Of a stretch of DNA of 51,750 nt, positions 1 to 51,750 are shown one piece after another. The stretch is from Burkholderiales bacterium UBA954 (GTDB taxonomy: Bacteria > Pseudomonadota > Gammaproteobacteria > Burkholderiales > Burkholderiaceae_A), in assembly GCA_002293155.1 (NCBI GenBank), contig DBCQ01000032.1:1-51750 (forward strand). The letters run 5' to 3'. Position 1 is the stretch's first letter; each line of letters begins with the position of its first letter. Under the pieces are notes generated by a model, which saw only the letters and a list, made by a program, of their open reading frames with translations, ran no database searches and was not told the DNA's origin. Position numbers and translations under genes: made by a program.

Positions 1-1
1 C

Positions 2-946
2 GCAATGATTCAGGGCGGGTTGCCATTTAATAAGAATTTCACGCCAGGCCATGAGTACATGGGAACCGTTGTGAAATTGGGCCCGGGTGTTGATGAATTC
101 AGAATTGGCGATCGGGTTGCTGTTGAAATCCATGCCGGCTGTGGCCGTTGCGAACGTTGTCGCGAAGGGATGTACACCTCCTGCCTCAACTATGGAAAAA
201 ACTACGGCGATGTAAATAAAGGTCATCGTGCCAATGGATTTACAACGGATGGCGGCTTTTTGGAATACGCCGTGAACAATGTCAATACACTCGTTCACGT
301 TGCTGACGATATGAGCGATGAAGAGGCGACCTTGATCGTGACTGCAGGTACTGCGATGTATGGCCTTGATGTCACCGCTGGCCTCATTGCAGGTCAATCG
401 GTGGTCGTGATGGGCCCCGGCCCGATCGGGCTAATGGGGGTTGGTGTCGCAAAGGCCCTTGGTGCGAGCGAAGTGATCCTGACTGGCACGCGAGACAACC
501 GTCTCGAGATCGGCAAGAAGCTTGGTGCGGATTACACCATCAATGTGACAAAAGAAGACGCAGTTCAGAAGGTTCGCGAGTACACCAATGGCGGCGCGCA
601 CTATGTGCTGGAGTGTTCTGGCGCCCCAAATGCAATTAATGATGCGGCCATGATGCTTCGTCGGGGCGGCCGAATTTGTTTGGCCGCATTTCCTGGGGAG
701 CCAACAACAGTCGATGTCGCAAACCTAGTCCGCAATAACATCTATATGTATGGAATTCGTGGCGAGGGACGCAGCGCAACCCACCGTGCCGCCTCACTGA
801 TGGCGCAGAAAAGGTTTCCTGCAAAACTTGTCCACACCCATACGTTTAACCTCGACGAGGTGCCTACCGCTCTGAAATATGCGCGCGAACGCATTGAGGA
901 TGCGATTAAGGTCGTCGTCAAGATGCCGCACGCTGAAGGTTATTAA
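2..946 (+). CDS. Zinc-dependent medium-chain alcohol dehydrogenase (5' end outside window)
   Basis: NAD(P)-dependent zinc alcohol/polyol dehydrogenase of the sorbitol/threonine dehydrogenase type. Visible are the GHEYMG motif with a zinc-ligand His and Glu, four structural-zinc cysteines in GCGRCERC and the following TSC, and a Rossmann nucleotide-binding motif (VMGPGPIGLMGVG). The reading frame is open to the window edge, and the N-terminal segment carrying the first catalytic-zinc cysteine is missing, so the ATG at base 5 is probably internal and the gene starts upstream of this window. The stop is 14 bp before the FAD-subunit gene, so it is likely the first visible gene of the catabolic operon. 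It would oxidise a secondary alcohol or polyol to a ketone. The family is certain; the substrate is not known. Confidence 0.9.
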   Translation, partial: AMIQGGLPFNKNFTPGHEYMGTVVKLGPGVDEFRIGDRVAVEIHAGCGRCERCREGMYTSCLNYGKNYGDVNKGHRANGFTTDGGFLEYAVNNVNTLVHVADDMSDEEATLIVTAGTAMYGLDVTAGLIAGQSVVVMGPGPIGLMGVGVAKALGASEVILTGTRDNRLEIGKKLGADYTINVTKEDAVQKVREYTNGGAHYVLECSGAPNAINDAAMMLRRGGRICLAAFPGEPTTVDVANLVRNNIYMYGIRGEGRSATHRAASLMAQKRFPAKLVHTHTFNLDEVPTALKYARERIEDAIKVVVKMPHAEGY

Positions 947-960
947 TTCGGAGATCACCG

Positions 961-1872
961 GTGCTCACCTATAACAGTTATCTAACGCCGCGTTCGCTTC
1001 CTGAGGCGCTGAATGTATTAATCAGCGCGAAGGGGTCGGTCGTGCGGCTGATTGCAGGCGGAACAGACATTCTGCCCTGGGCCCGTCAGGGGCGCGCCGG
1101 TGATGTACATCTTGATACGCTCATTGATATCTCATCCCTGAGTGAACTCAGGGGCGTTACCTTGCGAGACGGTACCCTGCATGTTGGCGCCGCGACGCCG
1201 ATTGCAGATTTTATTCGCAACCCGTTATTACGCGAGCATGCGCCCGTCCTGTCCCGCTGTGCAGTCTGGTTTGCGGATGACCAGATCCGCGCACAGGCCA
1301 CCGTTGGTGGAAATCTGGTGAATGCATCGCCGGCGGGTGATTCCCAGCCGGCATTGTTGTTGCATGATTGTCGTGCCACCTTATCCACGCTTCAAAATCA
1401 GAAGTTGGTTGAGCGGCAAATGCCGTTGTCTGAGTTCATTCTCGGCCCTAGCAAGACCGCATGCCAGCCCAATGAGGTGCTCGTTAAGATCGAAATGGAT
1501 TCTCTAAAAGGGTATGGGTGTGCATTCGAGAAGGTTGGCCACCGTCGTTCTCTCGTCATTTCAACGGTCTGTCTGGCGGTAGCGGTAAAGATCAACTGGT
1601 CTTCAAAGAAGATTGAGGACTTTCGTCTGGCGATCGGAGCTGTCGGGCCCGTGCCGACACGGATTACCGAAATCGAGAAGTTCTTGGTCGGCAAGGTTCC
1701 GGATGGCAAGCTCCTAAGAGATGCAGCCCAGATGGTGGCGGATTATGTTCGGTCGCGATCACGCCAGGAATACCGACGTGAAGTGCTGGTTAATTTTGTT
1801 GAGCGTGGGGCGGTTGAGGCATTGTCTCGCGCTGGTATTTCTATTGAGCGTGTCGCCAAGGAGCTTTCATGA
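961..1872 (+). CDS. Molybdenum hydroxylase, FAD-binding subunit (CoxM/HcrB-like)
   Basis: FAD subunit of a xanthine-dehydrogenase-family molybdenum hydroxylase, passing electrons from the [2Fe-2S] clusters to an external acceptor. It shows the two FAD-binding motifs of the family: AGGTDILPWARQGR near residue 32 and TVGGNLVNASPAGD near residue 117, followed by a CO-dehydrogenase-flavoprotein C-terminal domain. At 303 residues it has normal length (about 280-300). The start is GTG with GGAGATC just upstream. It lacks the extra 4Fe-4S loop found in the 4-hydroxybenzoyl-CoA reductase beta subunit, so that exact enzyme is less likely. The stop overlaps the next start (ATGA), which indicates translational coupling with the Fe-S/Mo gene. 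Confidence 0.9.
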   Translation: MLTYNSYLTPRSLPEALNVLISAKGSVVRLIAGGTDILPWARQGRAGDVHLDTLIDISSLSELRGVTLRDGTLHVGAATPIADFIRNPLLREHAPVLSRCAVWFADDQIRAQATVGGNLVNASPAGDSQPALLLHDCRATLSTLQNQKLVERQMPLSEFILGPSKTACQPNEVLVKIEMDSLKGYGCAFEKVGHRRSLVISTVCLAVAVKINWSSKKIEDFRLAIGAVGPVPTRITEIEKFLVGKVPDGKLLRDAAQMVADYVRSRSRQEYRREVLVNFVERGAVEALSRAGISIERVAKELS

Positions 1873-3779
1873 CTGATCTGTCCGAATTGAATCAGACGGG
1901 TGTGCATCACACGGTTGATATTTCAGCAACTGTGAATGGACGTAAAGTCTCTCGGAGGGTGCCGATTCACTATCGTGTGATCGATTTCGTGCGCGAAGAA
2001 TTAAAACTTACGGGCAATAAAGAAGGCTGCGGCGCAGGAGAGTGTGGGACCTGCTCAATGTTTGTTGACGGCGAGCTCATGAAGAGCTGCCTGCTGCCTG
2101 TTCAGAAAATTAATGGTCGTTCGCTTGAAACCGTCGAGAGCCTAGACCAACAAGGAACGATGTCGATCCTGCAGCAGGCCTTCCACAAGGCCGGCAGCAG
2201 TCAGTGTGGGTACTGTATTCCAGGCATGGTCATGGCGGCGACATCGCTCCTTCGGTCAAATCCAGATCCAACGATTGACCAGATTAAAGAGGGCCTTGGC
2301 GGCAATATCTGTCGGTGTACGGGATACCAGAAAATTCTTGACGCAGTCGAATTGGCGCGCGATGTGATCAATGGGAAGTCTGATTTATCGGTTCTCGAAG
2401 AGGAAAAAGCAGAGAGTTTTATCGGTCACAAGACTCGCCGCCTAGATACGCCGGGCAAGGTCACGGGCGCAATCAAGTATGCGGCGGATATGTGGATGCC
2501 CAATATGCTGCACATGGCGGTTCATCGTAGCCCCCATCCCTATGCACGGATTATTAAGATTGATGCCTCTGCTGCCCTCGCGATGGAGGGTGTGGAGGGT
2601 GTGATTACCGCCGATGATGTGCCGGGCATTGATAACTTCGGTGTTTTTATTGAAGATCAGCCCGTCATGGCACGCGGCGTCGTTCGTTATGTCGGCGAGG
2701 CCGTTGCGGCCGTCTCTGCTGAGACGGAGGAGATTGCGCATGAAGCCGCCAAAAAAATTGTCGTGCATTATGAAATCTTAAACGGTGTGTTTGATCCTTT
2801 TGAAGCAATGCGTGGCTCGGCACCACAGCTTCACGATTTTGCAGAAAATAATATCTGCAAACATACGAAGATTCGCAAGGGAGATGTCGACGCCGCACTC
2901 TTGAAGGCAGACCTCGTCGTGAAAGAGACCTACAAGACGGCCGCCGTGGAGCATGCCTATCTAGAACCTGAAGCAGGTCTCGCGCATGTGGAGGCCGACG
3001 GTACTGTCACGGTGGTTTCGCCAAGTCAGAACCTTACCCATCATCGTCACATGCTCGCAAAGATCATTGCAAAGCCGATCCACAAGGTCCGCATGATCAT
3101 GAGCACAGTTGGCGGCGGTTTCGGTGGCAAAGAAGACATGATCTATCAAGGCATGCTCGCCTTGATGACGATGAAAACCCGTCGTCCGGTACGTTATGTG
3201 TTTACCCGGGAGGAGAGTTTTGTCACCACTGCAAAGCGACACCCCTTTACGATTAACTACACCATGGGGTTAAGTGCTGACGGCAAGATTCTTGCGAGTA
3301 AGCTTGAGATGGTGGCCGATGGCGGCGCCTATGCGATGTCGAGCCCAGGCGTGATGAATAAGGCGGCGATTCTTGGGCCGGGACCCTACTCGATTCCTAA
3401 TGTCTGGGTGGATTCCATCGCGGTCTACACCAACAACACGCCGCGTGGTGCATTTAGGTCTTTTGGTGCTTTTCAGTCCGAGTTTGCAACCGAGAGCCAT
3501 CTTGATTTGTGCGCGAGCCGATTAGGAATGGATCCAGTCCAGCTCAGACTCAAGAACCTCATGACAGACGGGGCTCAGACCCACACGGGCCAGCAACTTG
3601 ATCAGGTGTTGGCGACGCGTTGTGTTGAAGAACTTATTCGGGCTGCGGGTTGGTCACCTGGCGTGCCGAATCGTCAAGGCCAAAATAAGCCTGCCCGCAC
3701 TGATCTTGGCCAGCCCTCAGGGGTTCGTGCGTCCTGCACCCTAGGGGCGAATCTCGATTCACCCCTAGACGCTGCGTAA
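1869..3779 (+). CDS. Fused [2Fe-2S] subunit and N-terminal half of the molybdopterin subunit
   Basis: Two parts normally found on separate chains are joined. Residues about 13-165 are the [2Fe-2S] subunit: a plant-ferredoxin domain with CGAGECGTC plus a later Cys, then a helical domain with CGYC and CRC. From about 190 come the aldehyde-oxidase hammerhead domain and the first molybdopterin-binding domain, with GGGFGGKE near residue 415 and FRSFGAFQ near residue 528. The protein then stops at 636 residues, before the second molybdopterin-binding domain, which is the next gene. The last 30 or so residues do not resemble the family and are encoded partly by a 28-nt hairpin. E. coli XdhD has the same fusion but is one chain of about 956 residues; 636 + 339 is close to that. 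The substrate is unknown. Confidence 0.88.
   Translation: MTDLSELNQTGVHHTVDISATVNGRKVSRRVPIHYRVIDFVREELKLTGNKEGCGAGECGTCSMFVDGELMKSCLLPVQKINGRSLETVESLDQQGTMSILQQAFHKAGSSQCGYCIPGMVMAATSLLRSNPDPTIDQIKEGLGGNICRCTGYQKILDAVELARDVINGKSDLSVLEEEKAESFIGHKTRRLDTPGKVTGAIKYAADMWMPNMLHMAVHRSPHPYARIIKIDASAALAMEGVEGVITADDVPGIDNFGVFIEDQPVMARGVVRYVGEAVAAVSAETEEIAHEAAKKIVVHYEILNGVFDPFEAMRGSAPQLHDFAENNICKHTKIRKGDVDAALLKADLVVKETYKTAAVEHAYLEPEAGLAHVEADGTVTVVSPSQNLTHHRHMLAKIIAKPIHKVRMIMSTVGGGFGGKEDMIYQGMLALMTMKTRRPVRYVFTREESFVTTAKRHPFTINYTMGLSADGKILASKLEMVADGGAYAMSSPGVMNKAAILGPGPYSIPNVWVDSIAVYTNNTPRGAFRSFGAFQSEFATESHLDLCASRLGMDPVQLRLKNLMTDGAQTHTGQQLDQVLATRCVEELIRAAGWSPGVPNRQGQNKPARTDLGQPSGVRASCTLGANLDSPLDAA
3741..3768 (+). 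repeat. Near-perfect inverted repeat at the split of the molybdopterin gene
   Basis: Arms at 3741-3753 and 3756-3768 are complementary at 12 of 13 positions (the mismatch is C3748 against A3761). An additional GCGT (3729-3732) and ACGC (3769-3772) could extend the base. It lies in the last codons of the fused Fe-S/Mo gene, 30 nt before the start codon of the C-terminal-half gene. There is no T-run after it, so it is unlikely to be an intrinsic terminator. It could be an mRNA-processing or stability element, or the scar of an inserted palindromic element. No second copy was noticed in this window. Confidence 0.75.
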
Positions 3780-3798
3780 ATGATCAGAGGAGATTGAC

Positions 3799-4818
3799 AT
3801 GAAACATATCGGACGAGGAATCGCATGTGGCTGGTACGGTATTGCGCGAACTGCAGCGATGGATCGGGCTGCGGTCTGGGTTGAGCTCGACGATGGTGGC
3901 AGCGTCAAAGTTGCGACAGGCGTTACCGAAATCGGCGAGGGGGTATTGACGGGTTTGTGTCAGATTGCAGCCCAGGAGATGGGGGTTCGCCCTGAAGACA
4001 TTGTGCTCGGTGATAACGATACCGCTCGGGTACCGGAGGCGGCACATGCTGGCGCAACGCGCATGACCTACATGATTGGTAATGCAACAGCCATTGCCTG
4101 TCGCGAGGCGTTTGGCAAATTCCGTGATGCGATGGGCGCCTACTGGCAGGTATCTCCGACGAGTATTCAGGCTTTCGCCGGCAATGTCTGGGTAGAGGGA
4201 AGCCCATCAAAAAAAATGACGATGGCCCATGCTGTTCATGTGCTGAAGAAGGAGCGTGGAGTCGTAGTTGTCGGCAGCGGATTGTTTACATCCCAACACA
4301 CGCCGCTGGACCCAGAAACCGGGCAGGCAACGCCTTGGCAGAGTTACGTATTTGGGGCCCAGATTGCAGAGGTGGAGGTGGATGACGACACGGGTGAGGT
4401 CCAGGTGCTTGGGGTGTGGGCCTCGCATGATGTGGGTCGGGTTGTGAACCCACAGCAGATTGAAGGCCAGATTGAGGGCTCCGTCGTGATGGGATTAGGC
4501 CATGCATTAATGGAGGATTACATCGAAGAGACGGGATTTACGAAGACGCCTGGCTTTGCGAAATATATCCTCCCAACGACGCTTGATATTCCGAAAATTA
4601 CATCGATCATTGTTGAAGAGCCTGATCCCAAAACTCCCTTAGGCGTTAAGGGGATTGGTGAGCCTGCCATGGTGCAAACGGCACCGGCCATTATTAACGC
4701 CATTTATGACGCGGTTGGCGTTCGAATGACTCAGCTGCCCGCAACACCTGAACGGGTGTTGGCGGCCTTGATGGCCAAGAAAGGCCAGCGGGAGCGGGCT
4801 CAGCCAAAGGCTGCGTGA
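3799..4818 (+). CDS. Molybdenum hydroxylase, C-terminal half of the molybdopterin subunit
   Basis: This is the second molybdopterin-binding domain of a xanthine-dehydrogenase-family large subunit, encoded on its own. It begins at the usual domain boundary (GRGIACGWYG), continues through EIGEGVLTGLCQIAAQE, and near residues 283-288 contains VKGIGEP, which holds the essential active-site glutamate. It therefore cannot be dispensable if the enzyme works. The frame differs from the upstream half. An in-frame stop lies at 3781, and a strong ribosome-binding site (AGAGGAGA, 3786-3793) precedes the ATG, so this looks like a real second gene rather than a sequencing frameshift. Nicotinate dehydrogenase of Eubacterium barkeri (NdhL/NdhM) is a known precedent for a molybdopterin subunit made of two chains. 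Confidence 0.88.
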   Translation: MKHIGRGIACGWYGIARTAAMDRAAVWVELDDGGSVKVATGVTEIGEGVLTGLCQIAAQEMGVRPEDIVLGDNDTARVPEAAHAGATRMTYMIGNATAIACREAFGKFRDAMGAYWQVSPTSIQAFAGNVWVEGSPSKKMTMAHAVHVLKKERGVVVVGSGLFTSQHTPLDPETGQATPWQSYVFGAQIAEVEVDDDTGEVQVLGVWASHDVGRVVNPQQIEGQIEGSVVMGLGHALMEDYIEETGFTKTPGFAKYILPTTLDIPKITSIIVEEPDPKTPLGVKGIGEPAMVQTAPAIINAIYDAVGVRMTQLPATPERVLAALMAKKGQRERAQPKAA

Positions 4819-4850
4819 TTACCGGCGCGCAAGTTCGGTACTCATGGAAT

Positions 4851-4883
4851 AGAACCGACAGTGCAGAGCTGCCGGTTCTTTTT
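4851..4883 (+). terminator. Intrinsic terminator-like hairpin after the molybdenum hydroxylase genes
   Basis: Arms 4851-4860 and 4870-4879 pair at 9 of 10 positions around a 9-nt loop and run directly into a T-tract (4879-4883). It sits 33 bp after the C-terminal Mo-half gene and 34 bp before the thiamine-diphosphate enzyme start, so it could attenuate read-through into the downstream genes. Confidence 0.65.
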
Positions 4884-4916
4884 GTTAAAACCTAAGCAAC
4901 TACGGGAGAAAGTAAA

Positions 4917-6809
4917 TTGTCCATTGAAACAATCGCAACGACTCAGGGTATTGCACAACGTGCGGCCCTTGTTGCGCGACTGGGCGGTCTCGCCACGCGT
5001 GCGCAGACGGATGCATTTCCAGAGCAGGTGGACGTTACGTGTTCAGAAGGTCTTGTGTTGGGGCTCTTACGCCAAGGTGTCTCCAAGTTCTTAGTGATCT
5101 TTGGCCATGGATCAACCGATCTCGGAGAGGTGTTGCGGCTCTATGAGGCAGCAGGGGCTGTAAAGGTGTTCAATTTTCGTAATGAAGTAGAGATGGCCCA
5201 TACGGCGACTGCATTGTCATGGGCTTTTGCAGAGCCCTGCGCGGTTGTTACCTCCATCGGTCCCGGTGGCCTACAGGCCATGGCGGGGTCTTTAACAGCG
5301 GCCAGTAACGGCGTTGGGGTTTATCACATCTATGGCGATGAAACCACGCACGGTGAGGGCTACAACATGCAGCAGGTACCCAAGCCTCAGCAAGGTCTCT
5401 ATGGGCAGATCACGGGTTTAATGGGGCAATCCTATGTGTTGCATACGCCAATGGCCCTTCGAGATGCGATGCGCCGCGGCACACAGACTGTGCACCATCC
5501 GAGCAAGGCGGGACCATTTTTTCTGATGTTTCCCATTAACACGCAGCCTCAGGTTATCTCGAAGCTGCGGATCTCAAGCCTCCCTGACCGACTTAATTCA
5601 GCACCCACGATGGTTGCTGACTCGGCTACGTTGACGCAGGCCGCTAGCCTCTTAAAGTCTTCTTCAAAAGTAGCATTTAAGCTTGGCGGAGGGGCACGTC
5701 GTTTCGGCTCCGGAATTACAGAATTGGCTGAAAAAGTAGGTGCGGCTGTTGTCTTGTCGCCAGGCGCTAGCGGTGTATTGCCTGATCAGCATCCTCAGAA
5801 CATGCATGTGGGTGGCAGCAAAGGCTCAATCAGTGGCAACTTCGCTATGACTGAGGCCACAACCCTGGTCGTGATCGGTTCTCGTGCTGTCTGCCAGTCG
5901 GATTGTTCAGGGATTGGCTATCCGAATGTGACCCAGGTAGTCAACATCAACGCGGACCTCATCGATGCCCATCACTACAACCAGACGATTGCACTCTGCG
6001 GCGACATCGGTGCAGTGGTTGGCCAGTTAAACCAGATCATCGACCGTTCTGCTGCAACAGTCGGGGACAAGCAGGCCTGGCTAAGGGCTTGCCATCAAAA
6101 GAAAATGGAATGGCGGGGGTTCTTAACGGCACGCCAGGCGCAGGCACCACTTCATGATCCTGTCTGGGGAAAGCCCGTTCTTACGCAGCCTGCAGCCATT
6201 AAAGAGGTTTGTAATTTCGCAAAAGCGGTGGACGGCATCAAGTTTTTCGATGCGGGTGATGTACAGGCAAATGGATTTCAAACCGTTGAGGACGAGCACG
6301 TCGGCGACACCTTCACGGACACGGGCGCTTCTTATATGGGCTTCGCAACATCCGCTGTGACAGCGGCCGGGCTTGCTGATTCCCCACGATATGCCATCGC
6401 CTTAGTGGGCGATGGCTCTTTCATGATGAACCCGCAGGCACTGATCAGTGCGGTGGAGCATCGAGCCCATGCATTGATCGTTATTTTCGATAACCGCCGT
6501 ATGGCTGCAATTACTGGCCTTCAGCATGCACAGTATGGGCAAGAGTTTCGAACTAATGATTCGGTCGCTGTGGACTATGTCATGCTGGCAGGTAGCGTCC
6601 GGGGCGTGAACGCACTTTCTGGCGGAGTCAGTCGCGAGAGCTTTCGCGAAGCATTAAAGAGTGCTCATGCCTATAAAGGCTTGTCCGTCATCCATCTGCC
6701 AGTCTATGCGGGAACTCAACCCGAGGGCGGTCTTGGTGCTTATGGGTCTTGGAATGTCGGAAACTGGTGTGATCGGGTGCAAGAGATCTACCAGGCAACA
6801 AAAATTTAA
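4917..6809 (+). CDS. Thiamine-diphosphate-dependent enzyme, IolD / cyclohexanedione hydrolase type
   Basis: Three-domain ThDP enzyme. The pyrimidine-binding domain carries the activating glutamate in NEVEMAH near residue 91, and the diphosphate/Mg motif runs from GDGS near residue 498 to DN near residue 525. Phrases such as FGHGST and TSIGPGG, and the length of 630, resemble IolD (about 637 residues, hydrolytic opening of the inositol-derived cyclic diketone) more than acetolactate synthase, and no acetolactate synthase small subunit is nearby. Cyclohexane-1,2-dione hydrolase is another ThDP ring-opening enzyme to compare. The start is TTG with GGGAGA upstream; an out-of-frame ATG-free leader precedes it. 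It may open a ring or cleave an alpha-diketone in the cluster's pathway. A decarboxylase or carboligase role is not excluded. Confidence 0.8.
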   Translation: MSIETIATTQGIAQRAALVARLGGLATRAQTDAFPEQVDVTCSEGLVLGLLRQGVSKFLVIFGHGSTDLGEVLRLYEAAGAVKVFNFRNEVEMAHTATALSWAFAEPCAVVTSIGPGGLQAMAGSLTAASNGVGVYHIYGDETTHGEGYNMQQVPKPQQGLYGQITGLMGQSYVLHTPMALRDAMRRGTQTVHHPSKAGPFFLMFPINTQPQVISKLRISSLPDRLNSAPTMVADSATLTQAASLLKSSSKVAFKLGGGARRFGSGITELAEKVGAAVVLSPGASGVLPDQHPQNMHVGGSKGSISGNFAMTEATTLVVIGSRAVCQSDCSGIGYPNVTQVVNINADLIDAHHYNQTIALCGDIGAVVGQLNQIIDRSAATVGDKQAWLRACHQKKMEWRGFLTARQAQAPLHDPVWGKPVLTQPAAIKEVCNFAKAVDGIKFFDAGDVQANGFQTVEDEHVGDTFTDTGASYMGFATSAVTAAGLADSPRYAIALVGDGSFMMNPQALISAVEHRAHALIVIFDNRRMAAITGLQHAQYGQEFRTNDSVAVDYVMLAGSVRGVNALSGGVSRESFREALKSAHAYKGLSVIHLPVYAGTQPEGGLGAYGSWNVGNWCDRVQEIYQATKI

Positions 6810-6824
6810 AAAGGTAAGAGTCTT

Positions 6825-8291
6825 ATGAAACGAGATGCGATTAACTTATATGATCGGTACGGCGTGTATATCGATCGCAGTTGGAAGCCAGCGGTATCTG
6901 GAAAAACAAAAGAGATTTTTAATCCCGCCAATGGTGAGCCGATTGGCTCAATCCCAGTTGTCGGGCAGGAGGACATCGCGCATGCGATCCGCTCTGCCAA
7001 GACAGGCTTTGCAACCTGGCGACAGACTGCACCCTGGAAGCGCGCAGAGATTCTGCGTGAGGCAGCCCGTTTAATCCGCGAGCGAAGTCCGGCGATTGCG
7101 GCAATGATGTCAACAGAGACGGGAAAACCAATTGCCCAGGCAGCCGGTGAGATCTCAGATGCTGCTGATCAGTTCGACTGGTATGCCGGAGAAACCCAGC
7201 GAATCTATGGCCAGACGATTGAGGCCCGCCTGCCTGACGTTCGAAGCTACGTTCGCTATGACCCCGTAGGCGTTGTTGCCGCGTTTTCAGCCTGGAATTT
7301 CCCAGCCCTATTGCCATCAAGAAAAATTGCAGCGGCGCTTGCGGCTGGGTGTGCGGTAATTGTGAAGCCCGCCGGTGAAGCAGCGGGTAGCGCGATGGCG
7401 ATTGTGCAAGCCTTGCACGATGCCAACCTGCCCGAAGGGGCCGTTTCGCTGCTGACTGGAGAGTCATCAACAATCTCTGAGGCCTTGTTGAGGTCATCGG
7501 TTGTTGCAAAGATTTCATTTACTGGCTCAACTGACGTTGGCAAGAAGCTACTGAAGCTCGCGGCTGAGGGCGTTAAGCGAATTTCAATGGAACTCGGCGG
7601 CCATGCGCCTGTGCTGATATTTGAGGATGCTGATCCGGAGTATGCCGGTGAGATGTGTGCACGATTTAAATTTAGGAATTGTGGACAAGTCTGTGCATCA
7701 CCCTCACGGTTCTATGTCCACGAATCGATCTATGAGGCGTTTTGCCGCCAGTTTGCAAAGACCGCCTCTAGCCTTAAGGTGGGACCTGGCCTGGATCCAG
7801 ATACGCAGGTTGGGCCGATGGCGAATGCCCGTGGGCTCGCGCATGCGCAGCACCTGATTGCAGACGCGGTTGATCAAGGAGCAACCCTCCTGTGTGGCGG
7901 TAAGCGCCCAGATTACATTCCAGGTGATAAAGGGTTTTATATTGAACCTACGGTTTTATCCAATGTGCCGGATTCGGCTGCCATTACCCAGCTAGAACCC
8001 TTTGCGCCGGTGGCTCCAATCACCGCGTTTAAGACCTTTGATGAGGCGATTGAAAAGGCAAACAGCACGCCTTACGGCCTTGCCTCTTACGTATTTACGC
8101 GGTCACTAAAGACAGCAACCCTAGCCAGTGAGCAGATCGAAGCCGGCATGGTGGGCGTCAACGACATGGCAATCGCGGCAGCCGAGATGCCATTTGGTGG
8201 CGTAAAAGAGAGTGGAATGGGGCGCGAAGGGGGTGCCTTTGGGATTCACGAGTATCTCGAGCCCAAGTATGTTCGGCTTAAACTGATGTAA
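6825..8291 (+). CDS. NAD(P)-dependent aldehyde dehydrogenase (semialdehyde dehydrogenase-like)
   Basis: Aldehyde dehydrogenase superfamily member of normal length (488 residues). The catalytic cysteine is in CGQVCASPSR (about residue 289), the general-base glutamate in MELGGHAP (about 256), the cofactor lysine in VIVKPAGEAAG and the NAD loop at FTGSTDVGK. It resembles succinate-semialdehyde and 2-oxoglutarate-semialdehyde dehydrogenases, which act on short omega-carboxy aldehydes. It begins 15 bp after the ThDP enzyme with an AAGGTAAG ribosome-binding site, so it is probably co-transcribed and could oxidise the aldehyde that enzyme releases. Confidence 0.88.
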   Translation: MKRDAINLYDRYGVYIDRSWKPAVSGKTKEIFNPANGEPIGSIPVVGQEDIAHAIRSAKTGFATWRQTAPWKRAEILREAARLIRERSPAIAAMMSTETGKPIAQAAGEISDAADQFDWYAGETQRIYGQTIEARLPDVRSYVRYDPVGVVAAFSAWNFPALLPSRKIAAALAAGCAVIVKPAGEAAGSAMAIVQALHDANLPEGAVSLLTGESSTISEALLRSSVVAKISFTGSTDVGKKLLKLAAEGVKRISMELGGHAPVLIFEDADPEYAGEMCARFKFRNCGQVCASPSRFYVHESIYEAFCRQFAKTASSLKVGPGLDPDTQVGPMANARGLAHAQHLIADAVDQGATLLCGGKRPDYIPGDKGFYIEPTVLSNVPDSAAITQLEPFAPVAPITAFKTFDEAIEKANSTPYGLASYVFTRSLKTATLASEQIEAGMVGVNDMAIAAAEMPFGGVKESGMGREGGAFGIHEYLEPKYVRLKLM

Positions 8292-8322
8292 TTCTTTTAT
8301 TTCACGACAACCAGAGACTCTC

Positions 8323-10032
8323 ATGGCACAGGCCCAAGGCATTACCCGCGGACTCACGAATTATGGCGATCAAGGATTTGCAGCGTATTTGAGGCGGTCG
8401 TTTATTAAATCGATGGGCTATACCGACGAGAGTCTCGCCAAGCCAATTGTAGGTATTGCCTCTACCGCATCTGGATTTAATAATTGCCATCGGATGATGC
8501 CGGAGCTCGTCGATGCCGTGAAGCGCGGTGTTTTGGCAGCCGGTGGATTGCCGGTTGAGTTTCCGAGCATGTCTCTCGGAGAGGTCTTCTTGTCGCCCAC
8601 GAGCTTGATGTTTAGAAACCTCATGAGTATGGTCACCGAGGAGATGATCCGTGCGCAGCCGATGGATTCGGTCGTACTCATCGGCGGATGCGATAAGACA
8701 GTGCCCGCTCAGTTAATGGGCGCCGTATCGGCTAATCTGCCGGCTGTCCAGCTGGTGACTGGGCCGATGATGACCGGCCGCTATCAAGGCGAGCGCTTAG
8801 GGGCGTGTACGGACTGTCGACGATTCTGGGCGCAATATCGTGCGGGTAAGGTCTCAGATCAACAGATTAAAGAAATTGAAGGATCGCTCGCGACGACAGC
8901 GGGGACCTGTGCTGTTATGGGTACTGCGAGTACCATGGCCTGTATTGCTGAGGCCATTGGAATGATGTTGCCAGGAACAGCGGCGATACCAGCAGTCCAT
9001 GCGGATCGTTTGCGTGCGGCTGAGCGGTCGGGGACCTTGGCTGTAGCGCTCATCGGTAGACCAATTACCCCAAAACAGGTCATTACCGAGAAATCTGTTG
9101 AAAATGCCATGCGGGTATTGCTGGCACTAGGCGGATCAACGAATGCAATTATTCATCTCACCGCAATCGCAGGTCGAGCTGGCCATCGCATCTCGCTTAA
9201 GCGCCTCAATGAACTGAGCGACACCACGCCCGTGCTGGTCGATTTGAAGCCTACCGGCAGCCATTACATGGAGGATTTCTTTGCCGCAGGCGGCATGACC
9301 GCAGTGCTGCGTGAGCTCAGACCCCTTTTGCACCTTGACTGTATGACCATTACTGGCGAGACATTGGGCCAGCGGATTGAGGCTGAGAATGCATGTTGGG
9401 TCGATTCATCGGTGATTCGTCCGTTCGCCAATCCGATTGATCCGATGGGTGGACTCGTTGCGCTGTTTGGATCCTTAGCGCCAAACGGTGCAATTATGAA
9501 ACGTTCGGCAGCAGATAAAACTCTTTTTGAGTCCGAGGGTCGAGCGGTTGTATTTGAATCGCTTGAGGACCTCTCCAATCGGGTAGACGATCCAGACCTT
9601 GATATTCAGGCCAACGATTTTATGGTCTTGAAAAATGCAGGCCCGGTCAGTGGTACGGGTATGCCGGAGGCCGGCTATCTGCCGATCCCCAAGAAGCTGG
9701 CCGCAGCCGGCGTGAAGGATCTGGTACGTATCTCAGATGCCCGAATGAGCGGAACTGCGTACGGAACGATTGTGCTGCATGTCTCGCCCGAGGCAGCGGC
9801 AGGCGGTCCCTTGAGTCTCGTGAAGAATGGCGATCGAATCAAGATCAGTATTGCAAACAAACGGATCGATCTCCTCGTGTCGCCCGAAGAGCTTGCCTCG
9901 CGACAGGCGGAGTTTTTAGAGAAGTCGAAGAACCGTCAGCGGGCTACACGCGGTTATGAGGCGTTGTATGCAAACCATGTCCAGCAGGCTGAACTCGGCT
10001 GCGACTTTGATTTTCTTGTGGCGGACAAATGA
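8323..10032 (+). CDS. IlvD/Edd-family dehydratase (sugar-acid dehydratase-like)
   Basis: Fe-S-dependent dehydratase that removes water from a 2,3-dihydroxy acid to give a 2-oxo acid. The three cluster cysteines are at FNNCHR (about residue 55), GGCDKT (about 123) and GTCAVMGTAS (about 195). The length of 569 fits the L-arabinonate/sugar-acid dehydratase branch, which also carries the NNCHRMMPEL-type N-terminus, better than housekeeping dihydroxy-acid dehydratase. It is the last + strand gene of the catabolic cluster, 31 bp after the aldehyde dehydrogenase. This suggests a polyhydroxylated acid among the pathway intermediates. Confidence 0.85.
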   Translation: MAQAQGITRGLTNYGDQGFAAYLRRSFIKSMGYTDESLAKPIVGIASTASGFNNCHRMMPELVDAVKRGVLAAGGLPVEFPSMSLGEVFLSPTSLMFRNLMSMVTEEMIRAQPMDSVVLIGGCDKTVPAQLMGAVSANLPAVQLVTGPMMTGRYQGERLGACTDCRRFWAQYRAGKVSDQQIKEIEGSLATTAGTCAVMGTASTMACIAEAIGMMLPGTAAIPAVHADRLRAAERSGTLAVALIGRPITPKQVITEKSVENAMRVLLALGGSTNAIIHLTAIAGRAGHRISLKRLNELSDTTPVLVDLKPTGSHYMEDFFAAGGMTAVLRELRPLLHLDCMTITGETLGQRIEAENACWVDSSVIRPFANPIDPMGGLVALFGSLAPNGAIMKRSAADKTLFESEGRAVVFESLEDLSNRVDDPDLDIQANDFMVLKNAGPVSGTGMPEAGYLPIPKKLAAAGVKDLVRISDARMSGTAYGTIVLHVSPEAAAGGPLSLVKNGDRIKISIANKRIDLLVSPEELASRQAEFLEKSKNRQRATRGYEALYANHVQQAELGCDFDFLVADK

Positions 10033-10062
10033 GCGGTTATACGCTGTTGATGTCTCAGCGAA

Positions 10063-11025
10063 CTATTGATTGAGACTGCTTTTCATGATCTTGCGGTACT
10101 TTAAGGGCGATACAGACACGCGCTCGGTGAACCGCCGACTAAAGTAGGCGTGGTCGTCAAAACCTACCCGGCCCGCAATTTCAAATACTTTTAGGGTGGT
10201 ATGGGCCAAGAGTTCTTGTGCGCGCTCAATACGTCGGGCGGTAAGCCACTCGACAAATGCCATTCCGGTTTGTTTTTTGAGGAGTTGCGAGAGGTAATTG
10301 GGCGAGATAAAGGCCGCATCTGCGACGTGCTTGAGCGTAATTTCCCTGTGGAGCTCTTTGTCAATGAACTTGACTGCCCGAGACAGTGCCTCGGTACGGG
10401 TTTCGAGAAAAACCTGACGATTCGAGAGACTCTGAAAAGCCTCTTGATGCAGTTCGGTTGTAAATCCAATCAGATCTAAGATCGCGCCTCGGATACGTTC
10501 GGTGGTGCCGAGCCGACGATTGCCGTGAAGAGATTGGAGGCGACTGAGAATCTCGCGAATGTAGGAGAACTGCTGATTTGAAAACTGGAAGTTCACATGG
10601 CCTTGAAACATAAATGGTGCGAGTTCTGGGAATTCCTTGATCGGAACCTCTTCCATTTCAAGCGGCGACATATAGAGTTCTGGCCTCAGGAATCCGGCAG
10701 CGAAGTTGATCACAAAATACTCGGTGGGGGTTGGAAGCGGCGTGTAATGGATTCGGTAGGGCAGAATAAAGACCAACGAGTTCCTCGTGAAGGGCTGCAC
10801 TGTACCGCCAATAATATGGTTGCCATCGCCTCGGATATTGGCGTGAATCTGAAAGAATTCATGGCGATGCGGCTTGGTAATCGCCTCTTTGGCATCCTGA
10901 TCCCGAATTTCAAAGTCAAAGCTCTTGGAGACCTCTGACATTCGATACGTGTGAACGCCTTGGCTCTCGTAGAGCTCGTTAGCCTCATCACGCTCTGATC
11001 GGTCGGTTTTTCTGATGGTTTCCAT
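10063..11025 (-). CDS. AraC-family transcriptional regulator
   Basis: DNA-binding activator of about 320 residues. The N-terminal half has a cupin-like ligand-binding fold (KPHRHEFFQIHANIRGDG). The C-terminal 100 residues form two helix-turn-helix motifs, with ITLKHVADAAFISPNYLSQL followed by LKVFEIAGRVGFDDHAYFSR and the family's closing PLKYRK. It starts 2 bp after the acyl-CoA dehydrogenase stop on the same strand, so it is probably the last gene of that operon. It converges on the dehydratase gene and most likely controls one or both arms of the catabolic cluster. Confidence 0.9.
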   Translation of the reverse strand: METIRKTDRSERDEANELYESQGVHTYRMSEVSKSFDFEIRDQDAKEAITKPHRHEFFQIHANIRGDGNHIIGGTVQPFTRNSLVFILPYRIHYTPLPTPTEYFVINFAAGFLRPELYMSPLEMEEVPIKEFPELAPFMFQGHVNFQFSNQQFSYIREILSRLQSLHGNRRLGTTERIRGAILDLIGFTTELHQEAFQSLSNRQVFLETRTEALSRAVKFIDKELHREITLKHVADAAFISPNYLSQLLKKQTGMAFVEWLTARRIERAQELLAHTTLKVFEIAGRVGFDDHAYFSRRFTERVSVSPLKYRKIMKSSLNQ

Positions 11026-11027
11026 GG

Positions 11028-12227
11028 CTACTTGCCCGTCAGTGGGTGCTTCATAAAGCCATCGCGGGTTTGCGGAAGTTTCGCGCCAAGCAGAGCCCCC
11101 GCCACCTGTGTGCGAAGAATCTGCGCGGTACCACCCGCAATTGTGAACATCCGAGCATCTCTGACGTGTCTTTCCATCGGAAGTTCACGGGAGTAACCCG
11201 AGGACCCATAGAGTTGTAGTGCATCGTTCGTGACTTTAATCGCCGTTTCTGCCGCGTAGATTTTCGCCTGCGCTGCCTGTTTGACGTCCGGGAAACTGCC
11301 CAATGGCACATTGGCCGCCCGATGAATCAGAAGGCGTGAGGCATCAAGCTGAATCGACATATCGGCAAGCATCCATTGCAGGCCCTGGAATTCGGCAATG
11401 GGACGGCCAAACTGACGGCGCTGTTTTACATAGTCAAGCGCTTCGTCAAAGGCCCCCTGCGCAATTCCAAGGGCAACCGTACCCGCGCCAACACGCTGTG
11501 CGTTATAAGCGTTCATCAGCCCGGAGAATCCTTTTCGAAGATCGCCCATGGGCTTTAAGAGCATGGATTCGTGAACCTCAAGATCTTTGAAGACGACGTG
11601 GGTCTCGGGAATACCACGGACGCCCATGGCGGGTGTGCGCTCTGCAATAATGAGTCCGGGGTGCTGGTCATCGTCACGAATTACGATAAACCCGCCAATT
11701 CCTTGCTCTACACCCTGGTCGAAGACCCGGGCAAAAATAAGGTGCAGGCGGGATACGCCGCCCCCGGTAATCCAGTACTTATGGCCATTGAGTCGGTAGG
11801 TGTCGCCATGCTTATCAGCCCGGGTTGTCATTTCACTGGCCGCACTTCCCGCATTGGGCTCCGAGATACAGATCGCCGGTTTGTCCCCCTCCAGTACGCA
11901 GGCTGCTGCAAGTTTTTTCTGAGGCTCGCTACCGTAGGCCATGATCGCACCAATCGCCCCCATATTTGCCTCGACCGTAATACGGCCCATCGTTGCGCAG
12001 GCCTTGGCCATTTCTTCAATGACCAAGACAGTCTCCAAATAACCTAGGCCCTGACCACCGTAGGCCTTCGGGATGGTCATTCCCATGAAGCCAGCAGCAT
12101 TTAATTTTTTAATATTCTGCCAAGGGTAGGCCTCGGTGGCATCAATCTCTGCGGCCATGGGTGCGAATTCTTGCTGTGCAAGCGTTCTCGCCTTTAACTG
12201 CAAAGCGGTTTGATTGGTGGTGAGCAT
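11028..12227 (-). CDS. Acyl-CoA dehydrogenase without the usual catalytic glutamate
   Basis: FAD-dependent acyl-CoA dehydrogenase, 399 residues, with the N-terminal helical, middle beta (SEPNAGSAASEMTTRA; KYWITGGG) and C-terminal domains in normal order. The signature RQFGRPIAEFQGLQWMLADM is present. At the site where most family members have the catalytic base (EGT), this protein reads AGGT. At the alternative site used by isovaleryl-CoA dehydrogenase it has Gln before Arg (AQRVGAG). The base must lie elsewhere, or the reaction differs. It is 9 bp after the CoA-transferase gene and is expected to act on the thioester that enzyme makes. Confidence 0.88.
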   Translation of the reverse strand: MLTTNQTALQLKARTLAQQEFAPMAAEIDATEAYPWQNIKKLNAAGFMGMTIPKAYGGQGLGYLETVLVIEEMAKACATMGRITVEANMGAIGAIMAYGSEPQKKLAAACVLEGDKPAICISEPNAGSAASEMTTRADKHGDTYRLNGHKYWITGGGVSRLHLIFARVFDQGVEQGIGGFIVIRDDDQHPGLIIAERTPAMGVRGIPETHVVFKDLEVHESMLLKPMGDLRKGFSGLMNAYNAQRVGAGTVALGIAQGAFDEALDYVKQRRQFGRPIAEFQGLQWMLADMSIQLDASRLLIHRAANVPLGSFPDVKQAAQAKIYAAETAIKVTNDALQLYGSSGYSRELPMERHVRDARMFTIAGGTAQILRTQVAGALLGAKLPQTRDGFMKHPLTGK

Positions 12228-12236
12228 ATGCTTATC

Positions 12237-13433
12237 TCATTTTGAGTGTCGCCCTAACCAATCATGAAGAATCTCTTTCTCATGCTGGTTTCGGACAGGG
12301 GGGGCGAATCGATATTGAACCGGGGTTGCGGAGAGCTTTAATGGGTTTGCAATAACACTTACTTTTCCTGACTGTGCAATTGGGTGGTCAAGCGCGACCT
12401 CAGCCTGACGGTGACGAATCTGCGGATCTGCGAAGACTTGCTCGAGGGTATTCACTGGGCCGCACGGTACCCCCACTTTTTCAAACACAGAGACCCAGTG
12501 GTCTCGGGTTTGTTGGCGCAGGGCTTCTGATATTTTCTCTATCAAACGATCTCGGTTCTTAACCCTTGCGACATTGGTTGCGTAATCGGGATCGTCTGCG
12601 ACCCCTGTCATTGCGCTGTATTCACAGAATTTTCGAAACTGATTGTCGTTACCGACCGCGATGATGATCGGGAAATCAGCAGTTGGAAAGACCTGATAAG
12701 GGACGATATTGGGATGGCCGTTTCCCAGCCGTTGTGGGTTTTTCCGTGATGTTAGGTAACTCGTGCCTGCGTTAATTAACCAGGAGACCTGAGTATCAAG
12801 CAACGCGAGGTCAATGTACTGGCCTTCTCCAGTCTGATCTCGGTGTCGAAGTGCTGCCAGGATCCCAACCGTCGCATACATTCCGGTCATCACATCGGCA
12901 ATCCCAACGCCAACTTTCATGGGGTCGCCGTCCGGAGCGCCTGTGACACTCATAATGCCGCCCATTGCCTGAATTAAAAAATCATAGCCGGCGCGATTCG
13001 CGTAGGGTCCGGTCTGTCCGAAGCCGGTGATTGAACAGTACACGAGCTTTGGGTAGAGGCTTTTAATTTGTGCGTAGGCTAAGCCATAGGCCTGCAGACC
13101 ACCGACTTTATAGTTTTCAATAAAGACATCGGCCTTCGCAAGAAGCGCATGAATGAGCGCCTGTCCCTCTGCGGTGGTAATGTCGATCTCAATCGAGCGC
13201 TTATTGCGATTTGCGCAGAGGTAATAGGCGCTCTCAGAGCTTGGCCTGCCCTCTTGGTCAGGCACGAACGGTGGCCCCCATTTTCGAGTGTCATCCCCTT
13301 CACCCGGTTTTTCAATCTTGACCACGTCTGCACCGAGATCTCCGAGCAGCTGTGTCGCAGAGGGTCCTGCCAGAATCCGGGAGAGATCGAGTACCCGCAA
13401 TCCAGCGAGCGCCATGGGTGTATGAGCAGTCAC
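12237..13433 (-). CDS. Class III (CaiB/BaiF) CoA-transferase
   Basis: Formyl-CoA-transferase-family enzyme that moves CoA between carboxylic acids. The signature N-terminus LAGLRVLDLSRILAGP, the ADVFIENYKVGGL segment and GYDFLIQAMGG, with the Asp expected to form the acyl-enzyme anhydride, are all present. The frame is open upstream to a TTG at 13490 that overlaps moaC by 14 bp and has an AGGTAG before it. A GTG at 13433 and an ATG at 13415 fit family N-termini better; 13433 is chosen here, with the TTG a real alternative. Together with the downstream acyl-CoA dehydrogenase it suggests that the catabolic pathway ends in CoA thioesters. Confidence 0.85.
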   Translation of the reverse strand: MTAHTPMALAGLRVLDLSRILAGPSATQLLGDLGADVVKIEKPGEGDDTRKWGPPFVPDQEGRPSSESAYYLCANRNKRSIEIDITTAEGQALIHALLAKADVFIENYKVGGLQAYGLAYAQIKSLYPKLVYCSITGFGQTGPYANRAGYDFLIQAMGGIMSVTGAPDGDPMKVGVGIADVMTGMYATVGILAALRHRDQTGEGQYIDLALLDTQVSWLINAGTSYLTSRKNPQRLGNGHPNIVPYQVFPTADFPIIIAVGNDNQFRKFCEYSAMTGVADDPDYATNVARVKNRDRLIEKISEALRQQTRDHWVSVFEKVGVPCGPVNTLEQVFADPQIRHRQAEVALDHPIAQSGKVSVIANPLKLSATPVQYRFAPPVRNQHEKEILHDWLGRHSK

Positions 13434-13476
13434 GGAGGGCCCAGCGTCGAACACGCTGCAGGAGAGTCTTTCATCA

Positions 13477-13953
13477 CTAAGGCCTGACAAAACTACCTGA
13501 TTTTCCGCCGTGTTTTTCCAACAGTTGGATATCGGTTAGCGTCATGGCACGGTCAATCGCTTTGCACATGTCATAAATGGTCAGTAGCCCGACACTGACT
13601 GCAGTGAGGGCCTCCATCTCGACGCCTGTTTTCCCGGTAACTTCCACGGTGGCTGTGCATCGAACACTCGGTGGACTTTCAATTGTTTCGAAGTGAACCG
13701 CTACCCGGCTGAGCATTAAGGGGTGGCAAAGCGGGATCAAATCAGATGTTTTTTTTGCCGATTGAATTGCAGCGATCCGGGCAATGCCGATGACATCCCC
13801 TTTTTTCGCATCACCCTGACGGATGTGGGCTAGGGTCTCGGGCGCCATCTGAATAACTCCGCTTGCAATCGCAACCCGATGGGTGTCGGTTTTCTCGGCG
13901 ACATTGACCATGTGGGCCTGGCCTGAGGAATCAAAGTGGGACAATTGAGTCAT
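13477..13953 (-). CDS. moaC: Cyclic pyranopterin monophosphate synthase (MoaC)
   Basis: Second step of molybdenum-cofactor synthesis: it makes cyclic pyranopterin monophosphate from the MoaA product. The family core is clear ([39 protein letters not shown] near the end). The start at 13953 ([11 protein letters not shown]) gives 158 residues, the usual length. The frame continues 16 codons further, but that would run into the divergent protease gene. A GGGTCT lies just before the ATG. The cofactor is needed by the molybdenum hydroxylase of this window, though moaC beside an M48 protease is probably a conserved core arrangement rather than part of the catabolic island. Confidence 0.93.
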
Positions 13954-13959
13954 AGACCC

Positions 13960-13965
13960 TATGAT
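13960..13965 (+). promoter_or_regulatory. Putative -10 box 7 nt before the M48 protease ATG
   Basis: TATGAT is one mismatch from the sigma70 -10 consensus and ends 7 nt before the ATG at 13973, so transcription would start at or next to the start codon. No convincing -35 was found. The divergent moaC start is at 13953, so the two genes share this tiny interval. Confidence 0.4.
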
Positions 13966-13972
13966 AGAACGT

Positions 13973-15580
13973 ATGCATTGTAAAAAAGCCGTTTCACCCA
14001 AGACCGGTATTTACCCGAGGCTTGCTGCCGCTTGTCTCGTACCGGTTTTTCTGGGGGGGCTTGCATCGGGCGGTCATGCGCAGTTGCGCCCGGGAAGTAT
14101 TGATAACCTGCCCGCACTCGGTGAGGCCTCCGTCGATGAGCTCTCCCCGGCCGCTGAGCAGCGTCTTGGCGACCAGATCTATCAGGAATTCCTTCGTATA
14201 GGTGTTGTCCATGATGATCCGGAGACCACCGATGCCCTGAGTCGTCAGGCCAACCGATTACTCTCTGCCGCAGGTGCCTTGGGGCATCTCGAGGCCCAAC
14301 GGCCGTTTCGATTCTTTATCGTAAAAGACCCCTCGATCAATGCATTTGCATTGCCAGGCGGATACATCGGTATCCATTCCGGCTTAATAACGGCATCCGA
14401 CCGCGAGAGCGAGGTGATGTCGGTCCTGGCCCACGAGATTGGCCACGTGACACAGCGACACATCGCGCGAATGTTTGGTCAGCAGCGTCAGAGCTCGGCG
14501 GTGATGATTGCCGCCGCGGTGTTAGCCGCGATGGCGGCGCGCGCGAGTCCTGACGCGGCGATGGGCGTGATGTCTCTCGGGCAGACTGTTGCGATTCGGG
14601 ATCAACTGTCATTTTCCCGGGATGCTGAACGAGAGGCCGATCGTGTTGGAGTTCAGATACTGACGGAATCAGGGTTTGACCCAGCGGGCATGGCCTCTAT
14701 GTTTGAGCGTTTAAGCCAGGCGGGGCGGCTTTATGACAATAACGCCCCAGCCTATCTTCGGACCCACCCATTGTCGACTGAGCGAATTGCAGATATCCAG
14801 GGCCGACTGCAAAGTGGTGCTTATCAATCGCGTGGCCAGCAGGGAAATCTTAGACCCTTAATCACGGCGAATTCAACGGCCTATGATTGGATTAGGGCAA
14901 AACTAATTGCCTCGGCAGACCTGAAGGTCGATGGCCTGCGTGCTGCGCGCCAACGCCTTGAGCTCCAGCTCAAAGATCCGAAGAAGTCCGGACCGGCGAC
15001 GCTGGGCCCTCTGCATTTCGGGGTGTCCTGGGCCGCACTGTTGCAGCGTGATTTTGTAGCGGTCGCCCATCATCTGCGTTTGGCAAGAGAGCAGGCAGAG
15101 ATTGGCGGCTTTGTGCAAGAGGTGGCCCCTTTTCTGGCCCACTTGCAGATCCAGTGGGCGATTGCGGCCAATGAATCGCAGTTGATCGATACCTTGTCTC
15201 AGCAATTCTTTAAAGAATTTGGGGACCATCGCGCGATGGTCCGGGCCTTGATTGAAGCGCGCCTGCTCGCGAAGCAACCGCTCGAGACAACTGCCCGATT
15301 TGCTCGTATCGCAACACAACAGTGGCCTCACGATCCTCAGGTCTGGGCACTATTGGCACGCACCGAACTGGCCTCGGGCCGACGTGCGGCACAGCATGCG
15401 GCCATTGCTGAACAATATGTGTTGTCGGGGGCTTACGCTGCGGCAATTGAGCAGTTAAGCCTGGCGCGCACCGCAGGCGATGCTGATTTTGTTGCGATGT
15501 CAAAAATTGATGCACGGCTTACAACGATTCGCGCTATTTTGCGTCGCGAACAACTCGAGCGTCAGCAATCAAATCGCTAG
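13973..15580 (+). CDS. Periplasmic M48 metalloprotease with C-terminal TPR-like region (BepA-like)
   Basis: Zinc metalloprotease of the BepA/YfgC type, which in E. coli degrades or chaperones misassembled outer-membrane proteins such as LptD. It has a signal peptide (hydrophobic [13 protein letters not shown], likely cleavage after GGHA), the zinc motif HEIGH near residue 153, a third ligand in the [10 protein letters not shown] segment, and an alpha-helical C-terminal half consistent with TPR repeats. ATG codons at 13961 and 13973 are possible; 13973 is preferred because a -10-like TATGAT covers 13960-13965. It converges on waaF with a 14-bp gap. Confidence 0.88.
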
Positions 15581-15594
15581 ACGAGGCATATCGT

Positions 15595-16656
15595 TTAATT
15601 GTGTGACGTGATCGTCTCGGCAGGAAGGTTCAAACGCTCAATCACACGCTCAGAGGGCAGATCCTTCAGACAGGCCGTTGTACCCAGCGGACAGACCCGT
15701 TTAAAGCATGGGCTGCACTTCAGGTTAAGGCTGAGTACGACTGCTTTTTGAGAGTGGGGTGGTGTGTGATGGGGATCTGTGGACCCAAATAGTGCAATGA
15801 CAGGAACCCCTAATGCCGCCGCTGCATGCATCAGGCCAGAGTCATTGCTGATAACCTGAGGGGCATGGGCAATGATCGCAAAAGCTTCCATGAGTGTCGT
15901 TTTCCCGCAGAGATTTTCTGTCCTTGGGTTGGAATTTTTCTGGGTGGGTGTCGTTGCAGAGACGTAATTTAAAATCGTTTCGCCAGCCGCAAAATCCCTT
16001 GGTCCGCCCACGATAATTACTCGGTGTTCGATTGACGTATCAAGCCAGGCCAGGGCAACCCTGGCGAAGTGTTCTAGCGGCCATTGCTTGGCTGGACCAT
16101 ACTCCGCACCCGGGCACAGGATTAAAGCGCCGGCGGTGTCGACTCGCGGCTGGGCAGGGGAATTGAGGCGCGGCTGATGAGCGCCGAATCCATCAATGCG
16201 TTCGGGCAGTGGCGGGTCATCGGCGAGTGCAAGGTATTGATGCAGCATCGAGGGCCTTCGGCCTGCTGGAGCGCTTGGAGGCGGGCGACGTTCATTAAGT
16301 AATCCGTAACGAAACTCACCCGTAAAGCCGCGTCTCCGCGGGATTTCCGCAAGAAAAGGGATAAGCGCTGATTTCAGTGAATTCGGACAGATGACGGCAA
16401 GCCCATAATGCCCTCGAAGTCTTGCTGCAATCTGCTGTCGTAACCGGAGTTGAAGCTGGCCATGCTGAAGATTCTCAACAATTACACGGGATACCGTACC
16501 CGCGCACTCATAGACTGCGGCAACCGCTGGAGTGGCAAGAACATCTACTGCATCGTATTGATTCGCAAGTGCATCAACTAACGCAAGCGAGACGATTGCA
16601 TCGCCAACCCAATTGGGTGCGATGACGAGGGCGCGGGATTTAGTGGCCGTGGACAA
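15595..16656 (-). CDS. waaF: ADP-heptose:LPS heptosyltransferase II
   Basis: Family 9 glycosyltransferase that adds the second heptose to the lipopolysaccharide inner core. It begins with the GT9 signature PNWVGDAIVSLALVDAL, has the donor-binding NDSGLMHAAAALGVPVIALF and the WaaF-typical cysteine segment CSPCFKRVCPLGTTACL near the end. The frame is open to 16794, but that would overlap the whole zinc-finger gene. A TTG at 16656 gives 353 residues, the usual WaaF length, and a 17-bp overlap with the upstream gene, so it is chosen. It is the last gene of ilvE - zinc finger - waaF. Confidence 0.9.
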   Translation of the reverse strand: MSTATKSRALVIAPNWVGDAIVSLALVDALANQYDAVDVLATPAVAAVYECAGTVSRVIVENLQHGQLQLRLRQQIAARLRGHYGLAVICPNSLKSALIPFLAEIPRRRGFTGEFRYGLLNERRPPPSAPAGRRPSMLHQYLALADDPPLPERIDGFGAHQPRLNSPAQPRVDTAGALILCPGAEYGPAKQWPLEHFARVALAWLDTSIEHRVIIVGGPRDFAAGETILNYVSATTPTQKNSNPRTENLCGKTTLMEAFAIIAHAPQVISNDSGLMHAAAALGVPVIALFGSTDPHHTPPHSQKAVVLSLNLKCSPCFKRVCPLGTTACLKDLPSERVIERLNLPAETITSHN

Positions 16657-16858
16657 CCGCGCCGGCTTCAAGTTGGTACCTGGTGCCACAGTAAGGGCAG
16701 CGGGCATGACCTTCATGGCTGACATCAAGAAAAACCCGCGGATGGTGGTTCCAGAGAGGCATTCTCGGGTTCGGACAGAAGGCGGGTAACTCATCCGCTT
16801 TGAGAATAACGGACTGACCCTGAGGCGGTGGTTGTGTTGTGTTCGCTGACTTAGACAT
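16640..16858 (-). CDS. Small CHCC-type zinc-finger protein
   Basis: A 72-residue protein with the zf-CHCC pattern also seen in mitochondrial complex I subunit NDUFS6: a Cys in LPAFCPNP, a His in SHEGHA and CPYC, giving a C...H...CxxC zinc site. Such genes are common between ilvE and waaF in Burkholderiales; the function is not established. It lies 24 bp after ilvE and overlaps waaF by 17 bp, so the three genes are probably one transcript. Confidence 0.85.
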   Translation of the reverse strand: MSKSANTTQPPPQGQSVILKADELPAFCPNPRMPLWNHHPRVFLDVSHEGHARCPYCGTRYQLEAGAVVHGH

Positions 16859-16882
16859 GCACGACTCCGATGGAGCTAGAGA

Positions 16883-17803
16883 TTAGACGGGATAGATCCA
16901 ATGCTTATACTGGGAGGCGCGTCCAGCAACAATATCAAAAAAGAGCGACTGGAGTTTCTCAGTAATTGGGCCACGCTTGCCATTTCCGATGGCGCGGTCG
17001 TCGAGTTCTCGGATTGGAGTGATCTCTGCGGCAGTACCCGTAAAGAAAGCTTCGTCCGCGCAATACATCTCATCGCGCGTGATCCGTTTCTCGATCGTTT
17101 GAATTCCAAGATCATGGGCCATTGTCATGACAGCATCGCGCGTAATGCCATCAAGGCATGAGGCGAGATCCGGCGTATAAATCTTTCCATTTTTAACAAT
17201 AAAAACGTTTTCACCTGAGCCTTCGGAGACATAGCCATCGGTATCCAGTAAGAGGGCTTCATCATAGCCATGCACGGTGACTTCTTGATTAGCCAGAATG
17301 GAATTGATGTAGTAGCCGCAGGCCTTTGCGCGCACCAGCGAGACATTAACGTGGTGCCGAGAGAACGAGGATGTTTTTACACGAATCCCATTGTTTAGGC
17401 CGTCCTCTCCGAGGTAGGCGCCCCATGGCCAGGCGGAGATCGACGCGTGGATTTTATTGTCGCGCGCACCGATGCCCAATTTCTCAGATCCAATCCAGAT
17501 CAGCGGACGGATATAACAGGACTCGAGTTGATTGCGCTTAACAACCTCGCGCTGGGCTTGCTCTAGCGTGTCGGCATCGAACGGCACCCGCATTTGAAAA
17601 ATCTTTGCTGAGTTTAATAACCGCTGGGTGTGCTCTTTGAGGCGAAATATTGCGGGCCCAGACCCCGTCTTATAGGCTCTTACCCCTTCAAATACGCCCA
17701 TTCCGTAATGGAGGGTGTGGGTCAGTACGTGGATCTTGGCGTCTCGCCAGGGTACGAATTCACCATCCATCCAGATCCAGCCATCTCGGTCGGCCATTGA
17801 CAT
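16883..17803 (-). CDS. ilvE: Branched-chain amino acid aminotransferase
   Basis: PLP-dependent class IV aminotransferase catalysing the last step of valine, leucine and isoleucine synthesis. It has normal length (306). Visible features are THTLHYGMGVFEGVRAY, the PLP-lysine segment VRAKACGYYINSILA, and the cofactor-phosphate loop EGSGENVFIVKNGKIYTP with LDGITRD. An AGGGG ribosome-binding site lies 6 nt before the ATG at 17803; an internal ATG two codons later is less well placed. It is divergent from the azlCD branched-chain amino acid exporter across 65 bp, which makes shared leucine- or Lrp-type control plausible. Confidence 0.95.
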   Translation of the reverse strand: MSMADRDGWIWMDGEFVPWRDAKIHVLTHTLHYGMGVFEGVRAYKTGSGPAIFRLKEHTQRLLNSAKIFQMRVPFDADTLEQAQREVVKRNQLESCYIRPLIWIGSEKLGIGARDNKIHASISAWPWGAYLGEDGLNNGIRVKTSSFSRHHVNVSLVRAKACGYYINSILANQEVTVHGYDEALLLDTDGYVSEGSGENVFIVKNGKIYTPDLASCLDGITRDAVMTMAHDLGIQTIEKRITRDEMYCADEAFFTGTAAEITPIRELDDRAIGNGKRGPITEKLQSLFFDIVAGRASQYKHWIYPV

Positions 17804-17868
17804 GTCGTGCCCCTGCTATTTAATAGAATCCCCTATTTTAGCGGACGGCTGGCTCTACAATTCAAGTT
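17804..17868. promoter_or_regulatory. Divergent promoter region between ilvE and azlC
   Basis: The region is AT-rich at 17818-17840. For azlC, TACAAT at 17856-17861 ends 7 nt before the ATG and there is no Shine-Dalgarno. For ilvE, a TATTAAAT-like box on the - strand (around 17818-17826) lies upstream of the AGGGG ribosome-binding site. No operator could be identified with confidence. Confidence 0.4.
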
Positions 17869-18639
17869 ATGTCAGCGCTTAAATCAGCGGTCGTTTTCTT
17901 TCGAAGTCCTCCCGCGGTACAAGGGATACAAGATACCTTGCCGGCAGCCATTGCCATGGCGATCTGGGGGGCGGTCACCGGTGTTGCGATGGTGCAGTCG
18001 GGGCTCTCGACTGCGCAGGCCATCGGCATGTCGTTGTTGGTGTATGCAGGTTCCGCGCAACTGGCAAGCCTGCCACTTTTTGCGGCAGGGGCGCCCTGGC
18101 CCATTATCTGGGCGAGTGCATTGATCGTGAACCTCCGATTCGTTATTTATTCCGTCGCTGCGAAGCCATTTTTTCAACAGTTTTCTTGGCCGAAGCGGCT
18201 ACTCCACGGCGTCGGCATGACGGATGCGTTGGCGGCCGAGTTTCTGCGTCGGTTTGATCCGGCCAAGTTACAGAGGTCAGGCCTGCTTCAGACGGAATCT
18301 CTGCGGCTGGCCCGCGAGCCGATTCACTACTACCGCGCCGCTTCGATTTTTATTTGGCTCGTCTGGCAATCGAGTTCGATTGCGGGAATTGTTCTCGCCC
18401 AGGAAATACCCGCCACCTGGGGGCTCGAATTTATCGCCACCATTGCGCTCATTGCCATGCTATTGCCGATGATGGTAGATCGGGCAGGGATCGTCTGTGT
18501 TGTGGTCGCAGGTGGCGTTGCCGTTTTGTCGATCACGCTGCCCCTCAACCTAGGCCTTCTCGTTTCCGTGCTTGCTGGGGTTCTTGCTGCGATTCTGGCC
18601 GATCGGCCGCAGATAGAAAAAACCAGGCTATCTTCATGA
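17869..18639 (+). CDS. azlC: Branched-chain amino acid exporter, large subunit (AzlC)
   Basis: Integral membrane protein of the AzlC family, forming with AzlD an exporter of branched-chain amino acids. The N-terminal family signature is recognisable (DTLPAAIAMAIWGAVTGVAM and LVYAGSAQLASLPLFAAGAP), with several hydrophobic membrane segments and a PLPLNLGLL-like C-terminal segment. The length of 256 is a little above the usual 230-245. The start codon lies 7 nt after a -10-like TACAAT with no ribosome-binding site, so the mRNA may be leaderless. The stop overlaps the azlD start (ATGA). Confidence 0.9.
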   Translation: MSALKSAVVFFRSPPAVQGIQDTLPAAIAMAIWGAVTGVAMVQSGLSTAQAIGMSLLVYAGSAQLASLPLFAAGAPWPIIWASALIVNLRFVIYSVAAKPFFQQFSWPKRLLHGVGMTDALAAEFLRRFDPAKLQRSGLLQTESLRLAREPIHYYRAASIFIWLVWQSSSIAGIVLAQEIPATWGLEFIATIALIAMLLPMMVDRAGIVCVVVAGGVAVLSITLPLNLGLLVSVLAGVLAAILADRPQIEKTRLSS

Positions 18640-18965
18640 CTGAACACGAGGCCTATATCTGGATTGGCATTGTTGGGCTGATGGGTGCCACCGTGATCTC
18701 GAGAACATTACTGATGTTGTGGCCTCGAGAATTTAGTCTGCCCTTTCGATTACAACGTGCGCTGCGCTTTGCGCCAATGGCCGCGATCGCGGCCATTATT
18801 GTTCCTAGCGTTTTACTCGAGCCGGGTAGTAGTTTTATTGGGCTGAGCCATCCGAAATCAATCGCGGTGTTGGCGAGCCTTATTGGGTGGTTTCTAACGC
18901 GACAGATGGTCGTGTCTATGGCTGGCGGCGTTTCGTTTTACCTTGCTGCTAAATTCCTGATCTGA
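18636..18965 (+). CDS. azlD: Branched-chain amino acid exporter, small subunit (AzlD)
   Basis: A 109-residue protein with three to four hydrophobic segments, of the AzlD family, the small partner of AzlC. Features include IGIVGLMGATVISRTLLM near the N-terminus, FAPMAAIAAIIVPSVLL and a C-terminal VSMAGGVSFYLAAKFL. Translation starts at the ATG that overlaps the azlC stop. The frame extends far upstream inside azlC, but that part is only a shadow. The stop lies 4 bp from the convergent glnE stop. Confidence 0.9.
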   Translation: MTEHEAYIWIGIVGLMGATVISRTLLMLWPREFSLPFRLQRALRFAPMAAIAAIIVPSVLLEPGSSFIGLSHPKSIAVLASLIGWFLTRQMVVSMAGGVSFYLAAKFLI

Positions 18966-18969
18966 TTGC

Positions 18970-21681
18970 CTATCGTCCGGCGCTGTGGATTTCTTGTAAG
19001 GTTCTGCAGACTCTGGGCGCACCTGAAAAGACAGTCTCCCAGAGCGCAGCCACCGCAGCCCGTTCATTTGTTAATTCCGCTGGCGATACCCTTGCCGACT
19101 GAGCGCCGCAGAGACGCTCTGCGTGTTGTCGGCGGCGATACTCTCGATAGGCATTGCCCACGCGTTCGGCAAGGGCCTCGTCGATGAGTCGCAGGGCGCC
19201 TGCCAACCGAAGTAGCGCAATATTTCCGAGGTTTCCCGTCAATTCCGGGTAGTCGTGCGCAAAACGCAGAATGAGGGTCTGCACGATGAACTCAATATCC
19301 ACCATGCCGCCCCGATCATGTTTGATGTCGAACTGTGCGGTTGTGTTAGGGTGACCCTCGTGCATTTTTTCCCGCATAGCGAGAACCTCTTCGAGTAGTT
19401 CAGTGACAGGCCGCTCAAGCTGCAGAATTCGGTTTCGCTCCGCCTCAAAAGCCATACCGACTCTGGTGTCTCCAGCGCAAAAGCGCGCGCGCGTTAGGGC
19501 CTGATGCTCCCAGATCCAGGCATGTTGCGTCTGGTATTCGATGAAGCCTCTGAGGGCGGTCACCAACAACCCGGCATTTCCATTCGGGCGAAGTCGTAAA
19601 TCAATATCAAAGAGGCTCCCCGCTGCCGTTGCGGTCGACAGCCAGACATTGACCCGTTGTGCGAATCGGGCATAGATTTCGGGGGCTAACTCGTGGTCAT
19701 CGTCGTAGAGAAAAATCAGATCAAGGTCGGAGGCATAGCCAAGCTCTTTGCCGCCGAGGCGGCCGTACGCTATCACGGCGAAGCACGGTTTTTCCCGGTG
19801 CCGTTTAGCAAGCGTGCCCCAGACCGTATCGAGCGTCACTTGCAAAACAGCATCAGCCATTGCCGAGAGGTGATCTGAGAGTGTCTCGACCTGCCATCGA
19901 CCGTCGAGGTCTTGGACCAAAAGCCTAAAGAGATGTGCGTGGTGCACTTCTCGTAACGCGTCCATCTGAAGTTCGATATCAGGAACCCCATTATGCTGTG
20001 CATCACGAACACGGGATTCGAGTTCGGCACGAAAAGCCTGGTGGTCGGGCTCTGCGTGCATTGACCGGTTATCCAAGAGTTCATCTAAGACAATCGGGTG
20101 CTTCCTAAGATAGTCGGAGGCCCAGGCGGAGGCGCTCATAACGTGAGCGACTCTTGACAATGCGACTGGGTATTCATCAAAAAGTGCGAGGTAAGAGGCC
20201 CGGCGACTTATCGCTTCTAAAAGCTCGGTCAGCCGACTTAGGGTCTGTTCTGGGTTCGAGGTCTCCGATGCAATCTCTTTTGCTTTAATGAGGAGTCGGT
20301 CAAATTTTGTCTCCTTACTGGCGGCCTGGGGGGAGGGGTCTGCAGCGACACCGGCGAATAATCTCTCGAAAGACCCCCGAACTCGGTCCTGTGTCGTCTC
20401 AAGCGCCTTTATAAAACTCTCAGAATTCAGAAACCCCATTGAATCTGCAATATGCGCAATAGTCTCAGCTTTACCCGGAAGAACATGGGTCTGTGCATCA
20501 TCGAGATATTGCAACCGATGCTCGAGGTTGCGCCAGAATTGGTAGGCCTCTTGCAGCATGGCCACCTCTTCTATGTCGAGTCGGCCGGAGGTGGAGAGAT
20601 AGGTTAAGACCTCTCGGGTTCCTCGAGCCCTCAGTGGTTCTTCCTTGCCCCCTCGAATAAGCTGAAACAGTTGTGCGATAAATTCCACCTCTCGGATTCC
20701 GCCGGGACCAAGTTTGATATCGACCGGTGGGTATTGCCCTCCCATATGAGACTCTCGTCCCAGTGCGCGACGCGCGGCCTCTTGGCGGATCTGTGAGTGC
20801 AACTCTCTTAGCGCAGCGAGGACATTAAAATCGAGGTAGCGACGGAATACAAAAGGCCTGACCACGTCGTGCAGACCGCGGACGGATTGTTTAAACGATT
20901 CGGGGCTTTGTGCATGTGCCTGGTTAACAACCCGCGCCTTGATCCAGGCATAACGCTCCCATTCCCGGCCTTGCACGATGAAATATTCTTCAAGCATTCC
21001 AAGGCTCACCGCCAGCGGGCCCACATCACCATTAGGCCGCAGCCGCAAATCGACCCGAAATACAATTCCGTCGCCCGTGACCTCACCGAGGAGAGCGGCA
21101 ATTCTTCGGCCGACCTTCGTAAAGAAGGTGCTCGTATCAATTGATCGGCTGCCTGGAGTGCTGGCGTCGGTCTGGCCCTCTTCAGAGAACACATAGATTA
21201 AATCCACATCAGAGGAGACATTGAGCTCTTCGCCGCCGAGCTTTCCCATGCCGACGATCATGAGATCTTGGGGCTGTCCACTTGCATCACGGGCAAGGCC
21301 GTGTTGGCGGATGGCGGCCGCCATGGCGGTCTGGTAAGCCATGTCGATGGTCAGATCAGCGAGGGCGGTAATGCTCTTAAGAGTCTCGTCAAACGTTGCC
21401 TTGCCCGTGAGATCTCGGGCCATGATGGCGATCACAACGCTGTTTCGAAACTGTCTCAGTGCGCTCGGCAGACGATCCATCGCGTCTGGTGCATGGGGGT
21501 CTGCCGTCGGCCAGCAGGCCTTGAAATGCTCGGTAAGCCGCTGGGCATCAATCGGCTGATCCGAGGCCATCATCTGATCGCGGGCTATTACCCCAGGGAG
21601 CGTCTGCCTGACGAAATGGGAGTGGGCGAGCGCTGCCTGGATCTGTGGCGAAGGGCTTTGGGGACTGTGAGCCGGAGACAT
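18970..21681 (-). CDS. glnE: Glutamine synthetase adenylyltransferase / adenylyl-removing enzyme
   Basis: Bifunctional regulator of glutamine synthetase: it adds AMP under nitrogen excess and removes it under limitation, in response to PII. Both nucleotidyltransferase domains are intact, GMGKLGGEELNVSSDVDLIY in the N-terminal (removing) half and AYGRLGGKELGYASDLDLIF in the C-terminal (adding) half, each with the metal-binding DxD. The length of 903 is near the family norm of about 930-950. It is divergent from yhdP across 69 bp, which must contain both promoters; no clear consensus boxes were found there. Confidence 0.95.
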   Translation of the reverse strand: MSPAHSPQSPSPQIQAALAHSHFVRQTLPGVIARDQMMASDQPIDAQRLTEHFKACWPTADPHAPDAMDRLPSALRQFRNSVVIAIMARDLTGKATFDETLKSITALADLTIDMAYQTAMAAAIRQHGLARDASGQPQDLMIVGMGKLGGEELNVSSDVDLIYVFSEEGQTDASTPGSRSIDTSTFFTKVGRRIAALLGEVTGDGIVFRVDLRLRPNGDVGPLAVSLGMLEEYFIVQGREWERYAWIKARVVNQAHAQSPESFKQSVRGLHDVVRPFVFRRYLDFNVLAALRELHSQIRQEAARRALGRESHMGGQYPPVDIKLGPGGIREVEFIAQLFQLIRGGKEEPLRARGTREVLTYLSTSGRLDIEEVAMLQEAYQFWRNLEHRLQYLDDAQTHVLPGKAETIAHIADSMGFLNSESFIKALETTQDRVRGSFERLFAGVAADPSPQAASKETKFDRLLIKAKEIASETSNPEQTLSRLTELLEAISRRASYLALFDEYPVALSRVAHVMSASAWASDYLRKHPIVLDELLDNRSMHAEPDHQAFRAELESRVRDAQHNGVPDIELQMDALREVHHAHLFRLLVQDLDGRWQVETLSDHLSAMADAVLQVTLDTVWGTLAKRHREKPCFAVIAYGRLGGKELGYASDLDLIFLYDDDHELAPEIYARFAQRVNVWLSTATAAGSLFDIDLRLRPNGNAGLLVTALRGFIEYQTQHAWIWEHQALTRARFCAGDTRVGMAFEAERNRILQLERPVTELLEEVLAMREKMHEGHPNTTAQFDIKHDRGGMVDIEFIVQTLILRFAHDYPELTGNLGNIALLRLAGALRLIDEALAERVGNAYREYRRRQHAERLCGAQSARVSPAELTNERAAVAALWETVFSGAPRVCRTLQEIHSAGR

Positions 21682-21750
21682 TACTTTAATTTTCTAATTA
21701 CCAATGGGTTCAATAGTGAAACACAAGGGTCCTGTGCAAGAATTCCGATC

Positions 21751-24700
21751 ATGCTAACGCAAGCGCTCGCGCGCTATAAACCCCAGTTACGCCTGATTCT
21801 TCGAGGCCTTGCCATTGCGGTTGCAGGCGTGGTGGTGATGGCTGCGGCCAGTTTGCTGCTCATTCGATTCTGGCTCTGGCCCAGCATGCCTCAGTGGCAA
21901 GAGGGGATCGTCTCGTCGGCTCAGGCGGAGTTGTCAAAGCAAGGCCTTGTCTTAACAGTCGGGCCAGTCACTGCGGATTGGGAGAGTTGGATCGCACCTC
22001 GGTTGCGGGTTGGCAGCCTTGAGATGACGGATGCGGCTGGTCAACGGGTGCTTTCTGTGGGCGAAATTAATGCAACCTTGGGGCCCCGGTCTCTCGCGAT
22101 GTTGTGGCATTGGCAGCCGATTTTTTCCGAGATTCGACTGCGCAACCCATGGGTCAAGGCCCAGCGAGGAGCAACGGGTGAGATCACGGTTGCAGGCCTG
22201 TCGATGGACCAGGATACACACCAGCCCACAGCGATTGATTGGCTCTTGCGGCAGGGGCGTCTGCGTATCGATGCCGGTGAGATGGTCTGGCACGATGTCG
22301 GCCGTGAGCGCTCGATCCAGATGTCTGAGATCACCTTAGCGTTAAACAACCTCGGGCAGCACCACTCGTGGGCCCTACGTGCCAGCCTGCCTGCTGCGTT
22401 GGGCGAGGGCTTCGTGCTGCAGGGGAATTTTCGGCACCCCCTGTTTGGAGCGCCGTCCTTGGTGAGTCAGTGGCACGGCGAGGCCTTTGTCCAGTTCGAT
22501 CGCGTCAATCTGCAGGAGTTATTTCGTTTCGTTCATCTGCCGCAGCAAGCACCACTCCAGGTCAATGCGGGCCAGGGCGCAATGCGGGCCTGGGTGAAGC
22601 TGGCCGCAACAGAGCTTGAGGATCTGACGGTGGATCTTGATCTATCTGGAGCTTCACTGCAGTGGGGGAGCAGCGGGCGAAAGCCAATGACGCTTGAAAC
22701 ACTAACGGGCCGTGTAAAAACAAAGTTATCGGATCGTCAGCAGCATGTCACGCTAGAGGATGTCCATCTCAGGTCCACGCAGCTTGCCCAGCCCGTGTCG
22801 ATCCCGTCTGCGGTCGTGGCGATCGAGCAGGACCCAACCGGTACAGCGCTTGCCACCAGAATCTCTTCAAAGTCGGTCGATATCACCGCTGCGATGTGGT
22901 TAGCAGAACACCTACCGATACCGGAGCAGTGGAAAAAGCATGTCACAGAGCTGCAACCCCGCGGCCGTCTCAATGATCTCGAATTTCGATGGCAAGAGTC
23001 TGACAGCCAGACCAAGGGCTTTCTTGTCGAGGCGCGTTTTGAAGACCTGTCTCTTGCCCCGGGCCACAAGCGCCCTGGTTTCGCGCGTTTGTCGGGCCGA
23101 ATGAAGGCCCATGAGAAGGGGGGGGAGCTCTCTCTCGAGAGTCGATCCGCCAAGTTGATTTTCCCGGGAATTTTTCCCGAGGCCGCTCTGGAATTTGATC
23201 GGCTGTTATCGCAGGCGACATGGACATCAAAGAACCTCCTTGCAGCCGAGGGGGCGAAAACGGGGCCAGAAGTTTTTTTTGAAATCAAAAAGGCCTCCTT
23301 CGAGAATAAAGATGTCGCGGCAGAGGCTGTCGGAACCTATCAGTGGACCGGCGAGGGCCTTGGCCGCACCGCCCTGACGGGAAAAGTGACCCGGGCAAAT
23401 CCGACCCAGATTTATCGTTACATTCCGCTCACCGTTGGCAAGGACACTCGGACCTGGGTGCAAGAGGCGCTGCAGAATGGAAAGCCGTATACCGCTGAGT
23501 TTGAGTTGGATGGGCCGCTGGCAAGTTTCCCCTTCCGCGATCCGACAGCGGGTCGATTCATCCTCAAGGCTCAGGCTGAGGGTGCCGCGCTGCGGCCTGC
23601 ACCCGGCTGGCCGCTGATATCGGGAATCCGAGCAGGGGTTGTTTTTGATCGGCACCAGTTTCGAATTGATACGACAGGCGCGAGAATTAATGATTTGACC
23701 TTAACCCCTGTGCAGGGCCGTATTGATGATCTTGAATCGGATCGACCACAGCTGGTTATTAATGGCGGCTTGAGTGGTGAGTTGCAGCGGTTGATCGAGG
23801 CTGTCAATCAGTCGCCCCTGAGATCAGCCCTCAAGGAGTCAACGGTCCCGATGACAGCGAAGGCGCCTGCTAATTTATCGCTCTCAATGCAGCTCGACCT
23901 GGATAACGGTGACCGCTCAGTAGTGGAAGGTAAGCTCGGGGTTGGCCGTGGCACGTTTCGTTTCTCGCCGACACTGCCCGAGGTCACAATTAATTCGGGT
24001 GATTTAAGTTTCAACCGAGAGGGCATTCAACAGCTTGATTTTCGGGGCCAGGCGATGGGTGGCCCCTTGCGTGTTCGAAGTCTTGCTAGCCCAACGGCTA
24101 GCCGTGTAACGGGAACTACTGCAGGTAAAAGCATGGCCTTTAATTTCGAAGGGCAGGCCACCGCGGCTGGCCTAGAGACGTGGGCGGAGCAGGCCTCGGG
24201 ATTTGGATTTAAAAATTCTCTACAGGGATCGACACGCTATGCAGCGACTTTAACGCTTCGCGAGGGTGTGGCCCAACTCGTCCTGAATACCTCTCTCGAA
24301 GGATTGGGAAGTCAGCTGTTTGGGCCATTTAAAAAATTAGCGCGGGATGATTGGGGCGCACGATTAGAGTTGATACAGACTGAGGCAAAGACAGGCTCTT
24401 TGGCACAGCAAGTCTGGACAATCCAGTCGGCGAGCCAGAAAATTAATGTTCGGCTGAATCGACAATTGAATCAACGGCGTGAAACTCTAGTTGAGCTGGA
24501 CACCCCATCGCTCGCAGGCCAGCTGAAGTGGGTTCCCGCTCCGACTCGTGGGCCGGCAAGGCCGCCGCTGCTGCAGGCGAAATTAACAAAGCTCTGGCTT
24601 GATAAGCCAAAGCCCGTTGAGGATTCGGGATCGTCAAAGCCGTCGAATGACGCCGCACAGAATTGGCCGACTGTTGATTTGACGGTTGATGATTTTCGCG

Positions 24701-25533
24701 TTGGAGAGCGTCGCTGGGGAAAGCTCGAGGCTCAGGCATCACCGGTCATCGCAACCCGAAGTTGGGAGATCCTGCGATTTGCAATGACAAATCCCGATGC
24801 TGAGCTCACAGGTCAGGGTCAATGGTCAATGCTCGCTGGTGGGCCGCGTGGCCGTGCATCGTCGCGAACGACATTGGACGTTGAGCTCGCACTAAAAAAT
24901 GGCGGCGCATTGCTCGCGCGATCCGGCTATCCGGGGGTTGTAAAAGATACGCAAGGAAAACTAGAGGGCCGATTACATTGGCCGGGCTCCCCGCTTGACT
25001 TTTCAGGGTCGATCCTCAGTGGCAATCTCAGCTTAAATCTTCAGCAGGGGCAGTTCCTCAAGACCGAGCCAGGAATTGCAAGACTGGTCGGCGTTTTAAA
25101 TCTGCAGTCATTGCCAAGGCGCATTAAATTAGACTTTCGGGATGTTTTCTCTGAGGGGTTCACCTACGAGAGAATTCGTGGAGATCTGCAGTTCCAAAAT
25201 GGACAGGCTGCGACCCAGAATTTGAGAATCATTGGCGTTCAGGCCTCGGTCATGCTCGAGGGCTCGGCCGATATTCGGCGTGAAACCCAGAATCTGCGGG
25301 TCTTGGTCTTGCCAGAGGTGAACGCTGGTCTTGCATCGCTGGGCTATGCCGCTCTGGTTAATCCCGCAGTCGGCCTTGGAGCATTCATCGCACAATATGT
25401 GTTGCGTAACCCCGTGAGGGAATTGTTGTCATACGAATACAAGGTCACGGGTGGCTGGGATGATCCTATTGTCGAGCCGGTGAAACGCGAGATGCGAAGC
25501 GATCCTCCCGAGATCCGTTCATCAGAAAAGTGA
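21751..25533 (+). CDS. yhdP: YhdP-family AsmA-like envelope protein
   Basis: Large inner-membrane-anchored periplasmic protein (1260 residues from this start) of the AsmA-like group (YhdP, TamB, YdbH), which in E. coli carries phospholipids towards the outer membrane. It has one N-terminal membrane helix (LAIAVAGVVVMAAASLLLI), a long region predicted to be beta-rich, and the C-terminal AsmA-like part ending in YEYKVTGGWDDP. The frame is open to 21268, but the upstream part lies antisense to glnE. The ATG at 21751 gives the family's normal N-terminus and length. It is followed 7 bp later by the nitrilase gene. Confidence 0.9.
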   Translation: MLTQALARYKPQLRLILRGLAIAVAGVVVMAAASLLLIRFWLWPSMPQWQEGIVSSAQAELSKQGLVLTVGPVTADWESWIAPRLRVGSLEMTDAAGQRVLSVGEINATLGPRSLAMLWHWQPIFSEIRLRNPWVKAQRGATGEITVAGLSMDQDTHQPTAIDWLLRQGRLRIDAGEMVWHDVGRERSIQMSEITLALNNLGQHHSWALRASLPAALGEGFVLQGNFRHPLFGAPSLVSQWHGEAFVQFDRVNLQELFRFVHLPQQAPLQVNAGQGAMRAWVKLAATELEDLTVDLDLSGASLQWGSSGRKPMTLETLTGRVKTKLSDRQQHVTLEDVHLRSTQLAQPVSIPSAVVAIEQDPTGTALATRISSKSVDITAAMWLAEHLPIPEQWKKHVTELQPRGRLNDLEFRWQESDSQTKGFLVEARFEDLSLAPGHKRPGFARLSGRMKAHEKGGELSLESRSAKLIFPGIFPEAALEFDRLLSQATWTSKNLLAAEGAKTGPEVFFEIKKASFENKDVAAEAVGTYQWTGEGLGRTALTGKVTRANPTQIYRYIPLTVGKDTRTWVQEALQNGKPYTAEFELDGPLASFPFRDPTAGRFILKAQAEGAALRPAPGWPLISGIRAGVVFDRHQFRIDTTGARINDLTLTPVQGRIDDLESDRPQLVINGGLSGELQRLIEAVNQSPLRSALKESTVPMTAKAPANLSLSMQLDLDNGDRSVVEGKLGVGRGTFRFSPTLPEVTINSGDLSFNREGIQQLDFRGQAMGGPLRVRSLASPTASRVTGTTAGKSMAFNFEGQATAAGLETWAEQASGFGFKNSLQGSTRYAATLTLREGVAQLVLNTSLEGLGSQLFGPFKKLARDDWGARLELIQTEAKTGSLAQQVWTIQSASQKINVRLNRQLNQRRETLVELDTPSLAGQLKWVPAPTRGPARPPLLQAKLTKLWLDKPKPVEDSGSSKPSNDAAQNWPTVDLTVDDFRVGERRWGKLEAQASPVIATRSWEILRFAMTNPDAELTGQGQWSMLAGGPRGRASSRTTLDVELALKNGGALLARSGYPGVVKDTQGKLEGRLHWPGSPLDFSGSILSGNLSLNLQQGQFLKTEPGIARLVGVLNLQSLPRRIKLDFRDVFSEGFTYERIRGDLQFQNGQAATQNLRIIGVQASVMLEGSADIRRETQNLRVLVLPEVNAGLASLGYAALVNPAVGLGAFIAQYVLRNPVRELLSYEYKVTGGWDDPIVEPVKREMRSDPPEIRSSEK

Positions 25534-25540
25534 GCAAGGC

Positions 25541-26380
25541 ATGACCGCCAATTCCGAGATTGATTTTCAGGGGCCCATTGTGACGGCATCCGTTCAGATG
25601 GTAAGCACACCCCGCGTCGATGAGAATATTGCCCGAATGAACTATTGGGTGGGGCAGGCAGCAGAGCGGGGTGCTCAGCTGGTGTTGTTGCCGGAGTATT
25701 TCTGCCTGATGGGAGACGATGGAGACAAAGTCCGGATACGAGAGCCCCATGGGACAGGAGCGGGCTCGCCAATCCAGCGCGCCTTGTCTCAGGCTGCATC
25801 GCGTTACCGGGTGTGGTTAATCGGGGGTACGGTGCCCCTCGTGGCGAGCACGCCAGATCGCGTGCGCAACGCCGTCTTGGTGTACGGACCAGATGGCATA
25901 GAACGCGCGCGCTACGACAAGATTCATTTATTTGCATTCACAAAAGGAAGCGAAAGCTATAACGAAGCAAAGACTATCGAGCCAGGTGAGACGCCAATTG
26001 TCTGCCAGACAATCGCAGGCCGAACGGGGCTCTCGGTCTGTTATGACCTTAGATTTCCTGAGCTTTATCGGCGGCTCGCACCCTTAAATCTAATCGTGAT
26101 GCCTGCTGCATTCACCTACACGACCGGCAGGGTTCACTGGGAACTCCTGATCCGCGCCCGTGCCGTTGAAAATCAGTGTTATGTCCTGGCGAGCGCTCAG
26201 GGCGGCCTGCACGAGAATGGGCGCAGAACCTGGGGGCAAAGTATGCTTGTGGATCCCTGGGGGGAGATTCTCGCGCAGCTTCCCACGGGCGAGGGCCTGG
26301 TGTTGGGCAAGATGGAGCCTGAGCGACTCCGTGAGATTCGCACCAATTTACCTGCTTTAAATCATCGACAATTTAACTAA
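25541..26380 (+). CDS. Nitrilase-superfamily carbon-nitrogen hydrolase (Nit1/Nit2-like amidase)
   Basis: 279-residue hydrolase with the full catalytic triad: Glu in LLPEYF, Lys in RYDKIHLF and Cys in LSVCYDLRFPELYR. The closest recognisable relatives are the NIT1/NIT2 and YbeM type omega-amidases, which hydrolyse deaminated glutathione or 2-oxoacid omega-amides. Placement between yhdP and tldD is common in betaproteobacteria. An AAGG site precedes the ATG. The family is certain; the exact substrate is inferred only from similarity. Confidence 0.9.
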   Translation: MTANSEIDFQGPIVTASVQMVSTPRVDENIARMNYWVGQAAERGAQLVLLPEYFCLMGDDGDKVRIREPHGTGAGSPIQRALSQAASRYRVWLIGGTVPLVASTPDRVRNAVLVYGPDGIERARYDKIHLFAFTKGSESYNEAKTIEPGETPIVCQTIAGRTGLSVCYDLRFPELYRRLAPLNLIVMPAAFTYTTGRVHWELLIRARAVENQCYVLASAQGGLHENGRRTWGQSMLVDPWGEILAQLPTGEGLVLGKMEPERLREIRTNLPALNHRQFN

Positions 26381-26394
26381 CACTGAAAGTCACT

Positions 26395-27864
26395 ATGAAA
26401 CCCGCTGATACCGCCATTGCCTCTCTCGCGACTGCGCAGTCTCTGCTGCTTGAGCCCTATGGCCTAAATGAGCAACACCTTCACCGCGCACTGAGAGACA
26501 TTTTTCAGCATCGGGTGGATTACGCAGACCTCTACTTTCAATACACCCGCTCGGAGGCTTGGAGCCTTGATGAGGGGATCGTTAAAAGCGGAAGTTTTTC
26601 AATTGATCAAGGCGTTGGTGTTCGGGCGGTCAGCGGGGAGAAAACGGCTTTCGCGTATTCGGATGTGTTGAGCCCCGAGGCCTTGCAGGAGGCCGCGATC
26701 ACAACGCGGGCCATTGCGAGGGCGGGGCAATCCACACGAAAAAAGCTTGTTACCGCCCCCGCGTTATCGATACCGCCGAAGGTGCTCTACGGCGATCGCG
26801 ATCCCTTGGCTGCATTAACAGCCCAAGAGAAGGTGGACTTGCTCGGCCGTGTTGAAACAATGGCTCGGGCGAAAGATCCCAGAGTGATCCAGGTCATGGC
26901 GTCTCTTGCGGGTGAGTACGACGTGGTGATGGTCCTGCGGAGTGATGGTGTGATGGCGGCCGACATCCGACCCTTGGTTCGGCTCTCGGTAACCGTGATT
27001 GCGGAGCAGGGAGGTCGGCGAGAGCAGGGTTCAAGTGGCGGTGGTGGTCGACAAGACCTCTCGATGTTCTCCGATGATCTGATTCGGCACTATGTTGATG
27101 AGGCCGTCCGACAAGCATTAATCAATCTTGAATCCCGACCCGCGCCTGCCGGCTCGATGGCCGTTGTCCTTGGGCCCGGCTGGCCTGGCGTTCTCTTGCA
27201 TGAGGCCATTGGTCATGGTCTCGAGGGCGACTTTAACCGCAAGGGGTCCTCTGCATTTGCGGGAAGAATCGGACAGCAGGTCGCCGCTAAGGGAGTTACG
27301 GTTGTCGATGACGGCACACTTGCCGATCGCCGTGGATCGCTTAACGTGGATGACGAAGGCCATGCGACCCAATGCAATGTGTTAATCGAGGATGGCGTTT
27401 TGAGGGGCTACATCCAAGACTCATTGAATGCGAGGCTCATGAAAGTGCCGCCAACGGGCAACGGTCGGCGTGAGTCTTATGCCCATCTCCCGATGCCAAG
27501 AATGACCAATACCTACATGCTCTCGGGCAAGGAGGATCCGCAGGCGATTGTCGCATCGTTAGATCGTGGGCTCTATGCGGTGAACTTTGGCGGCGGGCAG
27601 GTCGACATCACAAGCGGAAAGTTTGTGTTTTCGGCTTCTGAGGCCTATTGGGTTGAGAACGGAAAGATTCAATATCCCGTTAAAGGCGCGACCATTATCG
27701 GCAATGGACCAGACGCGCTCACCCGGGTGACGATGATCGGAAACGATTTGGCGCTCGATTCGGGGGTGGGGACCTGCGGCAAAGAAGGCCAGAGCGTCCC
27801 CGTAGGCGTTGGCCAGCCAACGCTGCGAATCGAGTCGCTCACCGTCGGGGGGACCGCAGGCTAA
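26395..27864 (+). CDS. tldD: Metalloprotease TldD
   Basis: TldD is half of the TldD/TldE heterodimeric zinc protease, which trims peptides such as microcin B17 precursor and degrades CcdA in E. coli. The zinc motif HEAIGHGLEGD is present, as are the family's N-terminal DYADLYFQYTRSE and C-terminal GVGTCGKEGQSVPVG. Length 489 against about 481 usual. The partner gene (tldE/pmbA) is not in this window. It is 14 bp after the nitrilase gene and 9 bp before aroG. Confidence 0.93.
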   Translation: MKPADTAIASLATAQSLLLEPYGLNEQHLHRALRDIFQHRVDYADLYFQYTRSEAWSLDEGIVKSGSFSIDQGVGVRAVSGEKTAFAYSDVLSPEALQEAAITTRAIARAGQSTRKKLVTAPALSIPPKVLYGDRDPLAALTAQEKVDLLGRVETMARAKDPRVIQVMASLAGEYDVVMVLRSDGVMAADIRPLVRLSVTVIAEQGGRREQGSSGGGGRQDLSMFSDDLIRHYVDEAVRQALINLESRPAPAGSMAVVLGPGWPGVLLHEAIGHGLEGDFNRKGSSAFAGRIGQQVAAKGVTVVDDGTLADRRGSLNVDDEGHATQCNVLIEDGVLRGYIQDSLNARLMKVPPTGNGRRESYAHLPMPRMTNTYMLSGKEDPQAIVASLDRGLYAVNFGGGQVDITSGKFVFSASEAYWVENGKIQYPVKGATIIGNGPDALTRVTMIGNDLALDSGVGTCGKEGQSVPVGVGQPTLRIESLTVGGTAG

Positions 27865-27867
27865 AAT
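27862..27867 (+). promoter_or_regulatory. Putative -10 box 6 nt before the aroG ATG
   Basis: TAAAAT, which includes the tldD stop codon, is one mismatch from the -10 consensus. It ends 6 nt before the aroG start, where no Shine-Dalgarno is seen. It could drive a leaderless aroG transcript; otherwise aroG is simply read through from tldD. Confidence 0.35.
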
Positions 27868-27873
27868 AACGGG

Positions 27874-28968
27874 ATGGAACCCAAAGCACAGAAAAAATCC
27901 CTCTCCCAGACCGACGACCTGCGAATTCGCGAGATTAAAGAGCTCGCGCCGCCCTCGCAGGTCATTCGCGATTTTCCAATCTCAGCCTCTGCAGCAGAGG
28001 TTGTGAGCGCCACCCGCCAGGCGATACACCGAATTATTCATGAGATGGATGATCGGCTATTGGTGATTATCGGCCCGTGTTCGATTCACGACCCTAAGGC
28101 CGCCCTCGAATACGCAACGCGACTAGCCGCGCAGCGACAGCATTACGCGCAGGATCTCGAGATTGTAATGCGGGTGTATTTTGAAAAGCCTCGTACAACC
28201 GTCGGCTGGAAAGGTCTGATTAACGATCCCGCGTTGGACAACAGTTTTGATATTAATCGTGGGCTCAAGACTGCACGGCAGGTGTTGCTCAATATTAATG
28301 AGCTCGGTCTGCCCGCGGGAACCGAATTCCTAGACATGATCTCGCCCCAGTACATTGCTGATCTCGTCTCATGGGGTGCAATCGGAGCCCGGACAACAGA
28401 GTCGCAGGTGCATCGAGAGTTGGCATCAGGCTTGTCTTGCCCTGTTGGTTTTAAAAATGGTACTGACGGTAATCTGCGGATTGCCCTCGATGCCATCAAA
28501 GCCGCCGCCCATCCCCATCACTTCTTATCGGTGACCAAAGGCGGGGTCTCGGCAATCGTATCGACAGGTGGAAATGAGGATTGCCACGTGATTTTGCGTG
28601 GCGGTAAGGCGCCTAACTATGATGCGGCAAGTGTTGAGGCCGCCTGCAAGGAGTCGACGACCGCCAATATAGCCTGCAGGCTCATGGTGGATATGAGCCA
28701 CGCGAACAGTAGTAAGAAGCCAGAAAATCAGTTGCCTGTATCGCAGAACATTGCGGCGCAGGTAGCAGGTGGTGAGCAGAGAATTTTTGGCGTAATGGTC
28801 GAGAGCCATCTCGTGGGAGGGCGGCAAGACTTAGTGCCCGGCCAGCCCCTTACCTATGGGCAAAGCATCACGGATGGCTGCATCGATTGGGACCAGAGCC
28901 TACAAATACTTGAAACCCTTGCTAACTCCGTTCGTGCGCGTCGTCTGGCACTAGCTGATACCGCCTGA
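27874..28968 (+). CDS. aroG: 3-deoxy-7-phosphoheptulonate synthase, class I (AroG-type)
   Basis: First enzyme of the shikimate pathway, condensing phosphoenolpyruvate and erythrose 4-phosphate. It closely follows E. coli AroG along its length: DDLRIREIKELAPP at the start, IGPCSIHDPKAALEYATRL, RVYFEKPRTTVGWKGLINDP, GARTTESQVHRELASGLSCP and GVMVESHLVGG. The N-terminal feedback region is present, so inhibition by an aromatic amino acid is expected; which one cannot be read with confidence. Its 3' end overlaps the convergent adenosyltransferase gene by 18 bp. Confidence 0.94.
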   Translation: MEPKAQKKSLSQTDDLRIREIKELAPPSQVIRDFPISASAAEVVSATRQAIHRIIHEMDDRLLVIIGPCSIHDPKAALEYATRLAAQRQHYAQDLEIVMRVYFEKPRTTVGWKGLINDPALDNSFDINRGLKTARQVLLNINELGLPAGTEFLDMISPQYIADLVSWGAIGARTTESQVHRELASGLSCPVGFKNGTDGNLRIALDAIKAAAHPHHFLSVTKGGVSAIVSTGGNEDCHVILRGGKAPNYDAASVEAACKESTTANIACRLMVDMSHANSSKKPENQLPVSQNIAAQVAGGEQRIFGVMVESHLVGGRQDLVPGQPLTYGQSITDGCIDWDQSLQILETLANSVRARRLALADTA

Positions 28969-29523
28969 TCGGTCGCGCCTCCAGAGTACGTCGGCTCCAG
29001 GTCCGCCGCATTCCGCAGAGCGGTTTAGTGTGCGGGCCAAAATAAAAAGCAGATCGGATAATCGGTTGAGGTAGTAGCCGATCTCATCGCGTATCGGTGC
29101 CCGGGCCCGGAGGTGAATCAGGCTGCGTTCTGCCCGCCGCGCCACCGTGCGACAGATATGGGCGAGAGCCGACGCGCGACAACCGCCCGGCAATATGAAT
29201 TCTTGCAGACGGGGAAGGTGCTGATTCCAGGCCTCAATCTCTGCGTCGAGGGCTTCGACCCGGGACATCGGGAGCAGGGCATAGCCAGGTATCGAGAGTT
29301 CTCCGCCGATATCAAATAAATCGTGTTGAATATCGATCAACCTGTCGTGTATCGATCGCGGCATGGGCTCGGCCAGAAGCACCCCGATGGCGCTGTTGAG
29401 TTCGTCGATATCGCCCATCGCACAGATGCGGGCATCTGTTTTTGAGACACGGGATCCATCACCAAGACCCGTGGTGCCGTCATCGCCAGTGCGGGTTGTA
29501 ATTGTAGAGAGTCGATTTGCCAT
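28951..29523 (-). CDS. pduO: Cob(I)alamin adenosyltransferase, PduO type
   Basis: Transfers the adenosyl group of ATP to reduced cobalamin to make coenzyme B12. The N-terminal ATP-binding signature TRTGDDGTTGLGDGSRVSK is intact, as are DELNSAIG and the C-terminal RRAERS and YLNRLSDLLFILAR segments; 190 residues is normal. It is a single-gene unit. On the - strand, TAGAAT ends 7 nt before the ATG (29524-29530 between), with no Shine-Dalgarno. The gene implies that the organism uses or salvages B12; no B12-dependent enzyme is in this window. Confidence 0.92.
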   Translation of the reverse strand: MANRLSTITTRTGDDGTTGLGDGSRVSKTDARICAMGDIDELNSAIGVLLAEPMPRSIHDRLIDIQHDLFDIGGELSIPGYALLPMSRVEALDAEIEAWNQHLPRLQEFILPGGCRASALAHICRTVARRAERSLIHLRARAPIRDEIGYYLNRLSDLLFILARTLNRSAECGGPGADVLWRRDRSGGIS

Positions 29524-29530
29524 TTAAAAA

Positions 29531-29536
29531 ATTCTA
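29531..29536 (-). promoter_or_regulatory. Putative -10 box 7 nt before the adenosyltransferase ATG
   Basis: Read on the - strand, TAGAAT ends exactly 7 nt before the start codon at 29523. No ribosome-binding site fits in that interval (TTTTTAA), so a leaderless transcript is likely if this is the promoter. No clear -35 was found. Confidence 0.45.
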
Positions 29537-29619
29537 CTCCTAAGGCCTTGGGATTGGCCCGAATTCAGCCTTTCCAGCCCGCCATGTGTGGGCTATCGGC
29601 GATCGGCGATTGATTCCTC

Positions 29620-29625
29620 TACAAT
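29620..29625 (+). promoter_or_regulatory. Putative -10 box for glcDEF
   Basis: TACAAT lies 33 nt before the preferred glcD ATG, in the gap between the divergent adenosyltransferase and glcD genes. No good -35 was seen at 16-18 nt. If it is real, transcription starts near 29632, which argues against the TTG start at 29629. Confidence 0.35.
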
Positions 29626-29658
29626 CAGTTGCAACCCCACTTATTCTCCCAACTCTCT

Positions 29659-31182
29659 ATGAACGCGCCACGCGAGCTGCACCTAGGCGAACTCCGCTTC
29701 TCTGACTATACCCAGCCAATGGATAGCGAAAAGCGCAATGCCTTAATTCAGGCGCTATCGGCCATTGTCCCCTCAGCGAGTCTGTTGACGGCGCCTGAAG
29801 CCTTGCGCCCCTATGAGTGTGATGGACTGGCGGGTTACCGGCAGCTTCCCGCGGTGGTTGTCTTGCCAACCGAAGAGTCTCAGGTGGTGGCAATTCTTAA
29901 AGCTGCTCATCGAATGGATGTGCCAGTTGTCGCGCGCGGCGCAGGAACTGGACTCTCGGGGGGGGCGATGCCCCATCGTGGCGGTATTGTGCTGTCGCTA
30001 GCGCGATTTAAAAGCATTCTCTCAATTGATCCCGTATCGAGAACAGCGCGAGTTCAGCCCGGCGTTCGTAACGCTGCAATTTCCGAGGCCGCGGCGCCTT
30101 TTGGTCTGTACTATGCCCCGGATCCCTCCTCACAGATCGCCTGTTCAATCGGCGGTAATGTGGCCGAAAACTCAGGGGGCGTTCATTGCCTTAAATATGG
30201 ATTAACGGTTCATAACGTGCTGCGTGTCCGAGCAATCACTATCGAAGGCGATGTGATTGAGTTGGGCTCAGAGGCATTGGATAGCCCAGGGCTCGATTGT
30301 TTGTCCACCATGGTTGGGTCGGAGGGGATGCTGGCCGTCACCACGGAGGTCACCGTAAGGCTTATCCCGAAGCCACAACTTGCACGTGTCATTATGGCGT
30401 CGTTTGACGACGTCGAGAAATCAGGCGCGGCGGTGGCTAACCTCATCGCAGCGGGCATCATTCCTGCTGGGCTTGAGATGATGGATCAGAAAACGACGGC
30501 CGCTGTCGAAGAGTTTGTACACGCTGGATATGACTTAAATGCGCAGGCCATTCTGCTGTGTGAGTCGGACGGTACCCCTGAAGAGGTTGAAGAAGAAATC
30601 GGTCGTATGAAAGAGGTTCTCGCGCAGAACGGCGCGACGGATATGCGAGTCTCAGAAAGCGAAGACGAACGACTGCGATTTTGGTCGGGAAGAAAGAATG
30701 CATTTCCTGCAGCAGGGCGTGTTGCAGCAGATTACTACTGCATGGATGGCACGATTCCGCGCAGACGACTTGGGGAAATGCTGAAACGCATTTCAGAGAT
30801 GGAGAAAAAATATAACCTTGGGTGCATGAATGTATTTCATGCGGGGGATGGCAACCTACATCCATTAATTCTTTTTGATGTGTCCAATCCCGGAGAGTTT
30901 CACCGTGCGGAGCTATTTGGTGCGGAAATTCTTGAGCTCTGCGTTGAGTTTGGCGGAACCGTGACCGGTGAACATGGTGTCGGAATCGAAAAGATAAACA
31001 GTATGTGCGTGCAGTTCTCCCCTGAGGAGCGCATAGGGTTCTTTGCGGTGAAGCGCGCCTTTGATCCGGTTGGGTTACTCAACCCTGGCAAGGCCATACC
31101 AACCCTATCCCGTTGCGCCGAATATGGTCGTATGCATGTCCACCATGGGGCTCTCAAATTTAAAGAACTCCCGCGCTTTTAA
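29659..31182 (+). CDS. glcD: Glycolate oxidase, FAD subunit GlcD
   Basis: FAD-dependent subunit of the GlcDEF complex, which oxidises glycolate to glyoxylate. The PCMH FAD-binding motif is clear (ARGAGTGLSGGAMPHRGGIV, then IACSIGGNVAENSGG), as is the C-terminal FAD-oxidase domain (VFHAGDGNLHPLILFD; TGEHGVGIEK). From the ATG at 29659 it has 507 residues (E. coli about 499). A TTG at 29629 would add ten residues but overlaps the likely transcription start. glcE follows after 6 bp, then glcF. Confidence 0.92.
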   Translation: MNAPRELHLGELRFSDYTQPMDSEKRNALIQALSAIVPSASLLTAPEALRPYECDGLAGYRQLPAVVVLPTEESQVVAILKAAHRMDVPVVARGAGTGLSGGAMPHRGGIVLSLARFKSILSIDPVSRTARVQPGVRNAAISEAAAPFGLYYAPDPSSQIACSIGGNVAENSGGVHCLKYGLTVHNVLRVRAITIEGDVIELGSEALDSPGLDCLSTMVGSEGMLAVTTEVTVRLIPKPQLARVIMASFDDVEKSGAAVANLIAAGIIPAGLEMMDQKTTAAVEEFVHAGYDLNAQAILLCESDGTPEEVEEEIGRMKEVLAQNGATDMRVSESEDERLRFWSGRKNAFPAAGRVAADYYCMDGTIPRRRLGEMLKRISEMEKKYNLGCMNVFHAGDGNLHPLILFDVSNPGEFHRAELFGAEILELCVEFGGTVTGEHGVGIEKINSMCVQFSPEERIGFFAVKRAFDPVGLLNPGKAIPTLSRCAEYGRMHVHHGALKFKELPRF

Positions 31183-31188
31183 CTGCCC

Positions 31189-32310
31189 ATGGAACCGACA
31201 GTGCCTCCGCAGACCGATTGGCTTGCCCAGTCCGTAGAGATGATTCGCGAGGCAAAAGCGACGGGTCAATCACTGCGGTTTGAGGGTTTTGGGTCGAAGA
31301 ATTTCTATGGCCAGCCCCCCAATCCTGCCTCTCGGCTCCTCTCCACGCGCGCATACTCGGGGATCGTGGATTACGACCCAACCGAATTGGTGGTTGTGGT
31401 GAAATCGGGCACGCCGATAACCGAACTTGAGTCGGTTCTGTCGCAGTCGGGGCAGATGTTGGCCTTTGAGCCTCCGCGATTTGGCGGGCTTGGGTCGGCT
31501 GGTGGAATGATCGCCACGGGGCTGTCCGGGCCGCGACGGCTTAGCGCAGGGGCAGCGAAAGATTTCATCTTGGGAATCACTATGGTCGACACCCAATGCG
31601 TGCAGTTACGGTTCGGTGGCACGGTGATGAAGAACGTCGCCGGCTATGACTTGTCTCGGTTAAACACTGGCGCAATGGGAATATTAGGCCTGTTGGTAGA
31701 CCTCTCGTTGAAGGTTCTTCCAAAACCGCCCGCAGAGGAAACCATCGAATTCGAGGTGAGTGCCGATGAGTCAATCGATTGGGTGAATGCCTGGGGTGGT
31801 AAGCCGTATCCGATCTCTGCAACATGTTGGATTTCTGGCCGTTTATTTGTTCGATTATCGGGGGCATTTGCGGCTGTACGCGCGGCAAAAGAAAAGCTGG
31901 GCGGGCAGTTGCTCTCCGATTCAAAAGCCAATCCTTTCTGGGTGCGCATACGAGACCACTCGGACGGTTTCTTTTCTCTCGACTCGGATGATCCAGAAAC
32001 AGCACTCTGGCGAATCTCGGTGCCGACTGCATCGGCACATATTACTGGCCTAATGGATGCGCAGTGCATCGAGTGGGGAGGCGGTTTGCGTTGGATAAAA
32101 ACAAGTGCGCCTGCCCAACAGATTCGTGAGATCGCCCGGGCTCTTGGCGGGCACGCAACCTTATTTCGAACGGTGCATCCTGAGATGCGAGCCAGGATTG
32201 GTGCGTTTTCGGAGATTTCGCCTGCGATCATGAAAATTCATCAACGCCTCAAGCAAGAACTCGACCCCAACTCGATTTTCAATCCCGGCCGCCTAATCGC
32301 TGGCCTCTGA
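31189..32310 (+). CDS. glcE: Glycolate oxidase, FAD-binding subunit GlcE
   Basis: Second FAD-binding subunit of glycolate oxidase, shorter than GlcD. It has a PCMH-type domain (LRFEGFGSKNFYG, then FGGLGSAGGMIATGLSGPRR and FGGTVMKNVAGYD) and a C-terminal end typical of the family (LKQELDPNSIFNPGRL). Its 373 residues fit GlcE (about 350). The start is 6 bp after glcD, so the two are translated from one mRNA. Confidence 0.92.
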   Translation: MEPTVPPQTDWLAQSVEMIREAKATGQSLRFEGFGSKNFYGQPPNPASRLLSTRAYSGIVDYDPTELVVVVKSGTPITELESVLSQSGQMLAFEPPRFGGLGSAGGMIATGLSGPRRLSAGAAKDFILGITMVDTQCVQLRFGGTVMKNVAGYDLSRLNTGAMGILGLLVDLSLKVLPKPPAEETIEFEVSADESIDWVNAWGGKPYPISATCWISGRLFVRLSGAFAAVRAAKEKLGGQLLSDSKANPFWVRIRDHSDGFFSLDSDDPETALWRISVPTASAHITGLMDAQCIEWGGGLRWIKTSAPAQQIREIARALGGHATLFRTVHPEMRARIGAFSEISPAIMKIHQRLKQELDPNSIFNPGRLIAGL

Positions 32311-32345
32311 GCCCGATTTTTTAATCAAACTGCGCTAGAGAGTTT

Positions 32346-33587
32346 ATGGAAACCACCCTTGCACCTGAATTCGCAAACACCTCGCGAGGGCTTGCTGCGC
32401 AGGAGATTCTCAGGCGCTGCGTCCACTGTGGTTTTTGTACGGCAACCTGCCCCACCTATCAGATTCTCGGTGATGAACGAGATGGGCCGCGCGGTCGAAT
32501 TTATATGATCAAACAGATGGTGGAGGGTGCTCAGGTCACACGGGAGACCCAGATTCATCTTGATCGCTGCCTCACCTGCAGAAACTGCGAAACCACCTGC
32601 CCCTCGGGGGTGGCCTATGGCCAATTGGTCGATATTGGTCGAACGATGATTGAAGAGCGTATCTCGCGGCCCTGGGGTGAGCGCCTGTTGCGCCAAGCAC
32701 TCAAAGTGGGATTGACGTCGCCTGTTTTTGCGCCAGCCATGCGACTTGGTCAGGCCCTGCGCGGTGTTTTACCTGCGACGCTACGGGCGAAAGTGCCGCA
32801 GTTTCGGCCGCCGGGACCGATTCCGACCCGACAGCACGCACGATCTGTCATTTTGCTTAAGGGGTGCGTGCAGCCTGCCATGCTTCCCGGTATTGACGCG
32901 GCAACACGGCGTGTACTGGATACGCTCGGCGTCTCCTCAGTTCAGATTCCGGGGTCGGGTTGCTGTGGTGCGATCAAAACGCATCTTGCAGACCCCGCCG
33001 GCGGGGCGCAGGACGCTCGGCGCAATATTGATGCCTGGTGGCCTGAAATCGATGCCGGCCGTTGTGAGGCGATCGTGGTCAATGCGAGTGGCTGCGCAGT
33101 GATGGTGAAAGAGTATGGGCATTTGTTAGCAGATGATCCGCATTACGCAGAGAAGGCAAGACGTATCAGCAGCCTCGCAAAAGATCCGATCGAATTTCTA
33201 GAGTCCTTGCTACCCGAGTTGCAGGCGGTTGTTCAGCAACATCGATCAGAGGTCCCGGCTGACCGGGTTGCGTTCCACCCTCCCTGCACACTTCAGCATG
33301 GCTTAAAGATTCGTGGTGCGGTTGAAGCCCTCCTTAGCGCGCTGGGGGCAAAGCTCGTACCCGTCGCGGATAGCCATTTGTGCTGTGGATCGGCGGGCAC
33401 CTACTCGGTATTGCAGCCGGCCCTCTCTTGCGAATTGAAACTGCGCAAACTCGATGCCCTGGGTGAGCATCGACCCGACATTATTTTGTCAGCTAACGTT
33501 GGTTGTATTACGCATTTGCAGTCAGGAACGCAGACGCCGGTTCGTCACTGGCTCGAGTGGGTCGATATGCAACTGCAATCGACTTAG
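32346..33587 (+). CDS. glcF: Glycolate oxidase, iron-sulfur subunit GlcF
   Basis: Electron-transfer subunit with two [4Fe-4S] motifs, CVHCGFCTATCP and CLTCRNCETTCP, and two CCG-type cysteine-rich domains (GSGCCGAIKTH and HLCCGSAGTYS) as in GlcF and heterodisulfide-reductase-like proteins. 413 residues is normal. It follows glcE by 35 bp and completes glcDEF. Its stop overlaps the convergent anmK stop by 4 bp. No glycolate transporter or malate synthase is adjacent here. Confidence 0.93.
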   Translation: METTLAPEFANTSRGLAAQEILRRCVHCGFCTATCPTYQILGDERDGPRGRIYMIKQMVEGAQVTRETQIHLDRCLTCRNCETTCPSGVAYGQLVDIGRTMIEERISRPWGERLLRQALKVGLTSPVFAPAMRLGQALRGVLPATLRAKVPQFRPPGPIPTRQHARSVILLKGCVQPAMLPGIDAATRRVLDTLGVSSVQIPGSGCCGAIKTHLADPAGGAQDARRNIDAWWPEIDAGRCEAIVVNASGCAVMVKEYGHLLADDPHYAEKARRISSLAKDPIEFLESLLPELQAVVQQHRSEVPADRVAFHPPCTLQHGLKIRGAVEALLSALGAKLVPVADSHLCCGSAGTYSVLQPALSCELKLRKLDALGEHRPDIILSANVGCITHLQSGTQTPVRHWLEWVDMQLQST

Positions 33588-34765
33588 GCTGGCGTGATCG
33601 TACCGAGAATGCGCTCGCCGATTGCGCCAGTCACGCTTGGCGTGTTGCCCGCTAGGCCATCAATCGTTCGGCTTGCGAGCCAGGCAAACGCTGCGGCCTC
33701 AATCACCTGAGGGTCCCAGCCCAAGACCTTTGTCGATTCAACAGGGATTGCACGCTCGAGGATCGCTGCCAATTCATGTCCAATAGCCTCTAGTAGGTGA
33801 CCATTTCTTGCGCCCCCGCCGCAGACAAGAAGTCGATCGCACTGCCTTTTGCCCCCATCGACCGACCGTTCAAGCCGTTGAATCTCCAGAGCGATACTTC
33901 TCGCCGTGAGATGCAAAAGCGTGGCCTGCACATCATGGGCCTGAAGATTTGCAAACCTAGCCTGCGACAGAAAAGTATTGAGCCAGTTCTCTGAGAATAA
34001 GTCCCGGCCTGTGCTTCTTGGGGGCTCGACAGAGAAAAATGGATCGCTGAGCATCGCGTGCAGAAGTGGTGTGTGGAGATTGCCTGTTGATGCCCACAGG
34101 CCGTTGTTATCGTAGTCATGTCCTTGGTGGCGGCGTATCCAATAATCCAGTAAGAGATTTCCAGGCCCTGTGTCATAGCCGAGTGTCGGCTGCCCGAGCC
34201 AGCTGATATTGGCGATTCCGCCGATATTGATCACAGCCCGATGTTCGCTCTCCGACTGGAAAATTGCCTGATGAAACGCGGGGACTAGGGGCGCCCCCTG
34301 ACCCCCTGCCGCAATATCTCTACTGCGAAAGTCAGACACTACCGTGATGCCAGTAATCTCAGCGATTCGTGCAGGCGAATTCAATTGAATCGAGTACCCC
34401 AGTTGCGGCTGATGCCGAACGGTCTGACCATGGACACCGATCGCATCGATAGCGCGGCGTGAGATGCCGTGGCTGGTGAGTGCCTCGAGAACCGTTCTCG
34501 CGATCGAATCCGAGAAACTATTCGCGATGAGTGCTGCCCGATGGAGTTCGTTTTCTGATGGCGACTGAAGGCTCATGAGCGCGTCGACTAGCGAACGATC
34601 CATTGGCCGTGAGAAAAAATGCGCAAGCTCAAGCGCGGGTCTGACATGGCCGAGTGTGACCTGACTCCCAATTTCCACGATAGCAACATCGATCCCGTCG
34701 AGGCTTGTTCCCGTCATCACACCTGCGAAATAGCGTTTCTTTTCTGAGACTGTTCCTGCGACCAC
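33584..34765 (-). CDS. anmK: Anhydro-N-acetylmuramic acid kinase
   Basis: Peptidoglycan-recycling kinase that opens and phosphorylates 1,6-anhydro-MurNAc to MurNAc 6-phosphate. The N-terminal GVMTGTSLDGIDVAIVEI, the VHGQTVRHQP segment, INIGGIANISWL and the ATP-site VCGGGARNGHL are all family signatures. 393 residues, slightly longer than E. coli (369). It starts 4 bp after the M23 peptidase stop on the same strand, so the two cell-wall genes form one operon divergent from tyrS. Confidence 0.94.
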   Translation of the reverse strand: MVAGTVSEKKRYFAGVMTGTSLDGIDVAIVEIGSQVTLGHVRPALELAHFFSRPMDRSLVDALMSLQSPSENELHRAALIANSFSDSIARTVLEALTSHGISRRAIDAIGVHGQTVRHQPQLGYSIQLNSPARIAEITGITVVSDFRSRDIAAGGQGAPLVPAFHQAIFQSESEHRAVINIGGIANISWLGQPTLGYDTGPGNLLLDYWIRRHQGHDYDNNGLWASTGNLHTPLLHAMLSDPFFSVEPPRSTGRDLFSENWLNTFLSQARFANLQAHDVQATLLHLTARSIALEIQRLERSVDGGKRQCDRLLVCGGGARNGHLLEAIGHELAAILERAIPVESTKVLGWDPQVIEAAAFAWLASRTIDGLAGNTPSVTGAIGERILGTITPA

Positions 34766-34769
34766 GGCG

Positions 34770-36083
34770 CTATTGAACCTTGGCGGTGTTAACGTTATCG
34801 AGCAGGGTCAGGCGTGCGCGGAGATCGTTGGCTACTTTTTCAAACTGCCGGAGTTGCGCGCCAACGAGCGTTGGGACTTGAGGGTTCTCGGCAAGTATTC
34901 GACTTGGGTCCATATGTCGGCCGTTGACAAGAAATTCATAGTGAAGGTGCGGTCCGGTCGCCCAACCGGTCGAGCCCACAAAACCGATGACCTCACCCAT
35001 CTGGACTGTCTTGCCACGCGCCAACGTGGGGGAGTAGCCGCTGAGGTGTGCGTAGAGGGTTGAGTAGCGTTCATTATGTTTAATTTCAACCGTATTGCCA
35101 TAGCCTGTGCTCCAGCCTTTTGAAACGACCACACCATCAGCAACTGAGCGCACGGGCGTTCCATTCGGGGCAGCATAATCCACGCCGCGATGGGCCCTCG
35201 GGTCACCAAACAGAGGGTGTAGGCGATAGCTTGTAAACCCTGATGACATTCGGGTGTAACGCAGGGGCTCGGCTAAGAAGCCCCGCTTAACCGATTTGCC
35301 TTGCGCATCATAGAAATTTCCTTTGCCGCTCTCCGGGTTCTCAAAATAGAGCGCCTCGTAGGTTTTCTGGCCAGCCTCAAACCGCACAGCACTTAACTTG
35401 TACGCACCGATATCTTTCCCGCCCACGAGCTGATTCTCGTAAATCACGCGGACAATGTCGCCGGCGTTGACCTGACGACGGAAGTCAAGGTCCGATTCAA
35501 AGAGCGTGACGACCTGCTCGGTGATGGCCTCCGGCACACCGGCCTCATCCATTGCGCCGAAAAATGATCGCCCGACTTGTACCGAACGGTGTTCAATGCG
35601 TGTCTCAGATCCAAGCCGTGCGGTGCGGGTGAGGAACTGACCCTCACCGGTGCGTTCGACGATCCATGCATCGAGCTTATTGAGGAGCTGCAGTCGCAGC
35701 AATTTACCCTCAAGGTCGGTGCGGACCAGCGCCGTTTGCCCGACGTTACTTCTGAGTACCGCGTTGGTCCGAGAGTCACGTCTTAGGTAGGCCCGCGCTG
35801 CCGGGTCCTCGACACCAAGCCGCTCGAGCAATGCCTCTACAGAGTCGTTTTTTCGGACCTCATCTTCACGGGTGAGCTCTAGGCCATGGGCCGACAAGGC
35901 AGAGGCCTGTTCGGTCAGCCCTGTGGGCTTTAGTTCGACAGCGACACTGGCGAGCAGCATCTTGGATTCCGCCTCCGATACCCCTGAAACGCCTAGGGCT
36001 GTAATCAGTGCCATCATCAGCCCGAAAACGGCTGGACCGACCGTCCAGAGGCGTTCGGGGTTCTGAATGGAGAAGCGTCGCAT
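34770..36083 (-). CDS. M23-family peptidoglycan endopeptidase (MepM-like)
   Basis: Membrane-anchored LytM-type peptidase. It has an N-terminal hydrophobic anchor (VGPAVFGLMMALITALG), an intermediate domain of the OapA/Csd3 type, then the zinc peptidase domain with HRGVDYAAPNGTPV (His and Asp ligands) and HLHYEFLVNG (HxH) near residue 390. All the zinc ligands expected for activity are present, unlike EnvC/NlpD-type degenerate proteins. It likely cleaves D,D-crosslinks during wall growth. The anmK neighbour links it to murein turnover. Confidence 0.9.
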   Translation of the reverse strand: MRRFSIQNPERLWTVGPAVFGLMMALITALGVSGVSEAESKMLLASVAVELKPTGLTEQASALSAHGLELTREDEVRKNDSVEALLERLGVEDPAARAYLRRDSRTNAVLRSNVGQTALVRTDLEGKLLRLQLLNKLDAWIVERTGEGQFLTRTARLGSETRIEHRSVQVGRSFFGAMDEAGVPEAITEQVVTLFESDLDFRRQVNAGDIVRVIYENQLVGGKDIGAYKLSAVRFEAGQKTYEALYFENPESGKGNFYDAQGKSVKRGFLAEPLRYTRMSSGFTSYRLHPLFGDPRAHRGVDYAAPNGTPVRSVADGVVVSKGWSTGYGNTVEIKHNERYSTLYAHLSGYSPTLARGKTVQMGEVIGFVGSTGWATGPHLHYEFLVNGRHMDPSRILAENPQVPTLVGAQLRQFEKVANDLRARLTLLDNVNTAKVQ

Positions 36084-36167
36084 AAGGGCTAAAATTCTAG
36101 CCTCTTATCGGAGTGCCGTCCTACCAAATGGCCGGATCCGTTAGATCGTGTTGTTCCCCTAATCTAA

Positions 36168-37448
36168 ATGAGTCATGGCGTGCGTCAGAACCCAATAACC
36201 CAGAGTGCCGTTGAGCAGCCCGCGCCGGTCGCTGTCTCGGCAGGCGTCGAGCAGGCCATGGCGGTTGCGATGCGCGGCTGTGATGAACTCCTGGTCGCTC
36301 AAGAGTTCATCAATAAACTTGTGCGTTCCGAGAAAACCCAGAAACCTCTGCGCATCAAGCTCGGCTTAGATCCCACCGCACCTGATCTGCACCTTGGCCA
36401 TACCGTCGTGCTCAATAAGCTGCGCCAGCTACAAGATTTGGGACACACCGTGATTTTTCTCATTGGGGACTTCACGGCGCTGATCGGTGATCCTACAGGC
36501 AGGAATGCAACGCGCCCGCCCCTATCGACCGAGGAAATAAAAGCCAACGCGGAGACTTATTTCAAGCAGGCAGCGCTTGTGCTGGACGCTGACAAAACCG
36601 AGATCCGTTATAACTCGGAGTGGTGCGACCCCCTTGGGGCACGGGGCATGATTCAACTGGCGGCACGCTACACCGTGGCCAGGATGCTCGAGCGTGATGA
36701 TTTCACAAAGCGTTATAAGGGCGGGGTCCCCATCTCGGTCCATGAGTTTCTCTACCCCTTGGTCCAGGGTTATGACTCAGTCGCCTTAGAGGCAGATTTA
36801 GAACTTGGCGGTACTGATCAGAAATTTAATCTCCTGATGGGCCGTGAGTTACAGCGCGAGTATGGGCAGGAGCCCCAATGCATTCTGACAATGCCGCTTC
36901 TGGTTGGACTTGATGGTGTCGAGAAGATGTCCAAGAGTAAGGGTAACTATGTCGGCATTTCTGAAAGGCCCTCAGAAATATTTGGCAAACTCATGTCGAT
37001 TTCTGATGTGTTGATGTGGAACTACTTTGAACTGCTCTCTTCGCGGCCGATGACCCAGATTGCCGCCCTAAAGGCGGAGGTCGAGGCAGGCCGAAACCCG
37101 CGCGATATTAAAGTTGATCTCGCCGTTGAAATCGTTGCCCGTTTCCACGGAGATGCGGCTGCGCATCGTGCTGTTGAGGATTTTGAAGCGCGCGTCAAGC
37201 AAGGCGCAATCCCGGACGACATTGCGGAGATCACCTGCACGGCAACGGGGACTGATGGTTTGGGCTTAGTGGCGGTTCTCAAGCAGGCCGGCCTTGTTCC
37301 CTCATCTTCGGAGGGCATTCGCAATATCGAGCAAGGAGGCGTCCGCGTTGACGGCCAGAGGATTGAGGATCGGCAGTGCATGCTCAGCCCAGGGGTCTAT
37401 GTGGTCCAGGTGGGCAAGCGCAAATTCTCGAGGGTGACGATCAAATGA
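36168..37448 (+). CDS. tyrS: Tyrosyl-tRNA synthetase
   Basis: Class I aminoacyl-tRNA synthetase. It has the HIGH-type motif HLGH in [19 protein letters not shown], the [11 protein letters not shown] loop and a C-terminal S4 RNA-binding domain (about residue 360 onward). The sequence type ([11 protein letters not shown]... LGLDPTAPD) is the TyrRS-2 form of many proteobacteria. The ATG used gives a 25-residue N-terminal extension, and there is no convincing Shine-Dalgarno. The stop overlaps the heme A synthase start (ATGA). Confidence 0.94.
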
Positions 37449-38506
37449 CGATCCGAAGGAGCCCCGACCCGGTTGCGCAGATGCCCAATAGCTCGGCACG
37501 TGAGCCGGCCGGCGCGCTGCAGACCTTAGGCTGGGTGGCCATCACCGCAGTCTATTTTCTGATTCTGGTGGGAGGGACGGTGCGGGCGACGGGGGCGGGT
37601 ATGGGATGCCCCGACTGGCCTTTGTGTTTCGGCCAGTGGATTCCGCCCGTCCATGAGAGTCAGCTGCCCAGCAATTGGCGGGAAATCTACGCGAATCGTG
37701 GATACGCGACAGCACCCTTTGACGCAACGAAAACCTGGATCGAGTACATCAACCGTCTCGTTGGGGCATCAATAGGTCTGCTGATCATCGCCTTCGTAGC
37801 GGTGTGCAGTCGTTATCGCCGTATTGATCCGCCCGTTTTCTGGGTGGCGGTGATTGCGCTAATCGCGGTCGGTTTTAATGGATGGCTGGGGTCGCAGGTC
37901 GTGTCATCCAATCTCAAGCCTGTCGTGATTTCATTGCATATGGCAGGCGCATTTTTTGTTCAGATGGCTCTCATCTATGCCACGACGCGTGCGAGTCGTG
38001 CAGGCTTTGTGGCTGAGGTCCGTGGGGTCCTGCCGACCTGGTTTCGTAATCTCTTACTCTTTACGATGGGCGCCTTGATTGTGCAGATCATACTGGGGCT
38101 GCAGATTCGCGAGAGTATTGACTGGATTAGCAGAAGCATGACGGGGGCCGAGCGCGATCAATGGATTGCGCTCGTTCCACAGATTTTTTATGTCCATCGC
38201 TCATTTTCTTGGGTGATTCTTGGCCTGGCCTGTCTACTGGTTTGGAAGATTTTCAAAAGCCGTCTTCGCAGAACCCTGCTGGGCCGATCCGCCATGGTGT
38301 TGGTAGGCCTGATAGTTTTTGAGATGCTTCTTGGGGGCGCTTTGAATCATCTTGATTTCCCCGCCGTGGCGCAGCCGCTTCATCTGCTTGCCGCGCACCT
38401 TATTTTCGGTGTGTTGTGGTTTCAATGGTGTGTCTTGTCGGTGAGTCGAGACCCCGCCGGCACCGTATTTTCTTCTCCAACGACGAATAGGAACTCTTAT
38501 GTTTGA
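37445..38506 (+). CDS. ctaA: Heme A synthase (CtaA/COX15 family)
   Basis: Multi-spanning membrane enzyme that oxidises heme O to heme A for cytochrome oxidase. Family signatures are [20 protein letters not shown], the heme-ligand regions around [24 protein letters not shown] and [10 protein letters not shown], and eight hydrophobic segments in 353 residues. The loop with [13 protein letters not shown] and [12 protein letters not shown] looks more like the Bacteroidota-type CtaA than the usual betaproteobacterial one, as judged from memory. It lies outside any cox cluster and overlaps tyrS and glyA at both ends. Confidence 0.88.
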
Positions 38507-39743
38507 TCGCCACACGCACCTTGACCAACTTGATACGGATGTCGCCCGCGCGATTACTGACGAGAATGCACGGCAGGAGGCGCACATTGAACTCATTGCC
38601 TCTGAAAACTACGCAAGCCCAGCGGTGATGGAAGCGCAGGGCTCGCAGCTGACAAACAAATATGCTGAAGGCTATCCGGGTAGACGTTACTACGGGGGCT
38701 GCGAGCATGTTGACACCGTCGAGCAGATTGCGATTGACCGATTAAAAAAAATCTATGGAGCCGAGGCTGCAAACGTTCAGCCACACTCTGGGGCTCAGGC
38801 GAATCAGGCGGTATTTCTGGCATTTCTAAAGCCGGGCGACACGATCATGGGTTTGTCGCTGGCAGAGGGTGGCCACCTGACCCATGGGATGCCGCTCAAT
38901 ATGTCAGGCAAGTGGTTCAATGTGGTCGCCTATGGCCTAAATTCCAAAGAGGAAATTGATTATGACCAGATGGAGGCATTGGCCCATACCCACAAGCCGA
39001 AGCTGCTGATTGCAGGCGCATCGGCCTATTCCCTTAAGACCGACTGGGCACGGTTTTCGAGAGTGGCCAAGGATATCGGCGCAATTTTTATGGTGGATAT
39101 GGCGCATTACTCGGGGCTGATTGCGGGTGGTGTGTATCCGAATCCGGTCCCCCATGCGGACATCGTCACATCAACCACGCACAAGAGTCTTCGTGGGCCA
39201 CGCGGTGGGATTATTCTAATGAAGTCGATGCACGAAAAAGCAATCAATAGTGCTGTATTTCCTGGCCTGCAGGGCGGGCCGCTGATGCATGTGATTGCAG
39301 CAAAAGCCGTTGCTTTTGGCGAAGCACTAAAACCGGAATTTAAAATTTATTCGCAGAAGATTCTCGATAACGCGCAGGCCCTGTCTCAGGCACTTGTTGC
39401 CCGAGGATTGCGGATTGTATCGGGCCGAACGGAGAGCCATCTGATGCTCGTCGATCTTCGTGCAAAGTCGATTACGGGTAAGGCCGCGGAAGCGGCGCTC
39501 GGCGCAGCGCACATCACGGTTAATAAAAATGCAATTCCGAACGATCCTGAAAAGCCGATGGTCACCAGTGGTATTCGGCTTGGAACCCCTGCCTGCACCA
39601 CTCGGGGGTTTGGCACCACAGAGATGACCCTTGTGGGCAATCTGATTGCGGATGTCCTTGAGGCGCCCGCCGATGATCAGGTGATCGCGAAAGTCCGTAC
39701 CCAGGTCGGCAACCTGACAGCAAAGTTTCCGGTGTATCGCTAG
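38499..39743 (+). CDS. glyA: Serine hydroxymethyltransferase
   Basis: PLP enzyme interconverting serine and glycine with tetrahydrofolate, the main source of one-carbon units. The [20 protein letters not shown] start, GCEHVDTVE, the PLP-lysine motif [16 protein letters not shown] and the C-terminal [14 protein letters not shown] are all present. 414 residues is typical. The start overlaps the end of the heme A synthase gene by 8 bp, and nrdR follows after 14 bp, the usual Burkholderiales order. Confidence 0.96.
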
Positions 39744-39757
39744 TCGGTACAGTCGCC

Positions 39758-40261
39758 ATGCGTTGTCCCGCTTGTGGATCAGAAGACACCCAGGTTACCG
39801 AGACCCGGGTCTCGGAAGATGGTGTCGAGATTCGCCGCCGCCGGCGATGCCTTGCCTGCAGCCGTCGATTTAAGACTGTTGAGCGAATTGAGCTGTCACT
39901 ACCCTATGTTGTCAAGAAAAATGGCGCACGGCTTGAGTTTGACGAGAAACGACTGCGCGCGAGTTTCTTGCTGGCCTTACGTAAGCGGCCAGTACCAGCC
40001 GAGATTGTTGATGCGGCGGTCCGGCGTGTTGAAGAGCAGCTCGCAGCCAGCGGCGAGCGTGAAGTCTCAACACAGCGTATTGGTGAACTTGTGATGCTTG
40101 AGCTTAAGAGGCTAGATAAAGTCGCCTATATCCGTTTTGCTTCGGTCTACCGAAGCTTCCAGGATGTGGCTGAATTCCAAGAGCTAGTCGCTGAAGTGAG
40201 TCCCCGGCAGGGTTCGAAATCCAGCCTTAAGATCTCCCGAAAATCGGACAAGAAGAGATAG
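39758..40261 (+). CDS. nrdR: Transcriptional repressor NrdR
   Basis: Zinc-ribbon/ATP-cone repressor of ribonucleotide reductase genes. The N-terminal ribbon has [13 protein letters not shown] and CLACSRRF (two CxxC pairs), followed by the ATP-cone domain ([20 protein letters not shown] to about residue 140). 167 residues. Its stop codon directly abuts the ribD start, as in many proteobacteria, so it belongs to the riboflavin transcription unit without being part of the pathway. Confidence 0.95.
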
Positions 40262-41368
40262 ATGTATACCCCCGACGATGAACGGTTAATGCGTCATGCA
40301 CTTGGTCTAGCATCTCGGGGGCTCTTCACCACTACGCCAAACCCAAGAGTTGGCTGCGTATTGGTGAAAGATGGAATTGTGGTGGGTGAGGGCTGGCATC
40401 GTCGGGCGGGCGAATCCCATGCAGAGGTTCTGGCGATCGCAGACGCTGGCCCCCACCGTGCGCTGGGTGCAACCGCCTATGTCACGCTCGAGCCTTGTAA
40501 TCATGTTGGCCGCACACCGCCTTGCGTCGATGCGCTTCAGCAGGCAGGAATCAGCCGGCTGATCGTCGCGATGCAAGATCCGAATCCACTGGTTTCGGGC
40601 CAGGGCTTACAGCGATGTCGTGAACTCGGCATTGATGTCCGGTGTGGGCTCTTATCCGACGACGCGATGGATTTAAATCCGGGATTCTTTAAACGCATGA
40701 TGACGGGCCTGCCATGGGTTCGAGTGAAAACAGCGATTTCTGTGGACGGGCGTACCGCCCTTTCTAACGGCGACAGTCAGTGGATCACCAGCAGACTGGC
40801 CCGTGATGATGGCCATGCCTGGCGTGCGCGGGCCTGCGCAGTGTTAACCGGGATTGGTACGGTTCGGCATGACAACCCGCAGATGAATGTACGGGCTGTG
40901 GAAACCACGCGCCAGCCCCTGCGTGTGGTGGTTGACGCACGATTTGAAATTGACCTGCAGTCCGCGGTACTTGCAGGAGGGCATGCGCTTGTGGTGATTG
41001 CGGTTGACCCTCGAAAGCCTGTCTACGCGGAAAAGTTTCTGTCATTAAAAGAGCGCGGTGTGGAGGTGATTGAACTGCCGCCTACACAGGAGGGCAAGGT
41101 GGACCTTGGTCTCCTGATGCAGGCATTGGGTGAGCGCGCGATGAATGAAGTGCATGTTGAAGCGGGTGCCCAGCTCACCGGCGCGATGATGCAGCAGGGG
41201 CTGATCGATGAGTGGTTGGTGTACATGGCCCCCACGTTTCTCGGGGAGGGCCTGCCAATTGCCGCAGGTATTGGGCCTTGGTCGACGCCCGATCAGGCCC
41301 CGCGTTGGCGCTGGAAGCAGCCAACAGTGGTTGGCGATGCCATTCGCGCCCAGTTGGTAAAGGCCTAG
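40262..41368 (+). CDS. ribD: Riboflavin biosynthesis deaminase/reductase RibD
   Basis: Bifunctional enzyme. The N-terminal cytidine-deaminase-like domain has zinc motif HAEV and PCNHVGRTPPC; the C-terminal reductase domain begins near residue 150 (WVRVKTAISVDGRTAL). Together they carry out the second and third steps of riboflavin synthesis from GTP. 368 residues is normal. The start follows the nrdR stop with no gap, so it is translated by coupling; there is no room for a riboswitch here. Confidence 0.95.
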   Translation: MYTPDDERLMRHALGLASRGLFTTTPNPRVGCVLVKDGIVVGEGWHRRAGESHAEVLAIADAGPHRALGATAYVTLEPCNHVGRTPPCVDALQQAGISRLIVAMQDPNPLVSGQGLQRCRELGIDVRCGLLSDDAMDLNPGFFKRMMTGLPWVRVKTAISVDGRTALSNGDSQWITSRLARDDGHAWRARACAVLTGIGTVRHDNPQMNVRAVETTRQPLRVVVDARFEIDLQSAVLAGGHALVVIAVDPRKPVYAEKFLSLKERGVEVIELPPTQEGKVDLGLLMQALGERAMNEVHVEAGAQLTGAMMQQGLIDEWLVYMAPTFLGEGLPIAAGIGPWSTPDQAPRWRWKQPTVVGDAIRAQLVKA

Positions 41369-41378
41369 GCGAAACGGC

Positions 41379-41384
41379 TAGACT
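41379..41384 (+). promoter_or_regulatory. Putative -10 box 6 nt before the ribE ATG
   Basis: TAGACT with a TTGGTA (41354-41359) 19 nt upstream could form a weak internal promoter giving a nearly leaderless ribE mRNA. GAGG in the same interval could equally serve as a ribosome-binding site, so this is the weakest of the five cases of this spacing in the window. Confidence 0.25.
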
Positions 41385-41390
41385 GAGGCT

Positions 41391-42002
41391 ATGTTTACTG
41401 GAATTGTTCAGGCCATCGGTGAGATTACTGCGGTTGCACGACAGGGTCGTGACAGTCGTCTAACAGTCGCCTTTCGGGACTTGGACTGTGCTGATGTCCG
41501 GATCGGCGACTCGATTGCAATGAATGGCGCCTGTATGACGGTTGTTGCCTTGACGCCGCTGTCGTTTCAGGTCGACATGTCTCAAGAAAGCCTCCAGCGC
41601 ACGACAAGGCTTGATCAGATTGGGCCGGTTAATCTCGAGAAGGCGATGTCTGCCTCTGATCGATTCGGCGGTCACCTGGTCAGTGGCCATATTGATGGAG
41701 TCGCTCATGTCAAAACAGTAGCGCCTATCGGAGAGTCCTGGGAAATGGTGGTGGTATTACCTGCGCGTTGGTCGCCGTATGTGTCCGAAAAGGGCTCAAT
41801 TGCGCTTGATGGTGTTAGTCTGACGATCAATTCCGTACACGATCATGGGTCAACGACCGATATCTCGGTCAATCTAATTCCGCACACCTGGCGGCAAACC
41901 ACGCTACATCATCGTCAGCCAGGCGATGCAATTAATGTTGAGATCGATTCGATCGCAAAACAGATCGCCCGCGTCGTTGAGCGGCTTCAATTAAAAAAGT
42001 GA
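41391..42002 (+). CDS. ribE: Riboflavin synthase, alpha subunit
   Basis: Final enzyme of riboflavin synthesis, dismutating two lumazine molecules. It starts with the invariant [12 protein letters not shown] and has two repeated lumazine-binding barrels (residues about 1-95 and 96-190), including [10 protein letters not shown] and SLTINSV in the second. 203 residues. It lies 22 bp after ribD and 3 bp before ribBA. Confidence 0.95.
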
Positions 42003-42005
42003 TGT

Positions 42006-43121
42006 ATGACGACACGTTTTCTTTCTGAGCCGGCCGCATTGATCGACGAGATTCGTGCGGGACGTATGGTTGTGCTTGTGGACGACGAAGACCGCGAAAA
42101 TGAGGGCGATCTTGTGATGGCGGCTTCGACAGTTACCGCTGACGCGATTAACTTTATGGCCAAGCATGGCCGAGGCTTAATCTGTCTTACCCTGACAGAG
42201 GCTCGCTGCGAGCAGTTAAATCTTCAGTTGATGGTCAATGACAATCGCTCATCGCACGGCACTGCGTTTACGATTTCAATTGAAGCCGCCCAGGGTGTCA
42301 CCACGGGCATCAGCGCATCGGATCGGGCCACAACAATCGCGGCGGCGGTTGCGCAGAATGCGAGGCCTCAAGATCTCGTGCAGCCAGGCCATATTTTCCC
42401 CCTAAAAGCCCAGCCCGGCGGCGTACTGGCCAGGGCGGGGCATACGGAGGCCGGCTGTGACCTCGCCCAGCTCGCAGGCCTTGAGCCAGCCTCAGTGATT
42501 TGCGAGATTTTAAAAGATGACGGATCGATGGCACGGCTACCTGATCTGATCGAGTTTGCAAGAGTCCACGGCTTAAAAATTGGAACGATCGCAGACCTCA
42601 TTAAGTACCGAAGTGCGAATGAGAGCCTTGTCACGCGCTTAGCTGATCGCCCAATACGTACGGCTCATGGTGAGTTCCGCCTGGTGGTGTATGAAGACCG
42701 GGCAGCCCACCAACCCCACCTGGCCCTGGTGATGGGCAGCCCCGCGCCTGCGCGTGAGAGCTTAGTCCGAGTCCACGAGCCCTTTACCGTTCTTGATGCG
42801 ATTGACGCGGATAGCGGTACCCACAGCTGGAGCCTTGCCCGGGCCCTTGAGGCGGTCCGGGTTCATGGGGAGGGGGTCGTCGTGATGCTCAATTGCGCGC
42901 CTCCCGCTGGGGTACTACTTGAGAAATTACGGGCCACTAGCCCCCGGGAATCATCCGGTGGGTCAAGTGCACAATTGCGTAACTATGGGATTGGGGCAGC
43001 AATCTTGCGGGATTTGGGAGTGGGCAAGATGCGGGTATTGTCGCAACCCAGAAAAATGCCCAGCATGATGGGCTTCGGTTTGGAAGTGGTGGGGTATCGA
43101 GGTGGAGATCATGATGAATGA
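42006..43121 (+). CDS. ribBA: 3,4-dihydroxy-2-butanone-4-phosphate synthase with degenerate GTP cyclohydrolase II domain
   Basis: The N-terminal ~205 residues form an intact RibB domain ([40 protein letters not shown]) that makes the four-carbon riboflavin precursor from ribulose 5-phosphate. The C-terminal RibA-like domain keeps the fold outline ([38 protein letters not shown]). It lacks the zinc cysteines (RCDC region), the QEGRGIG catalytic loop and the usual active-site residues, so it should not be a working GTP cyclohydrolase II. Such RibBX proteins are known in proteobacteria; a separate ribA is expected elsewhere in the genome. Confidence 0.9.
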
Positions 43122-43590
43122 GTTAAAGGTCGACTCTGATGGTGAAGGCCTTCGGATTGCAATTGTTCAAGCCCGGTTTAATGAGTCGATCGGTGAGGCG
43201 CAGCGCGAGGCCTGCCTAAAGGAATTATTAGCACTCGGCGTTGATCTCAACGATATTGTTGCGATTACGGTCCCCGGCGCTCTCGAAATCCCATTGGCCC
43301 TGTCGCAGCTTGCAGAGACAGGGCGCTTCGATGCCCTGATCGCGCTTGGCGCTGTGATTCGTGGGGAGACCTATCACTTCGAAATTGTTTCTAATGAATC
43401 AGCCGCAGGAATTGGGCGCGTTGCAATGGAATTTCATATTCCGATTGCCAACGGTGTCTTGACAACCGACACCGATGAACAGGCAGCCGTCCGGGCGACT
43501 GACAAAGGCCGGGATTGCGCCCGGGTCGCGGTCGAGATGGCCAACCTTCTGTTTGCGATCGATGATCAGCTGAGCAGTGACGATGAGTAA
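43111..43590 (+). CDS. ribH: 6,7-dimethyl-8-ribityllumazine synthase
   Basis: Penultimate riboflavin enzyme. Family features are [36 protein letters not shown] and [15 protein letters not shown], including the catalytic His in the TYHFE segment. The chosen ATG at 43111 overlaps the ribBA end and has GGTGGAG upstream. A GTG at 43102 and another ATG at 43114 are also possible. 159 residues. nusB begins within its last codons. Confidence 0.94.
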
Positions 43591-44038
43591 GGCCCCAGGG
43601 GCTGCGGGCCGTGTTGATCGGGTTGCCCGAGGAACGCGCCGCGCGTCTCGTGGGCTGGTGGTACAGGGGATTTATCAGTGGCTCGTTGCCAGCGAAGAGC
43701 CTGAGGCGATTGATGCGTTTCTGCGCGAGCAGGACGCTTTTGAGCGTTGCGATCAGGAGTATTTTTCAACGCTTCTGCATGGCGTCTTGCGCGATCCAAC
43801 AGCACTCCGAGAGGCATTTTCATCTCAGCTTGATCGGCCAATTCAGGAGCTATCTCCGGTCGAGCACGCCATTTTGTTGCTCGCAAGCTATGAGTTCTTG
43901 CATGTTCCAGAGGTTCCATATCGTGTGATCATCAATGAGGCAATTGAGCTGGGAAAGTCGTTTGGCGGGACTGACGGCCATAAGTACATTAACGGCGTCC
44001 TCGATAAGCTAGCGATCCAACTTCGTCCGCATGGCTAA
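43583..44038 (+). CDS. nusB: Transcription antitermination factor NusB
   Basis: RNA-binding helical protein that with NusE nucleates antitermination of rRNA operons. The typical segments are [37 protein letters not shown] and [20 protein letters not shown] followed by [11 protein letters not shown]. 151 residues. The ATG lies inside the ribH stop region, and the gene overlaps thiL by 8 bp. Confidence 0.94.
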
Positions 44039-45071
44039 GCTCGGTGAATTTGATTTTATTGACCAATTTCTGAAGGCCCAGTCGGCGCAGGCACAATCGT
44101 TTCATCGCCAGCCCCACGCGCTTGGGATTGGTGACGATGCGGCGCTCGTCCCACCGGCTGCGTTGGGCCCAGACGAGCAGTTTGTCGTCTCAACCGATAT
44201 GCTCATCGAAGGTCGTCATTACGCGGCCAATGTCGACCCTCGGTCGCTTGGCCACAAGGTGCTCGCGGTCAACCTCTCAGATCTTGCAGCAATGGGCGCT
44301 CGGCCAGTTGGATGCACTCTCGCTGCCGCGTTACGGTCCATTGATGAGGCCTGGCTAAGAGAATTTCTAGAGGGATTTTTTGCGCTGTCTCGGCGTTTCC
44401 AGTGCCCCCTCATTGGTGGTGATACAACGGGGCTACCCGCCAACGCTCCCCAGGTCTTTTCGGTCACCGTTATGGGCGCAGTTCCGATCGGGCAAGCCCT
44501 GAGGCGCGATGGCGTTCGTGTCGGTGATGACCTCTGGGTCTCGGGTAGGCTAGGAGGCCCAGCCTATGCCCTAAGTCAAGAGTCCAGCCATGAGAAGTTG
44601 AATTGGCCGTCACCGAGACTCGCCTTGGGCGAGCAACTCCGCGGTATTGCTTCGGCAGCTATTGATGTTTCGGATGGTCTGTCCTCTGAGATCGGACATC
44701 TCTTAAGCGCGTCGGGAGCGGTCTACCACCAGAGCGGAGAATTCCCTGCGCTTTCAGCGGTGATGAACTGGGAGGCGATTGCGCTGAGTCGGGATCTGCT
44801 GAGTGCGGTTGATGCCAAACAACTCGATCCTACTGATGCACGGATTTTTGCCGTTACGGGCGGCGACGAGTACGAACTCGCCTTTACTGCGCCCGTTCAC
44901 CGCCGCGAGGCAATTCTTCGCCTAATGCAACCCCTCGGTCTCGAACTCACCCGCATCGGATCAATCCAGGGATCGAATTCTCAACAGATTGTCTGGCAGA
45001 CCGCCGATGGCGTCGCCATTGATCGTGCAGCTGAGGCAAGATGTCAACAACCTGGGTTTACTCATTTCTAA
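44031..45071 (+). CDS. thiL: Thiamine-monophosphate kinase
   Basis: Phosphorylates thiamine monophosphate to thiamine diphosphate, the cofactor of the IolD-like enzyme in this window among others. PurM-like fold with GIGDDAALV, the KVLAVNLSDLAAMGARP motif, IGGDTTG and AIDVSDGLSSEIGHLL. 346 residues, slightly above the usual 325. It overlaps nusB by 8 bp and is followed 19 bp later by pgpA, the usual order in proteobacteria. Confidence 0.94.
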   Translation: MAKLGEFDFIDQFLKAQSAQAQSFHRQPHALGIGDDAALVPPAALGPDEQFVVSTDMLIEGRHYAANVDPRSLGHKVLAVNLSDLAAMGARPVGCTLAAALRSIDEAWLREFLEGFFALSRRFQCPLIGGDTTGLPANAPQVFSVTVMGAVPIGQALRRDGVRVGDDLWVSGRLGGPAYALSQESSHEKLNWPSPRLALGEQLRGIASAAIDVSDGLSSEIGHLLSASGAVYHQSGEFPALSAVMNWEAIALSRDLLSAVDAKQLDPTDARIFAVTGGDEYELAFTAPVHRREAILRLMQPLGLELTRIGSIQGSNSQQIVWQTADGVAIDRAAEARCQQPGFTHF

Positions 45072-45090
45072 TTTGACCGCCCCAACCTCT

Positions 45091-45627
45091 ATGAAAACGC
45101 CAGCATCAGAGATCTGGATGCAGCATCCGGCGCATCTTATTGCGCTTGGTTTTGGTAGCGGCCTATTTCCAGTTGCACCTGGAACTATTGCGACACTCTG
45201 GGCCTGGGTCGTTTTCATCATGATCGATCCCTTATTGTCCGATTTATCTTGGGCGGCACTGCTGTGCGCGGGTCTATTCATTGGGGTCTGGGCCTGCTCG
45301 ATAACCGGGCGCGCCATGGGGGAGCCCGATTCGTCTGCGATGGTCTGGGATGAAATCATTGCATTCTGGTTTGTGCTGTGGGTGCTGCCTAAGGCGACAG
45401 ATCCTGCGGGGTTTGTCGCGATGGGCGGAGTGCCGGAGTGGCTAATTCAGCTCGTTGGCTTCGCCTTGTTTCGGTTTTTCGATATCGTTAAGCCCCCGCC
45501 TGTTCGAACGATTGATCGCCTCAGTCATGACGGCTGGGGTGTGATGCTTGATGACTTTTTTGCGGCAGGCTATACCCTCATCGTCTGCGCGCTATTGCTA
45601 CGCTTAGCCCATCTAATCGGTTTTTAA
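45091..45627 (+). CDS. pgpA: Phosphatidylglycerophosphatase A
   Basis: Membrane phosphatase making phosphatidylglycerol. It has the signature LGFGSGLFPVAPGTIATLWA, the acidic VWDEIIAFW, and FRFFDIVKPPPVRTIDRL ending in DDFFAAGYT, with four hydrophobic segments. The frame is open to 44989, but the upstream part lies inside thiL. The ATG at 45091 gives 178 residues and the typical N-terminus. The stop overlaps the pncC start by 1 bp (TAATG). Confidence 0.93.
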   Translation: MKTPASEIWMQHPAHLIALGFGSGLFPVAPGTIATLWAWVVFIMIDPLLSDLSWAALLCAGLFIGVWACSITGRAMGEPDSSAMVWDEIIAFWFVLWVLPKATDPAGFVAMGGVPEWLIQLVGFALFRFFDIVKPPPVRTIDRLSHDGWGVMLDDFFAAGYTLIVCALLLRLAHLIGF

Positions 45628-46163
45628 TGTCAGCCGTGCGACACGATACTACCCCGCTGTTGTTTGGCCTTGCTATCGGATTTGCACTGACTCGAATCGG
45701 CGGCCGTCTAATGACCGCAGAGTCCTGTACCGGTGGTTTAGTGAGCCATTGGGTCACCGCAGTTCCTGGAACGAGCGCATGGTTCGATGGTGGCGTTGTG
45801 ACCTACGCCAACGCGGCAAAGGTAGGATTTTTGCAAGTCAGTGAGACAACGCTCACGCGCTGGGGGGCGGTGAGCGCAGAGACAGCCGCTGAGATGGCGC
45901 GGGGATTGCAAAGACAGCACCGGCAGTGTCTCGGCAGTTCGGTCCAGGCCACTGCAGATGGCTTATTTGCAATCTCAGTGACCGGCATTGCAGGCCCAGA
46001 GGGAGCGCTGCCCGGTAAGCCCATTGGAACGGTCTTCTTTGGCTGGGCTACGCCTCAGGGTGTCACCACCGGCCGACGGGTCTTTGCCGGCGGGCGCGGG
46101 GAAATCCAGCGGCAGGCGGCGCTCTGGGCTCTTTCGGGCTTGTTTGCTCGACTAAGCGCCTAG
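45627..46163 (+). CDS. pncC: Nicotinamide-nucleotide amidohydrolase PncC (CinA C-terminal domain)
   Basis: Deamidates nicotinamide mononucleotide to nicotinic acid mononucleotide in NAD recycling. The family motif TAESCTGGLVSHWVTAVPG is complete, followed by GGVVTYANAAKVGFL, AVSAETAAEMARG and VTGIAGPEG. It is a stand-alone domain of 178 residues (E. coli YgaD/PncC about 165), slightly lengthened around CLGSSVQATADG. It lies directly upstream of the recA promoter, as in many proteobacteria. Confidence 0.92.
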   Translation: MSAVRHDTTPLLFGLAIGFALTRIGGRLMTAESCTGGLVSHWVTAVPGTSAWFDGGVVTYANAAKVGFLQVSETTLTRWGAVSAETAAEMARGLQRQHRQCLGSSVQATADGLFAISVTGIAGPEGALPGKPIGTVFFGWATPQGVTTGRRVFAGGRGEIQRQAALWALSGLFARLSA

Positions 46164-46214
46164 ACTTTTTTCTAATAGCCGCCTAGGGGTGGGGCCCGTA
46201 GAATCAAAAAATGC

Positions 46215-46243
46215 TTGTAACCTGTTTTTTTGTACAGTAGTAT
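46215..46243 (+). promoter_or_regulatory. recA promoter with a LexA (SOS) box filling the spacer
   Basis: TTGTAA (46215-46220) and TAGTAT (46238-46243) are separated by exactly 17 bp. The spacer contains CTGT-N8-ACAG at 46222-46237, a perfect match to the LexA half-sites used by beta- and gammaproteobacteria. LexA bound here would block RNA polymerase, so recA (and probably recX) is DNA-damage inducible. The leader is about 70 nt. The rest of the 155-bp gap shows nothing else definite. Confidence 0.85.
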
Positions 46244-46318
46244 TTCGTCCAAGCGGCAGCGCTGGTCACTTCAGGGATCCCACTGCTTTGGCCCCACGAC
46301 TTCTCAAAGGAAAAAATA

Positions 46319-47377
46319 ATGCAAGATAAACAAGACAAAAACCGTGCAGAAAAGGCGAAAGCCTTAGCGGCTGCCCTGTCTCAAATTGAAAAGCAGTTCG
46401 GCAAAGGGTCGGTCATGCGAATGGGTGAAAACGAGATCGCACCCGACATCCAGGTGGTCTCCACGGGCTCTCTCGGCCTCGATATCGCATTAGGTGTCGG
46501 TGGTCTGCCCCGGGGTCGGGTTGTTGAGATTTACGGGCCAGAGTCGTCTGGAAAAACCACACTCACCCTGCAGGTCATCGCCGAGATGCAGAAAATCGGC
46601 GGCACCTGCGCCTTTATCGATGCCGAGCACGCGCTAGATACCCAGTACGCTCAGAAGCTTGGCGTCACCCTCAGCGATTTGCTCATCTCTCAGCCCGACA
46701 CAGGTGAGCAGGCGCTTGAAATTGTGGACGCCTTGGTGCGCTCCAGCTCGGTCGATCTCATTGTTATCGATTCAGTCGCAGCACTGACACCCAAAGCCGA
46801 AATCGAGGGCGAGATGGGCGACTCGCTTCCAGGTCTGCAGGCACGGCTCATGTCGCAGGCGCTGCGTAAACTAACTGGCACAATCAATCGTACCAATACC
46901 TTAGTGATCTTTATCAATCAGATTCGTATGAAGATTGGTGTGATGTTTGGAAATCCTGAGACCACAACGGGAGGTAATGCACTGAAGTTCTATTCGTCAG
47001 TCCGTCTCGATATTCGTCGAACGGGTTCCATCAAGAAGGGCGATGAAGTCACGGGGTCTGAAACCAAGGTCAAGGTGGTCAAGAATAAAGTTGCGCCCCC
47101 ATTTAAAGCGGCAACCTTCGACATCCTCTACGGCGAAGGCATTTCACGTCTTGGCGAGATCATCGATCTTGGCTCTGAGGCCGATATCGTCGAGAAGTCG
47201 GGCGCGTGGTATAGCTATAACGGCGAGCGTATTGGTCAGGGTAAAGATAATGCGCGAGAGTTTCTGAAACAGAATCCTGATATGGCCATTGAGATTGAAA
47301 ATAAACTCCGTGAAAAATTCGGGGTTAATGCGCGTCAGATTGGTGAAGCCCAGTCGGTCACTGAAGACGAGGCCTAG
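46319..47377 (+). CDS. recA: Recombinase RecA
   Basis: DNA strand-exchange ATPase and LexA co-protease. It has the Walker A motif [10 protein letters not shown], the family sequences [51 protein letters not shown] and KNKVAPPFK, and an acidic C-terminus. 352 residues. An AAAGGA ribosome-binding site lies just before the ATG. It is preceded by a LexA-controlled promoter and followed 14 bp later by recX. Confidence 0.98.
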
Positions 47378-47391
47378 AATAAATCACGGCC

Positions 47392-47856
47392 TTGAATTCT
47401 CCGGTTGAGCCACTCTCTTTGGCCGCGCTTCGGGTTAGGGCTATCGCAGCACTAACCCGAAGAGAGTTCTCCCGGTCAGAGCTTTTTAAAAAACTTTCAC
47501 CGTTTGCGGCAAGTCCAGAGCACGTCAATCAGGTGCTCGATGTATTGATTCAAGAGGGCCTCCTGTCCGATGAGCGGTTTGCCGGCTCAGTCAGTCGATT
47601 GCGCGGCGCAAAGTACGGCACTGCGCGGGTACGTTATGAGTTGCAGCAGAAAGGAATCAGCGGCGATACACTCGATGCCGCGGTTAGACAATTAAAAGTT
47701 ACAGAATCTGAGCGACTTGAAGCCGTCTGGGAGCGAAAGTTTGGCAATCCTCCTTTAGGGCCTGAAGAATCCGCCCGACAACAACGATTTCTGGCCCAAC
47801 GGGGCTTTACCACGGAGTCGATCGGGCAGCTCTTTCGACGCCTGAGATCCCGCTAG
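47392..47856 (+). CDS. recX: Regulatory protein RecX
   Basis: Small helical-repeat protein that limits RecA filaments. It shows the three RecX repeats: ALRVRAIAALTRREFSRSEL, then VLDVLIQEGLLSDERFAGS with YGTARVRYELQQKGI, and a final FLAQRGFTTESIGQLFRRL. 154 residues. The start is TTG 14 bp after recA with no strong ribosome-binding site, consistent with low-level translation relative to RecA. Confidence 0.92.
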   Translation: MNSPVEPLSLAALRVRAIAALTRREFSRSELFKKLSPFAASPEHVNQVLDVLIQEGLLSDERFAGSVSRLRGAKYGTARVRYELQQKGISGDTLDAAVRQLKVTESERLEAVWERKFGNPPLGPEESARQQRFLAQRGFTTESIGQLFRRLRSR

Positions 47857-47903
47857 AGTCCTTGTTTTCCAGAGTTTTCTCCAAAAGTCGGCTGTGCGCT
47901 GCG

Positions 47904-47912
47904 TGATAAACT
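47904..47912 (+). promoter_or_regulatory. Putative extended -10 promoter element for sucCD
   Basis: TGATAAACT matches an extended -10 (TGn followed by TAAACT) about 27 nt before the sucC ATG, in the 82-bp gap after recX. The -35 region is weak. A strong ribosome-binding site, AGGGGG, follows at 47925-47930. Confidence 0.45.
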
Positions 47913-47938
47913 TTGCCGGTTACCAGGGGGCTTAAGAC

Positions 47939-49105
47939 ATGAAAATTCATGAATACCAAGGCAAAGAAATTCTGCGCAAATATGGAGTTGCTGTTCCGCG
48001 TGGCACACCGTGTTTCACGGTTGATGAAGCGGTTAAGGCGGCTCAGGGCCTCGGTGGCTCAGTCTGGGTTGTTAAGGCGCAGATTCATGCGGGTGGGCGT
48101 GGCAAAGGGGGTGGCGTAAAGGTGGCGAAATCGCTCGACGACGTCAAAAACTACGCCTCCAACATCCTTGGAATGCAGCTGGTGACTCACCAAACGGGTA
48201 CGGGCGGCCAGAAAGTACGTCGGCTCCTAATCGAAGAGGGTGCCGACATAAAAAAGGAGCTCTATGTCGCGGTGGTCACCGATCGGGTAACGCAGCGCGT
48301 CTGCGTGATGGGTTCGAGTGAAGGCGGCATGGATATCGAAGAGGTGGCCGCAACCCATCCAGAAAAAATTCACAAGGTCTTTGTTGATCCCGCGAAAGGC
48401 TTGACCGATTCAGAGTCAGATACGCTATCGACAAAGATTGGCGTGCCCGCTACATCCCTACCGCAGGCCAGAACAATCTTGAAGGGCCTATACCAGGCAT
48501 TTTGGGATACTGACGCATCCCTGGCGGAGATCAATCCACTGATCCTTACCGGTGACGGGAAGGTTATTGCATTAGATGCCAAGTGGAACTTTGATTCCAA
48601 CGCACTCTTTCGGCATCCCGAGATTGTTGAAATGCGCGATCTCGACGAGGAAGATCCTGCCGAGATTGAGGCATCAAAATTTGATCTAGCCTATATCCAG
48701 CTCGACGGAAATATTGGTTGCCTGGTCAATGGTGCGGGCCTTGCAATGGCCACAATGGATACCATCAAATTGTTTGGTGGCGAGCCCGCAAACTTTCTAG
48801 ATGTGGGTGGTGGCGCAACCACCGAAAAAGTGACAGAAGCCTTCAAGATTATGCTGGGCAACCCAAAGGTCAAGGCAATCCTTGTCAACATATTCGGCGG
48901 CATCATGCGCTGCGATGTGATCGCAGAAGGCGTTGTCGCCGCCTCGCGTGCTGTTGGTTTAAAAGTACCGCTGGTCGTTCGGATGAAGGGCACCAACGAG
49001 GATCAGGGCAAAAAGATTCTTGCCGACTCTGGGCTTCCCATCATCACCGCAGATACGATGGCCGATGCTGCAAAGCAGGTTGTTGACGCCGCTAAAAAAG
49101 CTTGA
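47939..49105 (+). CDS. sucC: Succinyl-CoA synthetase, beta subunit (ADP-forming)
   Basis: ATP-grasp beta subunit of succinyl-CoA synthetase in the TCA cycle. It starts [20 protein letters not shown], has the ATP-grasp [28 protein letters not shown] and the C-terminal flavodoxin-like [13 protein letters not shown] with [15 protein letters not shown]. 388 residues. AGGGGG precedes the ATG. It pairs with sucD 21 bp downstream. recA-recX-sucCD is a common Burkholderiales order. Confidence 0.97.
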
Positions 49106-49126
49106 GGCCAAGGAGAAACTCACACC

Positions 49127-50008
49127 ATGTCAATTCTGATTAACAAAGATACGAAGGTTATCACCCAGGGCATCACGGGCAAGACTGGCCAGTTTCATAC
49201 CCGGATGTGTCGCGATTATGCGAACGGTAAAAATTGTTTTGTCGCGGGCGTCAACCCAAAAAAAGCCGGAGAAGACTTTGAGGGTATCCCGATTTATGCC
49301 TCAGTCAAGGATGCCAAGGCCGCCACCGGCGCAACCGTATCCGTGATCTATGTTCCGCCAGCGGGTGCTGCTGATGCGATCTGGGAGGCGGTCGAGGCCG
49401 ATCTCGATCTGGCCATTTGTATTACCGAGGGTATTCCGGTCCGCGACATGATGGTGGTTCGCAACAAAATGAAAGCCCATAACAAGCGCACCCTGCTCTT
49501 GGGACCAAACTGCCCGGGCCTAATTACGCCAGAGGAAATCAAGATCGGCATCATGCCGGGCCATATCCATCGAAAAGGCAGGATCGGGATTGTCTCCCGG
49601 TCGGGCACCTTAACCTATGAGGCGGTTGGCCAGGTCACCGAGATGGGTCTTGGCCAGTCCTCGGCCGTGGGCATTGGCGGCGATCCCATTAACGGGCTCA
49701 AGCATATCGATATTCTGAAGCTCTTTAATGATGATCCTGACACTGACGCGGTGATCATGATTGGGGAGATTGGTGGCCCCGATGAAGTCAATGCGGCGGA
49801 GTGGGCAAAGACCAATATGAAAAAGCCTATCGTGGGCTTTATCGCGGGGGTGACTGCCCCGCCTGGAAAACGAATGGGTCATGCGGGCGCCTTGATATCG
49901 GGAGGCGCCGATACGGCGCAGGCGAAACTCGAGATCATGGAGGCCTGCGGTATTCGAACGACGAAAAACCCGTCAGAAATGGGAAAATTATTAAAGTCTG
50001 TGCTGTAA
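49127..50008 (+). CDS. sucD: Succinyl-CoA synthetase, alpha subunit
   Basis: CoA-binding alpha subunit carrying the phosphohistidine in MGHAGALISGGADTAQ near residue 250. Other family segments are KVITQGITGKTGQFHT, LLGPNCPGLITPEE and GRIGIVSRSGTLTYEAV. 293 residues. An AAGGAGA site precedes it. Transcription should end at the hairpin 20 bp after its stop. Confidence 0.97.
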   Translation: MSILINKDTKVITQGITGKTGQFHTRMCRDYANGKNCFVAGVNPKKAGEDFEGIPIYASVKDAKAATGATVSVIYVPPAGAADAIWEAVEADLDLAICITEGIPVRDMMVVRNKMKAHNKRTLLLGPNCPGLITPEEIKIGIMPGHIHRKGRIGIVSRSGTLTYEAVGQVTEMGLGQSSAVGIGGDPINGLKHIDILKLFNDDPDTDAVIMIGEIGGPDEVNAAEWAKTNMKKPIVGFIAGVTAPPGKRMGHAGALISGGADTAQAKLEIMEACGIRTTKNPSEMGKLLKSVL

Positions 50009-50028
50009 AGTCTTAGCCTTGACCATGC

Positions 50029-50066
50029 AAGGGGCCTTGCCGAGGATGGGATGGCAGAGGCCCTTT
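50029..50066 (+). terminator. Terminator hairpin after sucCD
   Basis: Arms 50029-50037 and 50058-50066 pair over 9 bp (one G-U), and an inner 4-bp stem (50038-50041 with 50053-50056) stacks on it with G57 bulged. A T-rich run, TTTGTTCTTGT, follows. It covers the in-frame ATG at 50051 upstream of the TerC gene, which supports the later start for that gene. Confidence 0.7.
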
Positions 50067-50098
50067 GTTCTTGTATTGCATTCGACCTAGGGGTACTG

Positions 50099-50791
50099 AT
50101 GGAATTTGGAAGCCCAGCGTTTTGGATCGCACTCCTGCAGATTGTCTGGATTGACCTACTTCTGTCCGGAGATAACGCAATTGTTATCGCATTGGCCTGC
50201 CGTAATCTGCCCGAAAAACAGCGGCGTCTTGGAATATTCTGGGGTGTATTCGCTGCTGTTGCGTTGCGTGTAGTTCTAACGGCCTTCGCGGTGCAGTTAC
50301 TGGAGATTCCCTATCTCAAAAGTTTCGGTGGTCTACTCTTGGTTTGGATTGGCGTGAAACTCGTCATGCCGCAGGCTGACGATACGGGCCACGAGATCGA
50401 GGCCAAAGATAAACTCTGGGCGGCTATTAAAACCATTGTGATTGCGGATTTTGCAATGTCGCTGGATAACGTGATCGCGGTGGCCGGGGCAGCAAAAGGC
50501 AGCATGTTCCTCTTAATTTTTGGTCTTGCCTTATCGATCCCCTTGGTGGTCTGGGGCTCGAAGATTGTGCTTGCGCTCATGAGCCGCTTCTCTTGGATCG
50601 TTGTCGCTGGCGGCGGCCTGCTCGGTTATCTCGCTGGTGAGATGATTCAGACCGATCCGGGTCTTCGAGACCTATGGAATGTATCTCTCGGTCTTCCGGC
50701 CCACGTCCTTTCCTGGGTCGGAATCGTGGTGGTCATTGGTCTTGGTAAGTGGTTGACCGCGAGACAGCAAAAGAAAGAAGCGGCCGCATGA
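50099..50791 (+). CDS. TerC-family integral membrane protein (YjbE-like)
   Basis: 230-residue membrane protein of the TerC superfamily with seven hydrophobic segments. It has the two acidic motifs expected of the family, LLLSGDNAIVIALA in the first half and FAMSLDNVIAVAGAAKG in the second, likely metal-binding and probably concerned with manganese export or metal loading of exported proteins. The frame begins at 50051, but an AGGGG site 5 nt before the ATG at 50099 and the terminator over 50051 favour 50099. The stop overlaps the small membrane ORF downstream. Confidence 0.85.
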   Translation: MEFGSPAFWIALLQIVWIDLLLSGDNAIVIALACRNLPEKQRRLGIFWGVFAAVALRVVLTAFAVQLLEIPYLKSFGGLLLVWIGVKLVMPQADDTGHEIEAKDKLWAAIKTIVIADFAMSLDNVIAVAGAAKGSMFLLIFGLALSIPLVVWGSKIVLALMSRFSWIVVAGGGLLGYLAGEMIQTDPGLRDLWNVSLGLPAHVLSWVGIVVVIGLGKWLTARQQKKEAAA

Positions 50792-50880
50792 ATCCCCCTG
50801 ACAAGAACTCAAAGACCCTATTAAAAACCATGGGCCTGATCGCCCTGCTGGCCTTTATTGTGGCGGTGCTGATTCGCTAG
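50788..50880 (+). CDS. 30-residue membrane peptide downstream of the TerC gene
   Basis: Short ORF whose ATG overlaps the TerC stop (ATGA), the same coupling used by several real gene pairs in this window. It encodes a polar, lysine-containing N-terminus (MNPPDKNSKTLLKTMG) followed by one hydrophobic helix (LIALLAFIVAVLI) and a final Arg. It ends 8 bp before the convergent panC stop, so it fills the whole gap. It may be a single-pass partner of the TerC protein. No known family is recognised. Confidence 0.6.
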   Translation: MNPPDKNSKTLLKTMGLIALLAFIVAVLIR

Positions 50881-50887
50881 GAATTTT

Positions 50888-51748
<861 letters not shown>

Positions 51749-51750
51749 TA

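Follow-up and report, generated by a model that had tools for sequence, protein, structure and literature searches.

The window analyzed here, 51,750 nucleotides of contig DBCQ01000032.1 from Burkholderiales bacterium UBA954, in all likelihood encodes a working molybdenum hydroxylase in the xanthine oxidase family, its molybdenum subunit being divided into two chains around one molybdopterin cofactor, as judged from its domains, motifs, and relatives. One chain, the first half, would bear both [2Fe-2S] clusters along with the hammerhead and the first Mo-cofactor domain (Mo1), and the other, the second half, would supply the second Mo-cofactor domain (Mo2) with the base-catalyst glutamate. The genes and sites concerned are as follows.

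5..946 (+): Zn-dependent medium-chain dehydrogenase, truncated at the contig end; Pfam ADH_zinc_N and ADH_N; operon gene 1
961..1872 (+): FAD subunit, 303 aa; Pfam FAD_binding_5 and CO_deh_flav_C
1869..3779 (+): first half, 636 aa; two [2Fe-2S] domains, hammerhead, MoCoBD_1, and a conserved C-terminal tail
3666..3776 (+): C-terminal tail of the first half, residues 600-636; matches the Mo1-Mo2 linker of the fused relative P0076
3786..3792 (+): ribosome-binding site AGAGGAG of the second half, read from the sequence; ATG 6 nt downstream
3799..4818 (+): second half, 339 aa; MoCoBD_2 with catalytic Glu288 (GIGEP); frame differs from that of the first half
4917..6809 (+): TPP-dependent enzyme, distantly related to IolD and acetolactate synthase; same operon
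6825..8291 (+): aldehyde dehydrogenase, succinate-semialdehyde-dehydrogenase-like; same operon; listed models all under their cut-offs
8323..10032 (+): IlvD/Edd-family dehydratase, relative of L-arabinonate dehydratase; NCBIfam PRK06131 over its cut-off, with a PDB match

A complete set of domains on two chains

The domain set of the xanthine oxidase family is present in full and spread over the two chains (two [2Fe-2S], hammerhead, MoCoBD_1, MoCoBD_2, and the catalytic glutamate), and the gene at 961-1872, through its two Pfam domains, provides the FAD subunit of that family. The first-pass annotation had described a fused Fe-S/Mo1 reading frame followed by a separate Mo2 frame with its own ribosome-binding site, and the ORFs, the Pfam matches, and the AGAGGAG sequence listed above bear this out. 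In the first half, Fer2_2, the Ald_Xan_dh_C hammerhead, and MoCoBD_1 (positions 2-244 of 244) score over their Pfam cut-offs, with Fer2 (20.4 vs 21 bits) and Fer2_3 (23.5 vs 27 bits) slightly under; the four cysteines of the first Fe-S domain are present although the Fer2 score is below its cut-off. The second half, queried from position 3784, matches MoCoBD_2 over positions 23-283 of 283 (232 bits).

The earlier statement that all expected motifs are kept holds in the alignments as well. The eight Fe-S cysteines of the first half (54, 59, 62, 74, 113, 116, 148, and 150) are invariant in 29 of 29 aligned sequences including the window's, as are the lysine and glutamate of its GGGFGGKE motif, and the glutamate of GIGEP (residue 288 in the second half) is invariant in 28 of 28 aligned sequences, again including the window's.

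Named subfamilies fit less closely. The best NCBIfam model for the first half, TIGR03311, gives 512 bits (125 for the second half) and does not reach its cut-off of 830, a full-length score that is not to be expected because each half was scored alone; NF045668, the Mop-type aldehyde oxidoreductase, likewise stays below its cut-off of 1100 with the halves taken singly (394 and 170 bits). TIGR03194, the best model for the second half, reaches 213 bits and does not approach its cut-off of 994.55. No listed NCBIfam model (the best 25 for the TPP and aldehyde dehydrogenase proteins) reaches its cut-off for the molybdenum, FAD, TPP, aldehyde dehydrogenase, or dehydrogenase proteins; the IlvD/Edd protein reaches one subfamily cut-off (PRK06131).

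The end of the FAD gene overlaps the start of the first half by 4 nt (ATGA), and 19 nt separate the first half from the second. Encoded in this tandem, the three genes are probably co-transcribed. The two molybdenum chains would enclose a single molybdopterin cofactor through non-covalent contact, in the manner of NdhL and NdhM of nicotinate dehydrogenase, and the enzyme would probably be a dimer of FAD/FeS-Mo1/Mo2 trimers. Electrons may then pass from Mo to Fe-S I, Fe-S II, and FAD; the Fe-S domain here shares one polypeptide with the first Mo domain.

The split as a gene boundary

The second-half frame is closed upstream by a TGA at 3781-3783 and by two further stops; thus, a single frameshift would not restore one continuous frame. 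The conserved tail of the first half stays in its own frame until about 10 residues short of its stop. After the Mo1 domain, its motif WxxG...R...RxD was found in all 118 split homologues tested, a count that leaves out P0001 and P0076. The database entries marked as the window's own, P0001 and P0121, differ from the window by 4 and 2 residues and have exactly equal lengths.

A search for recurrence of the split in relatives, proposed by the first-pass annotation, returned it almost without exception. Among the best 120 first-half matches (with 7,687 of 7,996 candidates at E <= 0.001), 119 are proteins of 629-671 aa without MoCoBD_2, and all of the best 120 second-half matches (5,853 of 7,998 candidates) are free-standing proteins of 318-353 aa. 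The split is present in 10 of 10 family loci (the window, L008-L012, L035, L076, L128, and L129), one of them on a Phaeobacter plasmid with a finished sequence; Caballeronia has the split too. The second gene lies at frame offset 1 from the first in five of the ten loci, at offset 2 in four, and at offset 0 with an intervening stop in one; the relative frames of L035, L076, and L128, the last a minus-strand locus, are approximate in that the scripted second-half start falls inside an annotated or likely gene. Purine-rich stretches resembling AGAGGAG also precede the second half in L008-L012.

Among relatives, purifying selection acts on each half. The four relative-to-relative comparisons in which dS is unsaturated give a dN/dS of 0.098-0.143 for the first half and 0.069-0.082 for the second, values that describe relatives and not the window copy and that, like the frame comparison, include extra upstream codons for some first-half ORFs taken from their first possible start. 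Between the window and its relatives dS is mostly saturated (seven of nine first-half and nine of nine second-half pairs), and dN is 0.22-0.43 and 0.12-0.34, respectively. The tail (residues 585-636) evolves faster than the remaining first half, with a dN of 0.48-1.07, so the motif is retained and the remainder of the tail is loose.

Because the same layout and the same neighbors recur in distant bacteria, the split very probably represents a functional arrangement, not gene breakage. The earlier reading of a functional re-partitioning thus gains support from the ten split loci, the conserved operon, and the low dN/dS among relatives. It is highly improbable that the halves are remnants of a single gene broken by mutation or assembly error. 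Such an origin might be suspected of a draft-genome contig known from assembled sequence alone, and breakage does happen, as seen in a related locus of the same genome (L105), with its Mo2 part over two overlapping frames, and in the fragmented first half of the Candidatus Burkholderia pumila copy (L013); one continuous relative, P0076, also exists. Yet an identical split with varying relative frames in ten of ten loci, a finished plasmid among them, speaks against it, as do the low dN/dS among relatives, the conserved tail ahead of the stop, the ribosome-binding site, and the three stops directly upstream in the second-half frame. For the family, decay or assembly error is ruled out by the database matches, the plasmid copy, and the ten-locus split.

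L105:1287-5197, on contig C31 of the window's genome, is a second Mo hydroxylase locus that looks broken by mutation or assembly error, in contrast to the window's clean split; it has one ORF with Fe-S and FAD domains, a Mo1 ORF of 457 aa, and Mo2 in overlapping frames of 141 and 226 aa. L013 is a 4369-base contig in which the first half is broken up over three ORFs, resembling a decayed gene; Candidatus Burkholderia pumila is a leaf-nodule symbiont.

A fused relative and the junction

A close relative with an intact single gene, which the first-pass annotation would count against its reading if this copy also showed relaxed selection, occurs once among the best 120 first-half matches, with the other 119 split. 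This relative, P0076, is a continuous protein of 981 aa at 73% identity, encoded on a 4336-base contig, and it retains the tail as a linker between Mo1 and Mo2. It reflects a re-fusion in nature or an error in sequencing. In its AF2 model (pLDDT 73.5) the stretch 602-642, which matches the first-half tail, has pLDDT < 50, and the cut falls in a low-confidence linker that is probably flexible; 187 of the 981 residues lie below 50, so weak stretches extend beyond the linker. The first half modeled alone, from 29 close sequences, gave a poor model (pLDDT 64.9).

Two other explanations for features of the junction were set aside. No second copy of the 146-bp junction turned up in the window's genome (79% complete), where one 18-base match is at chance level (E 0.38), and a repeat or mobile element at this point was dropped on that account. 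A hairpin at 3741-3768 (+), CTAGGGG-GAAT / ATTC-CCCCTAG, lies in the last codons of the first half and folds with z -3.3 over 43 nt and -2.1 over 76 nt. As an expression switch it was set aside because neither the corresponding site in six relatives (z -0.5 to +1.0) nor the 156 nt around the junction (z -0.87) is unusually folded. The single Rfam match was below threshold and was taken as chance.

Distribution

A pattern-based scan of 84,980 species genomes, which by design gives a lower bound, found at least seven relatives, six of them at 72-75% identity. These six come from Polaromonas, from Comamonadaceae, Burkholderiaceae, and another beta-proteobacterial MAG, from Caballeronia hypogeia, and from Candidatus Burkholderia pumila. 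Among plasmids, Phaeobacter piscinae pS26_248 stands alone at 58% for the first half, the others being at 35-40% (best 60 of 1,289 records), and it is the only one at 60% or more for the second half among 1,198 records. Close second-half copies (62-65%) occur in 3 of 385 sampled genomes from the class of genome G709 and in 1 of 397 other genomes of the phylum sample. Nearer to the window, a cut-off of E <= 1e-100 yielded nothing in 6 further genomes of the genus and 25 of the family, which makes the gene an accessory one here; of 398 further genomes from the order, a single one passes with the first half at E 1e-125, and its locus (L095) is fully fused.

The family is thus widespread yet patchy, and the operon was probably acquired in this lineage. 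GC content is not distinctive, at 54% in the first 10 kb vs 53-57% along the window. One of the loci, L129, places the full operon in a single-contig genome of 1.2 Mb (G1113), seemingly unusual cargo for a genome of that size; G1113 belongs to the class of G709, presumably Alphaproteobacteria.

The operon and its possible function

As far as the loci reach, gene order is conserved: dehydrogenase, FAD subunit, FeS-Mo1, Mo2, [TctC or TctCBA], TPP enzyme, aldehyde dehydrogenase, and IlvD/Edd dehydratase. The FAD gene is present in 10 of the 10 family loci, the dehydrogenase, TPP enzyme, and aldehyde dehydrogenase in 9 each, and the dehydratase in 8; L009, which begins within the FAD gene, covers FAD, FeS-Mo1, and Mo2 only, and L008 ends 434 bases past the aldehyde dehydrogenase with no IlvD/Edd match in those bases. 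A Tct gene lies between Mo2 and the TPP enzyme in L008, L010, L035, L076, L128, and L129 and is absent there in the window, L011, and L012. In L012, about 1 kb separates the dehydrogenase from the FAD gene, and TctA lies upstream. Ahead of the operon, L035, L076, L128, and L129 carry a gene homologous to that of the Phaeobacter IclR regulator.

The dehydrogenase resembles polyol and threonine dehydrogenases, the TPP enzyme is IolD-like, the aldehyde dehydrogenase resembles succinate-semialdehyde dehydrogenase, the dehydratase is of the sugar-acid type, and in relatives a tripartite tricarboxylate transporter is part of the operon. These neighboring genes suggest, tentatively, that a sugar acid, polyol, or cyclitol is broken down and that the Mo enzyme oxidizes an aldehyde intermediate on the way. 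In such a pathway the enzyme might instead hydroxylate a polar substrate, and a heterocycle may be an alternative class of substrate. Nicotinate breakdown is not suggested by the neighboring genes. Elsewhere in the window, at 11028-13490 (-), a gene for 3-sulfinopropanoyl-CoA desulfinase (over its NCBIfam cut-off) adjoins one for a CaiB-type CoA-transferase (under its cut-off), a pair that perhaps serves in the use of 3-sulfinopropionate.

Layouts and descent

Scoring the ORFs of fetched loci with the window's domains assigned 57 tree taxa to four layouts: I, FeS-Mo1 / Mo2 (n=10); II, FeS-Mo1-Mo2 fused (n=23); III, FeS / Mo1 / Mo2 as in NdhFSLM (n=9, including 3hrd); and IV, FeS / Mo1-Mo2 (n=15). 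These counts are not frequencies because the taxa were picked for their resemblance to the window. The trees exclude L013, with its fragmented first half, the broken L105, L107 (a weak match), L139 (no Fe-S gene within 4 kb), and L097 and L133 (cut at contig ends), the last of which, though shortened, shows the fused layout II. In the Mo-domain tree the ten sampled members of layout I form one clade (100/100) with no other layout inside, and the tree of the short Fe-S domain again places them in one clade (99.8/100).

That the split point is identical to the one between NdhL and NdhM raises the question of whether the two-chain subunit was inherited from an ancestor common with these proteins, the Fe-S domain being fused later to NdhL. 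Each half has NdhL or NdhM as its best PDB match, and grouping layout I with the Eubacterium barkeri NdhLM alone is not rejected in the AU test (p = 0.13). We nevertheless consider inheritance unlikely. On the Mo domains, grouping layout I with all of layout III is rejected (p 0.004 and 5e-5), as are its grouping with layout III minus 3hrd (p 0.0009 and 0.005) and with L096, the closest-scoring NdhLM-layout locus (p 0.005), and the Fe-S tree also rejects a grouping with layout III (p 0.018). Furthermore, three loci with a contiguous Mo subunit (L130, L135, and L138) are as near or nearer in the maximum-likelihood tree, with weak support, and the fused P0076, taken whole, has Mop as its best match. 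The AU results thus make a split in common with the sampled NdhLM-layout loci improbable; one in common with E. barkeri itself may still apply.

We lean slightly toward an independent cut of a fused or contiguous Mo subunit in the layout I family, with the same boundary reached by convergence. Consistent with this notion, besides the rejected groupings, the AU test tolerates layout I together with three loci of layout IV (p 0.46 and 0.56), and the Fe-S tree allows it to join the fully fused layout II (p 0.73, with a likelihood above that of the free search) or layout IV (p 0.10). Grouping with the fused Se-dependent xanthine dehydrogenase is not rejected either (p 0.105). However, the sister group of layout I is weakly supported (36.6/73), and on the Mo domains its grouping with layout II is weakly rejected by the AU test (p 0.035), although the SH test does not reject it. 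Cuts between the two Mo domains have probably arisen more than once at the same place.

We are evenly divided on a fuller reading, in which layout I would be an undescribed clade whose active site was cut independently of nicotinate dehydrogenase, with the Fe-S domain joined to the first half, and which resides in a transferred operon for an undescribed pathway. That operon is patchy, probably transferred, and often accompanied by organic-acid uptake, and its pathway would probably concern a sugar acid, polyol, or cyclitol.

Our findings bear on how Mo hydroxylases are put together. With both fused and split relatives to compare, the family may serve as a natural test of how two chains, meeting around the molybdenum cofactor, form its site, and it marks a conserved operon whose substrate is not nameable from curated families.

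Comparison with known systems

The first-pass annotation did not recognize this layout. Within the open-licence PMC literature searched, including PMC11448449, PMC8305194, and PMC2276186, no description of an enzyme with both the Fe-S fusion and the Mo split was found; the layout is not unique to this genome and recurs in databases.

Several known enzymes share one of the two features. In the selenium-dependent xanthine dehydrogenase (TIGR03311, E. faecalis xdh) the Mo chain carries the Fe-S domains as a fusion, ordered as in the window's first half, whereas that enzyme is one continuous chain of about 850 aa and the window family has two chains; of the 17 features annotated near the Phaeobacter copy, none is a selD-type gene. 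Fused enzymes on Sulfitobacter and Fuscovulum plasmids, like the window family, have a separate FAD subunit and Fe-S joined to Mo1, but they carry Mo1 and Mo2 in one chain, at about 40% identity and in a different operon. On Rhodobacterales plasmids, L039, L040, and L045 combine a fused FeS-Mo1-Mo2 with an FAD subunit, all near a UPF0280 gene, and represent another conserved operon; in L040 and L045 (2 of the 3 annotated) an adjoining gene is annotated as 6-hydroxynicotinate reductase. The Mo subunit is likewise contiguous in the alpha subunit of 4-hydroxybenzoyl-CoA reductase (TIGR03194; PDB 1rm6), in contrast to the split second half here. The Desulfovibrio aldehyde oxidoreductase Mop is not known to have an FAD subunit. 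It is a single chain (PDB 1sij/1vlb, 1dgj) with GGTFGYKF where the window family has GGGFGGKE.

The closest parallel is the nicotinate dehydrogenase NdhFSLM of Eubacterium barkeri (PDB 3hrd), whose Mo subunit is cut into L and M at the same residue. The likeness to NdhL and NdhM proposed in the first-pass annotation proves to be exact, with residues 1-327 of the second half aligning to NdhM 1-328. In PMC5746545, the Mo subunit of nicotinate dehydrogenase is given as two peptides. NdhS is a separate chain (3hrd_D), whereas the window family has Fe-S fused N-terminally to the L-equivalent, and NdhL has the motif GGGFGGKL in place of GGGFGGKE. Loci of the NdhLM layout (the Salinigranum plasmid locus L044, L077-L082, and L096) are split at the same boundary as the window family but keep a separate Fe-S gene, and their grouping with it is rejected (AU p <= 0.005). 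Set beside these systems, the window family shows that the chain boundaries of Mo hydroxylases are interchangeable in more combinations than usually described.
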